Shown: piece after piece, positions 1 through 44,574 of the stretch
Layout: every line of letters begins with the position of its first letter
How positions within the stretch are numbered: the first letter of the stretch is position 1
Origin: Helicobacteraceae bacterium
Lineage (GTDB): Bacteria; Campylobacterota; Campylobacteria; Campylobacterales; Sulfurimonadaceae
Length of the DNA: 44,574 nt
Assembly (NCBI GenBank): GCA_027066325.1
Contig: JAMONY010000023.1
Location: forward strand, 1 to 44,574
Direction of reading: 5' to 3'
Position numbers and translations under genes: made by a program
The notes under the pieces: model-generated
Database searches by the model: none
Told to the model about the DNA's origin: nothing
The model's input: the letters and a program-made list of their open reading frames with translations, nothing else

Positions 1-115
1 CAGATGAGCTAGATGATGAATTGCTATTGCTGTTGTCTGCACCTGTGTTGCTTGTGCAACCTTGCACTAGCATAGTGAAGATAAGCAGTAAAATTATCTG
101 TAAATATCTAAGCAT
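1..115 (-). CDS. N-terminus of a Ser-rich lipoprotein (partial, runs off left edge)
   Basis: The first 38 codons of a minus-strand gene are visible, starting at ATG 113-115 behind a GGAG ribosome site about 8 nt upstream. They encode a short basic N-terminus, a hydrophobic stretch and a lipobox (L-V-Q-G-C), so the product should be exported and lipid-anchored at Cys20. Directly after come Asn/Thr and then a pure serine run that leaves the window. This is the same design as the pectate-lyase-like lipoprotein at 22580-24628, whose lipobox is L-L-Q-G-C followed by a serine linker. The functional domain lies outside the window, so no activity can be given; a secreted carbohydrate-active enzyme is a reasonable guess by analogy only. 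Confidence 0.75.
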   Translation of the reverse strand, partial: MLRYLQIILLLIFTMLVQGCTSNTGADNSNSNSSSSSS

Positions 116-281
116 TGTGTAGCTCCTTGGGGTTTGGTGTTTTTAATATATTTGTGTAGATTATCTGTTATTTGATATGGTTTAGCTTAAGGGGTTTGTC
201 TGTTGAGTATATGACTGTTGTGGATGGGTGGACTGTTTTGTTGCTTGTGGCGGTAAGTTATTGAACTTATGCAATATCTGG

Positions 282-287
282 TACAAT
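282..287 (+). promoter_or_regulatory. -10 box (TACAAT) of the ymdB operon
   Basis: TACAAT is followed by exactly 6 nt and then the ATG of ymdB at 294, so the expected +1 is the A of the start codon. A TTGAAC at 261-266 could be a -35, but the spacing (15) is short. There is no Shine-Dalgarno sequence. The rest of 116-281 shows no gene and presumably also holds the divergent promoter of the lipoprotein gene. Confidence 0.5.
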
Positions 288-293
288 ACCGCA

Positions 294-1112
294 ATGAAAA
301 AGATAAAAGTTGCGATGATTGGTGATGTTGTGGGTAGACCTGGTAGGGTTATGATTAAAGAGCATCTCTTGAAGATTAAAGAGCAGTACAAGATAGACTT
401 TGTCTGTGCAAATTATGAGAATGCAAGCCACGGTTTTGGATTGACTCTTAAAAATTGTGATGAACTGCTTGCTAGTGGGGTAGATGTGATGAGTGGTGGC
501 AATCACAGTTTTGACAAAAAAGAGCTCGTAGATCTATTTGAGTCTAGACCTCTTTTGCGCCCACACAACTATCCAGATGATATGCCTGGTAGTGGGCTTG
601 GAGTCTATAGTGTGGGCGAGACAAAAATTGCTATACTAAATCTTTTAGGTCACTTTTCGATGCCTATGGCAGATAATCCATTTATCTTGGCAAAAAAATG
701 TGTTGATGAGTTGCAAGATAGGGGAATTAAACATATTGTTGTAGATATGCATGCTGAAGCTACAAGTGAAAAACGCGCACTTATGATGATGCTTATGGGT
801 AGAGTGAGTGCTATTGTTGGTACACATACACATGTGAGCACTGATGATCTGCAGGTAAGCTCTCATACGGGCTACATAACAGATCTGGGTCTTACAGGTT
901 GCAGAGACAATGTTATAGGGCTAGATAAAGCGGCTCCATTGAAGAGGTTTTTGACTGGATTGCCTGCCACCTTTGATCTACCAAAAAAGTGTAAGAAAAT
1001 CTTACAGTTGGTGATCTTTGAGCTAGATAGTGATGGTAGGTGTCTTGGGGCAAAGAAGCTAAAAATCTTTGATGATGGACGCGAGATAGTTAGTGATGGG
1101 TGGATAGATTGA
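294..1112 (+). CDS. ymdB: YmdB/TIGR00282 family metallophosphoesterase
   Basis: A 272-residue protein of the YmdB family, binuclear-metal phosphoesterases; the Bacillus homologue hydrolyses 2',3'-cyclic nucleotides and affects biofilm and motility. Visible metal and active-site motifs in order are GDVVGRPGR at the N-terminus, NYENASHG, GGNHSFD, DMHAEATSEK and GTHTHV, which together are diagnostic. The frame is open 22 codons further upstream, but the family starts at M-K-K-I-K-V and that ATG sits 6 nt after a TACAAT box, so 294 is taken as the start. It is the first gene of a four-gene overlapping chain; its stop overlaps the next ATG by one base. Its substrate in this organism is not known. 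Confidence 0.9.
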   Translation: MKKIKVAMIGDVVGRPGRVMIKEHLLKIKEQYKIDFVCANYENASHGFGLTLKNCDELLASGVDVMSGGNHSFDKKELVDLFESRPLLRPHNYPDDMPGSGLGVYSVGETKIAILNLLGHFSMPMADNPFILAKKCVDELQDRGIKHIVVDMHAEATSEKRALMMMLMGRVSAIVGTHTHVSTDDLQVSSHTGYITDLGLTGCRDNVIGLDKAAPLKRFLTGLPATFDLPKKCKKILQLVIFELDSDGRCLGAKKLKIFDDGREIVSDGWID

Positions 1113-1981
1113 TGATTTTATGGCATAAGATAGGGCAGAAAATCGCAGATTTTAATGAACTTGTTATGTTTAAGCACTCTATATTTTCACTACCTTTTAT
1201 ATTTGTAGCTATGGTTGTTAGTGCAGATGGCTGGTTTGGGTGGGAGCTGCTTTTGCTTGGTGTGCTGTGTGCTATTAGTGCTAGAAACTTTGCCATGGGT
1301 GTCAATAGGTATGCAGATGTAGAGATAGATAAGCTTAATCCACGAACAGCTACTAGACCAAATGCAGATGGAAGAGTTAGTAGGCGTAGCATACTGGTGT
1401 TTAGCATAGTCAATGCTCTTATTTTCATAGCAGTAGCATACTACATCAACTCATTGGCATTTATGTTGAGTGTGCCGATATTGATTGTATTGGGAGCCTA
1501 TTCATACTTTAAACGATTTAGCTCACTAGCTCACATGGTACTTGGTGTGTCACTTGGATTGGCACCTATAGCTGGCGTGGTAGCAGTAGAGTCTTACATA
1601 CCTATGTGGTCGATTTTGTTAGCACTAGGTGTTATGTTTTGGGTGGCTGGGTTTGATCTACTCTACTCACTTCAAGATATAGAGTTCGATAGTGCCACTT
1701 CGCTACACTCTATACCATCTATCTATGGAGCCAAAGCCACTCTGTTTATTAGCGCACTATTTCATCTAAATACTACCATTTTTTGGTTACTCTTTGTTGT
1801 AGCTGCCAATCTTGGCGTGGTTGCATATGTGGCTGTTGTGCTTAGTGCTATTATGCTTATGGTTGAGCACAAGATAGTTAGAGAAGATTTTACTAAGATA
1901 GATCGTGCATTTTTTACTATTAATGGCTATCTTGGAGTGCTATTTTTTATCCTCATAGTAGTAGATGTCTGGCTATTTTAA
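1112..1981 (+). CDS. mqnP: UbiA-family prenyltransferase, likely menaquinone MqnP
   Basis: An integral membrane prenyltransferase of 289 residues with both Asp-rich Mg-polyprenyl-diphosphate motifs: NRYADVEID (residues 65-73) and, later, DLLYSLQDIEFD. About eight or nine hydrophobic helices are seen. The family attaches a polyprenyl chain to an aromatic acid in quinone synthesis. Campylobacterota make menaquinone by the futalosine route, where the UbiA homologue is MqnP, so that role is inferred; the sequence alone does not exclude 4-hydroxybenzoate as substrate. A GTG 12 bases upstream is also in frame, but the ATG at 1112 overlaps the ymdB stop (TGATG) and fits translational coupling. Confidence 0.85.
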   Translation: MILWHKIGQKIADFNELVMFKHSIFSLPFIFVAMVVSADGWFGWELLLLGVLCAISARNFAMGVNRYADVEIDKLNPRTATRPNADGRVSRRSILVFSIVNALIFIAVAYYINSLAFMLSVPILIVLGAYSYFKRFSSLAHMVLGVSLGLAPIAGVVAVESYIPMWSILLALGVMFWVAGFDLLYSLQDIEFDSATSLHSIPSIYGAKATLFISALFHLNTTIFWLLFVVAANLGVVAYVAVVLSAIMLMVEHKIVREDFTKIDRAFFTINGYLGVLFFILIVVDVWLF

Positions 1982-2571
1982 TGCTTACAAGTGCATGTAG
2001 TGAGTGTGGCGGAGTTGTATCTATAGACAGCACAAAAGATTTTACTCATCATCACTGCCCGCGATGTGGTGCACTCTTGTATCACCAAACTTTTTCAGAC
2101 AACTTCATCATCATGATGGCGCTAACAACTCTACTGCTCTTCATACCACTTCTGTTCTTGCCTGTTCTCAATGTAAATTTTTTAGGCTTTAGTACAACTA
2201 CAACACTACCTAAGGCTCTATGGGGACTTGTAAATGATCAAGAGTATATTGTAGCTATAGTGTCTATCATCACTGGACTTCTGGTACCGTTTTTGATGAT
2301 TATCATGATATTGGCTACTCTAATAGCACCAAAATTTGGGATCAAAAGAGCTATGATATTGCCAATATATAGAGTCTATGAGAGCTGTAAAGAGTGGGGC
2401 ATGGCTGAAGTCTATCTTGTTGCCATACTAGTATCTATGATCAAACTTAGTGAGAAGTCTATACTAGAAGTTGGGCTTGGCCTTTACCTGTTTGCACTGT
2501 TTGCACTGATGTTCTACATTACTAACACATACTATAATCCAGATAAGATATGGGAGAGTTATGAGAAGTGA
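1981..2571 (+). CDS. PqiA-domain membrane protein (first half-PqiA)
   Basis: A 196-residue protein with an N-terminal zinc-ribbon-like pair of Cys motifs (CSECGG and CPRCGA, about residues 6-32) followed by four hydrophobic segments, the layout of one PqiA repeat. E. coli PqiA is a fusion of two such units and works with the MCE protein PqiB in lipid transport between membranes. Here the two units are separate overlapping genes and no MCE gene is adjacent. The ATG overlaps the prenyltransferase stop by one base (TAATG). A charged E-W-G-M-A-E-V-Y stretch near residue 137 matches the conserved K-W-S-M-x-D-V motif of the family. Confidence 0.85.
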   Translation: MLTSACSECGGVVSIDSTKDFTHHHCPRCGALLYHQTFSDNFIIMMALTTLLLFIPLLFLPVLNVNFLGFSTTTTLPKALWGLVNDQEYIVAIVSIITGLLVPFLMIIMILATLIAPKFGIKRAMILPIYRVYESCKEWGMAEVYLVAILVSMIKLSEKSILEVGLGLYLFALFALMFYITNTYYNPDKIWESYEK

Positions 2572-3157
2572 TGTAGAGCTTGGGCTTATACTTTGTAAAC
2601 ATTGCAATCTGCTAAACAGCAATCAGCTTCATAGATGTAGAAGATGTAACTCCATACTTGAGCAGCGTATACCACACTCTATGCTTAAGACAGCTCTCTA
2701 TCTTTTTGCAAGTTTAATTTTTCTTATACCAGCCAATCTGTTGCCGATCATGGTAGTTTATGAGCTAGGAGTTGCTAAGCCAAGTACCATTATAGGTGGT
2801 TTTATCCATTTTATGCAGAGCGGCTCATACTCAGTTGCTATCATCATCTTTGTGGCAAGTGTGCTTGTACCTATCTTAAAAATTTGTGTTGTTGCTTATG
2901 CTCTAATGGTAGCTAGGTTTAGACTTAGAGATAGAGCCATGGGTGCTTTGAAAATGTTTAGAGTAGTTAGGGCAGTTGGTAAGTGGTCGATGTTAGATGT
3001 ATTTGTTGTGGCGTTTATGGTATCGATGGTGCAGTTTGAGATAGTATCATCCATAGTTGCAGGACCAGCAGCTCTTGCATTTTTGCTAGCAGTCATTGCT
3101 ATGATGCTAGCTACAAAGAGCTTCGATACAAGATTGATGTTTGATAAGACTACTTGA
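2561..3157 (+). CDS. PqiA-domain membrane protein (second half-PqiA)
   Basis: A 198-residue partner of the preceding gene, overlapping it by 11 nt. It has its own CKHC...CRRC zinc-ribbon-like pair (about residues 12-30), four hydrophobic segments and the family motif KWSMLDVFVVAFMVSMVQ. Together the two genes amount to one full PqiA. The role is inferred from family knowledge: an inner-membrane component of an MCE-type lipid transport or envelope-stress system. The stop lies inside the 3' end of the convergent purE gene (8-bp overlap), leaving no room for a terminator between them. Confidence 0.85.
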   Translation: MRSDVELGLILCKHCNLLNSNQLHRCRRCNSILEQRIPHSMLKTALYLFASLIFLIPANLLPIMVVYELGVAKPSTIIGGFIHFMQSGSYSVAIIIFVASVLVPILKICVVAYALMVARFRLRDRAMGALKMFRVVRAVGKWSMLDVFVVAFMVSMVQFEIVSSIVAGPAALAFLLAVIAMMLATKSFDTRLMFDKTT

Positions 3158-3647
3158 TTAGTGTCTCAATCTCCATAGAGTCCATCTCAACTTTTTTCGC
3201 TTTTGCAATACGATCTTCTTTTAGTTTTGTATGAAGATTTTCATCATCAAGAGCTAGTATCTGCATGGCAAGGTAAGCAGAGTTGATAGCTCCTGCTTTG
3301 CCGATAGCAACAGTAGCAACAGGCATACCAGCTGGCATCTGAACAGTTGATAGTAGTGCATCTATACCACTAAGAGCAGAGGCGCTCATAGGCACTCCTA
3401 TGATAGGTCTAACTGTTTTAGATGAGAGCACACCTGCTAGGTGAGCCGCCATACCAGCAGCACCTACAAATACTTTAGCTCCACGCGCTTCAGCACTCTT
3501 AACATACTCTGCTGTGCGCTCAGGTGAACGGTGAGCCGAAGAGATTACTAGCTCATACTGAACTCCAAAAGTCTCAAGTGTATCTGCACAAGACTTCATA
3601 ACATCAAAATCACTTTTAGAACCGATAATAATCGAAACAAATTTCAT
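3150..3647 (-). CDS. purE: N5-carboxyaminoimidazole ribonucleotide mutase PurE
   Basis: A 165-residue class I PurE, the normal length. It moves the carboxylate of N5-CAIR to C4 to give CAIR in purine synthesis. Signature motifs are IIGSKSDFDVM at the N-terminus (phosphate site), SSAHRSPERT with the catalytic His, and GAAGMAAHLAGVLSS. The gene has its own TATAAT and an AAGGA ribosome site ahead of the ATG, so it is probably transcribed apart from the U32/glcD genes upstream. PurK, which makes its substrate, is not in the window. Its last 8 bp overlap the convergent PqiA gene. Confidence 0.95.
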   Translation of the reverse strand: MKFVSIIIGSKSDFDVMKSCADTLETFGVQYELVISSAHRSPERTAEYVKSAEARGAKVFVGAAGMAAHLAGVLSSKTVRPIIGVPMSASALSGIDALLSTVQMPAGMPVATVAIGKAGAINSAYLAMQILALDDENLHTKLKEDRIAKAKKVEMDSMEIETLIK

Positions 3648-3673
3648 AGCCCATCCTTGTAAAAATAATTGTG

Positions 3674-3679
3674 ATTATA
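3674..3679 (-). promoter_or_regulatory. -10 box (TATAAT) of purE
   Basis: On the minus strand TATAAT lies 26 nt ahead of the purE ATG, with AAGGATG as ribosome site between them. The surrounding stretch 3648-3771 has no gene. Confidence 0.5.
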
Positions 3680-3771
3680 TCATTAGATTTTATCGATATA
3701 GAGTTTATCTTCTATTGGTGTAGATCTTGCTAGCTCAAAGGGTGAAATGGTAACATATCTAGTAAGCTAAG

Positions 3772-5064
3772 CTACACCTTTGGTATGTGTGGCATATCGG
3801 CTGTTGCTTTGATCCTTAAAAAAGTAAAAGGTGGTAGAGTGGCTGGTAGGGCTATTGGGTTTGTGTTGCCGCTATGGACAGAATCTAGCGTTTTACCACT
3901 TTTTGTCCGTAGTGTGTTTAGCTTCACAAACCATCTACTATCTTTGGTATAGATAGAGCCTATGTCACCTGTAGCTATTTTTAGTTTAGACTCATCTGGT
4001 GAGACTATCTCAAGGGCATCACCAGCTCTTGTGGTGTATTTACATAAAAAATACTCACCGCTCTCATCGACCATTCCACACACCTGATGAGTACCCATCT
4101 GCATTGTAAAATCTAAGCTCTGGGTATCTTGTCTCTCAAACGGCCTATTTATAAGATAGGCATCAGTGTAGCCACGATTTTGCATGCTCTCTAACTCGTA
4201 CTGATATCTTGTAGTATCACTTCTGTTGTTATAGTGGTCATCTAGTGCCATTTTGTAAGTTTTAGCAGTTATGGCAGCATAGTATGATGTTTTAGTTCTG
4301 CCCTCGATCTTAAGAGAGTCTACAACACCAGAGCCTACAATCTCATCTATGTGTGAGGCTAGATTTAGATCTTTGGCATTCATGATGTATGTTCCTATGC
4401 CCTCATCTTCTTCTAGTCTAAATAGCGTGCCTGTTTCAGGGTTGGCAGCATATAGCTCATAGGCAAAACGACAATCATTAGCACAGCTTCCACGGTTGGC
4501 AACTCTACCACTTTGTAGTGTAGAGATGAGACATCTGCCACTGTAGGCAAAACACATAGAGCCGTGGACAAATACCTCTAACTCAAGATCTGGTAGCTCC
4601 TGTTTGATCTGAACTAAATCTTTTAACGATATCTCTCTAGCTACTATGATACGACTAGCCCCCATTTCATGGTATATCTTAGCATCAAGAGTGTTCATAA
4701 CATTGGCTTGAGTTGAGAGATGAAGTGGTATATCTGGAGCCAGCTCTTTGGCCAACACAAGTACACCAGGTGTCGCAACTATGAGCGCATCTGGTTTGAG
4801 TGAAGCTATCTGTAAGATATGTTTTTTGAGCAGATCTATCTGTGAGTTAAATGGAAAACCATTGATGGTAGCATAGACCTTTTTACCTCTAGTGTGTGCG
4901 TACTCTATGCCCTCTTGAAAGCTCTGCATTGTAAACTCTTTGCCAGAGCGAATGCGCAAAGAGAAGTGGCTCACTCCAGCATAAACAGCATCTGCTCCAA
5001 AGTCTATGGCTATCTTTAGCTTCTCTAGATTGCCAGCTGGTGATAAGAGTTCAACTCTACTCAA
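3772..5064 (-). CDS. U32 family peptidase (YegQ/TrhP-like)
   Basis: A 430-residue member of the peptidase U32/collagenase-like family. The N-terminal TIM-barrel-like part begins VELLSPAGNLEKLK, and the family signature EVFVHGSMCFAYSGRCLIS is intact, followed by CANDC; these four cysteines are thought to bind an Fe-S cluster. Characterised relatives (E. coli TrhP/YegQ) act in hydroxylation of U34 in tRNAs using prephenate, so a tRNA-modification role is more likely than proteolysis, but that is inference. The start is TTG. It is the last gene of a three-gene minus-strand operon, 4 nt behind glcD. Confidence 0.88.
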   Translation of the reverse strand: MSRVELLSPAGNLEKLKIAIDFGADAVYAGVSHFSLRIRSGKEFTMQSFQEGIEYAHTRGKKVYATINGFPFNSQIDLLKKHILQIASLKPDALIVATPGVLVLAKELAPDIPLHLSTQANVMNTLDAKIYHEMGASRIIVAREISLKDLVQIKQELPDLELEVFVHGSMCFAYSGRCLISTLQSGRVANRGSCANDCRFAYELYAANPETGTLFRLEEDEGIGTYIMNAKDLNLASHIDEIVGSGVVDSLKIEGRTKTSYYAAITAKTYKMALDDHYNNRSDTTRYQYELESMQNRGYTDAYLINRPFERQDTQSLDFTMQMGTHQVCGMVDESGEYFLCKYTTRAGDALEIVSPDESKLKIATGDIGSIYTKDSRWFVKLNTLRTKSGKTLDSVHSGNTNPIALPATLPPFTFLRIKATADMPHIPKV

Positions 5065-5068
5065 GTGA

Positions 5069-6451
5069 CTACAGCCCCATCTTATTTGGATTTAAGATAT
5101 TGTTAGGATCAAATGCTCTTTTTATGGATGAGAATAGCGCCATCTCTTCATCACTAAAAGCTAGATGCATGTAGGGAGCTTTTGCTATGCCTATGCCATG
5201 TTCGCCACTAAGTGTGCCTCCAAGCTCTATGGTTGCTTCAAACACCTCTACTATAGCCTTGTAAGCGATCTCTACTTGTGCAGGATCTGAGCCATCTACC
5301 ATGACATTGGTGTGCACATTGCCATCACCTGTATGACCAAAACATGGTATATTGATCTTGTATTTATCTGCTATGGCATAAAATCTTTTTAAGAGTTCAG
5401 GTAGTGCTGATCGTGGAACTGTTACATCTTCATTGAGTTTTTTAGAGCCATAGACCGATAGTGCAGGTGAGGCATTTCGTCTCGCAAACCAGATATCTTC
5501 TGCCTCTTTTTTGTCACGCGCAATCTTGAACTCTCTACAGCCATTTTCTTTAAAAACTGACTCTATTTTTGCCAACTGAAAATCAAGATCATCTGCTAGA
5601 TTGCCATCTACATCTGTAATCAAGATAGCACCAGCATCTGTTGGTAGTCCTATGTTGTAAGTGTGCTCAACTGCTTTTATGGTGAGTTGATCTAAAAACT
5701 CCATAGCTACAGGTGTTACGCCACTAGCCATGCTTTTGTAGACTGCCTCCATGGCACTATCAACGCTATCAAAAATCCCCATAGCAGTTTTGGTAAGTAG
5801 CGGTTTGGCTATGAGGCGAAGGGTGATCTGTGTAGTCACAGCTAAGGTGCCCTCGGAGGCTATAAGTATACCTGTGATATTGTAACCTGCTACATCTTTA
5901 ATGGTTCTTTTACCGCTTCTGATGATATTGCCATTGGGCAATACTGCTCTTAGTGCCATGATATAGTCTTTGGTGATGCCATATTTAGCAGCTCTCATAC
6001 CACCCGCATTTTCATTTAAGTTGCCACCAATGGTAGAGTACTCTTCACTTGCAGGATCAGGAGGATAAAATAGTCCCACCTCCTCAACCGCTCTTTGCAG
6101 ATCTTTATTGATAACACCAGGCTCTACTACTGCTACCATGTTCTGTAGGTCTATCTCTAGTATCTTATTCATATGTTTTTCAAATGCAAGAACTATGCCG
6201 CCGCTACTAGGTAGTGCTCCACCTGTAAACCCGCTGCCAGCTCCGCGTGGAACTACAATAATGTGGTGTTGATTGCAGTATCTAAGTATCGCACTTACAT
6301 CATCTTCAGAGCGTGGAAATAGTACCGCATCAGGTTCAAACTTCTCTCTAGTAGCATCGTAAGAGTATGCTAACAGATGCGCTTTGTCACTATAGATATT
6401 TTCATCTGTAACTATACTACTTAGGTATTTTAAATGTTTTTCATCTATCAT
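5069..6451 (-). CDS. glcD: GlcD-type FAD-linked oxidase
   Basis: A 460-residue FAD-binding 2-hydroxyacid dehydrogenase (glycolate/D-lactate oxidase subunit GlcD family). The FAD-binding domain is seen in VPRGAGSGFTGGALPSSGG (about residues 69-87), PDPASEEYSTIGGNLNENAG and the ITG..ASEGTLAV segment. The C-terminal FAD-oxidase domain has CFGHTGDGNVHTNV and GGTLSGEHGIG, with the His residues that bind metal and substrate. Electrons from a 2-hydroxyacid would go to the quinone pool. GlcE/GlcF partners are not adjacent, so a stand-alone D-lactate dehydrogenase is equally possible. In H. pylori the equivalent gene HP0509 also neighbours pgbA. Confidence 0.92.
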   Translation of the reverse strand: MIDEKHLKYLSSIVTDENIYSDKAHLLAYSYDATREKFEPDAVLFPRSEDDVSAILRYCNQHHIIVVPRGAGSGFTGGALPSSGGIVLAFEKHMNKILEIDLQNMVAVVEPGVINKDLQRAVEEVGLFYPPDPASEEYSTIGGNLNENAGGMRAAKYGITKDYIMALRAVLPNGNIIRSGKRTIKDVAGYNITGILIASEGTLAVTTQITLRLIAKPLLTKTAMGIFDSVDSAMEAVYKSMASGVTPVAMEFLDQLTIKAVEHTYNIGLPTDAGAILITDVDGNLADDLDFQLAKIESVFKENGCREFKIARDKKEAEDIWFARRNASPALSVYGSKKLNEDVTVPRSALPELLKRFYAIADKYKINIPCFGHTGDGNVHTNVMVDGSDPAQVEIAYKAIVEVFEATIELGGTLSGEHGIGIAKAPYMHLAFSDEEMALFSSIKRAFDPNNILNPNKMGL

Positions 6452-6454
6452 ATT

Positions 6455-7159
6455 TTATCTCTCTATTAGGCTTTTATAGTACGGTTCATACTCTTTTAAT
6501 CCGCTACCACCAAAGCTAAACAATCCCTCATCAATCTTCCCTATCCTGTGAAAAAATGGCAGATCAGTGTCCGTATAGCTAGCTCCAACCTTAGTGGTAT
6601 GTAATGTCGTAAAAGTATGACAATCAAGAGTATATAGCGTATCGCTAAGGTAGATATAGAGCAGACCAATTACATATTTTTCACAAAGTTCTTTAAAGTC
6701 TGATAGTTCTGGTGTGGAGTGACTCTGGTACGATAGGTAGGTAGCAAGCAGATCTGGATGCACCCAGTATGTGTCTGTAATGTTTGATGTGATTTTGTTA
6801 TAGATATCATAGTTTGGAGCTATCAGCATAGCACGCATGTAGTCTGGTGCCAATAGTAGCTCATCTGAACTCTCTGCTCTATCGACTATCTTAGGTAGTG
6901 AATCTTGCTGTAGTGTATCAAACGGACTCAACGCTAAGGTGCTTATGTTAGTTGTGTCATTGTAGTCTAGCACAACCGCTCTAGCCACAATGGCACTGTA
7001 TGCAGGTGAGTAGTGCTTGATGATAAAAGCTGTTATGCCCCTCTCTATCTTTGGAGTGATAGCTGTTGCGGTAGTGTAATCATCTGAGACGCTCTTTAAG
7101 ATAAGCTGCTGTGCAGTAAGAGCTGTATGTATGAGTATCAGTGCTATTAAGAGTCTCAA
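6455..7159 (-). CDS. Exported PgbA/PgbB-like protein (plasminogen-binding N-terminal domain)
   Basis: A 234-residue protein with an N-terminal signal peptide (hydrophobic to about residue 16, Ala-x-Ala-like end). Conserved segments such as LSPFDTLQQDSLPKI, RAMLIAPNYDIY and YWVHPDLLATYLS match the N-terminal domain of H. pylori PgbA (HP0508) and PgbB. The H. pylori proteins have a Lys-rich C-terminal tail that binds plasminogen; this protein lacks such a tail, so plasminogen binding is unlikely to be its ancestral job. It lies 3 nt upstream of glcD and divergent from a csd3-type peptidase, the same neighbourhood as in H. pylori, which suggests an envelope role. The start is TTG after an AAGGA site. 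Confidence 0.8.
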   Translation of the reverse strand: MRLLIALILIHTALTAQQLILKSVSDDYTTATAITPKIERGITAFIIKHYSPAYSAIVARAVVLDYNDTTNISTLALSPFDTLQQDSLPKIVDRAESSDELLLAPDYMRAMLIAPNYDIYNKITSNITDTYWVHPDLLATYLSYQSHSTPELSDFKELCEKYVIGLLYIYLSDTLYTLDCHTFTTLHTTKVGASYTDTDLPFFHRIGKIDEGLFSFGGSGLKEYEPYYKSLIER

Positions 7160-7184
7160 TCTCTAATCCTTAAGTATTTCTAGT

Positions 7185-7190
7185 ATTATA
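7185..7190 (-). promoter_or_regulatory. -10 box (TATAAT) of the pgb-glcD-U32 operon
   Basis: TATAAT on the minus strand, 25 nt ahead of the TTG start at 7159. The 96-bp gap 7160-7255 is a divergent promoter region shared with csd3; on the plus side only a GGAG ribosome site (7244-7247) is clear. Confidence 0.45.
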
Positions 7191-7255
7191 TCCAAACAGT
7201 GCTTTAAGGAGTGTTTAGATACCCTTTCATTATCTAGAAGTCTGGAGAGTACTGT

Positions 7256-8449
7256 ATGCGCATTTTATTGCTGTTGACACTACTGATTTTGACACTACAA
7301 GCCGCCTCTTATGAGAAACATCGATGGAGCAGTGGAGAGGTCTATTTGGAGTTTTTAGAGCGTCTTAATCTACCATCTACGCTCTACTATAATATAGACA
7401 AAGAGGATCAGACTTTAACTGAAGAGATTAGAAGTGGCATACCTTATGAGTTGCTAAGAGATGATAGTGGGGCTGTATTGCAAGCTCTTATACCAATCTC
7501 AGATGAGCTCCAGTTTCATATCTACTTGGACGAGAGTGGTGAGTATCAGTTTAAGACTATACCTATAATATACAAAACAAGAGAGGAGTCTATCTCACTG
7601 AAGATTGAGAGCTCTCCATATAATGACATAGTAAAAAAGAGTGGTTCAAGAGAGTTAGCACACATATTTGCAGCCGCTTTTCAAAACTCATTAAACTTTA
7701 AAAGTGACCTTAGAAAAGGTGATCAGTTGGTGATGATCTATGAGCAGAAATATAGATTGGGCAAGAGGTACTCTTCACCAAAACTCTTAGCAGCTATGAT
7801 AGAGATGCGCAATAAAAAACATTATATCTACTTAGCAGAGGACGAGCGCTACTATAATGAAAAAGGGGTTCAAGCTGAGAGCTTTTTGCTAGCTAGACCG
7901 ATTAGAAATGCAAGAGTTAGCTCTGGATTTTCAAAACGACGATATCACCCTGTTTTAAAACGCTACCGCCCACACCTTGGTGTAGACTATGCTGCTCCTA
8001 GAGGAACACCAATCTTAGCAGCTGGTAAAGGAGTTGTGATCTTTGCAGGAAGAACTAGAGGCTATGGCAAACTTATAAAGATACGACACTCAGATGGCTA
8101 TGTGACACTATATGCTCATCAGAAGTCATTTAGACGCGGCATAAAAAGGGGTAAAAAGGTTAAAAAGGGTCAAGTGATAGGGTATGTAGGAACTACAGGA
8201 TTATCAACCGGACCACATCTGCATTTTGGACTATATAAAAATGGCAAAGCTATCAATCCAGCAAGAGTTGTTAAGATTACCAATAAGAGATTAAAAGGCT
8301 CTAGTAAAGTGGCATTTATGAAACATAAAAAGAGGCTAGATAGAGAGATAAAGTCTATACTAGATGCTCCAGAGCAACAGCGTCATCTACTAGCAGAGAT
8401 CAATAGTAGTTGCAATATTCAAAGAGGCAGAAGAGATGAAACATTTTAG
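7256..8449 (+). CDS. csd3: Exported M23 peptidoglycan endopeptidase, Csd3/HdpA-like
   Basis: A 397-residue LytM/M23 metallopeptidase with an N-terminal signal peptide (about 18 residues). The Zn-site motifs are HLGVDYAA (first His and Asp) and HLHFG (last His pair), with YAH between them, all in the last third. The long N-terminal part resembles H. pylori Csd3/HdpA and Campylobacter Pgp3, which cut D-Ala-mDAP crosslinks and the terminal D-Ala and set helical cell shape. Divergent from a pgb-like gene as in H. pylori (HP0506/HP0508). A GGAG 8 nt ahead supports the ATG. The 3' end overlaps mgtE by 14 nt, an unusual coupling of wall remodelling and magnesium uptake genes. Confidence 0.88.
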   Translation: MRILLLLTLLILTLQAASYEKHRWSSGEVYLEFLERLNLPSTLYYNIDKEDQTLTEEIRSGIPYELLRDDSGAVLQALIPISDELQFHIYLDESGEYQFKTIPIIYKTREESISLKIESSPYNDIVKKSGSRELAHIFAAAFQNSLNFKSDLRKGDQLVMIYEQKYRLGKRYSSPKLLAAMIEMRNKKHYIYLAEDERYYNEKGVQAESFLLARPIRNARVSSGFSKRRYHPVLKRYRPHLGVDYAAPRGTPILAAGKGVVIFAGRTRGYGKLIKIRHSDGYVTLYAHQKSFRRGIKRGKKVKKGQVIGYVGTTGLSTGPHLHFGLYKNGKAINPARVVKITNKRLKGSSKVAFMKHKKRLDREIKSILDAPEQQRHLLAEINSSCNIQRGRRDETF

Positions 8450-9782
8450 CGAAATTAAACACCTATTTGATCAATTTTTACAAGGCAAAACAGAGCAGCT
8501 ACCACACGCTAGTGAGATAGCATATCTTCTTAAACATGTCTATCGTGATACTCCAGAAGAGTTTTTAGAACTTTTAAATAAAATACCCCAAGATGTTCGT
8601 GGAGACCTGCTACTAAATCTACCCGAAAAGCTAAAAGATGAGGCGATAGAGTACTACTCTACAGATGAGTTAACTGAAGCTGTTGAGTCACTACAATCAG
8701 ATGATGCTACTGAGCTCATAGATGATATTGAAGATGTTGATGAGGGTGTAGCTGAGGCTGTTTATGAGCAGCTAGATATTGAAGATCGTGAAGATATTGA
8801 TAAGATTAGAAGCTATGATGAGGACCAAGCTGGCTCATGGATGCAGACAGAGCTATTTGATGCAACTCTAGACGAGACTCTACAAGAGGCTATAGATCGA
8901 CTCAAGCTACTAAAAGATGTAGGTGAACTTGAGAATATCTATCAGTTGTATATAGTCAATGATGAGAGAAGATTGGTGGCTACTATTGCTCTTGAAGATC
9001 TTATATTGATGGATTTTAATCAAACTTTTCGCCAACAGTTGGGCAACAAAGAGTTTAGGGCAGTGAAAACAACAGATGATATTGATGATGTAGCGTCTAT
9101 ATTTGAGCAGTATGATGCATCTGTATTGCCTGTGCTAGATCATGAGAGCAGGCTAGTTGGTCGTATAACATCAGATGATATTTATGATGTTATTGAAGAG
9201 CGTGCAACTGAACAGATCTACAATCTAGCTGGTGTAAATGATGATGTAGAGCAAGATGAAGATATAAGGGCAATTTTTAAGACAAGGTCTAGCTGGCTAG
9301 CACTCAATCTGTTAACAGCCATACTAGCATCGATGGTTATAGCGGTATTTGATGAGACTTTAGCAGCATTTATCCCACTTGCTATACTGATGCCAATAGT
9401 AGCCTCCATGGGTGGCAATGCAGGAACACAGACACTAACGGTTATGGTGCGAAAGATGGCACTTGGCGACATAGACTTTGCAAATGCCAAGAGTGCACTT
9501 TACAAAGAGATGAGTGTCGCTCTGCTTAATGGTATGCTCTTTGCTGTTATCATGGGTATTATAGCTTGGATCTGGTTTTCTGAGCCACTACTTGGCGTGG
9601 TTATAGCGCTAGCTATGGTGATCAACCTTCTTGTGGCTGGACTATTTGGAGCAGCCATACCTCTACTGTTAAAGCGCCTAAATACCGATCCAGCTGTAGG
9701 GTCTACGGTGCTGCTTACAACAGTTACCGATGTCTTTGGATTTTTTAGTTTTCTGCTTCTTGCAAAGGTGATCTTGTTATGA
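8436..9782 (+). CDS. mgtE: Magnesium transporter MgtE
   Basis: A 448-residue Mg2+ channel/transporter of usual length. An acidic N-domain (about 1-125) and two CBS repeats (about 126-250) form the cytoplasmic Mg2+ sensor that closes the channel when Mg2+ is high. Five membrane helices follow; the pore signature MGGNAGTQTLTV and the pore Asp in TTVTDVFGFF are both intact. The gene starts inside csd3 and is followed, with an ATGA overlap, by a 31-codon ORF. Confidence 0.95.
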   Translation: MKHFSEIKHLFDQFLQGKTEQLPHASEIAYLLKHVYRDTPEEFLELLNKIPQDVRGDLLLNLPEKLKDEAIEYYSTDELTEAVESLQSDDATELIDDIEDVDEGVAEAVYEQLDIEDREDIDKIRSYDEDQAGSWMQTELFDATLDETLQEAIDRLKLLKDVGELENIYQLYIVNDERRLVATIALEDLILMDFNQTFRQQLGNKEFRAVKTTDDIDDVASIFEQYDASVLPVLDHESRLVGRITSDDIYDVIEERATEQIYNLAGVNDDVEQDEDIRAIFKTRSSWLALNLLTAILASMVIAVFDETLAAFIPLAILMPIVASMGGNAGTQTLTVMVRKMALGDIDFANAKSALYKEMSVALLNGMLFAVIMGIIAWIWFSEPLLGVVIALAMVINLLVAGLFGAAIPLLLKRLNTDPAVGSTVLLTTVTDVFGFFSFLLLAKVILL

Positions 9783-9874
9783 AAAATCTTATCAAAATAG
9801 CCACTATAGTTCTGCTTTTAGCTGGCTCTGGCTATCTGCTGTTTAGCGGTTTTAACATACTTTTTAACACTTAA
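9779..9874 (+). CDS. 31-residue single-helix membrane protein coupled to mgtE
   Basis: A very short ORF whose ATG overlaps the mgtE stop (ATGA). It is preceded by AAAGGTG about 8 nt upstream, a good ribosome site inside mgtE. The product has Met-Lys-Asn-Leu-Ile-Lys, then an uninterrupted hydrophobic helix of about 20 residues, and a short polar tail; it ends in TAA two bases before the convergent neighbour. Nothing identifies it by sequence. Its size, topology and coupling suggest a small accessory subunit of MgtE; E. coli MgtS, also 31 residues, stabilises another Mg2+ transporter, but that is an analogy only. It could also be a chance ORF. Confidence 0.5.
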   Translation: MKNLIKIATIVLLLAGSGYLLFSGFNILFNT

Positions 9875-9876
9875 AC

Positions 9877-10407
9877 TTAACTGTTTGAGTCTGACTTTTT
9901 ATCGATAAGATTGTTTAGTAAAAACATGTACATCTCTTTAGATTTTACATCCTCTTCGATCGCCTTCATGTATAGATCAGACACTCTATCTGCATATGTT
10001 TTATAAGCAAAGTGCGGGAAGTGATTTTTCCAAGCTATCTCAACTCTTTGGCGTGCTACACGCTCTATGAGCCACTCTTTAAACATCATGTAAGTGCCAA
10101 AAAACATACCTGTAAAAATGATTGCTAGAAAGATTAGTAGATGACAATCAATCTGTGCTAACTCTTTGTGAAATAGAAAGCTTATGGGTAGTAAGATAAT
10201 GTTCCATATGGTTAAAAATGCTAAGATCATCTTGCCGATACTAAGTCTTACACCAGGTATGCGACCCTCTAGTTTGAGACCTAGTTTGTGTGATCTATTG
10301 AGCTCTAATAGCTCCTTGAGGCGCAAGGGCTGATCTGAGACCCTAAAGACAAATGGGGTAATGGTACGATCTGTAATCTTGTTAAAATATGTAGATAAAC
10401 TGCTCAT
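9877..10407 (-). CDS. Unknown two-helix inner-membrane protein
   Basis: A 176-residue protein with no family I recognise. Residues 1-55 are polar and basic, two hydrophobic helices span about 58-80 and 87-110, and the C-terminal third is a charged amphipathic region ending in a Lys/Asp/Ser-rich tail. Both termini are predicted cytoplasmic. The gene stands alone, convergent with the mgtE genes (2-nt gap), with its own TACAAT at 10456-10461 and an AAGGCG ribosome site. It is a complete frame with the same codon style as its neighbours, so it is very probably real. Confidence 0.75.
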   Translation of the reverse strand: MSSLSTYFNKITDRTITPFVFRVSDQPLRLKELLELNRSHKLGLKLEGRIPGVRLSIGKMILAFLTIWNIILLPISFLFHKELAQIDCHLLIFLAIIFTGMFFGTYMMFKEWLIERVARQRVEIAWKNHFPHFAYKTYADRVSDLYMKAIEEDVKSKEMYMFLLNNLIDKKSDSNS

Positions 10408-10455
10408 GTGAAGCGCCTTTGACTACCATTACTAGAGCTAAGTGTAGTTATTGGT

Positions 10456-10461
10456 ATTGTA
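10456..10461 (-). promoter_or_regulatory. -10 box (TACAAT) of the two-helix membrane protein gene
   Basis: Minus-strand TACAAT about 48 nt ahead of the ATG at 10407; AAGGCG lies near the start codon. Confidence 0.35.
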
Positions 10462-10494
10462 TAGATAAAGAAATTCTAACAAAAAAAAGAGCCT

Positions 10495-10514
10495 AAAAGC
10501 AAACCGCTTTTTTT
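10495..10514 (+). terminator. Weak hairpin with U-run in the 10408-10642 intergenic region
   Basis: AAAAGC, a five-base loop, then GCTTTT running into a T-tract. The stem is only six pairs, four of them A-T. It could stop plus-strand read-through from mgtE or insulate the long operon downstream. An A-tract just before it gives a similar U-run on the other strand. Confidence 0.3.
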
Positions 10515-10630
10515 ATTGGCAACAATATGTTAAAAACTATCAAGGTGTTTGCAGGCTATAGGGATGAAAAAAACAGAGAGTTTTTGGTCTATTTGTGAGT
10601 TATGAAGATCTGCTCTTAAGATAGTTTAGG

Positions 10631-10636
10631 TACAAT
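10631..10636 (+). promoter_or_regulatory. -10 box (TACAAT) of the eleven-gene operon
   Basis: TACAAT preceded by GG, then exactly 6 nt and the ATG at 10643, so +1 is predicted at the A of the start codon. No Shine-Dalgarno sequence precedes this ATG. Confidence 0.5.
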
Positions 10637-10642
10637 CACAAT

Positions 10643-11002
10643 ATGACACTAAGTAGATATATAAACAGCGAGATAAATATGTTAAAACCAATTATAGAAC
10701 GATTAAATAGTAAGTCGCTGATCTATAAAAAGCTTGTAGAAGTTGCTCCAAAAGATCTTGGTATACGCAATCGTATAAGAATATTTTGCGCAACCGATCC
10801 AAAGGGGTACTATAGTGCAATATTTATAATAGACCAGAAGAGTCGAGTGTTGGTTAAAGATATAGAGAAGTTTGAGCAGATACTACAAAAGCTAAAACTC
10901 TATAGTGACCACTCATTTAAGTATAAACTACTTATGTTAGATGCTCCGATCTGCTCAAAAGCGTTGAGTGGACTTAAAAGTTTGGGGTGGAAGGTTATAT
11001 AG
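10643..11002 (+). CDS. Unknown small protein at head of the coaX operon
   Basis: A 119-residue soluble, basic protein of unknown family. It is predicted mixed alpha/beta; the central FCATDPKGYYSAIFIIDQKS and the end L-M-L-D-A-P-I-C-S-K-A are the most structured-looking parts, and there are two Cys. No signal peptide or membrane helix. An internal ATG at 10679 is an alternative start. It abuts coaX directly (its stop TAG is followed by the coaX TTG), so the two are probably co-translated. The family may be a Campylobacterota-specific protein; I cannot name a function. Confidence 0.7.
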   Translation: MTLSRYINSEINMLKPIIERLNSKSLIYKKLVEVAPKDLGIRNRIRIFCATDPKGYYSAIFIIDQKSRVLVKDIEKFEQILQKLKLYSDHSFKYKLLMLDAPICSKALSGLKSLGWKVI

Positions 11003-11611
11003 TTGCTATGTGACATTGGAAATAGTACTTATCACTTCTATGACAACATAAAAGAGCATAGAGAGTCGGTCTCCTCTTTTGATCCAGAGTCTATAGTAGA
11101 AAAAGTTTTTTATATTAGCGTAAACAGCCATATTTCACAAAAGCTAGCTACTTTGGATAACTGGGTAGATCTTCAAGAGTATATGAAGCTGCCATATGAG
11201 AGCATGGGTATCGATAGGGCTGTGGCACTACTTAGTATCTGTGATGGCGTAGTTATTGATGCTGGCAGTGCTATTACAGTAGATGTGGTGCATGCTGGTG
11301 TATTTGAGGGTGGGTTTATCTATCTTGGCATAGAGTCACTACAAAGAGCCTATGCAGATATATCATCAGCCCTGCAGTGCTCATTTAATTTTGAGCTAGC
11401 TTTTGATACAATACCATACAATACAGTAGATGCCATAACTTATGGTGCATTTGCGCCTCTTGTGCAGAAGATACGCTCATTTGATCTTCCTGTGATTTTG
11501 ACAGGTGGTGATGCTAGTAGATTACAGAGGTTGCTACCAGAGGCTAAGGTGGACGAGATGTTGATATTTAAAGGCATGCAAGAGCTGATAAGAAGGGAAA
11601 ATATATGTTAA
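11003..11611 (+). CDS. coaX: Type III pantothenate kinase CoaX
   Basis: A 202-residue CoaX, which phosphorylates pantothenate in the first step of CoA synthesis and is not inhibited by CoA. Motifs are CDIGNSTYHF (phosphate-1, right at the N-terminus), MGIDRAVA and DAGSAITVDVV (catalytic Asp and phosphate-2), then GGFIYLGI and LTGGDA. It is shorter than many homologues (about 250) but has all core motifs, as is typical for Campylobacterota. The start is TTG immediately after the previous stop, with AAGG upstream; no in-frame ATG fits. It complements panC at 28253, which makes its substrate. Confidence 0.92.
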   Translation: MLCDIGNSTYHFYDNIKEHRESVSSFDPESIVEKVFYISVNSHISQKLATLDNWVDLQEYMKLPYESMGIDRAVALLSICDGVVIDAGSAITVDVVHAGVFEGGFIYLGIESLQRAYADISSALQCSFNFELAFDTIPYNTVDAITYGAFAPLVQKIRSFDLPVILTGGDASRLQRLLPEAKVDEMLIFKGMQELIRRENIC

Positions 11612-12213
11612 CTATAGCGCTACCAAAAGGTAGAATTGCTCAAGATACACTAGAGATATTTGAGAGAGTGTTTGAGAAGAAGTTCATTTTTGATGATCGT
11701 AAGTTGATACTAGAGAGTGGTGATTTTAAGTTTTTGCTAGTTCGCAATCAAGATGTGGCAACATATGTCTACCATCAAGCAGCAGATATCGGTGTGGTTG
11801 GGCTTGATACGCTAGAAGAGCAGGGTCTTGATGTGATAAGACTACTAGATCTAAAACAGGGCTACTGTAAAGTAAGTATTGGTATGAGAGCAGGTGAGAA
11901 GTTAGATTTTAGCAAACCAGAGCTCAAAGTTGCTACAAAAATGGTCAATATCACAAGATCATACTTCGCCTCTAAGGCGGTCTCAGCAGATATCATCAAG
12001 CTCTATGGCTCCATTGAGTTGGCACCACTTGTAGGGCTTGCAGATATGATTGTTGATGTTGTGCAAACTGGTGCAACAATGAAGCAAAATGGCTTAGAGG
12101 TGGTAGAGGATATCTTAGAGTCAACCACTCACCTCATTGCCAATAAAAATAGCTACTTTTTCAAAAAGAGTGAGATTTTAGATCTATATGAGAAGATCAA
12201 TGGCGCAATCTAG
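11605..12213 (+). CDS. hisG: ATP phosphoribosyltransferase, short form HisG
   Basis: A 202-residue HisG, the first enzyme of histidine synthesis. It has the two-lobe periplasmic-binding-like fold: LTIALPKGRI at the N-terminus, ADIGVVGLDTL, and the PRPP-binding loop DMIVDVVQTGATMKQNGL (about residues 147-164). The C-terminal feedback domain of the long form is missing, so this is HisGS, which in known cases needs the HisRS-like regulator HisZ; HisZ is not in the window. It overlaps coaX by 7 nt and the methyltransferase gene by about 14 nt. No other his genes are near. Confidence 0.93.
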   Translation: MLTIALPKGRIAQDTLEIFERVFEKKFIFDDRKLILESGDFKFLLVRNQDVATYVYHQAADIGVVGLDTLEEQGLDVIRLLDLKQGYCKVSIGMRAGEKLDFSKPELKVATKMVNITRSYFASKAVSADIIKLYGSIELAPLVGLADMIVDVVQTGATMKQNGLEVVEDILESTTHLIANKNSYFFKKSEILDLYEKINGAI

Positions 12214-12892
12214 CAATCTTGACATATACGCTAAAGCAGAGCATCTTTTTGAGCTTGATGAGCCAACACTACAGCTACACGACCTATTTTTAGAGACACT
12301 GCAGAGATATGAGCCATCATCTCTGCTAGATATAGGGTGTGGTCGTGGTCTGTTTATGAGTAGAGCTCAAGAGCTTGGCATAGAGTGCAGAGGCATTGAT
12401 GTTAGCTCTATCATGGTAGATGATGCTCAATCTGCTGGATTTAGAGTAGAGCAGGTGCCACTGGAGATGGTTGAGGGTAAGTTTGATGCTATTGTGGCAA
12501 TTTTTGATGTGTTGAACTTTATAGAGCCAACAGCTCTTGGTGAGTTCTTAGATAGTGTCGCACTAAGATTAAATCATGACGGTATTTTTATAGCCGATAT
12601 TAACACTAAGTACGGTTTTGAGGCTGTCGCTGATGGGCTGATATGTGTAGAAGATGAGAAGATGTTTGTTAGTATGGAGTCGATATATGAAGATGAGACT
12701 CTTACTACTATATTTAAGCTTTTTGAGCACTCTGGTGATGGCTGCTATAGGCGTGAGAGCGCGGTAGTAAAGCAGTACTACTACACTAAAAGACTACTTA
12801 GCGGTTTTGACTCACTAAAGCTTGTAGGGCAGAGTAAAATTTCACTATATGATAAAAATGACAAACTACTACTGATATTTCAAAAGGCGTAA
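12200..12892 (+). CDS. Class I SAM-dependent methyltransferase, substrate unknown
   Basis: About 230 residues with a Rossmann methyltransferase fold. Motif I is LLDIGCGRGLFMS, the acidic end of strand 2 is GIDVSS, and the post-II strand is FDAIVAIFDVLNFI; the C-terminal half is an antiparallel beta-rich lobe. This resembles small-molecule or tRNA-type class I enzymes, but nothing fixes the substrate. ATG 12188 is in frame; ATG 12200 gives a more natural N-terminus and has AGAAG ahead, so it is preferred. It sits between hisG and the YgiQ gene, 2 nt from the latter. Confidence 0.8.
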   Translation: MAQSSNLDIYAKAEHLFELDEPTLQLHDLFLETLQRYEPSSLLDIGCGRGLFMSRAQELGIECRGIDVSSIMVDDAQSAGFRVEQVPLEMVEGKFDAIVAIFDVLNFIEPTALGEFLDSVALRLNHDGIFIADINTKYGFEAVADGLICVEDEKMFVSMESIYEDETLTTIFKLFEHSGDGCYRRESAVVKQYYYTKRLLSGFDSLKLVGQSKISLYDKNDKLLLIFQKA

Positions 12893-12894
12893 GC

Positions 12895-14616
12895 ATGAAC
12901 TCATACGGCAGCGACGCTTTTCTACCAACAACTCCCAAAGAGGTTGAGGAGCGTGGCTGGAGTAAACTCGATATTATCCTTATCAGTGGTGACTCATATA
13001 TAGACTCACCATACATCGGAGTAGCTGTTGTTGGGCGTATATTGGAGCGTGAGGGTTACAGAGTAGGCATCATAGCCCAGCCAGATATAGATAGTGCTGA
13101 TGATATCACAAGACTTGGTGAGCCATCTATGTGGTGGGGTGTGAGTGGTGGCAGTATCGACTCTATGGTTGCAAACTATACCGCTACTAAGAAGTTTAGA
13201 AATAGTGATGACTACACCCCTGGCGGTAAAAATAGCAGACGACCAGATCGTGCAGTACTAGTCTATACTAACCTAATACGCAGGCACTTTAAAAATACTG
13301 TCCCTATTGTGCTTGGAGGCATTGAGGCTAGTTTGCGTCGCGTAACACACTATGACTACTGGTCAAACAAACTTAGAAAGCCCATACTTTTTGATGCAAA
13401 GGCAGACTATCTTGTGTATGGTATGGGGGAGCTAACCCTTATAGATCTAGCTTCTGCTATAAAGAGTGGAGGTGATGCTAGAGATGTGCGCGGTCTATGT
13501 TATATCTCAAAAGATGCAAAAGGTGAGTACATAGAGCTGCCATCACATCAAGAGTGTCTGCAAGATAAAGAGAGATATATAGATCTTTTTGACCTATTTT
13601 ACGATAACAATGACCCTATATCTGCGCGTGGTCTATCTCAAGCTGTAGATAGCAGGTACCTTATCCAAAATCCTCCACATGACTATCTTGATGAGGAGCA
13701 GATGGATAGCGTTGCGGCTCTACCGTACACAAGAGAGCTACACCCATACTATGCCAAATACGGTAAAGTGAAATGTTTAGAGACTATCAAATTCTCTATT
13801 ACAACTCATCAAGGGTGTTGGGGAGAGTGCAACTTTTGTGCCATTGGAGTGCATCAAGGACGCACAATTCGCACAAGAAGTGAGGATTCAATAGTAGCAG
13901 AAGCAGCCCAATTCAATAACTATAGAGACTTTAGAGGTATCATTAGTGATGTGGGTGGACCAACTGCCAATATGTACGGTTATGAGTGTGGTAAAAAACT
14001 TAAAGCTGGTACATGTGATGATAAAAAGTGTACAGATGCAACAGCGCTATGTTCTGCTATGAAGGTGGATCATTCAAGAAATATCAACTTGTTAAAACGC
14101 GTGCGATCTGTAGATGGTGTTAGAAAAGCTTTTGTAGCTTCAGGTGTGAGGTATGATCTGATCATAAAAGATAAAAGATCTGGATATGAGTACCTAAAAG
14201 AGCTGGTAAAACATCACATATCTGGTCAGATGAAAGTGGCACCTGAGCACACACAGCCTCACATTTTAGAGCTCATGAATAAGCCAAATCAGCAAACATT
14301 GATAGAATTTAAAAAACTTTATGATAAACTTAACGCTAGAGAACAAAAAAAGCAGTTTTTGACATACTATCTTATAGCAGCTCATCCAGGTTGCGAAGAG
14401 AGTGATATGCATGAGCTAAAGAGGTTCACTACAGATGAGCTACATATCAATGTAGAGCAGGCGCAGGTCTTTACACCTACTCCTAGCACATACTCATCAG
14501 TTATGTACTATACGCAGATGAATCCTCAAACTAGAGAGAAGATATTTGTAGAGAAAGATAGTGCAAAAAAAGAGAGACAGAAGAGCATAGTAGTCAAAAA
14601 GCACCAAGGAGGTTAG
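12895..14616 (+). CDS. YgiQ-family radical SAM protein
   Basis: A 573-residue member of the YgiQ family. The N-terminal B12-binding-like region (DIILISGDSYIDSPYIGVAV) precedes the radical SAM core with C308-x3-C312-x2-C315 in HQGCWGECNFCAI, and the conserved SDVGGPTANMYG and KVAPEHTQ segments follow. The [4Fe-4S] cluster would cleave SAM to a radical; the reaction of the family is unknown. Length is near 600, as usual, though the C-terminal tail is trimmed. Its last codons carry a strong AAGGAGG that serves the next gene. Confidence 0.9.
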   Translation: MNSYGSDAFLPTTPKEVEERGWSKLDIILISGDSYIDSPYIGVAVVGRILEREGYRVGIIAQPDIDSADDITRLGEPSMWWGVSGGSIDSMVANYTATKKFRNSDDYTPGGKNSRRPDRAVLVYTNLIRRHFKNTVPIVLGGIEASLRRVTHYDYWSNKLRKPILFDAKADYLVYGMGELTLIDLASAIKSGGDARDVRGLCYISKDAKGEYIELPSHQECLQDKERYIDLFDLFYDNNDPISARGLSQAVDSRYLIQNPPHDYLDEEQMDSVAALPYTRELHPYYAKYGKVKCLETIKFSITTHQGCWGECNFCAIGVHQGRTIRTRSEDSIVAEAAQFNNYRDFRGIISDVGGPTANMYGYECGKKLKAGTCDDKKCTDATALCSAMKVDHSRNINLLKRVRSVDGVRKAFVASGVRYDLIIKDKRSGYEYLKELVKHHISGQMKVAPEHTQPHILELMNKPNQQTLIEFKKLYDKLNAREQKKQFLTYYLIAAHPGCEESDMHELKRFTTDELHINVEQAQVFTPTPSTYSSVMYYTQMNPQTREKIFVEKDSAKKERQKSIVVKKHQGG

Positions 14617-14617
14617 A

Positions 14618-16036
14618 GTGGGTCTGTTTTCAAAGATATTTAACAAAAGTTCTAAAGATACTCAAAAATCGATGCAAAATAGTGACAACAGAGCAGAACC
14701 AGTCAAACTATCAGCATCAAAATTTAACCTAAATAACACTTTAAGAGATGTTGCGAATGTTCTAGCACCTATGGCTTTAGAGAAGAAGATATCTATCATC
14801 TATAGGGTCAACAAAGATGTTCCATCTATCATTATAGGCGATAGATATAAGCTTACAACTCTTCTAAGTGAACTCATAGGCAATGCGATAGACTTTTCAG
14901 ATAAAAAAGAGAGCATAACGGTCAATATCAGAAGAAATGCAGACAATGTAGATGCACTTGAGCTTCACTTTAGTATCACCGATAGGGGTGTGGGCATATC
15001 AGAGCAAGCACTCAATGATGTGATAACTCCTATGTTGCGTAGCGACCTTAAGGCTTCAGAGTTTGGCATAGAGGGTAGTGGTCTTGTGCGTGCACGCGAG
15101 ATTGTACATGCCATGTTTGGAAGCATCACTATGAGCTGCGATCTTGATAGAGGGTGTATTGTATCGTTTTATGTGCTGCTTAGTACTCCAGATATCAAAG
15201 AGAGAAGGCACTATAGGCTACCATCAAAAGATGGCATAGCGCTACAGAGCCTAATCATAGATGAAGACCACGGCACAGCCAATGCACTTGAGTCGATGCT
15301 GGAGTACTTCCAACACAGTGTCACTCAGGCTCATGATGTAGATATAGACTCTTTTGAGGATTTTGATCTGCTCTTTGTCTGTGCATACATGCTTGATGAG
15401 TCTATGAAAGAGAGGCTAAGTGCTTTGCGTACTAGCCAAAGTGGAGTCAAGATAGTCATCATAGAGGAGATGATGAACGACTCATCGGATGCTCAAGAGA
15501 TACTAGAGTTATCAGATTGGCTACTCTATAAACCAACAACACAACAGTTTGTATTTGAGATGCTTAGTGCCCTCTACCCATCTAAACCAACAAGTGAAGA
15601 GATTAAGGGCGTAGAAGGTGAAGAGAGTGTCTCTAAAGATGTTGAGCAGTTCTTAGGCTCAGACAATAGCGTAGCGATATTTGACCAAGAGATGGGTTTG
15701 AGGCTATATGAGAATAACTATACTAAACTTGCAGATACCCTTAAAGATATCATCTGGAAATATGTCAAAGTTGATAAAAAGATCCTCTCTTTAGCCTCAC
15801 ATGAGGAGTATCTTAAACTCTCAGAGCTATGCGATGAGCTTCATAAGAGATTGGAGCCAGTGGGTGCGATCAGACTAGCGCAGTTGGCGCTTATGATCAA
15901 GAGTGCATCTGAGAGATTTAAAGTTGCTGATGTTGAGAGTTTAAGCTCCATATTTTCTCCTATTTTAGCACAGACTATAACAGCCTTTGATAGTTTTATG
16001 GAAGAGAACAAATATAAGATAGACGATGCGACTTGA
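14618..16036 (+). CDS. Degenerate hybrid-kinase-like protein (HATPase + pseudo-receiver + pseudo-HPt)
   Basis: A 472-residue protein starting with GTG 6 nt after AAGGAGG. After a Ser/Lys-rich head, residues 38-190 form a GHKL ATPase domain with N-box ELIGNAIDFSD (Asn89), G1 box DRGVGIS and G2-like GSGL. Residues 208-318 look like a CheY-type receiver: the acidic pair (D215/D217) and Lys305 are present, but the phospho-Asp position holds Cys255 (FDLLFVCAYM) and the Thr/Ser position holds Glu. Residues 350-465 resemble an HPt four-helix bundle, but the phospho-His position is Asp406. There is no DHp/His-box, PAS or membrane segment. So ATP may bind, but no usual phospho-acceptor exists. A signalling scaffold is possible; the role is unknown. 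Confidence 0.75.
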   Translation: MGLFSKIFNKSSKDTQKSMQNSDNRAEPVKLSASKFNLNNTLRDVANVLAPMALEKKISIIYRVNKDVPSIIIGDRYKLTTLLSELIGNAIDFSDKKESITVNIRRNADNVDALELHFSITDRGVGISEQALNDVITPMLRSDLKASEFGIEGSGLVRAREIVHAMFGSITMSCDLDRGCIVSFYVLLSTPDIKERRHYRLPSKDGIALQSLIIDEDHGTANALESMLEYFQHSVTQAHDVDIDSFEDFDLLFVCAYMLDESMKERLSALRTSQSGVKIVIIEEMMNDSSDAQEILELSDWLLYKPTTQQFVFEMLSALYPSKPTSEEIKGVEGEESVSKDVEQFLGSDNSVAIFDQEMGLRLYENNYTKLADTLKDIIWKYVKVDKKILSLASHEEYLKLSELCDELHKRLEPVGAIRLAQLALMIKSASERFKVADVESLSSIFSPILAQTITAFDSFMEENKYKIDDAT

Positions 16037-16274
16037 TAAGTTTATAAACGCTACCAACATTACAAAAAGACGCTCTATAGCACAAGATATGATTAAAAAT
16101 AGTGTTGTTAGTATAAATTCAAAAGTTGCTAAGGCCAGTAAAAATGTAGAGATTGGAGATACTATCACGGTAGCATATCTTAAAGGAGATAAGAGCTATA
16201 GAGTCTTGAAAATTCCCACTACAAAATCGACACCAAAATCACTACAACATGAGTACATTGAGGAGATAGAGTGA
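16026..16274 (+). CDS. S4-domain RNA-binding protein (RqcP/Hsp15-like)
   Basis: An 82-residue protein that is almost only an S4 domain: MRLDKFINATNITKRRSIAQ, then SINSKVAKASKNVEIGDTITV. Small S4 proteins of this kind (Bacillus RqcP, E. coli Hsp15) bind stalled 50S-peptidyl-tRNA complexes in ribosome quality control; which of the two it resembles in function is not decided. Campylobacter jejuni has an S4 gene just upstream of its tsaE-lptB pair, so the neighbourhood is conserved, with trpD inserted here. Overlaps the gene before by 11 nt and trpD by 4 nt. Confidence 0.85.
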   Translation: MRLDKFINATNITKRRSIAQDMIKNSVVSINSKVAKASKNVEIGDTITVAYLKGDKSYRVLKIPTTKSTPKSLQHEYIEEIE

Positions 16275-17257
16275 ATTTTATAGAGGCAAAGGAGGCGTTT
16301 GAGAGGCTCTTTGCAGAGCAGATGAGTCAAGATCAGATGAGAGAGTTTCTTTTAGAGATGAGACTTGATGAGACTTTAGAAGCACAGACTATAGCAGCCG
16401 CTGCTGAGGTGATGAGCTCTTATGCTCTCATGTTAGATATCAGAGCAGATCTTAAAGACTCTTTGATAGACATAGTAGGCACAGGAGGTGATAAGAGTGG
16501 AAGTTTTAACATCTCAACTACAACGGCCATATTGGTAGCGAGTGCTAATCTTTATGTGGCAAAACATGGCAATCGATCTATCACCTCAAAATCTGGCTCT
16601 GCTGACCTACTAGAGACTCTAGGGATTAGACTTGATCTTAGTAGATCGCAGAGTTCTGTTATGTTAGAAGAGTGTGGATTTGTTTTTATGTTTGCCCAAA
16701 ACCACCATCCAAGCATGAGGCATATTATGCCCATACGCAAATCGATAGATCAGAAGAGCATCTTCAATATCTTAGGACCATTAACTAATCCAGCTGGTGT
16801 TAAGAGGTATCTATTGGGTGTGTTTGATGCAGGGTTTGTGCGCAAGATGGCAGAGGCACTCTTGATCAATGGTGCACTAAAAGCCATGGTAGTTAGCTCA
16901 GCAGACGGTATGGATGAGATATCTATAAGTAGCACAACTCACGCTGCTATATTGGAGGATGATCAGATAAGAGAGTTTGAGATAGACCCTCTGCTTTATG
17001 GCATAAAACTAGCTCCATTTGAGGCAATACTTGGATCTAGCGCGGAGCAAAATGCCTCTATATTATTAGATATTTTTAACAACAGGGCTACAGATGCACA
17101 GCGTGATATAGTACTTATCAATAGCGCAGCAGCTTTTATAAGTGCTGGTGTTGCACGCGACATGCAAGATGGTCTTGAGATTGCAAAAGAGATGCTACTT
17201 AGTGGCAAGGCGCGCGATAAGCTAGAGCAGATTAGGAGTATCTCATCAAAACTGTAG
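16271..17257 (+). CDS. trpD: Anthranilate phosphoribosyltransferase TrpD
   Basis: A 328-residue TrpD, second step of the tryptophan branch: joins PRPP and anthranilate. Motifs are DIVGTGGDKSGSFNIST (PRPP site, from about residue 67), HGNRSITSKSGSADLLE and FNILGPLTNPAG. The anthranilate-site region around NHHPSMRH is also normal. GTG start, overlapping the S4 gene stop as GTGA. It is separated from other trp genes, none of which are in the window, and sits in a mixed operon, so attenuation by tryptophan is not expected here and none was seen. Confidence 0.94.
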   Translation: MNFIEAKEAFERLFAEQMSQDQMREFLLEMRLDETLEAQTIAAAAEVMSSYALMLDIRADLKDSLIDIVGTGGDKSGSFNISTTTAILVASANLYVAKHGNRSITSKSGSADLLETLGIRLDLSRSQSSVMLEECGFVFMFAQNHHPSMRHIMPIRKSIDQKSIFNILGPLTNPAGVKRYLLGVFDAGFVRKMAEALLINGALKAMVVSSADGMDEISISSTTHAAILEDDQIREFEIDPLLYGIKLAPFEAILGSSAEQNASILLDIFNNRATDAQRDIVLINSAAAFISAGVARDMQDGLEIAKEMLLSGKARDKLEQIRSISSKL

Positions 17258-17673
17258 AGCTAGAGTATCAGCTTCTAGATCTGCCTGATCTATCTAAACT
17301 TATTGTGCAGATGCTACCAGAGAGCGGAGGTGTTGTGTTGCTATGTGGTGATCTATCTAGCGGTAAAACAACTCTAGTACAGACATTTGTACGCTCTTTG
17401 GGCATAGATAGTTGCGTGACCTCCCCAACATTTTCACTTCAGCACTGCTATGAAGATACTGTTTTCCACTACGATATATATAGCAAGGGTGTAGAGCACT
17501 TTATCTCTCTTGGGCTACTAGAAGAGCTTGAGAGAGATGGGTATCATTTTGTAGAGTGGGCAGATGATAAGTTGGCAAAACTGCTCCAAGAGTGTGGCTT
17601 AATAACACTTTTGATAGAGATAGAGAAGAGCATAGAAGGCTCACGCCACTACAGAGTGAGTTCGTATGCATAA
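17245..17673 (+). CDS. tsaE: tRNA threonylcarbamoyladenosine ATPase TsaE, probable ATC start
   Basis: TsaE is the ATPase that works with TsaB and TsaD to make t6A37 in ANN-decoding tRNAs. The core GDLSSGKTTLVQTF (Walker A), TSPTFSL and HYDIYS segments and FVEWAD match the family. The first ATG/GTG-type codon is GTG 17305, but it leaves only seven residues before the first beta strand and has no ribosome site. The frame is open back to a stop at 17233; AGGAG at 17234-17238 lies 6 nt before an ATC codon at 17245, giving a family-like N-terminus of about 27 residues before the P-loop strand. ATC initiation is therefore proposed. It overlaps lptB by 8 nt. Confidence 0.8.
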   Translation: MKTVELEYQLLDLPDLSKLIVQMLPESGGVVLLCGDLSSGKTTLVQTFVRSLGIDSCVTSPTFSLQHCYEDTVFHYDIYSKGVEHFISLGLLEELERDGYHFVEWADDKLAKLLQECGLITLLIEIEKSIEGSRHYRVSSYA

Positions 17674-18388
17674 GTTAGTAGCCGATACACTTGTAAAGAC
17701 TATATCACATACTAAGATAGTAAAGGGCATGTCGTTAGAGATCAGTTCTGGTGAAGTTGTGGGGCTATTGGGACCAAACGGGGCTGGTAAAACTACAACA
17801 TTTTATATGATATGTGGTCTTGTGGAGGCTACCTCTGGTAGAGTCTATCTTGATGGTGAAGATATCTCACATCTAGCACTTCACCAAAGAGCCCTAAGAG
17901 GCATAGGCTACCTTCCACAAGAGGCATCAATCTTTAAAGATCTTAGCGTTGAAGAGAATCTTTTAGTAGCTGCACAAGCTTGCATAAAAGATAAAGCAGA
18001 GCAGTTAGAGCGTATAGAGCAGATGTTGGACGCTTTTAATATAGAGCCTATTCGTTACCGTAAAGGTATATCACTATCAGGAGGTGAGAGGAGGCGTGCG
18101 GAGATAGCTAGAGCACTTGTGCCATCACCTAGATTTCTACTTCTTGATGAACCATTTGCTGGAGTTGATCCGCTTGCAGTTAGCGACATACAGAGTGTCA
18201 TAAAACAGCTAGTAGAGCATGGTATAGGTGTTTTGATCACAGACCATAATGTACGCGAAACTCTTGATGTGTGTGATCGTGCCTATGTGATCAAAAGTGG
18301 TGAATTATTGGCATCTGGCACAAGTCAAGAGGTCATAGAAAATGTCGCTGTAAGAGAGCACTACCTTGGAGATACCTTTAAGTTTTGA
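17666..18388 (+). CDS. lptB: LPS export ABC ATPase LptB
   Basis: A 240-residue ABC ATPase of the LptB type, which powers LPS extraction from the inner membrane with LptFG. Walker A is GPNGAGKTT, the ABC signature is LSGGERRRAEIARAL, Walker B is FLLLDEPFAGVDP and the switch His is in ITDHNVRETL. The YLPQEASIFKDLSVEENL Q-loop region is characteristic of LptB rather than of amino-acid transporters. It follows tsaE as in Campylobacter and Helicobacter; the rpoN gene normally next in those genomes is missing here. Confidence 0.93.
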   Translation: MHKLVADTLVKTISHTKIVKGMSLEISSGEVVGLLGPNGAGKTTTFYMICGLVEATSGRVYLDGEDISHLALHQRALRGIGYLPQEASIFKDLSVEENLLVAAQACIKDKAEQLERIEQMLDAFNIEPIRYRKGISLSGGERRRAEIARALVPSPRFLLLDEPFAGVDPLAVSDIQSVIKQLVEHGIGVLITDHNVRETLDVCDRAYVIKSGELLASGTSQEVIENVAVREHYLGDTFKF

Positions 18389-19134
18389 GTCTAAAGGCGC
18401 TATTGGATCATCATGTATCTTTGCGAGATAGAGAAGATGAGCTCTCATACGATCGACCAGATCCACTTCTAGTAGCATCACGATATAAAGATCCTTATAT
18501 CTCTCTAGTCTGCGCCCTTTTTGCATATGGCAAAGCCTCACTTATAGTTAAGCTGTTAGATAGTTTTGATTTTACACTCATAGACTCTGATGAGCAAAAC
18601 ATAAGAGAGTCATTAAAAGATCACTACTATAGATTTCAAAACTCAGATGATATAGTAGAGTTTTTTATCACTCTACATAGACTCAAGCTAGATACAGACT
18701 TAGAACAGCTATTTGCACAAGAGTATAGGAAAAAACAGAGTGTTTTAGATGGTATAAACTCAATCATAGAGAAGATGTATACTCTTAATAGTTACAGAAG
18801 TAGAGGGTATGAGTTTCTCATAGGCAGGTGTGCTACAAAACTCAAAGGTGGCTCTGCTATGAAAAGATGGCACATGTTTTTAAGATGGATGGTGCGAAAA
18901 GACTCCATAGACCTTGGGCTCTGGAGCAGTAGCATATCTAAGCGTGACCTACTGATGCCGCTAGATACCCATACATTCAATATATCACGCAATTTAGGAC
19001 TACTTAAAAGATCTAGTTGTGACCTGCAAGCAGTTATTGAGCTTACGGAAAAACTAAAAGAGTTTGATTATCAAGACCCCATTAAGTATGATTTTGCCTT
19101 ATACAGAATAGGGCAAGAGCAGATCAAGATCTAA
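18385..19134 (+). CDS. TIGR02757 family protein (DUF2400)
   Basis: A 249-residue member of TIGR02757, a family found in Bacteroidetes and Campylobacterota with no known function. Features visible are DPLLVASRYKDPYISLVCALFAYGK near the N-terminus (family hallmark, read as separate short blocks DPLLVA and ALFAYG), CATKLKGGSAMKRWHMFLRW and LDTHTFNISR toward the C-terminus. The latter helices resemble HhH-DNA-glycosylase-like folds, a weak hint of nucleic acid binding. TTG start overlapping the lptB stop (TTGA). It is the last gene of the eleven-gene chain. Confidence 0.82.
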   Translation: MSLKALLDHHVSLRDREDELSYDRPDPLLVASRYKDPYISLVCALFAYGKASLIVKLLDSFDFTLIDSDEQNIRESLKDHYYRFQNSDDIVEFFITLHRLKLDTDLEQLFAQEYRKKQSVLDGINSIIEKMYTLNSYRSRGYEFLIGRCATKLKGGSAMKRWHMFLRWMVRKDSIDLGLWSSSISKRDLLMPLDTHTFNISRNLGLLKRSSCDLQAVIELTEKLKEFDYQDPIKYDFALYRIGQEQIKI

Positions 19135-19166
19135 AAGAGTTAAACTTTTAAAGTAGTCTATTTGGC

Positions 19167-19172
19167 TATAAT
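19167..19172 (+). promoter_or_regulatory. -10 box (TATAAT) of the glutathione peroxidase gene
   Basis: TATAAT preceded by GGC, followed by exactly 6 nt and the ATG at 19179; +1 is predicted on the A of the ATG. There is no Shine-Dalgarno sequence. Confidence 0.55.
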
Positions 19173-19178
19173 AGCTCT

Positions 19179-19751
19179 ATGAAACTAAAAACAGATATGG
19201 GTCTATTTATCAAAATAATCCTACTATTTACCTCACCAATGCTATTTGCAGGAGATAAAATGCAGAACTTTTATGATTTTAATGCTACCTCTATTGCAGG
19301 TGAAAACATCTCTATGTCTACATATAAAAATCAAGTTATTTTAGTTGTAAATGTTGCCAGCAAATGTGGTTTTACTCCACAATACGAAGGGCTACAGAAG
19401 CTTTATGAGAAATACAAAGATGACAACTTTACTATCTTAGGCTTCCCCTCTAACCAATTTGCAGAACAGGAGCCAGGAGATTCAAAGGAGATTCAAAATT
19501 TTTGTAGGCTTAATTTTGGTGTAACCTTTCCACTTTTTGCAAAGATAGATGTAAATGGAGATGGTGCTCACCCACTATATAAATTTTTAAAACATGAAGC
19601 TAGTGGTTTTTTGTGGACAACAAGTATTAAATGGAACTTTACAAAGTTCTTGATAGATAAAAATGCAAAAGTTATTGCACGCTATGGGTCAAGCACTAAG
19701 CCAAAAGATATTGAAGCAGATATTGTAACACTCCTGCATAAAAATCAATAG
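19179..19751 (+). CDS. Exported glutathione-peroxidase-family thiol peroxidase
   Basis: A 190-residue GPx/BtuE-type peroxidase. The peroxidatic Cys is in [12 protein letters not shown] (Cys, not selenocysteine), with the partner Gln/Trp motifs FPSNQF and WNFTKFL; the CxxF..resolving-Cys segment [14 protein letters not shown] is present, so it is probably thioredoxin-dependent. Unlike most bacterial GPx proteins it has about 27 extra N-terminal residues with a hydrophobic core ending LFAGDK, a likely signal peptide, placing it in the periplasm. An internal ATG at codon 28 would give the cytoplasmic form; the TATAAT position supports the upstream ATG. Confidence 0.88.
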
Positions 19752-19835
19752 AGATAGATAGAAGCCACAAAACCCTTCATGAGTAACTATTGATAGCTAG
19801 TGATAGTTCTGTGCCTAAGTAAACAGAAAAAACTC

Positions 19836-19841
19836 TACAAT
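19836..19841 (+). promoter_or_regulatory. -10 box (TACAAT) of the sodium channel gene
   Basis: TACAAT lies 22 nt ahead of the ATG at 19864, with GGAG at 19855-19858 as ribosome site. The preceding gap (from 19752) otherwise holds only an imperfect palindrome at 19786-19807. Confidence 0.4.
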
Positions 19842-19863
19842 TACAGAAAAATTTGGAGTTTTT

Positions 19864-20646
19864 ATGTATCTTCGTATTAAGTCCTTTGTAGAGCATGGTC
19901 TATTTGCAAAGTTTATCATATGGCTCATTATTATCAATGGCATTATCTTGGGTCTAGCAACATCAAAGACTCTTATGGGCTCTTATGGCGATATGTTGTC
20001 ATTTTTAGATAACGCTATTGTGGCAATTTTTACCGTTGAGATACTGTTGCGTATCTATGTCTATAGAGTGGCATTTTTTAAAGATCCTTGGAGTCTATTT
20101 GACTTTTTTGTTGTTGCTATATCTCTTATACCTATCAATGATGGACTCTCTATATTGCGTGCGTTACGCGTATTGCGTCTTTTTCGACTTCTTACCATAG
20201 TGCCACAAATGCGCACCATTATTGCAGCACTTGTAAAAGTTATACCAGGTATTGGCTCCATATCTATGGTAGTACTACTCTTTTTCTATGTCTTCTCTAT
20301 CATGGCAACAACGCTTTTTGGTGAAGATTTTCCAATCTGGTTTGGCGATCTTGGTAAGTCTATGTATACACTCTTTCAAGTTATGACTCTTGAGAGCTGG
20401 TCTATGGGAATTTCACGACCTGTTATGGAGACTTTTGAGTACGCTTGGGTCTTTTTTATCATATTTATACTCATAGTGACTTTTATCATGATTAATCTAT
20501 TTGTAGGTATTATAGTAGATGCTATATTTACCATCAAAGAGGATGAGAAGCAGAAAAATCAAGATAGCACAAAAGAGGTTACTTTAGAGTCTTTACAGAG
20601 TGAGATAGCTGAACTAAAAGAGATCTTATTGAGGACAAAACACTAA
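19864..20646 (+). CDS. Bacterial voltage-gated sodium channel (NavAb/NaChBac family)
   Basis: A 260-residue single-domain six-helix channel that should assemble as a tetramer. The selectivity filter TLESWSM at residues 175-181 is identical in sequence and numbering to Arcobacter butzleri NavAb, including Glu177 that sets Na+ selectivity. The S4 sensor has four regularly spaced Arg (R99, R102, R105, R108) and S3 carries the charge-paired Asp in [11 protein letters not shown]. The C-terminus is a coiled coil ([14 protein letters not shown]) that holds the tetramer. Homologues such as NaChBac influence pH homeostasis and flagellar motility. It is followed 1 nt later by an ABC-F gene and may be co-transcribed. 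Confidence 0.96.
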
Positions 20647-20647
20647 C

Positions 20648-22579
20648 ATGGCACTAGTAGACCTACACAATATCAGTAAAAACTATGAGGCACAACAGAT
20701 ACTTCAAAGCGTAGACTTTCATATAGATGAGGGTGAACGCATTGTTATTATAGGTAAAAATGGTAGCGGGAAATCAACTCTTATGAAGATACTCTCAGGA
20801 GCATTAGAGTTTGATGAGGGTGAGCGCATTGTACGCCAAAATATAGAGATTAAGATGATGGCTCAAGTACCTGTGTTTGAGTCTGGACATAGTGTTCGTG
20901 AAGCAGTAGAGCATGGACTTGTAGAGCTAAAAGAGGCACAAGCTAGATTTGAGCAGCTCTCACTTCAAATTAGTGAAGATTGTGACAATCAAGAGCTCAT
21001 TAGGGAGCACTCTGAAGTTAGCGCATTTCTAGATCACCATAATGCATGGAACCTAGACGATAAGTGTGAGCGCATTATGGCGCATTTTCAACTAAAAGAG
21101 TATGAGGATAGATCTGTAGAGCTTTTAAGTGGCGGTGAACAGAGGCGTGTTGCACTTGCTTCTCTTCTGCTTCAAAAACCAGATATACTACTACTAGATG
21201 AGCCTACAAACCACCTTGATGTATACATGGTGGAGTTTTTAGAAGAGCTTATCTTAAAAGAGAAGTTTACGCTACTGTTTATCTCACATGATCGCTATTT
21301 TATAGATAAGATAGCAACCAAGAGTGTTGAGATAGAAGATGCTAGATTGAGAGTGTATCGTGGTGGGTATAGTGCCTATCTAACACAAAAAGCTCAACTT
21401 CTACATGCCGCACAAAAGCAACACTCAAACCTTCTAAGACTACTCAAAGCAGAAAATGAGTGGTTTAGTAGAGGTGTAAAGGCGCGATTAAAACGCAATG
21501 AAGGTCGCAAAGAGCGACTTATGAGCCTAAGAGAAGAGGCAAAAACCAATCCAACTAAGATCCGTCAGATGAGCATACAGCTTCAGCGCGAATCAAAAAA
21601 CTTCAACCGCACCAAGAGTGTCAATAAGCAAAAAATGCTCTTTGAGGTTGAAGATCTACATATCTCCTTAGGCGATAAAAAGCTTATAGAGTCTCTTAGT
21701 ATGCGCATATTGCAAAGAGATGTGATAGCAGTAGTTGGACCAAACGGTAGTGGTAAATCTACACTGTTAAAAGCACTTTTAGGTAGACTAAAACCCACAA
21801 GCGGCAAGATCAAAAAGGGTGATTTTAAAGTTGGCTATTTTGATCAACATAGAGAGCTTTTAGATGATGATAAGAATCTCATAGAGACCTTTTGTCCAAA
21901 TGGCGGAGATAGGGTTGAGGTGCAAGGCTCAAGTCTACATGTCTATGGGTACTTAAAAAACTTTCTATTTCCACGCGAATTTTTAGATAAAAAGATAGGC
22001 ACACTAAGTGGCGGCGAGAAAAATAGAGTAGCATTAGCTCTGCTATTTACTAAAAAAGTAGAGTGTCTTATATTGGATGAGCCAACAAATGATCTTGACA
22101 TACCTACAATCAACATACTAGAGGAGAAGCTTCAGCATTTTAGTGGTGCGGTTATCATAGTAAGTCATGATAGATACTTTGTAGATAAGATAGCTAAAAA
22201 GTTACTTGTTTTTAAGGGTGATGGGGTAGTGGAGGAGCAGTATAGAGCCTATAGTGAGTACCTAGAGAGTGAAAAAGAGATAAAAGAGGTAGAGCAACTA
22301 GCCCAAGAGCCAAAAAAGAGAGTAGAGGTCAAAAAGAGCCAGAGTGAGCGCATAAAGTTATCATATAACGAGAAAATTGCTCTACAAAAACTTCCAGAAG
22401 AGATAGAGCAGATAGAAAAACACCTTCAAGAACTACGCGCTTCTTTAGCAGACCCAAAGATGTATGATAGTAGTGATATTGTTGAGTTGGCAGATAAGTT
22501 AGTAGAATTAGAAGAGATATATGAGCAGAGAGTTGATACCCTACTCACTATTGAGGAGAAAGCTGAAAAGATAGGGTAG
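20648..22579 (+). CDS. ABC-F family ATPase (Uup-like)
   Basis: A 643-residue soluble protein with two ABC cassettes and no membrane domain. Cassette 1 has GKNGSGKST, LSGGEQRRVALA and LLLDEPTNHLD; cassette 2 has GPNGSGKST, LSGGEKNRVALA and LILDEPTNDLD. The basic inter-cassette linker is the P-site tRNA interaction motif, and a C-terminal coiled coil from about residue 545 is typical of Uup. ABC-F proteins act on ribosomes to relieve stalls; the Arm domain inserted in cassette 1 is short. A resistance role is not indicated. It ends exactly where the convergent lyase gene ends, without a gap. Confidence 0.93.
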   Translation: MALVDLHNISKNYEAQQILQSVDFHIDEGERIVIIGKNGSGKSTLMKILSGALEFDEGERIVRQNIEIKMMAQVPVFESGHSVREAVEHGLVELKEAQARFEQLSLQISEDCDNQELIREHSEVSAFLDHHNAWNLDDKCERIMAHFQLKEYEDRSVELLSGGEQRRVALASLLLQKPDILLLDEPTNHLDVYMVEFLEELILKEKFTLLFISHDRYFIDKIATKSVEIEDARLRVYRGGYSAYLTQKAQLLHAAQKQHSNLLRLLKAENEWFSRGVKARLKRNEGRKERLMSLREEAKTNPTKIRQMSIQLQRESKNFNRTKSVNKQKMLFEVEDLHISLGDKKLIESLSMRILQRDVIAVVGPNGSGKSTLLKALLGRLKPTSGKIKKGDFKVGYFDQHRELLDDDKNLIETFCPNGGDRVEVQGSSLHVYGYLKNFLFPREFLDKKIGTLSGGEKNRVALALLFTKKVECLILDEPTNDLDIPTINILEEKLQHFSGAVIIVSHDRYFVDKIAKKLLVFKGDGVVEEQYRAYSEYLESEKEIKEVEQLAQEPKKRVEVKKSQSERIKLSYNEKIALQKLPEEIEQIEKHLQELRASLADPKMYDSSDIVELADKLVELEEIYEQRVDTLLTIEEKAEKIG

Positions 22580-24628
22580 TTATCGGTTGGTATCAGCTAA
22601 AAAATGGAGATACTCCTCTATATTTGTATACCCATCGTTATCTCCATCAAGAGCAGAATCGTTAACTCCAACATTAAAGCCATTTGCAATCTCCCAACTA
22701 TCTGCCATGCCATCATTATCACTATCTATAGGTATCGGTAGGTTTTGGTAGGTAGGAAAATCATCAGGATAGACAATATTATCAATAATCTCTCCTGTTC
22801 TTGCTGCAAAATCTGCAACTACTCTAGCATCTACACTATCTCTAACTGGCATGGTAGCTCCAACTTTTGTTAAAATATCGTCTGCTACAGCTTCTGTCAT
22901 TATAGATGTTGTGATGTGCGGTGTTGGCCATCTTTCTAAGCGTCTCCATGATGTTTCAAGTAGCTCATTTCTCCAATTTTTACCTACATTCCAATGAGGT
23001 TTATCTTGAGTTAATCTGGTTGAGCCGATATTTCCATATACATAAATCTGCGGATTGGGATCAGTGTTAAAATCACCCATAATCACCTCAAATGAGTAAT
23101 CATTAGAGTTAGCTCCTCGTCTTGCATAGTTGTTGTCCCAATTTACTTTAGCCGCTCCAGCAGATGTTGGTGCTAAGCCACCATGCCAATTGTATGTGAT
23201 GTTGTTTACCCAGTCTACTCGTGTATCTACATCAGCTGGAGATGCAAGCATAGGGCTACGAGCTCTATTGTGTGCTATGTAATTGTGATGTCCAGATATG
23301 GAGTTTGGATAGATATATTTACCAGAGATCATCAACCCTTTACTGTGCTCTCCTTTTGGGTGACCTGCATGACTTAATCCCTCAGATATTATGCTCCACT
23401 GAATAGTAGTGTTTGTTACTCCACCTGAAAAGGTAACGGTCTCATCTACACCCCAACTAAAAGAGCAGTGATCTATAATGATATTGTCAGTATTTATGCC
23501 TCCCCAATGTTTACCTAAGATATCAAAAGAGTCTAACTGTTCTGGATTGGCTCCATCAGCAATTCTATGAGAGCCTACCCGAAAACGCATATGTCGCATG
23601 ATAACATCATGATTGGTGATTGTTGTCTGATATCCTGTGATCATAACTCCTCCTGGTGATGTCTCTCCAGCAATGGTGAGATATGGCATGTTTATAAGTA
23701 GCTCCGACTCTAGATTGATAATTCCAGAAACTTCAAAAACAACTATTTTATGCCCTGAGTCATCAAGTCTTTTTATAAAATCCTCTTCGGGCTCATACTC
23801 CCACACATCTGGATCAACCCAGTTTCTAGGAGGCAGTGTTACAGCTTCTCTAAAGCTACCCGCTCCGCTATCGTTTAGGTTGGTTACCTTAACAACCTCT
23901 CCACCTCTACCTCCAACTGCATAAGCACCATAACCCTCAGCTCCTGGAAAAGCAGTTAGCTTAAAATTACCAATCTTGGTAGTAGCTTCAGCAATAAGTG
24001 TCTGATTTGAGTCATTGCCTGTAGTGTCATATGCGCTTATTGTGTAAGAGTAGAGTGTCTGTGCATTTAGGTTTGAGTCTATGTAAGAGGTCTGTGTTGT
24101 TGTTGCAGTCTGTATGCCATCTCTATAGATTTTGTACCCGCTCACTTCTGTATTGTCTGCGGATGGGCTCCATGATAATGAAATTTGTGAAGATGATATC
24201 GCGGTTGCTGCTAGGTTTTTTGGTATTGATGGTGCTTGTATATCTGAAATAATAGAGCTACTAGATGATGAGCTGATATTAGAAGAGTTGCTTGAGAGAG
24301 ATGATAAAGCACTAGATATAGATGAGCTAGAGCTACTTAAGATAGCAGATGAGCTACTAGAACTACTCTGTATAGTGATAGCACTAGATGAGTTACTAGA
24401 TATTGAGCTAGACAATAGAACACTGGACATAAATGAGCTACTATAACTACTAAATGAAGAGCTAGACAATATGATGGATGAGTTGCTTGAGCTAGATAGA
24501 GCAGATGAGCTAAAACTAGAAGATGAAGAGCTACTAGATGTAGTGTTTGAGTCTGTAGAGTCTTGAGTGTCAAAACAGCCTTGCAATAGTAAAACTAAGA
24601 CGATAGGGTATAGAAGCTTATAGTACAT
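22580..24628 (-). CDS. Pectate-lyase-like lipoprotein with serine linker, FN3 and Ca-binding tail
   Basis: A 682-residue outer-envelope lipoprotein. Order of parts: signal with lipobox LLQGC (Cys18); a linker of about 105 residues that is mostly Ser (25-130); one fibronectin type III domain (about 133-220, PKNLAATAISSSQISLSWSP start); a right-handed beta-helix pectate-lyase-type domain from AFPGAEGYGAYAVGGRGG with DHCSFSWGVDETVTF and HHNYIAHNRARSPM; and a DSDNDGMADSWE...DGDNDGYTNIEE calcium-binding tail. The classical RxPxxR of PL1 reads R-S-P-M-L-A here, so its chemistry may differ. Substrate is unknown: uronic-acid polymer is likely, either algal/plant or its own exopolysaccharide. ATG 24628 is preferred over TTG 24634 because AAGG lies 8 nt ahead. 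Unusual for this phylum; possibly acquired. Confidence 0.85.
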   Translation of the reverse strand: MYYKLLYPIVLVLLLQGCFDTQDSTDSNTTSSSSSSSSFSSSALSSSSNSSIILSSSSFSSYSSSFMSSVLLSSSISSNSSSAITIQSSSSSSSAILSSSSSSISSALSSLSSNSSNISSSSSSSIISDIQAPSIPKNLAATAISSSQISLSWSPSADNTEVSGYKIYRDGIQTATTTQTSYIDSNLNAQTLYSYTISAYDTTGNDSNQTLIAEATTKIGNFKLTAFPGAEGYGAYAVGGRGGEVVKVTNLNDSGAGSFREAVTLPPRNWVDPDVWEYEPEEDFIKRLDDSGHKIVVFEVSGIINLESELLINMPYLTIAGETSPGGVMITGYQTTITNHDVIMRHMRFRVGSHRIADGANPEQLDSFDILGKHWGGINTDNIIIDHCSFSWGVDETVTFSGGVTNTTIQWSIISEGLSHAGHPKGEHSKGLMISGKYIYPNSISGHHNYIAHNRARSPMLASPADVDTRVDWVNNITYNWHGGLAPTSAGAAKVNWDNNYARRGANSNDYSFEVIMGDFNTDPNPQIYVYGNIGSTRLTQDKPHWNVGKNWRNELLETSWRRLERWPTPHITTSIMTEAVADDILTKVGATMPVRDSVDARVVADFAARTGEIIDNIVYPDDFPTYQNLPIPIDSDNDGMADSWEIANGFNVGVNDSALDGDNDGYTNIEEYLHFLADTNR
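24240..24556 (-). repeat. Serine-codon repeat region encoding the linker of the lyase lipoprotein
   Basis: About 105 codons of mixed TCA, AGC, AGT, TCT and TCC serine codons broken by Ile, Leu, Ala, Phe and Asn. The DNA is low-complexity on both strands and produces an apparent Asp/Glu/Leu-rich frame on the other strand that is not a gene. Prone to slippage and misassembly. Confidence 0.85.
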
Positions 24629-24660
24629 AGCCAAAGCCTTGATGCTGGTCTTTATCTGAT

Positions 24661-24666
24661 ATTATA
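24661..24666 (-). promoter_or_regulatory. -10 box (TATAAT) of the lyase lipoprotein gene
   Basis: Minus-strand TATAAT 32 nt ahead of the ATG at 24628. It lies just after the palindromic hairpin that ends leuA, so the lyase gene is likely an independent unit. Confidence 0.5.
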
Positions 24667-24676
24667 GTACACTCAA

Positions 24677-24716
24677 CTTAAAGATGACCCAATATCGATA
24701 TGGGTTTATCTTTAAG
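24677..24716 (-). terminator. Long near-palindrome downstream of leuA
   Basis: A 40-nt near-perfect palindrome: outer 9-bp arms CTTAAAGAT/ATCTTTAAG and an inner ACCCA...TGGGT part around ATCGAT. It stands 8 nt after the leuA stop and can form a strong stem on either strand. No T-run follows, so it may act as an RNA 3' end stabiliser or a protein site rather than an intrinsic terminator. Confidence 0.5.
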
Positions 24717-24723
24717 TAGAGGA

Positions 24724-26388
24724 TTAGAACGCTCTATTGAGGGCGCAAAATAGAGCCTTAATGCCTGCTATGGTGATATCTGTATCTTCACCAACTCCAT
24801 AGTATGAGGCTAGGTTATCATCTTGTATCTGTATGTATGCTATAGCTTTAGCAGATGAGGTCTCACCATATGAGTGCTCTGCATATGAGCTCAACACAAA
24901 ACTGTGTGGATACTTTGAGCCTAAGGCATTTCTGCAAGCATCTATGGGTCCGTTTCCAGTCGCTTCTGTTGTAGATACTTTGCCGTTATAGCTATATGTT
25001 AAAGTGCATGAGACACTACTATCTTTAGCTGTTTTAGACTCTATGGAGATATCTATAAACTCTGTATGTCGCTCTTGATTAAAGTATGTTGAGCGAAATA
25101 TGTCATGTATCTCATCTGGTGTCAACTCAGCACCCTTTTGATCACTAATGGACTGGACTATGCGTCCTATCTCTGGATGCATAGGCTTTGGTAGGTGGTA
25201 TCCAAAGTTATTCTCTAGTATATACGCCACTCCACCTTTTCCAGATTGAGAGTTGATTCGGATAATACTCTCGTATGTCCTACCAACATCAGCTGGATCT
25301 ATAGGTAGGTATGGTACCTCCCAAAAAGAGTCTGTTTTACTCTTTTGATGTGCTAAGCCTTTGTTGATTGCATCTTGATGTGAACCTGAAAAAGCGGTGT
25401 AGACTAGCTCTCCAACATACGGATGACGCACATGAGTATCTATAGCAGTACACTTCTCAACAACTTCTACAACTCTATCAACATCACTAAAATCAAGTTT
25501 AGAATCAATACCTTGAGTATATAGGTTGAGTGCTAGTGTTATGATATCTACATTGCCTGTTCGCTCTCCATTGCTCAAGAGTGTGCCCTCAACCCTATCA
25601 GCACCTGCTAGTAGTGCTAGTTCGGTAGCTGCTACTGCTGTGCCACGATCATTGTGTGTATGGGTTGAGACCAATATATCTTCTCTATTGTCAAGATTTG
25701 CACACATCCACTCTATCTGGTCTGCATAGATATTTGGTGTTGCCATCTCTACTGTTGCTGGCAGATTGATGATAACTGGTCTCTCTTGAGAGACTCCCCA
25801 TCTATGAGTAACCGCATTACATATGCGCGCAGCAAACTCTAACTCTGTACCCGTAAAGCTCTCAGGAGAGTACTCTAAGATTATATCACCATTAAAACTA
25901 GAAGCTCTTTTTTTAATCATATCTACACCATCTAGTGCTAGCTTAATGATCTCATCTTCACTCTTTTTAAATACGATTTTTCTCTGTGCTACTGATGTTG
26001 AGTTGTATAGATGAACTATTGCTCTTTTGGTACCATCTAGTGCTTCAAAAGTTTTATCTATAAGGTGTTCTCTAGCTTGAACTAGCACCTGAACAGTGAC
26101 ATCATCTGGAATAAGATTGTGCTCTATAATGTATCTTAAAAAGTCAAATTCAATCTTAGAAGCAGATGGAAAACCAACTTCAATATGTTTAAAGCCCAGC
26201 TCTAGCAGGAGATTATATAGCTCTAATTTTTGATCTAGACTCATAGGGGTAATAAGTGCTTGATTACCATCTCTAAGATCCACGCTACACCATATAGGTG
26301 CTTTGTCTATGCTGTTGTCTGGCCAAGTTCTATTGTTTAGCTCTATCTTTGGATAGGGGCAGTATTTACCCATGATTTTATCTTCCAT
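24724..26388 (-). CDS. leuA: 2-isopropylmalate synthase, type 2 (TIGR00970-like)
   Basis: A 554-residue LeuA that condenses acetyl-CoA with 2-ketoisovalerate, the first leucine step. The active-site block SVDLRDGNQALITPM and the metal-binding HTHNDRGTAVAATE, then NGERTGNVDIITLALNLYTQGI, mark the longer type 2 enzyme common in Actinobacteria and fungi. The C-terminal 130 residues are the regulatory domain for leucine feedback (GNGPIDACRNAL visible). The ATG has AAGGTGA about 5 nt upstream. leuB/C/D are not nearby. No leader peptide rich in Leu codons was seen upstream, so control is probably by feedback alone. Confidence 0.93.
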   Translation of the reverse strand: MEDKIMGKYCPYPKIELNNRTWPDNSIDKAPIWCSVDLRDGNQALITPMSLDQKLELYNLLLELGFKHIEVGFPSASKIEFDFLRYIIEHNLIPDDVTVQVLVQAREHLIDKTFEALDGTKRAIVHLYNSTSVAQRKIVFKKSEDEIIKLALDGVDMIKKRASSFNGDIILEYSPESFTGTELEFAARICNAVTHRWGVSQERPVIINLPATVEMATPNIYADQIEWMCANLDNREDILVSTHTHNDRGTAVAATELALLAGADRVEGTLLSNGERTGNVDIITLALNLYTQGIDSKLDFSDVDRVVEVVEKCTAIDTHVRHPYVGELVYTAFSGSHQDAINKGLAHQKSKTDSFWEVPYLPIDPADVGRTYESIIRINSQSGKGGVAYILENNFGYHLPKPMHPEIGRIVQSISDQKGAELTPDEIHDIFRSTYFNQERHTEFIDISIESKTAKDSSVSCTLTYSYNGKVSTTEATGNGPIDACRNALGSKYPHSFVLSSYAEHSYGETSSAKAIAYIQIQDDNLASYYGVGEDTDITIAGIKALFCALNRAF

Positions 26389-26436
26389 GGCTTCACCTTT
26401 ATATTGACTAATCTCCTGCTAAGAAATTGTATCGCA

Positions 26437-26442
26437 ATTATA
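26437..26442 (-). promoter_or_regulatory. -10 candidate (TATAAT) of leuA
   Basis: Minus-strand TATAAT; a second candidate TACAAT lies at 26426-26431. The two sit in an imperfect inverted repeat (AATTG-TATCG-CAATT core, 26419-26445) that could be an operator. Confidence 0.4.
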
Positions 26443-26455
26443 GCAGAAGAGGAGG

Positions 26456-27088
26456 TTAATGTTTAGTGATAAGTTTGGTAGTTGCAGTCTCTAAAGTCTG
26501 GATAAGTCTACTCTCTTGCTCTTGGGTTAGTGAGCCAGATGTTATGGAGTCTAGCACCTTCTCTGCCATTTTCATCTTCACCTCCTGCTCTTTAAGTTGA
26601 AGTTTTAACATCAACTCATTTTCATGTTTCCTGAGTCTCTCTTTGCGGTTATTGCTGCTTGTATAGAAGAGATAGATAAAGAGTAGTAGAAGTGCTATGG
26701 CTATGATTGAGAGTATGAGAGTTGAGGTTTTTTGAGTATTTTGAAGTGATATTTTATCATTTTTTACCTCTTCAAGAGCCACCTCTTTGTTGATCTGAGC
26801 TTTTGATAACTCTGTGTGGCTCTGAATCTTTCCAAGCTCTATGCTCTGCTCTTTTTTGATTTTGGCTATATTTTGTTTAGTTGTGGCTGCTACTTGACTC
26901 TTCTCGAGTTCTATGCTTGCTATATGTTGTTTGCTGTCTGATCTAATCTTCTCACGCTCTAGCTCACTCTCTATTTTTGCCATCTCAACACTATTGTGGT
27001 CTGATCTATCTTTGTTGACAAAAGGGTTGCCATTACTGTTGCCACAACCTGTCAATATTAGCAATGCTACAACTATAAAAATTCTCAT
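26456..27088 (-). CDS. Lipobox-bearing coiled-coil membrane protein, function unknown
   Basis: A 210-residue protein with an N-terminal signal and lipobox-like LTGCG (Cys15). Residues 35-115 form a long charged coiled coil with an internal repeat (KQHIASIELEKSQ and KQNIAKIKKEQS). A true membrane helix follows at about 122-145 (TLILSIIAIALLLLFIYLF), then a basic/acidic helical tail of 65 residues. If lipidated, the coiled coil is periplasmic and the tail cytoplasmic, an unusual two-anchor design. It is unrecognised. Its ATG overlaps the region just after the prfB stop and uses GGAGG inside the last prfB codons, so it is co-transcribed with prfB. Confidence 0.75.
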   Translation of the reverse strand: MRIFIVVALLILTGCGNSNGNPFVNKDRSDHNSVEMAKIESELEREKIRSDSKQHIASIELEKSQVAATTKQNIAKIKKEQSIELGKIQSHTELSKAQINKEVALEEVKNDKISLQNTQKTSTLILSIIAIALLLLFIYLFYTSSNNRKERLRKHENELMLKLQLKEQEVKMKMAEKVLDSITSGSLTQEQESRLIQTLETATTKLITKH

Positions 27089-27089
27089 A

Positions 27090-28187
27090 CTAACCCCTCC
27101 TTTGAGCTATCAATACACCCTCTATCATCTTGTCGATATCACCATCTAGTATCGCACTTATGTTGCTATATGCTTCATTGGATCGTGTATCTTTTACCTG
27201 TTGATAAGGTTGCATCACATAGGAGCGTATCTGGTGCCCCCAGCCTATTTCACTTTTGGCTATACCATCCTCTTCTGCACGCTGTAGATCTAACTCTAGT
27301 TCGTAGAGTCTAGATTTGAGCATCTTCATTGCAGTGGCTCTATTTTTATGTTGTGAACGATCGTTCTGGCACTGAACAACTACACCTGTTGGTTCATGTG
27401 TAATGCGTATGGCAGACTCTGTTTTGTTGACATGCTGTCCACCAGCACCAGAGGCTCTGTAGGTATCTATGCGCAGATCTTTGTCATCTATGACTATATC
27501 TATATTGTCATCTATCTCAGGCGAGATCATAACAGAGCTAAAAGATGTATGTCTTTTTGCATTAGAGTCAAATGGGCTTATGCGTACAAGACGGTGTATG
27601 CCACTCTCCACTTTAAGATAACCATACGCATTTTCACCTTTAATAAGGAGCGTGACATCTTTGATACCAGCCTCATCACCATTTTGATAATCTAGCACCT
27701 CTACGCTAAAGTTGTGCCTCTCTGCCCATCGTTTGTACATTCGAAGTAGCATAGATGCCCAATCTTGCGACTCAGTTCCACCTGCACCAGGGTGTATAGA
27801 GAGTATCGCATTTTTACTATCATTTTCGCTACTTAAAAGCATCTCTATCTCCATAGCTCTAACTGAATCCTCAAGCGCATCTGCCTCATCAAAAAGTAGC
27901 ACAATGCTCTCCTCATCGCTCTCATCTTTTGCCATCTCATATAGCTCTAGAGTATCATTGAGTGCAGTTGAAGCTATGGTGTACCTAGACAACTTGCGCT
28001 CAAGAAGTTTTTTCTCTTGTTGAATCTTAGCCGCTTGAGTGCTATCGTTCCAGAACTCTTGATCACTTTCAAGAGTATCTATCTCATCAAGTCTAGAGCG
28101 TAGAAGTTCTGGCTGCACAACTCCAGCAATGTTTTGCATCTTTGTCTTAAGAAGTTTTAAGAGTTCACTGTACTCATAATGGTCCAA
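27090..28187 (-). CDS. prfB: Peptide chain release factor 2
   Basis: A 365-residue RF2 that ends translation at UGA and UAA. It has the stop-reading SPF tripeptide ([13 protein letters not shown]) and the GGQ peptidyl-hydrolysis motif ([13 protein letters not shown]). The whole protein is read in one frame: there is no in-frame UGA near codon 25 and no programmed +1 frameshift, so autoregulation by frameshift is absent. The start is TTG with AGGAAAA about 5 nt ahead; an ATG a few codons in is out of frame. Its last codons AGG-AGG-GGT form the ribosome site for the following lipoprotein gene. Confidence 0.95.
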
Positions 28188-28198
28188 ATTTTTTCCTG

Positions 28199-28206
28199 AT
28201 TATAAT
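28199..28206. promoter_or_regulatory. Overlapping divergent -10 boxes between prfB and panC
   Basis: The 8-bp ATTATAAT reads TATAAT on both strands (minus 28199-28204, plus 28201-28206). The minus copy is 11 nt ahead of the prfB TTG; the plus copy is 46 nt ahead of panC. Another plus candidate, TATATC, lies nearer panC at 28230-28235. Confidence 0.45.
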
Positions 28207-28252
28207 TTTTAGGGTACTATTTGGCAGATTATATCTAAAAGGATTAAATATT

Positions 28253-29074
28253 ATGCAAATACTAAGAAGCCCTAAGGAGCTAAGAGCTGAGTTAGATAAG
28301 TGTAGATCATCTATAGGATTTGTGCCAACTATGGGGGCTCTGCATAAAGCCCATAGCTCTTTGATATCAAAGGCTAGAGATGAAAATGAAGTAGTTGTAG
28401 TATCTATATTTGTAAATCCTACACAGTTTTTAGAGGGTGAAGATCTGTTGAGTTATCCGCGCACAAAAGAGCAAGATATTGCGCTTTGCAAAGAGGCTGG
28501 TGTAGATCTACTCTTCTATCCTGATGTAACAGATATCTATGGTAAAGATGAGGTTAGTATCAATGCTCCTGATATACGAGGCTATATCTTAGAGGGATCT
28601 AGCAGGGCAGGGCACTTTAGCGGGATGTTAACAGTTGTTAATAAACTCTTAAACTTAGTCTCACCTACAAGAGCATACTTTGGACGCAAAGATGCACAGC
28701 AGCTACTACTTATAGAGGCGATGGTCGAGCACTTTTTTATGAGAGTTCAGATAGTAGCAGTAGATACTATGCGTGAAGATGATGGCTTGGCATATAGCTC
28801 TAGAAATAGGTACCTCAATAAGAGTCAAAGAGTAGAGGCGCGCAAGATCTCACAAGCACTTAAAAGAGCAGAGGCTCTAGTTGAGAGTGGGGTTTTAGAT
28901 AGTGGTGTTATCTGCAAACAGATGAGAGAGATGCTTAGTTTGCTAGATGTTGAGTATATCACAATTGTAGACATAGAGCTGCGAGAGCTTAAAACAGTAG
29001 AGCTAAAGAGGAGCATTGTCTTAGTGGAGGTGTTGATTGGGAACACAAGGCTTATAGACAATATATGGCTATAA
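28253..29074 (+). CDS. panC: Pantothenate synthetase PanC
   Basis: A 273-residue PanC that joins pantoate and beta-alanine using ATP. Expected blocks are present: FVPTMGALHKAHSSLI, VSIFVNPTQF, YFGRKDAQQLLLIEAM and YSSRNRYL. The class I nucleotidyl-transferase HxGH reads His-Lys-Ala-His here, a Gly to Ala change at a position that usually contacts ATP. Ribosome site AAGGA lies about 10 nt ahead of the ATG. It feeds CoaX (11003-11611). Its 3' end overlaps the convergent miaA by 6 nt. Confidence 0.93.
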   Translation: MQILRSPKELRAELDKCRSSIGFVPTMGALHKAHSSLISKARDENEVVVVSIFVNPTQFLEGEDLLSYPRTKEQDIALCKEAGVDLLFYPDVTDIYGKDEVSINAPDIRGYILEGSSRAGHFSGMLTVVNKLLNLVSPTRAYFGRKDAQQLLLIEAMVEHFFMRVQIVAVDTMREDDGLAYSSRNRYLNKSQRVEARKISQALKRAEALVESGVLDSGVICKQMREMLSLLDVEYITIVDIELRELKTVELKRSIVLVEVLIGNTRLIDNIWL

Positions 29075-29914
29075 CATAAACTGACTTTTATTAAATGTAT
29101 TTTGTCGTTTTGCAAGATGAGAAGTGTTGATGATAATCTGCTCTATGAGTTGCTCTTTTGTAACATACCCATCAAGATAGAGAAGTGTCTCTTTGATGCC
29201 TATGCTCTTGAGACTGTTGTGCGCTCTGCTATATTTTGATTCAAGATAACAGACCTCATCTATGAGTCCAGACTGCATCATCTTGTGAGTCCTCTCTGTT
29301 ATGCGTTTAAGTAGTTGCTCCTTGGTTATGTCGGTAGTTAGTAGTTTAAAATTTGTGAGAATTGGCTCTTTTGGGTGAAGTCTAAACCACTCTGATGGAG
29401 CCATTTTTGAAGCTAGATATATGAGTAGCAGTTTTTGTATGCGGTAGCTATCAGAACTTGCTATTTTTTTGGCACTATATGGATCTATTTGTAGTAGTAG
29501 CCTATATGCTTGTGTAAGATCTGACATGATATTATCACACTCTTGTCTAGTGCTACTATCTATCTTTGGAAGAGGTGATATGCCATCTATGAGAGCTTTG
29601 AGATAAAACGATGTTCCACCTACTATAATAAGACTCTTGTTTTGCTGATCACTAATCTTTTTTGCCTCTTTAAAGAGCTCTATGAAGGTGGCAACACTAA
29701 AGCTCTCATCTGGATAGATCAGATCTATACCAAAATGTTTTATCTCTCCTCTTTGCTCAATAGATGGTTTTGCAGATGCTATATCTATCTCTTTATAGAT
29801 GCTCAAAGAGTCTAGTGAGAGTATGTTGGCATTAAGATCTTTTGCCATCTTAAGAGATAACTCACTCTTGCCAGAAGCAGTAGCACCTATGATAGCTATA
29901 GTTTGACCTAGCAT
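29069..29914 (-). CDS. miaA: tRNA dimethylallyltransferase MiaA
   Basis: A 281-residue MiaA that adds the isopentenyl group to A37 of UNN-reading tRNAs, including the tRNA-Leu type? only those with A36A37. The P-loop GATASGKSELS, the DSLSIYKEIDIASAKP substrate block and IVGGTSFYLKALIDG are typical. The C-terminal part is somewhat short (family about 300), ending soon after the conserved Y-x-K-R-Q-like ITSHLAKRQNTFN segment, as in other Campylobacterota. It is the last gene of the ftsW-to-miaA minus-strand series, 2 nt behind nnrS. Confidence 0.94.
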   Translation of the reverse strand: MLGQTIAIIGATASGKSELSLKMAKDLNANILSLDSLSIYKEIDIASAKPSIEQRGEIKHFGIDLIYPDESFSVATFIELFKEAKKISDQQNKSLIIVGGTSFYLKALIDGISPLPKIDSSTRQECDNIMSDLTQAYRLLLQIDPYSAKKIASSDSYRIQKLLLIYLASKMAPSEWFRLHPKEPILTNFKLLTTDITKEQLLKRITERTHKMMQSGLIDEVCYLESKYSRAHNSLKSIGIKETLLYLDGYVTKEQLIEQIIINTSHLAKRQNTFNKSQFML

Positions 29915-29916
29915 AC

Positions 29917-31101
29917 CTATCGCTTGACACCAAAGATTAAAATCTTACCATATTTGTAACCCCACAATACAAACAGCATAATCCATAAAGTAGCAGATAT
30001 ATCAAATAAAAATCCTAACTCTAACTCTAGCGCGGTAGAGAGCCCATACAGAGCCCGCATAATAACGATGACTTGAATTAGCCAAAATAGATTAGTAGTA
30101 AAACGGTCTGCATATGGAGCCTCTCCTGAGTGACCAAGCGTTACCCTAGTAGCAAAACCTATAAATATGGTTGTAAGAAACCCAATGGCTAAAAGATGTG
30201 TATCGATAAGTGTAAATGTAAGATCGAAAAAGAGTTCAAGAGTACTGCTAAGTGCCGAAAACATAAGTGCAGCAGGGAGCCAAAATAACCCAAGATAGAG
30301 CACCCAAAGTATAGAGCTAGATGTAAACAGAGGCAGTTTCCATCGTAAAAACTCACCAGTCATATAGAGTGCTAGTATGATATCTAAGATGATCATACTC
30401 ACTATGGCTACAGTAAAACCATCTAGCATAAAAAGTGTTAGTTTGAGTACAAATAGCACAAGAATAGTGTTTAAGAACCTCTCATCTCTTTGTGCTATTG
30501 AGTGTGAGAAAAATGGAACCATTCTCTGCGCTATACTAAATGTTAAAAAGATGACAAACATGTAAAACGATAGCAGTATGGCAAATCTATCAAGATCCAC
30601 CCAGATCTCACAAAGTAAAAAGAGTAGATGCCCAGTTGCACCAAATGAGTAGGCTATGAGTATGAAGATGGTATCTTGAGTTTTTGCTTTACCTACTTGT
30701 TGAGTTCTGTAGAGTTTGTGTAGCACAAAGAGCTGAGAGATAGCAAGTGTGAGCATGGAGAAGTAGAGTGTGTAAGAGCTTAAAAATAGTCCTACGATAA
30801 AGAGTGCTGTAGCTAGTAGGTTTATAAAAAATATGGCTCTATAGAAGCCATAAGATATAGCTGTGCTAGCAGTAAATCTTGGAAATGTTGTAAATAAAAA
30901 ACCTGTAAAGACATTGTTGAAAACTAAAAATATAAGTGAGTATACATGTAGCTTTAAGGGCGATAGATTGAGTAGCAAGATACCTTTGTAGCTTAACATA
31001 AAAAGTAACATAAATATAACTGCATTTAGTAGAGCAAGGGTAAAGAAGGGTTGGTGCGGTTGAGATAAGAAGTAGTTGCTACTAGACTCTTTAGAGCTCA
31101 T
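29917..31101 (-). CDS. nnrS: NnrS family multi-helix membrane protein
   Basis: A 394-residue protein with about twelve membrane helices and the NnrS hallmark FIGFATRVTLGHSGEAPYADRF near the C-terminus (conserved TRVTLGHSG block), plus conserved His in the HLLFLLCEIW and THLLAIGF segments. NnrS binds haem and copper and protects cells from nitric-oxide stress; expression with denitrification genes is usual elsewhere. Here it lies directly after alaS and before miaA, with no denitrification gene close by. Start ATG abuts the alaS stop, so translation is coupled. Confidence 0.82.
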   Translation of the reverse strand: MSSKESSSNYFLSQPHQPFFTLALLNAVIFMLLFMLSYKGILLLNLSPLKLHVYSLIFLVFNNVFTGFLFTTFPRFTASTAISYGFYRAIFFINLLATALFIVGLFLSSYTLYFSMLTLAISQLFVLHKLYRTQQVGKAKTQDTIFILIAYSFGATGHLLFLLCEIWVDLDRFAILLSFYMFVIFLTFSIAQRMVPFFSHSIAQRDERFLNTILVLFVLKLTLFMLDGFTVAIVSMIILDIILALYMTGEFLRWKLPLFTSSSILWVLYLGLFWLPAALMFSALSSTLELFFDLTFTLIDTHLLAIGFLTTIFIGFATRVTLGHSGEAPYADRFTTNLFWLIQVIVIMRALYGLSTALELELGFLFDISATLWIMLFVLWGYKYGKILIFGVKR

Positions 31102-33651
31102 CTAGCAAAGAGCCTCTGTTATAAACTGCCATGAAGCATCTATGGCTTCATCTATCTTAGAAGCATCCTTGCCTCCAGCTTGAGCAAAATCATCTCTTCC
31201 GCCTCCACCTCCACCAAGAATTGGTGCTATCTGCCTAATCCAAGCCCCAGCTTTAACAGGTGCATTTTTAACACCTGCTGCGATGATCACCTTATCACCT
31301 TTTACCTCAAAAAGCATCACCGCCACACTCTCATGGCTATTTTTAACCTCATCTACTATCTGCTTAATATCTACACCATCTACTCTTGAGATGGTAACAG
31401 CCACATTAGCAATCTCTTTAGATACTAGCTCCTGTTTGAAAGATTTGCGAGCCTCTTTTAGCTCTTGCTTTAGCTCTTGTTGCTGCTCTGCGAGTCTAGT
31501 GATACCAGCTATGAGATCTTGATTTTTTACCATCTTACACGCTTGTTCTATGGAGTGTCTTTGTTGTTTAAAGTAGTTGTAGGCAGCTTTTGAGCAGAGT
31601 GCTTCTATGCGTCTAACTCCAGCACTAACCCCACTCTCTTTGGTTATGATAAAAAGACCAATCTGTGCGCTATTGCTAACATGTGTGCCCCCGCAAAACT
31701 CTATAGACTCATCACCAAAACTAACAACACGCACTTCATCACCATACTTCTCACCAAATTGAGCCTTTGCGCCACTCTCTTTGGCACGCTCTATATCCAT
31801 CTGCTCTATCTCTGTTGTTATGTTAGCTAAGATAGTAGAGTTTACACGCTCTTCTACAGCTCTTAATTCATGATAAGTCAGTGGTGATGGGTGTGAGAAG
31901 TCAAAGCGTAACCTTGAGCTCTCAACAAGTGAACCTGCTTGAGAGACATGCTCTCCTAGCTCTTTATAAAGTGCTGAATGTAGTAGGTGAGTAGCTGAGT
32001 GGTGAGCCTCTATCTGTGCTCTTGTATCACTCACTATAGACTCTACCGTGTCACCTATATTGATGGTACTTTTAGCTCTAACATGGCTTAAGATAAGTCC
32101 AAAAAACTCTCTAGTGTCTAAGATATCTGCTACACCACTTAACTCACCACTATCTCCACACTGTCCACCACCTTGAGCATAAAAAACAGATCTATCAAGA
32201 AGCACCCAGCCAGTCTGATCCATATGTAGCTGATCCTCTTTTTTGAATGAGTCACTTAAGAGCGCTAAGATCTTATTTGTATCTCTTGTTTTATCATACC
32301 CTACAAATTTACTTCTACCAAACTTCTCTAGTAGCTCTTTAAAGTCTCCACTCTGTAGATCATCACCACTGCCTCTCCATGCACTCTTGGCACGCTCTTT
32401 TTGTGCGCTCATGAGAAGGTTAAACTCATTGATATCTAGCTTGATATCGCGCTCTTTGAGCATATCTTGCGTAAGATCAAGTGGAAAACCGTAGGTGTCA
32501 TAGAGTCTAAAAGCTACAGATGCGCTAAATGTATCTGCACTTCTTTTAAGCTCTTTGTTGAACAGCTCTATACCATCAGCTATGGTTTTAAAAAATCGCT
32601 TCTCTTCTAGTCTTGTCTGCTCTTGCACATAAGATAGTTTATCATTTAAGTAGCCATACTCTTGAGCTAAAATCTCTGCTACGCTCTCAACAAGCAAGAA
32701 CATAAATGGCTCACTAAAGCCCAATAGATAGCCATGTCTAACTGCACGCCTTAGTATGCGACGAAGTACATATCCTCTACCTTCATTACTAAAAGTCACA
32801 CCTTGAGATAGTAAAAATGTCACGGTTCTGATGTGATCAGCTATAACTCTAAAGCTAGCTCCACTCTCATAGGTGTACCCTTTATCGATCAGTGTAGATA
32901 TCTTGTTGATAATAGGCATAAATAGTGATGAGTCGTAGTTGCTCTGCTTGCCTTCTAATAGCGCAACAACACGCTCAAGCCCCATACCTGTATCTATAGA
33001 TGGCTCTGGTAGAGGTGTGAGAGTACCAGTTTTATCACGCTCATACTGCATAAATACAAGATTCCATATCTCTAGAAATCTATCACCATCACCACCTAAG
33101 CGGTCCTCACTAGAGTTAAATCTATCTGCACCTTGATCTACAAAAATCTCTGAACATGGTCCACATGGTCCACTCTCTCCCATCTGCCAGAAATTATCTT
33201 CATCGCCAAGTCTGACTATGCGCTCTTTGGCTATATGTTTTGACCATATCTCAAATGCTTCATCATCACTTATGTGTATGGTGACCCATAGTTTCTCTAT
33301 ATCAAACTCAAGCACACAAGTGATAAACTCCCATGCATAGGCGATAGCATCCTCTTTAAAGTAGTCACCAAAGCTAAAGTTACCAAGCATCTCAAAAAGA
33401 GTGTGATGCCTAGCTGTGTAGCCAACATTTTCAAGATCATTATGTTTGCCGCCTGCACGCACGCAGGTCTGACATGATGTTATACGAGGATTTGTAGGAG
33501 ACGGCACTTCACCTGTGAAGATAGACTTAAAAGGCACCATGCCTGCATTGTTAAAAAGTAGCGTCGCATCATCTGGCACAAGTGGAGCGCTAGCCCTTCT
33601 CTCATGTGCTTTTGACTCAAAAAACTTAAGAAACTCTTCTCTTACATCCAT
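31102..33651 (-). CDS. alaS: Alanyl-tRNA synthetase
   Basis: An 849-residue AlaRS. The catalytic domain begins [19 protein letters not shown] with motif 2/3 blocks [20 protein letters not shown] and DTGMGLERV; the editing domain has [11 protein letters not shown] and FCGGTHVSN; the C-terminal C-Ala domain ends with [19 protein letters not shown] seven codons upstream is in frame, but it overlaps the TATAAT box, and Campylobacter AlaRS starts at M-D-I-R, so ATG 33651 is chosen with AAAAAGAG as ribosome site. It has its own promoter in the short gap after dedA. Confidence 0.96.
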
Positions 33652-33671
33652 ATAAAACTCTTTTTTATGCA

Positions 33672-33677
33672 ATTATA
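33672..33677 (-). promoter_or_regulatory. -10 box (TATAAT) of alaS
   Basis: Minus-strand TATAAT directly after the dedA stop codon, 20 nt ahead of the alaS ATG. It gives alaS-nnrS-miaA a promoter inside the larger gene series. Confidence 0.5.
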
Positions 33678-33678
33678 C

Positions 33679-34281
33679 CTAAAGATTTTTCTTTTTATGC
33701 CTATAGACATAAAGAGCGACCAAGAAGATCAGTGACAACAACACAACAACTGTAATTTGTGTGAGATACTCTTTAAGTAGAGCCTGATTTTCACCTACAA
33801 AGTAGCCAAGAAGTATAAGTATTAAGCTCCATATAGCAGCTCCAAGTGAAGTGTAGATCATAAATGTACCCAGTCTCATACGCGATAGACCAGCAGGAAT
33901 TGAGATGAGCTGTCTGATACCTGGTATGAGTCTGCCAGAAAATGTAGATATCTCTCCATGTTGTCGGAAAAATAGCTCTAGTTTGTCTAATGTTTGAGAC
34001 GATATAAAGACAAATTTACCATATCGCAATAGAAATGCCCTACCCAACCAGATGGCTAGAGCATAATTGATTAACGCACCAACAAGTGAGCCCAGTGTTG
34101 CCATCAGAAGTATGATAGATATACTCATCTGACCTTGTGAAGCTAAGTATCCAGCAGGCACTAAAACTATCTCGCTTGGAAATGGTATAAAGGAGCTCTC
34201 AATACACATAAGCATAAATATGCCAACATATCCAAGCGATAAGATTGTCTCTACTATCCAGTTGAGTGTCTCTAAGAACAT
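33679..34281 (-). CDS. DedA/VTT family membrane protein
   Basis: A 200-residue DedA-family protein. Family motifs are the acidic re-entrant loop ESSFIPFPSEIVLVPAG near residue 28 and the Arg-rich SGRLIPGIRQLISIPAG loop near residue 116. Members recycle undecaprenyl phosphate or move phospholipids across the inner membrane and need proton motive force. Its place directly behind murG (10-bp overlap), which uses an undecaprenyl-linked precursor, fits a role in carrier-lipid recycling. A basic HKKKNL tail ends the protein. Confidence 0.9.
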   Translation of the reverse strand: MFLETLNWIVETILSLGYVGIFMLMCIESSFIPFPSEIVLVPAGYLASQGQMSISIILLMATLGSLVGALINYALAIWLGRAFLLRYGKFVFISSQTLDKLELFFRQHGEISTFSGRLIPGIRQLISIPAGLSRMRLGTFMIYTSLGAAIWSLILILLGYFVGENQALLKEYLTQITVVVLLSLIFLVALYVYRHKKKNL

Positions 34282-35294
34282 ATGCTCTCCTTGATAGATG
34301 CTAGTATCTGAGGTGTGCCGTTGTGTGTGTCTAGTTTGAGCAGATCTGCACTTATGCGCGCTAGATCTTGATCTAAAAACTGCTCAAGTACTTTGGTGCT
34401 TAAGCTCTCTTCTGTGCATAGCTCTGCTAAGCCTTGTTGTTGTAGTTTAAGAGCGTTGTAGTATTGGTGATTTGATGCAGCATGTGGATATGGTACAAAT
34501 AGAGTAGGAACTGCCAATCCAACTAGTTCCCAAAGTGTACTAGCTCCAGAGCGACTAACTGCCATATCTACCCTATTGATGATCGATATCAGATCACTAC
34601 TAAATCCAAAAAGCTCTACATCGATACCTAGTTTTTTATATCTTAAGTCTATCTTTTTAAACTCGTTATCTCCACATTGGTGGATAATCTTAATGCCTCT
34701 TTGATGAAGCATAGCAGCACTGCGCAGGGCAAACTTATTGATTGCGCTTGCTCCTTGTGAGCCACCTAAGAAGAGTATGGTTTTAAAATCAGTTCTTGCC
34801 TTAACACCACTAAGTACCCCAGCTCTCAATGGATACTCTCTGACTGGACTTGTAGGGTCATAAGAGCTATAAAATGCTCTAGTATAAGGTTTTAGTAGTC
34901 TGTTGAGCCTTCCACAGACAGCATTTTGCTCATGTATAAAGAGCGGTAGTCGCATAATCAGTGTTGCAAAACAAGCAGGTGCAGCGGAGTATCCACCAAC
35001 ACTGATGGTTGCATCTGCTTTATACTCTTTGAGGATATGTCGTGTCTTAAGTGATGATTTTAGTATCTGCATTAATGATTTAAGCTTAGTAAGACCTTTT
35101 TTGTTGACAACACCTCTACTCTCGAGAAAATATCTATGTTTAAACAGTTCGCTATGCTCAAACCATGCTCTATCTTGCCCACTAGTAGAGCCTATAAAGA
35201 TGGCTTCATCACCATCTAGTTTTATCTGTTCTGCTAGGGCTTTGGCTACAACTAAGTGTCCACCCGTTCCACCGCCAGTTATGACAAATCTCAT
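34272..35294 (-). CDS. murG: UDP-GlcNAc transferase MurG
   Basis: A 340-residue MurG that turns lipid I into lipid II at the inner face of the membrane. Motifs are FVITGGGTGGHL at the N-terminus, HEQNAVCGRLNRLL, FLGGSQGASAIN between the domains, and the UDP-GlcNAc site SRSGASTLWELVGLAVPTL with HAASNHQYYNA. Overlaps ftsW by 4 nt (ATGA) and dedA by 10 nt, giving a small wall-synthesis operon outside a classical dcw cluster. Confidence 0.95.
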   Translation of the reverse strand: MRFVITGGGTGGHLVVAKALAEQIKLDGDEAIFIGSTSGQDRAWFEHSELFKHRYFLESRGVVNKKGLTKLKSLMQILKSSLKTRHILKEYKADATISVGGYSAAPACFATLIMRLPLFIHEQNAVCGRLNRLLKPYTRAFYSSYDPTSPVREYPLRAGVLSGVKARTDFKTILFLGGSQGASAINKFALRSAAMLHQRGIKIIHQCGDNEFKKIDLRYKKLGIDVELFGFSSDLISIINRVDMAVSRSGASTLWELVGLAVPTLFVPYPHAASNHQYYNALKLQQQGLAELCTEESLSTKVLEQFLDQDLARISADLLKLDTHNGTPQILASIKESICS

Positions 35295-36454
35295 ACAAAA
35301 ACCCTTTTTTTAGATATCATCAACACCATTCCAACTCCAACAGCAGAGGCTAACATAGCAGAGCCTCCATAGCTTAGAAATGGTACTGATATCCCTTTGA
35401 TCGGTATAATACCGCTGATACCAAAGGCGTTGATTAAAAATGCAAATGCCAAAAGAAGACCAATGCCAACACAAAACAGTAATCTTGTAGAGTCGCCACT
35501 TCTAATCGCTATCTTAGCTATGCGAAATAGTAAAAAATAGAAGAGTGCACCAACCATAAAAACACCTATAAATCCAAGCTCTTCGGCTATACCAGCTAGT
35601 ACAAAATCTGTATGCACCTCACTTAAAAAGCCTAACTTAAATGTGCCATTGCTAAGCCCAACCCCACCTATACCACCATTGCCTATAGCGTTCATGGAGT
35701 GACCTATCTGATAGGGCTCTTCGCTACTTGCAACGCGCAATTTAGATGCTATGGAGTCAGGAAAAAATCCAAGTAGAGAGTTTTGTGCCTGTGACCACCA
35801 AGATAATATCCTAGCTACACGGTGCTCCTCTAAAAATACAAATCCGACAAAAGAGACTATAACTGCCATAAAGAGTATAAGAAAAAATATAAGACTACTT
35901 CCAGCTATGGCCAAAAGACTAGCTAGTACCCCAGCTAGTACCATCACCTGCCCTAGATCTTTTTGCAAAACTGCTATAAGCACAACAACAAATCCAAAAA
36001 GTACGGCATACGGCATAAATCTTAAAAACTCACCTTTAAGTGCAACATTGCTACTGTTGCCTATGCGTCTTGAGAAGCTCCAAGCTAAAAAGTAGACAAA
36101 ACCAACTTTAAAAAACTCTACAGGGGCTAGAGAGATCACACCTAGCTTAATCCACCTTTTTGCTCCACCCACTTCTGAAACTAGTGAAGATGGCATAAAT
36201 GGCATAGCTATCATTAAGATCAGACCACCCAAGAAGAGCGTAAAACCTATCTTGCTTAGCCATATGTCTGGATCTAGTTTAGCTATGCTCCACATAAGCA
36301 GTATAGATAGTAGTGCAAAGATCATCTGCCGTATAGCAAAGTGGGTTGATGAGTATCCGTGTAGTAGCACTGTGTAGCTAGAGAGCGAGTAGATCATAAC
36401 TACACTAATAAATATGAGCAATACTGTAATTAAAAAGAGATATCTATCTGCCAT
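35291..36454 (-). CDS. ftsW: FtsW-type peptidoglycan glycosyltransferase
   Basis: A 387-residue SEDS protein with ten hydrophobic helices. It has GGAKRWIKLGVISLAPVEFFK and the HTDFVLAGIAEELGF loop with the catalytic Asp, and ends GGSAMLASAVGVGMVL. Its coupling to murG points to FtsW (division) rather than RodA (elongation). Campylobacterota commonly have ftsW beside murG. Upstream only an A/T-rich TAAAAT-like box and no clear ribosome site are seen. Confidence 0.92.
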   Translation of the reverse strand: MADRYLFLITVLLIFISVVMIYSLSSYTVLLHGYSSTHFAIRQMIFALLSILLMWSIAKLDPDIWLSKIGFTLFLGGLILMIAMPFMPSSLVSEVGGAKRWIKLGVISLAPVEFFKVGFVYFLAWSFSRRIGNSSNVALKGEFLRFMPYAVLFGFVVVLIAVLQKDLGQVMVLAGVLASLLAIAGSSLIFFLILFMAVIVSFVGFVFLEEHRVARILSWWSQAQNSLLGFFPDSIASKLRVASSEEPYQIGHSMNAIGNGGIGGVGLSNGTFKLGFLSEVHTDFVLAGIAEELGFIGVFMVGALFYFLLFRIAKIAIRSGDSTRLLFCVGIGLLLAFAFLINAFGISGIIPIKGISVPFLSYGGSAMLASAVGVGMVLMISKKRVFV

Positions 36455-36525
36455 GAGTAAACTTTTTTACGAATTTTAACATAAAGCTACTATATTTCTC
36501 ATTGTCTATTTTAGCAGAAGGATGG

Positions 36526-37287
36526 CTAATCATATCTTTTTATGATAAGACTGATAGTAGGTTGAGATAGTGATGCTGCTTTGGCTATCTGATACTGTGA
36601 ATAGCCGTCTATATAGGCTTGAGCTATAAGATTATTGCGCTCTTTAGTACTCTCTATTTTAGTAAATAGAGTCTGTAATGACTCTATGTTTTTCGATAGT
36701 TTTGGTCTATTTTTAATCTTTACAGCACCTCTTTTGATCTCCTTTAATAGATCTTTGCTAACACTGGTTTGAAAAAACTCTGCTATCTCTTTGGGTGTTG
36801 AAAACTTTTGAAATAGTATGGATCTATCTAGAGACGATATAGGCTCTTTGAGTCCTATAAATGTTCGGTAAGAGCTATATGGATATCTCTGTATATCTGT
36901 AATATTTTTCAGTTTCAAGGGGCTCTGTTCTATGAGTCTTAAGATAGAGCAGATGTGCGAGTGCTCTTGTATGATAAGAGAGTAAAATCTACTACGCCAT
37001 AGATGTCCAGAGCGCTTATATTTACGGTTAAAGTATAGGGCATATCTGCTATTGAGTTGATGCATGAGTTTTGATAGAGTGTTCTCTTTGAGTTCTAAGA
37101 GCATGCTAAAACTCTTTGGTACTAGAGCATAGCTGTGTAGTATAGCACCATATCTATCACTATTTTCAGCTAAGATCTGTAAGAATTTTCTATAATCATC
37201 AGCATCTTTAAAGACAATTTTTGTGCCAAAGCCGCTATTGCTTATGTAGTAGTATCCAGCTATATCTACTCTTAACGCTCTTGCCAT
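36526..37287 (-). CDS. Y1-transposase-fold protein lacking catalytic residues, with C-terminal HTH
   Basis: A 253-residue relative of REP-associated tyrosine transposases (RAYT, IS200-like fold). The family start MARALRVDIAGYYYISNSGF and the block YALYFNRKYKRSGHLWRSRF are clear. The metal-binding His-U-His, normally in L-M-P-N-H-x-H-L-L, reads Val-Pro-Lys-Ser-Phe-Ser (S59, S61), and the tyrosine of R-Y-I-E-x-N-P is Leu118, so it cannot cut DNA by the family mechanism. Residues 220-250 form a helix-turn-helix (YSQYQIAKAASLSQPTISLI). No flanking inverted repeats were seen. GGAG precedes the ATG and the frame is intact, so it is probably a domesticated DNA-binding protein, perhaps a regulator. 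Confidence 0.8.
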   Translation of the reverse strand: MARALRVDIAGYYYISNSGFGTKIVFKDADDYRKFLQILAENSDRYGAILHSYALVPKSFSMLLELKENTLSKLMHQLNSRYALYFNRKYKRSGHLWRSRFYSLIIQEHSHICSILRLIEQSPLKLKNITDIQRYPYSSYRTFIGLKEPISSLDRSILFQKFSTPKEIAEFFQTSVSKDLLKEIKRGAVKIKNRPKLSKNIESLQTLFTKIESTKERNNLIAQAYIDGYSQYQIAKAASLSQPTISLIIKRYD

Positions 37288-37461
37288 GCCCGCTCCCTAT
37301 CATGCGATCTACATAAGTATACCAGCATTACTATCATTTGACCCCTATAATCAGTAAATTTATATCTTTGAGGTTGTATGTTGTTACTTTTTATACATAG
37401 TGCATTAGGTCTTCTGTAGAAGATGGAGAGTTTATGTTTGCTAGTGGGTTGTAAAATATGT

Positions 37462-37467
37462 TATCAT
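37462..37467 (+). promoter_or_regulatory. -10 box (TATCAT) of the czc gene set
   Basis: TATCAT followed by exactly 6 nt (ending CCCCC) and ATG 37474, so +1 is predicted on the A. A more distant TATAAT lies near 37352. The region 37288-37473 has no gene. Confidence 0.4.
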
Positions 37468-37473
37468 ACCCCC

Positions 37474-37779
37474 ATGAGAAAAGTTGTAACAATCTTACTA
37501 GTGCTATCATTTAGCTTCTCTATTGTGCATGCTTATGCGCTTGAGTTGACTCAAGAGAGTCACTGTAGTGCCACAGATCATGTCCATGAGGTAGATGAGA
37601 TTGTTGCTCAAGATGGTGTTTGTGATATACATTGTGCTTTTCATATCAGCTTTATCTTAGCAGACTCATTTTTATTTAACTCTCTGTTATCACCGATGAA
37701 GGTCACTCCAAGTAACTCTGTTACACTTCAGACAGATCAAGCCACACTTCTATTTAGACCCCCAATTACTACCTCGTAA
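37474..37779 (+). CDS. Small exported His/Cys protein preceding czcC (CzcI/CrdA-like)
   Basis: A 101-residue protein with a clear signal peptide (to about residue 20, SIVHA end). The mature part begins with HCSATDHVHEVDE and CDIHCAFHIS, a His/Cys/acid cluster suited to metal binding. Small secreted proteins of this kind head metal RND operons elsewhere: CzcI in Cupriavidus and CrdA before crdB-czcBA in H. pylori. It is placed in that group by position and composition, not by confirmed homology. The frame is open further upstream, but the ATG at 37474 gives the signal peptide directly. Confidence 0.68.
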   Translation: MRKVVTILLVLSFSFSIVHAYALELTQESHCSATDHVHEVDEIVAQDGVCDIHCAFHISFILADSFLFNSLLSPMKVTPSNSVTLQTDQATLLFRPPITTS

Positions 37780-37841
37780 GATACCCACAAAACAAACAGA
37801 TAGCTATTGTTAGCATCAAATTTATAAACAGAGGTATATCA

Positions 37842-38999
37842 ATGAGGATAATACTATATATCGTACTACTACCCGCTATGCTAGTTGGCGCATCTTTTGA
37901 GCAGTTCTTAGATGAGGCACTAAAGAGAAGTCCGTATCTGCACTCATCTAAACTTAAGGCTCAGAGTGCATCTTTAAAGAGTGAGCAACTTAGACTATAT
38001 AAAAACCCAGAGCTCGATGTAGAGCTTAGTCAGTTTGAGCCAGATGTTGGCAGAGGAGAGCTTGGATATGGGGTCTTGATTAGACAGCCTGTGAGACTAT
38101 GGGGTGTATCTGATGGCATCAAGAGATTTGGCGACTCTATGATTAAGGGTGCTAAAATTGATACACAGATGGATCGTGCAGAGTTTATACAGAAGATATC
38201 AGAGCTATATGTTGCGTATGTGAAGAGTAAAATGTTGCTAGATCTTGGCACTCAAGAGTTGCATATTGCTAAGAAGATACTACAGATATCAGAAGCTAGA
38301 TACACAAGTGGTACCATACCGCGTTCATCATTTTTGCAAGCAAAAGTAGCATATGAGATGGTTAAAATTAAGATCATAGATCTTGAGCTTAGACAGACAA
38401 AAACTAACTTTCAGCTACTATCTTTTGCCGGTATAGATGAGGAGATTTTGGTAGATGATAAGCATATATTTAGACGCCTAGATGGCTCTTCTAATCTAAA
38501 GTTAAAGAGGCTAGAGGCTTCACAAGAGAGCGCATTAGCAAAAGCTAACATGAGTAGCAATAAGATCAAGTGGATCAATCTTGGTTTTGGGTATGAGCGT
38601 GAGATAGAGCAAGATATCATGCGACTCTCTTTAGATCTTCCTTTGCCACTATTTGATACAAAACAGCAGAGTGTAGAGTTGGCAAAATTAGAGGCAAAGC
38701 AAGCGTCTTTGTTACACAAATCTCTTCAAGATCGTCTACTAAAAGAGGAGCGTTATCTGTTGCAAGAGGCTAGTTTACTAGAGAGATCTTTGCGTGCCAA
38801 TGAGAAGATACGCCAAGATGAGCAGGAGCTACTTGAGATGTTTTCTAGAGGATACAAGCTTGCATCTCTTAATCTGCTAGAGCTACAAGATGTAAAAAAT
38901 CGCCTCTTAAAGACAGAAGAGCAGATCATAAATATAAAAACCGCAAAGAGCCTAAATACAATAAACCTAAACTACATCAAAGGAGCCTACAATGAGTAG
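37842..38999 (+). CDS. czcC: TolC-family outer membrane protein CzcC
   Basis: A 385-residue outer-membrane efflux duct with a signal peptide (GAS end near residue 18), followed by long alpha-helical coiled-coil stretches and the repeated OEP pattern (SPYLHSSKLKAQSASLKSEQ, then the same layout after residue 195). It would form the outer-membrane channel of the exporter. The stop overlaps czcB by 8 nt. AGAGG precedes the ATG. Confidence 0.88.
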   Translation: MRIILYIVLLPAMLVGASFEQFLDEALKRSPYLHSSKLKAQSASLKSEQLRLYKNPELDVELSQFEPDVGRGELGYGVLIRQPVRLWGVSDGIKRFGDSMIKGAKIDTQMDRAEFIQKISELYVAYVKSKMLLDLGTQELHIAKKILQISEARYTSGTIPRSSFLQAKVAYEMVKIKIIDLELRQTKTNFQLLSFAGIDEEILVDDKHIFRRLDGSSNLKLKRLEASQESALAKANMSSNKIKWINLGFGYEREIEQDIMRLSLDLPLPLFDTKQQSVELAKLEAKQASLLHKSLQDRLLKEERYLLQEASLLERSLRANEKIRQDEQELLEMFSRGYKLASLNLLELQDVKNRLLKTEEQIINIKTAKSLNTINLNYIKGAYNE

Positions 39000-40245
39000 A
39001 CTACTATCTATCATGTTGTTGTGTGTCATGGCGACATACGCTTCACAAATTCCTGTTGCTAAAAGTGAGCTTAGATCTTTTAGTCAATCTGTTGGTACTA
39101 ATGCAAAAGTGATACAGTTAAGTGATGCACAGCAGTCCATCATGTCACTTCTTAGTGGGCATATTGAGCACTACTTTGTTCAAGTTGGTCAAAATGTAAA
39201 GAGTGGTGATAAGATAGCACGCATAGACTCTATCGCTCTATCGCAGATGAGCTCTGAGTATCTATCGCTAACTTCACAGCTAAAAGATCTTGAAAATAAC
39301 TACAGAGCAACCAAAGACCTTTATGACCAAGGTCTGATCTCTACACGAGAGCTCAATATCCAAACTATGCAACGAAGTGCTATGAGATCTTCAAAAGAGA
39401 CACTAAAGTCCCAGCTAGCCACACTTGGCATAGATGCATCAAAATTAACAAAAGCAACTTCAAGCTATATCTTAAAAGCGCACAGTAGCGGCAAAGTAGC
39501 ACAGATACTACAGCCTCTACACTCTGTTGTAAATGAGAATAGTGCTATTGTTAATATCATACAAAATAGAGCATTTTATATCAAAGCATATCTGCCATTA
39601 AAGTATGCATCCAACATTAAAATTGGTCAAAAATTGGTAGCTTTTCGTGAAGATAAAAGTCAGATCATAACCCATGTTAGTCGTGTGTTACCAGAGCTAG
39701 ATGAGACAACACAGCGTATCGTAGTGTTATCTGCTATAGATAGCAAGTATGACAATCTCTATCTAAATGAGTACCTTAAAGCCACACTATTTTTTAGTAA
39801 CGCTACAGAACATGTAGCGGTAAAGAAGTCAGCTCTATCATTTTTTAATAATGAGTGGGTAGTATTTACTCCGCTTGATGGTGCAGATGTAGTTGAGCAC
39901 AATGAGCATGAGGGGCATGGTTGCGCGGACGATCTACCTAAAAAAGATCTAGACCATAGGAGCCATAAAGTAGATAGAGCCATAGAACATGATAATCATG
40001 ATGGGCATAACCATGATGAGCATGATGAGCATGACGAACATGATGAGCATGACGAACATGCAGGGCATGATGAGCATCAAGATGAAGAGGTGCTGTTTGA
40101 TATCAGAGTAGTTGAGCTTGTAGTAGAAGATGAGGAGTTTGTAGCGGTTAGAGGCTTAGAAGCTGGTGAGCGATATGTAAGTGACAAGAGCTACTATGTC
40201 AAGTCGATGATGTTAAAATCATCTCTTGGCGGACATGGTCATTAG
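38992..40245 (+). CDS. czcB: Periplasmic adaptor CzcB with His/Asp-rich insertion
   Basis: A 417-residue membrane-fusion protein of the RND exporter. After a signal peptide come a coiled-coil hairpin (about 95-150), a lipoyl/barrel-sandwich half (HSSGKVAQILQPLHSVV) and a beta-barrel. Residues 300-362 are an insertion very rich in His, Asp and Glu (His-Asp-Glu repeated five times), placed between strands of the membrane-proximal domain; a further GGHGH ends the protein. The insertion probably binds Zn, Ni, Co or Cd ions to load or sense the pump. Most CzcB proteins carry the His-rich stretch at the N-terminus, so this location is unusual. Confidence 0.88.
   Translation: MSRLLSIMLLCVMATYASQIPVAKSELRSFSQSVGTNAKVIQLSDAQQSIMSLLSGHIEHYFVQVGQNVKSGDKIARIDSIALSQMSSEYLSLTSQLKDLENNYRATKDLYDQGLISTRELNIQTMQRSAMRSSKETLKSQLATLGIDASKLTKATSSYILKAHSSGKVAQILQPLHSVVNENSAIVNIIQNRAFYIKAYLPLKYASNIKIGQKLVAFREDKSQIITHVSRVLPELDETTQRIVVLSAIDSKYDNLYLNEYLKATLFFSNATEHVAVKKSALSFFNNEWVVFTPLDGADVVEHNEHEGHGCADDLPKKDLDHRSHKVDRAIEHDNHDGHNHDEHDEHDEHDEHDEHAGHDEHQDEEVLFDIRVVELVVEDEEFVAVRGLEAGERYVSDKSYYVKSMMLKSSLGGHGH
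40012..40056 (+). repeat. Five tandem 9-bp units (His-Asp-Glu codons) in czcB
   Basis: CATGATGAG, CATGATGAG, CATGACGAA, CATGATGAG, CATGACGAA, followed by a degenerate CATGCAGGG and another CATGATGAG (to 40074). The unit length keeps frame, so copy-number change alters the number of His-Asp-Glu triplets without frameshift. Confidence 0.9.
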
Positions 40246-40254
40246 GGAGTTTAT

Positions 40255-43200
40255 ATGTTAAATAGTATTATTGAGCTATCTCTAAAGTATAAACTTTTGG
40301 TTATTGCTATCTTTATAGCGATTATGGCGTTTGGGTTTAGGGCATATCAAAATATCCCAATAGATGCATTTCCAGATATCACCCCCAAACAGGTTGTTAT
40401 CTATACAGAAAGTCCAGGAAACTCCGCTGAAGATATAGAGAAACTTATAACTTATCCACTAGAGTCAGCCATATCTGGCATGGCTGGAGTAAAGATGATC
40501 ATGTCAAACTCATTTTTTGGACTCTCTTATGTATCGGTCTTTTTTGAAGATGATATGGATATATACTTCCTTCGACAACTTATGAGTGAGAGGCTTTTGA
40601 GTGTTGATATACCTGATGGTTGGGGAAAACCAGTTTTAGGACCAAATACAACAGGTCTTGGTCAAGTTTTTTGGTATGAGATAAAAGATACCACAAACAA
40701 ATATACTCTAAGAGAGATTAGACAGATGCAAGACTACATAGTCACACCTCTGTTTAAAAGTGTCAGTGGAGTTGAAGAGGTGATCGGCTGGGGTGGATAT
40801 GAGAAGCAGTACAATGTTGAAATTGATACAAAAAAACTTCAAAATATCGGTGTAACTTATGAAGATATTGTAGATGCTTTGCAAAAAAGCAATAAAGCAG
40901 CTGGCGGTCAATACTTAGAGTTTAACCGTGAACAGTACCTCATACGAGGAGCAGGTCTATATAAAAGTCTTGATGATATACGGCGTACTGTTGTAAAATC
41001 AAACAATGGGCAAGCAGTCACTATAGAGGATGTAGCAGAGGTAAAAGAGGGTTCAGCCCCAAGATTTGGAGCTATTAGTATCGATGGCGAAGAGTCAGTT
41101 ATGGGCATGGTGCTTCAAAGAACCGCAACCAATGCCGCAAAAGTTGTAGAGTCTATACGAGAGAAGATTGAGACGGTAAATAGTGCTTTGCCAGATGGTG
41201 TAGAGATAGATACCATATATGATAGAACAGAGATCACCCATAAAGCAATAAGCACTATGAATAGTGCACTTTTAACTGGTGTTATTTTGGTTGCTATTGT
41301 ACTGTTTTTATTTCTGTTTGAGCTTAGAAGTGCATTTATTGTTATCATCTCTTTGCCTATCTCTCTTTTGATCGCATTTTTATTGATGGATTATTATGGC
41401 ATAAGTGCAAATCTTATGAGCCTTAGTGGCTTGGCAATTGCTGTTGGTATGATAGTTGATGGGACTATTGTTGTGGTGGAAAATAGCTTTAGAAAGCTTC
41501 ACGATGAACCTTCTGCTCCAAGACTAAAACTCATAGCAGATTCGGCAAAAGAGGTGGCAACACCTGTAACATTTGCAGTACTTATAATCGCTGCAGTATT
41601 TATACCACTACTTAGTCTTGATGGCTTAGCAGGTAAACTCTACTCGCCAATGGCACTAAATATAGTCTTTGTCATGCTTGGCTCTTTATTGGTTGCTCTT
41701 GTTTTAGTTCCTGTTTTAGCATACCTTCTACTAAAACCCACTTCATCTGGCGATAACTTTATAATGAGTAAAATAAAACAAGTTTATGCACCTGTGCTTA
41801 TGTTTGCACTCTCACATGCAAAATCTCTTCTTGTGGCTGTTGCTGCTCTGTTTGTTGTGTTGGCTTATGTATTAAGCCTTCAAGGAAGAGAGTTTATGCC
41901 AAATCTAAATGAAGAGTCTATCATGTATAGAGTCATAGCAATTCCTGGAACCGCACTTACTCAATCTATTGATACCGCTTCGTCGATTGAGAAACATATC
42001 TTAAAAAACTATCCAGATGATGTAGTTTCAGTCCTCTCAATGGCTGGACGAAGTGAAAAGGGTGAGACGGCACAAGCTAACTATATGGAGATACTTTTAG
42101 TTCTAAAAGATAATATCAAAGATCTTCCAGCTCTAACACATCGTATGAATGAAGATTTAGAGAAAAACTTTGCTCATGTAGCATTTGTACCAACCCAACC
42201 AATCGCTATGAGGGTTGAGGAGCTTTTAGAGGGTGTGCAGTCTGAATTGGCTATTAAGATTTTTGGAAGTGATCAAAAAGTTTTAGATAATATCTCAAAA
42301 GAGATTCAAGAGAAGATTGCAGATGTTAAAGGGTTAGAGCGGATGGAGGTTGAAACACAACTTGGTCAAGCCCAAATTAAGATCACACCAGATTATCTCT
42401 CACTTGCAAGATACGGTATAAGTGTAGCTGAAGTTATGCAAGTTATTCGTAATGGAATTGGTGAAGAGCCAATTAGTGAGAAGATAGAGGGGGTTAAGAG
42501 ATTTGGAATTGTAGCCAAGATAAAAGATGCAAAGCTAGATATTGAGTCTGTTAAAAATGTAACTATAAGAGCACATGACGGCGAGATAGTTACACTAGAT
42601 CAGATATGTGATATTACAGTTGAGCAGGGGGCATCTTTTATAAAACGACAAAATCTTAGTCGTTATATGGTTTTATCTATGGAAGTTGATGGTAGAGATG
42701 TTGCTTCATTTGTTAAAGAGGCTGATGAGATTATAAAAGATAGTGTTAATCTGCCAACAGGTTACTACATAGGCTGGGCAGGTGATTTTAAAAACATGCA
42801 AGAGGCAACGCAGAAGTTGATGATTATCATACCTATCACTATTTTGTTGGTTATACTTCTTCTTTATACTGCATTTAACTCTATATCAAAAGCGATACTC
42901 ATACTTTTAAATGTCCCTTTTGGTCTTATAGGAGGTATTATAGCACTTATATTTAGTGGACTTTACCTATCTATCTCAGCAATTATCGGTTTTTTAGCTA
43001 TCTTTGCTATTGCAATCTTAAATGGCATAGTGCTTGTCAGTTTTATAGATCAGCTTAGAGCAAAATATCCACAAGTTGATCTAAAGATCTTGCTTAAAAA
43101 TGCTACACTTCTAAGGCTTCGCCCAGTGCTTATGACAGCGTTTACCACGCTTTTTGGCATACTGCCACTACTGTATGCATCAGGTGTTGGAAGTGAGATA

Positions 43201-43326
43201 CAGTATCCGTTATCTGTCGTAATCATAGGAGGCATAATAAGCTCAACTATTTTAACACTACTTATACTACCATCTACATACTTGCTATTTTATGGTAAAA
43301 ATCATAAAGCAAACAGACAAGAGTAA
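40255..43326 (+). CDS. czcA: Heavy-metal RND exporter CzcA
   Basis: A 1023-residue HME-RND pump with 12 membrane helices and two large periplasmic loops, full family length. The proton-relay helix 4 reads AVGMIVDGTIVVVEN with Asp and Glu. The substrate loop has QPIAMRVEELLEGVQSELA, matching CzcA/CnrA-type divalent-cation exporters rather than CusA (no CusA-type Met triad is apparent). It takes metal from periplasm or cytoplasm and drives it out through CzcC with proton motive force. Zn/Cd/Co/Ni is inferred. GGAG lies before the ATG. Confidence 0.92.
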   Translation: MLNSIIELSLKYKLLVIAIFIAIMAFGFRAYQNIPIDAFPDITPKQVVIYTESPGNSAEDIEKLITYPLESAISGMAGVKMIMSNSFFGLSYVSVFFEDDMDIYFLRQLMSERLLSVDIPDGWGKPVLGPNTTGLGQVFWYEIKDTTNKYTLREIRQMQDYIVTPLFKSVSGVEEVIGWGGYEKQYNVEIDTKKLQNIGVTYEDIVDALQKSNKAAGGQYLEFNREQYLIRGAGLYKSLDDIRRTVVKSNNGQAVTIEDVAEVKEGSAPRFGAISIDGEESVMGMVLQRTATNAAKVVESIREKIETVNSALPDGVEIDTIYDRTEITHKAISTMNSALLTGVILVAIVLFLFLFELRSAFIVIISLPISLLIAFLLMDYYGISANLMSLSGLAIAVGMIVDGTIVVVENSFRKLHDEPSAPRLKLIADSAKEVATPVTFAVLIIAAVFIPLLSLDGLAGKLYSPMALNIVFVMLGSLLVALVLVPVLAYLLLKPTSSGDNFIMSKIKQVYAPVLMFALSHAKSLLVAVAALFVVLAYVLSLQGREFMPNLNEESIMYRVIAIPGTALTQSIDTASSIEKHILKNYPDDVVSVLSMAGRSEKGETAQANYMEILLVLKDNIKDLPALTHRMNEDLEKNFAHVAFVPTQPIAMRVEELLEGVQSELAIKIFGSDQKVLDNISKEIQEKIADVKGLERMEVETQLGQAQIKITPDYLSLARYGISVAEVMQVIRNGIGEEPISEKIEGVKRFGIVAKIKDAKLDIESVKNVTIRAHDGEIVTLDQICDITVEQGASFIKRQNLSRYMVLSMEVDGRDVASFVKEADEIIKDSVNLPTGYYIGWAGDFKNMQEATQKLMIIIPITILLVILLLYTAFNSISKAILILLNVPFGLIGGIIALIFSGLYLSISAIIGFLAIFAIAILNGIVLVSFIDQLRAKYPQVDLKILLKNATLLRLRPVLMTAFTTLFGILPLLYASGVGSEIQYPLSVVIIGGIISSTILTLLILPSTYLLFYGKNHKANRQE

Positions 43327-43342
43327 CTCTCTTGTCTGTTTG
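43310..43342. terminator. 14-bp perfect hairpin enclosing the czcA stop codon
   Basis: Arms CAAACAGACAAGAG (43310-43323) and CTCTTGTCTGTTTG (43329-43342) are exact complements with a five-base loop that contains the TAA stop. There is no T-run. It lies between czcA and the convergent tRNA-Leu and can fold on either strand. Confidence 0.6.
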
Positions 43343-43436
43343 TGTGATAAGTTGCTTGATATGTATATAGAAGTTGTAGTAGTGTTAACTGATTTTGTAT
43401 TGAGCGATTCTAAATTTTTGAAAGTTTAATGATTAA

Positions 43437-43521
43437 TGGTGCGGACGAGAGGACTTGAACCTCCACACCTTGCGGCACCAGATCCTAAGTCTGGCGTGTC
43501 TACCAATTCCACCACGTCCGC
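43437..43521 (-). tRNA. tRNA-Leu (anticodon UAG)
   Basis: An 85-nt class II tRNA on the minus strand with CCA encoded. The acceptor stem pairs GCGGACG with CGTCCGC, the anticodon arm is CCAGA-CTTAGGA-TCTGG (anticodon TAG), a long variable arm is formed by TGCCGCAAGGTG, and the T arm is GGAGG-TTCAAGT-CCTCT. Discriminator base A73 is the leucine identity element. UAG reads CUN codons; CTA is frequent in the genes here. Confidence 0.97.
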
Positions 43522-43538
43522 TCTTAAAAGAGAGTGCG

Positions 43539-43544
43539 ATTATA
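43539..43544 (-). promoter_or_regulatory. -10 box (TATAAT) of tRNA-Leu
   Basis: Minus-strand TATAAT 17 nt ahead of the mature tRNA 5' end. The remaining bases to 43636 hold no gene. Confidence 0.5.
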
Positions 43545-43636
43545 TCGCCTGTAAACTTATAGTTAGCTAAATCTAAATAAAAAGTTTGAAAAATATCACT
43601 TTTGTTATGAGCTGTATGGTTATATGTTGGATTTTA

Positions 43637-44574
43637 TTAATCCATTAGTGCCCATTGAGTAAATGGCAACATTGTTACCTTGGTGGCTGGGTGCATTAAT
43701 TCTGCTTCGCTACTCATGGTCACTACCTCAACTTCTGTTATAGAGTTTGTCACTATAAACTCCTCAATACTCTCTATCTTTTTAAAGAGCTGCTCTGTTG
43801 TGCCAAATGGCATGCAGAGTATCGCTCTATGTTTATGGGGTAAGTAGAACTCAACTCTCTCATCGTAGTAGATCAGACTTGAGCGCTTGTTGAGTTCGTT
43901 GTAGACCATGTTTTCAAAGAGCCTTGAGAACTGTTTTTGTGGATTGAGAGCATCTATGAAAGTGATATCAGATAGATAGACTTTTTTTACCGACTTGGAG
44001 TGGTTTGCTTTTTCTACCATGTGTATGTATCTATTGGCAATAAGACTCTTTAGGCTACTATAGAGACTATCTTTAGAGGTCGAGGTGTATGTTTTGAGTT
44101 TCAGATAGAGCATGTGTGCTGATACTTTTTGAGAGTAGAGTTTTGAGATGAGGTGTAGAAGATCAAACTCATGTCTTGTTAGTGCTACTCTTAGTGAGCG
44201 TTGGAGAAAAATTGCCCTCTGGTGTGTCGGTGTCTTATGTAGAGCAGCTATGCCACCTAGCTGTAAAAATTCACTAAGAGCACTCTCGTCAACACGGTTC
44301 CTATGTGCTAAAAACTCCTCAAAATCTAGTGGCATGATATGTAGATGCTGGAGGCTATTGAGTCTAAGTTGTTGATCTGTTATGATGATGAGCTGCTCTG
44401 CAGAGGGTAGGTGAAACCCATCTTTGTAGTGATCTAGTACTACTGTAGAGATTCTATTTGTAGAGCAAAAGGTCTCAATTGTAGCATTAAACTGCTCTAT
44501 CTCTATGCGTATATCTGAGCAGTCTATATATAGGTAGGTAGCTTTTGGTAGCTGAAGCAGGTAGTGTTTAATCA
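43637..44574 (-). CDS. ATP-binding protein, AAA_14/DUF4143-like (5' part missing)
   Basis: At least 312 codons are open without a stop to the right edge of the window, so the true start lies outside; the Met at 44333-44335 is internal. The visible part reads PKATYLYIDCSDIRI and ISTVVLDHYKDGFHLP (a Walker-B-like hydrophobic-acid strand), then L-I-I-I-T-D-Q-Q (sensor 1 position) and LHIMPLDFEEFLAHR, the hallmark of AAA_14-type ATPases with a following winged-helix-like region and a C-terminal nuclease-like DUF4143 zone. The Walker A should be in the missing part. Such proteins are abundant and their role is unknown; a toxin-like or DNA-linked role has been guessed for relatives. Confidence 0.7.
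   Translation of the reverse strand, partial: IKHYLLQLPKATYLYIDCSDIRIEIEQFNATIETFCSTNRISTVVLDHYKDGFHLPSAEQLIIITDQQLRLNSLQHLHIMPLDFEEFLAHRNRVDESALSEFLQLGGIAALHKTPTHQRAIFLQRSLRVALTRHEFDLLHLISKLYSQKVSAHMLYLKLKTYTSTSKDSLYSSLKSLIANRYIHMVEKANHSKSVKKVYLSDITFIDALNPQKQFSRLFENMVYNELNKRSSLIYYDERVEFYLPHKHRAILCMPFGTTEQLFKKIESIEEFIVTNSITEVEVVTMSSEAELMHPATKVTMLPFTQWALMD

Follow-up and report, generated by a model that had tools for sequence, protein, structure and literature searches.

Single-helix membrane microproteins usually pack against a larger integral membrane partner, and MgtS acts on MgtA. The small respiratory-oxidase subunit CydX is described with the motif YxxWxxG, in which the tryptophan lies at the helix start (PMC4325964). 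For leaderless genes of Epsilonproteobacteria, a TAnAaT box just 5′ of the ATG is described in PMC3847290, in a comparison whose starting set was 23 leaderless genes of C. jejuni or H. pylori; the same source describes conversion between the leaderless and the leadered state through cistron fusion, the gene being SD-bearing when joined to an upstream gene.

The window analysed here, i.e. the whole stretch of 44,574 nucleotides of contig JAMONY010000023.1 from a Helicobacteraceae bacterium (GCA_027066325.1; Sulfurimonadaceae in GTDB), contains a reading frame of 31 codons plus TAA at 9779–9874 (plus strand), the product of which is MKNLIKIATIVLLLAGSGYLLFSGFNILFNT, with the conserved residues S17, G24 and L28. 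Its start lies over the stop of mgtE (8436–9782, plus strand), encoding a magnesium transporter of 448 aa (TIGR00400, 267.9 bits versus a cut-off of 232.75), and the 4 nt ATGA at 9779–9782 (plus strand) are common to both frames. A Shine–Dalgarno-like sequence, AAAGGTGA, is located at 9764–9771 (plus strand) within the final mgtE codons (Ala-Lys-Val-Ile), 7 nt 5′ of the small-ORF ATG, which is an SD distance. The highest 19-residue Kyte–Doolittle mean of the small protein was 2.07, corresponding to one hydrophobic helix. Frame, overlap, SD-like sequence and helix were all found as given in the original prediction, which had also taken the end of the frame 2 bases before the next gene as an argument for a real small protein. 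The spacing was confirmed, but the next gene (9877–10407, 176 aa) is on the minus strand and, as the two genes are convergent, the 2 bases say nothing on operon structure or co-translation. Upstream, a Csd3-like M23 peptidase (7256–8449, plus strand) overlaps mgtE by 14 nt. Beside csd3 and mgtE, a PGBA_N domain protein (plasminogen-binding protein N-terminal family, PF15436) is encoded at 6455–7159 (minus strand), and its homologues occupy the same place in relatives. Two ORFs right of the rearrangement point described below, 9877–10407 (minus strand) and 10643–11002 (plus strand), were without Pfam or NCBIfam match.

Homologues of the small protein were searched in 200 genomes of the bacterial family. 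A search with the 31-aa sequence alone as query (E ≤ 10) gave matches in 94 of the 200 genomes; the 30 top-ranking places each lay within an open frame of 37–134 aa. A profile from an alignment of 28 members (A1) matched 142 of the 200 genomes at E ≤ 0.001, with one place per genome and a single exception; a profile from a 53-member alignment (A2) matched 144 genomes at E ≤ 5.4e-11 and 148 at E ≤ 0.05, four of the latter weak. The 52 genomes without match to A2 at E ≤ 0.05 include several nearly complete ones, so that the gene is either dispensable in some lineages or diverged past detection. In an order-wide sample of 298 genomes, strong matches were confined to the Sulfurimonadaceae and nothing outside rose above noise, the best outside match (4.2e-4) lying inside a 378-aa frame. 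Named contigs matched by the profile include those of Sulfuricurvum kujiense, Sulfuricurvum sp. and Sulfurimonas sp., both genera being Sulfurimonadaceae per NCBI. When the window ORF was left out and the profile built from the other 52 members, the window frame was recovered at 39.2 bits (E = 2.2e-11); among 1135 window segments the runner-up reached 6.1 bits, and 60 shuffled windows gave 10.6 bits at most. Judged by this conservation at the sequence level, the ORF is a real, unannotated, single-copy membrane microprotein, and 9779–9874 belongs to an uncharacterised single-helix microprotein family of the Sulfurimonadaceae, with members of about 31–57 aa.

The expectation that standard models would overlook it was borne out: neither Pfam nor NCBIfam gave a match for the window protein, as for the product of the convergent 9877–10407 ORF. 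Member by member, Pfam and NCBIfam yielded weak, scattered matches; NF033853 (KPN_two_small, an NCBIfam small membrane protein) matched 2 of 28 members with a best E of 8.5e-4, the window member not among them. A PDB search with the profile returned chance matches only (best E 0.15), and no naming of the family was found in the accessible parts of the open literature.

In the core codons, pN/pS was 0.24, with pN < pS in all 1007 (non-independent) pairs, by which measure the family is under purifying selection. Three positions are near-invariant among 133 core sequences: S/A(0) in 133, G(+7) in 127 and L(+11) in 129. On an ideal helix they lie within about 40° of one another, and for this reason they are read as a putative packing face. 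The family has one helix with positive residues preceding it, and the topology would be N-in/C-out. The window protein has no C-terminal tail, and the window copy may be in the process of being lost. In genus g2 (e.g. loci L092, L143 and L190), C-terminal tails are variable, yet many end VHSNTVK/VHSDAVK-like, a motif absent from the window protein. At locus L177 (genome G170; frame 2991–3608, minus strand), the small protein continues in frame to 206 aa in total, i.e. about 160 extra residues, behind a leader with SD-like AAAAAGGTAG; as a functional clue the fusion gave nothing, with no hit reaching the Pfam cut-off and the extra part lacking homologues among the fetched loci.

Upstream regions of 132 of 138 loci were scored for −10 boxes, 6 being dropped (the window, no ATG, or pattern missed). 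A TAnnnT hexamer ended 6–7 nt 5′ of the ATG in 111 of the 132 loci, a count that was lowered because in several loci the ATG taken by the script lay a few codons 3′ of the probable one. Strong −10 scores were found at spacer 6 in 52% of loci, at spacer 7 in 32%, and at any other spacer in at most 10.6%. In most relatives the small gene is predicted to be transcribed from a sigma70-type −10 box into an mRNA without leader. Upstream of the window ORF neither a −10 box, in particular none ending 6–7 nt before the ATG, nor the hexamer GTGTTA was present.

Gene order was compared at 137 of 142 loci; two loci were dropped, the fused L177 and L079, a wrong match in genome G009 for which L168 was taken instead, and genomes G116, G137, G165 and G186 were left out. 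The usual order is TonB-dependent receptor (minus), small ORF (plus), agmatine deiminase (minus), with the receptor as divergent neighbour in 109 of the 137 loci and agmatine deiminase as the first gene downstream in 93. Within the window's genus this set follows mgtE (plus), the small ORF lying about 2.4 kb beyond it. The csd3–mgtE left flank of the window is common to the genus; the right flank is not, and none of 8 relative loci used for comparison shares it. The window genome carries its receptor homologue on contigs C51/C78, apparently as one gene split at the contig end, and this homologue retains upstream TAACAC operator-like boxes (own genome L200, ~7950–7990), and the agmatine deiminase and alanine-racemase homologues are both on contig C19. 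The SD-like sequence coincides with conserved Ala-Lys-Val codons of mgtE: at loci L002 and L030, AAGGTGAT stands at the same mgtE site with no small ORF behind mgtE. ATGA at the mgtE end was found in 0 of 6 same-genus relatives (L027 and L028, in which mgtE is cut by the contig end, were left out of this comparison, and L010 was in the wrong frame). The place behind mgtE appears to be a chance result of recent rearrangement and not a sign of joint function.

Taken as a whole, the explanation that we favour with good confidence is that of a real inner-membrane microprotein, leaderless in relatives, which was moved behind mgtE by rearrangement and acts as a helix-packing accessory. In the presumed ancestral state, the small gene would be divergent from the TonB-dependent receptor and transcribed leaderless from its own −10 box. 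Rearrangement would then have separated it from receptor and promoter and placed it after mgtE; there the ORF would be translated from the mgtE message through ATGA coupling, the SD-like sequence already contained in the mgtE codons being used as its ribosome signal. Translation coupled to mgtE by ATGA and SD-like sequence is most likely for the window ORF, which looks, from its sequence context, like a case of leaderless-to-leadered conversion by cistron fusion; the link to MgtE would be one of expression in this lineage and not of shared function. The protein is probably an accessory to a larger inner-membrane protein, against which its helix would pack through the S/A(0), G(+7), L(+11) face. 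No partner is named, as no neighbour is constant enough.

Among the neighbours, the receptor is the best lead to function. The microprotein might assist TonB-dependent uptake by a copper-receptor-like route and be regulated together with the divergent receptor via shared GTGTTA boxes, a reading that we hold to be unlikely. Besides the divergent receptor at most loci, it is favoured by the frequency of GTGTTA, which 98 of the 107 receptor-facing loci have within 120 nt where 5% would be expected, and by the association of the small gene's presence with that of the receptor (odds ratio 4.8, uncorrected p = 4e-5). Between the divergent receptor and small genes, e.g. at L097, GTGTTA stands in direct repeats that are spaced by about 11–12 bp and resemble an operator. 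In two genera the small ORF faces, in place of the receptor, NosL (L064, L066) or NosZ (genomes G008 and G026; L073, L131), both copper-linked. On the other hand, 16 of the 142 family genomes were without receptor at E ≤ 1e-40 and 36 genomes had the receptor alone; GTGTTA was retained in just 8 of 24 loci without receptor, and the window genome has kept the boxes next to its receptor. Moreover, the receptors scored 174–193 bits against TIGR01778 (copper; cut-off 472), far too low to establish copper specificity, and the gene order may simply be inherited. Slightly less probable again is the fuller version, by which the microprotein, leaderless across the Sulfurimonadaceae, serves copper import or cuproenzyme assembly at the inner membrane and has here been cut from receptor regulation and placed under the control of a cell-wall/Mg2+-transporter operon; if the copper reading were true, the window would hold a natural case of leaderless expression rewired into translational coupling. 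A link to N2O reductase was rejected: searches for nosZ came up empty in the window's genome, in 7 other same-genus genomes sampled and in 81 of the 142 family genomes, so that the nos neighbours of two genera are not a general feature.

A small respiratory-oxidase subunit like CydX, CydY or CioY has the same size and a single helix, and such subunits are described from Campylobacterota (PMC4325964, PMC11955535). This identity is nevertheless improbable for the present family: no conserved tryptophan at the helix start was found in the 53 aligned members or the 133 core sequences, and cydAB was not among the identified neighbour clusters, which comprise receptor, agmatine deiminase, alanine racemase and others, none of them cyd (singletons being only partly identified).

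The original prediction had proposed a small partner of MgtE, and a dedicated partner or regulator in the manner of MgtS on MgtA would fit the ATGA overlap with its SD-like sequence, the location of mgtE within a few kb of the small ORF in several genera, and a weak tendency of the two genes to occur together (odds ratio 2.7, p = 0.003, without correction for relatedness). Against this, mgtE stands directly upstream of the small ORF in only 1 of 137 loci, the window's own, mgtE was undetected (E ≤ 0.001) in 31 of the 142 genomes with the family, 19 of these 31 being at least 95% complete, and 33 genomes had mgtE without the small gene. Conservation of a short ORF after mgtE in relatives, proposed at the outset as a check, held for the ORF family and failed for its position directly behind mgtE. 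On gene order and presence/absence, the partnership was rejected, and we give it very little credence.

A type I toxin-like peptide would likewise be short and hydrophobic and have its own promoter, as in the relatives, but is scarcely credible for a gene that is single copy per genome, mostly in the same position and kept across the family. A chance open frame, for which just the length of 31 codons speaks, is refuted beyond reasonable doubt by the leave-one-out search (39.2 bits versus the shuffled maximum of 10.6), the profile matches across the family and the pN/pS value.

With this family, the sulfur-oxidising Campylobacterota gain a membrane microprotein that is widely kept and unannotated, and its predicted leaderless promoter, conserved over many genera, is easy to test. 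In the window, loss of the promoter by rearrangement appears to have been rescued by an SD-like sequence pre-existing in the upstream gene. The case also calls for caution, as an ATGA overlap with a good SD is no proof of functional partnership.

Among known systems, MgtS and MgtR act on Mg2+ transport and resemble the present family in being about 30 aa long and hydrophobic, whereas this family is not tied to a Mg2+ transporter gene. Type I toxins occur in several copies with an antisense RNA; this family is single copy per genome. CydX, CydY and CioY, as described in PMC4325964 and PMC11955535, are likewise single-pass, 30–40 aa long and overlooked by annotation, but the present family is without a conserved Trp motif, has its own predicted leaderless promoter and lies outside the cyd operon as far as neighbours were identified. 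The leaderless genes of PMC3847290 share the box before the ATG and become SD-bearing cistrons after joining an upstream gene, as is proposed here for the window; they differ in that the small gene family is not among the genes described in the accessible parts of that paper.

Follow-up and report, generated by a model that had tools for sequence, protein, structure and literature searches.

A conserved relative of BarA-type hybrid kinases without a DHp domain or phospho-acceptors in a member of the Sulfurimonadaceae

Pseudo-receivers and pseudo-histidine kinases have been described, although they are not common. The phospho-acceptor His is reported to be missing from 0.9% each of the HisKA and Hpt domains, and the acceptor Asp from 2.0% of receivers (PMC12632262). 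Among the described systems, the kinase fold of DivL has been turned into a sensor of DivK~P (PMC4211667), and RetS acts on the BarA-type kinase GacS (PMC5992135). Here we describe pHK, a relative of the BarA-type hybrid kinases that lacks both a DHp domain and phospho-acceptors, encoded in a stretch of 44,574 nucleotides (the window) from a Helicobacteraceae bacterium of the family Sulfurimonadaceae. Each of the degenerate domains of pHK is, taken alone, of a known kind (PMC12632262); a DHp-less protein that unites a CA domain with a pseudo-receiver and a pseudo-HPt was not found in searches of the open-access literature, nor was the lineage to which it belongs.

The pHK gene (14618 to 16036, + strand) encodes 472 residues in an intact reading frame. 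It begins with a GTG one nucleotide past the stop codon of a YgiQ-family radical SAM gene (12895 to 14616, +; TIGR03904, 3e-236), and a likely ribosome-binding site, AAGGAGG (14606 to 14612, +), lies 5 nt upstream of the start. At its other end the gene overlaps by 11 bases (16026 to 16036, +) the start of an S4-domain (Hsp15-like) gene (16026 to 16274, +), which is followed by trpD, encoding anthranilate phosphoribosyltransferase (16271 to 17257, +; TIGR01245, 1e-97). The synteny of all three neighbors is conserved. The methyltransferase and YgiQ genes are adjacent in the window, and the corresponding interval in the complete congeners holds extra genes (L038:4641-7116; the first of 398 aa). 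The window also carries a gene for a voltage-gated sodium channel (19864 to 20646, +), with NavAb as its closest PDB match (1e-94).

The order of domains in pHK is CA (HATPase_c), receiver fold and HPt-type bundle. The initial annotation had recognized these three folds in one frame, and the analysis bears this out, with CA identified by Pfam, the receiver by a PDB profile search and the HPt by hhalign. Residues 357-656 of BarA, which span CA and the receiver-like domain that comes next, align colinearly with pHK residues 27-326 (1.3e-33, NCBIfam). The CA domain is preceded by a short, basic N-terminus (residues 1-26; 14618 to 14695, +) that opens with a conserved M-x-[LFI]-F-x-K. These 26 residues are too few for a DHp domain, and Pfam detected no HisKA in pHK, in agreement with the earlier statement that a His-containing dimerization domain is missing. 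An amphipathic N-terminal helix was considered and rejected, as the hydrophobic moment did not exceed that of shuffled sequences. The AlphaFold model built from the single sequence was unusable (pLDDT 36.7, pTM 0.26), and the assignment of folds in pHK is thus based on sequence homology. Of the features of a hybrid histidine kinase, pHK possesses the HATPase_c/CA domain and lacks the acceptor His of DHp/HisKA and the acceptor Asp of the receiver. It does have the properties of a pseudo-histidine kinase, being kinase-derived, having lost one or more functions and being maintained by selection (no acceptor His; dN/dS of 0.089 between congeners).

The CA domain (residues 27-190; 14696 to 15187, +) has matches to histidine kinases in the PDB, and HATPase_c (PF02518) matches residues 74-187 at 3e-15 in Pfam. 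The initial annotation described its ATP-binding boxes as kept, which holds for the N-box Asn and for the G1 and G2 boxes but not for two other positions. In the N-box (N89 to D92; 14882 to 14893, +) Asn is present in 9/9 members of the pHK sub-family, while the Lys of catalytic relatives is found in 0/9 and is replaced by Asp (Asp92 in pHK) or Ala. The F-box Phe is Ile in pHK and Ile or Leu across the nine homologues. The D, G and G of the G1 box (D122-R-G-V-G126; 14981 to 14995, +) and the G, G and L of the G2 box (G153-S-G155-L156; 15074 to 15085, +) are invariant, so that N89, D122, G124, G126, G153 and G155 are shared by all nine. The ATP site is non-canonical at the N-box Lys and the F-box Phe. 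From the conserved motifs we infer that pHK retains nucleotide binding, and catalysis of His phosphorylation appears unlikely; the changes in the N-box and F-box could also mean that ATP binding has been lost.

The pseudo-receiver (residues 207-322; 15236 to 15583, +) retains the acidic pair D215/D217 and the Lys, K305. A profile of residues 206-322 together with nine homologous segments yielded PDB matches that were almost all receivers, the best at 1.7e-5. The middle domain alone falls under the Pfam cut-off (Response_reg, E 0.028), and hhalign gave no significant match between it and 21 receivers from the same set of genomes (probability 4.8%); it is the PDB profile search, not the hhalign comparison, that settles the fold. 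Cys255 (15380 to 15382, +) stands at the acceptor-Asp column, as the initial annotation had stated, and the T/S position corresponds to about Glu283. The domain thus agrees with the published description of a pseudo-receiver, a receiver recognized by profile in which Asp and T/S are replaced while the D pair and K are kept (PMC12632262).

Such a domain might bind a small molecule and pHK might relay this signal, as ShkA does with c-di-GMP and CikA with quinones. Pseudo-receivers behind CA are widespread input domains (PMC7010744; PMC12632262), the PDB matches of pHK include ShkA (6qrj), via the CA domain, and the pseudo-receiver evolves under strong constraint (dN/dS 0.049). However, the ShkA pseudo-receiver controls the DHp of its own protein, which pHK does not have, and the neighboring genes do not suggest a ligand. 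A putative role as ligand sensor is given little credence here.

The C-terminal domain is a helical bundle (pseudo-HPt, residues 355-472; 15680 to 16033, +). Pfam found no match in the pHK domain alone; its Hpt family matches 2/5 homologues, the best at 1e-4. These 118 residues nonetheless align over nearly their full length with the HPt domains of related kinases in hhalign (1.4e-11), and with His-containing HPts only at 5e-5, compared with 0.3-0.6 for unrelated profile controls. The domain is therefore homologous to the HPt four-helix bundle and lacks the phosphotransfer His, whose column is occupied by Asp406 (15833 to 15835, +), again as first annotated. A weak match to Dps (0.01) in the PDB search with the HPt profile was taken as chance.

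Conservation of pHK was followed in a sample of eight genomes of the genus, including the window genome (1.69 Mb, 99.9% complete). The protein is present in 6/8. Four complete congeners carry orthologues that are 43-44% identical overall and 47-48% identical over the first ~325 residues, with the same neighbors, and a fifth (G050) carries the first 200 residues before its contig ends. In the other two (G061 and G056) the contig ended or was damaged at the site, and G056 was left out of the counts as an apparent assembly problem. With ~39% G+C, the window genome is both richer in A+T and smaller than the complete congeners (2.5-2.6 Mb, 57% G+C at the locus; window 14616-16026 compared with L038-L041). 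Two genomes of the sister genus encode longer versions of pHK with an extra receiver.

The initial annotation had proposed to check whether Cys255 and Asp406 are conserved; as residues they are not. The eight sequences that extend to the receiver column have C, S, T or P there, and never Asp (0/8); at the HPt column D, V, S or M is found, and His in one homologue, that of G012. A normal acceptor at these columns, which the initial annotation would have taken as a sign of local decay, is limited to this single HPt His. The His in G012 and the Asp carried by the extra receiver in two homologues point to a stepwise loss of acceptors, in which the HPt His was probably lost later than the receiver Asp. 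Between two congeners, dN/dS was 0.089 for pHK as a whole, within or near the 0.020-0.110 range of the neighboring genes, and 0.040, 0.049 and 0.084 for CA, pseudo-receiver and pseudo-HPt, respectively. As the absence of acceptors is common to the homologues and purifying selection is strong, local decay is unlikely and a role outside of phosphorelay is favored. The selection for such a role proposed in the initial annotation is thus supported in part, with the caveat that acceptor loss is incomplete across the homologues; the first observation as a whole is confirmed, and the interpretation placed on it is partly supported.

A more restricted form of decay would have pHK functional with a partner in the relatives and slowly degenerating in the window genome following loss of that partner. 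The window genome does lack the partner gene, and the pseudo-HPt (34% identity) and the linker, which is much shorter, are the most diverged parts of its pHK. On the other hand, the frame is intact, the gene sits closely packed in its operon behind a good ribosome-binding site, the CA motifs are intact, and a relative-rate test showed the window copy to be evolving not significantly faster than a congener copy (p 0.11-1.0). We consider this course of events unlikely, while allowing it some weight.

The partner in question is a hybrid kinase of about 695-897 aa, encoded by a gene of ~2.1-2.7 kb that lies directly 3' of pHK in four complete congeners and both sister-genus genomes. Where complete, it consists of an N-terminal extracytoplasmic-type domain, a TM, a DHp-like region, CA, two receivers and an HPt. 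Its DHp His column is Glu or Gln, or Arg in one weakly aligned case; the first receiver is degenerate, the second is canonical in every relative read, and the HPt His is present in four genomes and missing from three. The sites left for phosphorylation in this protein are the second receiver and, in some cases, the HPt. The window genome has no such gene at this place, and the best matches elsewhere are ~33% identical and represent other proteins. Since the pair is present in the sister genus, loss of the partner in the window lineage would be the simpler history, and the retention of pHK without it indicates that the pair is not indispensable. The initial annotation had described the gene as not lying beside a response regulator; the lack of a signaling neighbor is true of the window genome but not of the congeners and sister genus.

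The presence of this kinase also bears on two further readings. The remaining neighbors in the window (YgiQ, the S4 protein, trpD, a TsaE-like gene and lptB) could be taken to indicate a GHKL-type ATPase outside of two-component signaling, tied to the surrounding translation and envelope genes. The nearest relatives and the usual neighbor of pHK are, however, hybrid kinases, and other genera place a DHp-His hybrid kinase at the same spot before S4-trpD, making this explanation highly improbable. Alternatively, pHK could be one half of a putative split kinase, its CA domain phosphorylating a His of another protein in trans in the manner of CheA4 and CheA3. Split kinases exist (PMC3591291), the N, G1 and G2 motifs of CA are kept under strong selection, and a complete hybrid kinase with both DHp His and HPt His is encoded on contig C11 of the window genome. 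Against this, the N-box Lys is missing in 9/9 homologues, the F-box Phe is missing as well, and the co-encoded partner of the relatives has no DHp His, so that the pair itself is unlikely to work as a split kinase. The case for catalysis in trans by pHK is therefore regarded as very doubtful.

The window genome encodes two other proteins with related domains. One (C62; L091:16678-18438, +) has 586 aa and consists of an extracytoplasmic-type N-terminal domain, a TM, a canonical receiver and an HPt in which His is replaced by Leu; it has orthologues in 8/8 genomes of the genus, all without the HPt His. The second (C73; L089:4709-6337, -) has 542 aa in the order TM-CA-pseudoREC-REC, with no DHp and a degenerate ATP site, and C73-like proteins in G050 and G061 bring this type to three genomes. 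The idea that these two represent the lost partner split in two was ruled out, as they are separate genes in congeners (C62 in all 8, the C73 type in three).

Placing pHK among its relatives suggests a broader pattern. In a tree of 49 proteins built from the CA and pseudo-receiver region, with the DHp column excluded, a single change divides the proteins, with no exceptions, into those that have the DHp His and those that lack it, and this split holds when the two long C73 rows are removed. In an earlier tree that included two more distant kinases from the window genome, the His-less proteins also fell on one side of a 99/99 branch. A single loss of the DHp His is the most economical reading of these trees, not proof. 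The His-less side comprises the pHK sub-family, its partners, the hybrid kinases of genus g8 and proteins of about 720 aa from a different family, f6, so that pHK represents a single branch within a broader lineage of such pseudo hybrid kinases. At the S4-trpD locus, other genera of the family carry a hybrid kinase in the same place: those of g6 and g5 have a normal DHp His, and in g8 it is Gly, Asp or Asn. The f6 proteins (L126, L127, L129, L130, L133-L135, L139-L141) are about 650-760 aa in length, have Glu in place of the DHp His and have lost the N-box Asn; their second receiver is canonical, and the HPt His is Leu, Ile, Val or Phe within a conserved motif. By sequence they are a family of pseudo hybrid kinases. 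As proteins were sampled by similarity, the extent of the His-less lineage is a lower bound.

We propose as the most likely reading, with a probability of roughly 0.4, that pHK arose from a BarA-type hybrid kinase and is now a pseudokinase, a conserved regulatory subunit that cannot be phosphorylated and docks on partner signaling proteins. Conservation of the pair of pHK and hybrid kinase in two genera speaks for this proposal. pHK would bind nucleotide with no His phosphorylation, and its CA and pseudo-receiver surfaces would dock on partner signaling proteins; once docked, it may modulate or read the phosphorylation of the partner's intact second receiver, comparable to DivL with DivK~P or RetS with GacS. 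For pHK of the relatives, the probable partner is the pseudo hybrid kinase encoded next to it. A partner in the window genome would have to act in trans, with C73, C62 and the C11 kinase as candidates by kinship only. Putative work of pHK in a two-component network without phosphorylation is supported by one line of evidence, the kinase encoded beside it in relatives.

For the lineage as a whole, we tentatively suggest that, in this bacterial order, a BarA-type lineage underwent a single loss of the DHp His and that its members were kept as signaling scaffolds with the second receiver as main remaining acceptor, with many losing the HPt His as well and some losing the Asn for ATP binding. pHK would be the extreme member, acceptor-less and with an ATP site, acting by protein contact; taken in its entirety, this model is possible but less than even odds would be given for it. 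One traceable lineage shows the stages, from DHp-His kinases through His-less kinases and HPt-His-less kinases to an acceptor-less, DHp-less protein, and several of these stages share one syntenic place, partly encoded as pairs. If this is right, it becomes possible to test in what order and to what end the acceptors were lost.

A comparison of pHK with described systems shows partial likeness to several. Like DivL, the pseudo-histidine kinase of Caulobacter, pHK has a kinase fold without a phospho-acceptor His; unlike DivL, which possesses PAS domains and a Tyr-bearing DHp that docks DivK, it has no DHp and carries a pseudo-receiver and a pseudo-HPt in addition. RetS is likewise a relative of hybrid kinases that is unable to autophosphorylate and acts on a BarA-type kinase, but it keeps the DHp His and receiver Asp and is missing the G boxes, the reverse of pHK. 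RcsD also derives from a hybrid kinase and combines an inactive HATPase with a receiver-like ABL domain and an HPt; it sits in the membrane and has an HPt that carries out phosphotransfer, whereas pHK has lost the HPt His and kept the CA motifs. ShkA and other pseudo-receiver kinases share with pHK a pseudo-receiver directly behind CA, yet ShkA also contains a DHp, and its second receiver is active (PMC7010744). CheA4 also contains a kinase ATP-binding domain without a phospho-acceptor of its own, but it belongs to the CheA class and its partner CheA3 bears the His (PMC3591291), while the usual partner of pHK has no DHp His. With the BarA/GacS-type kinases pHK shares the colinear CA and receiver-like domain and the C-terminal position of the HPt; it differs from them in having no sensor, DHp, second receiver, HPt His or N-box Lys.
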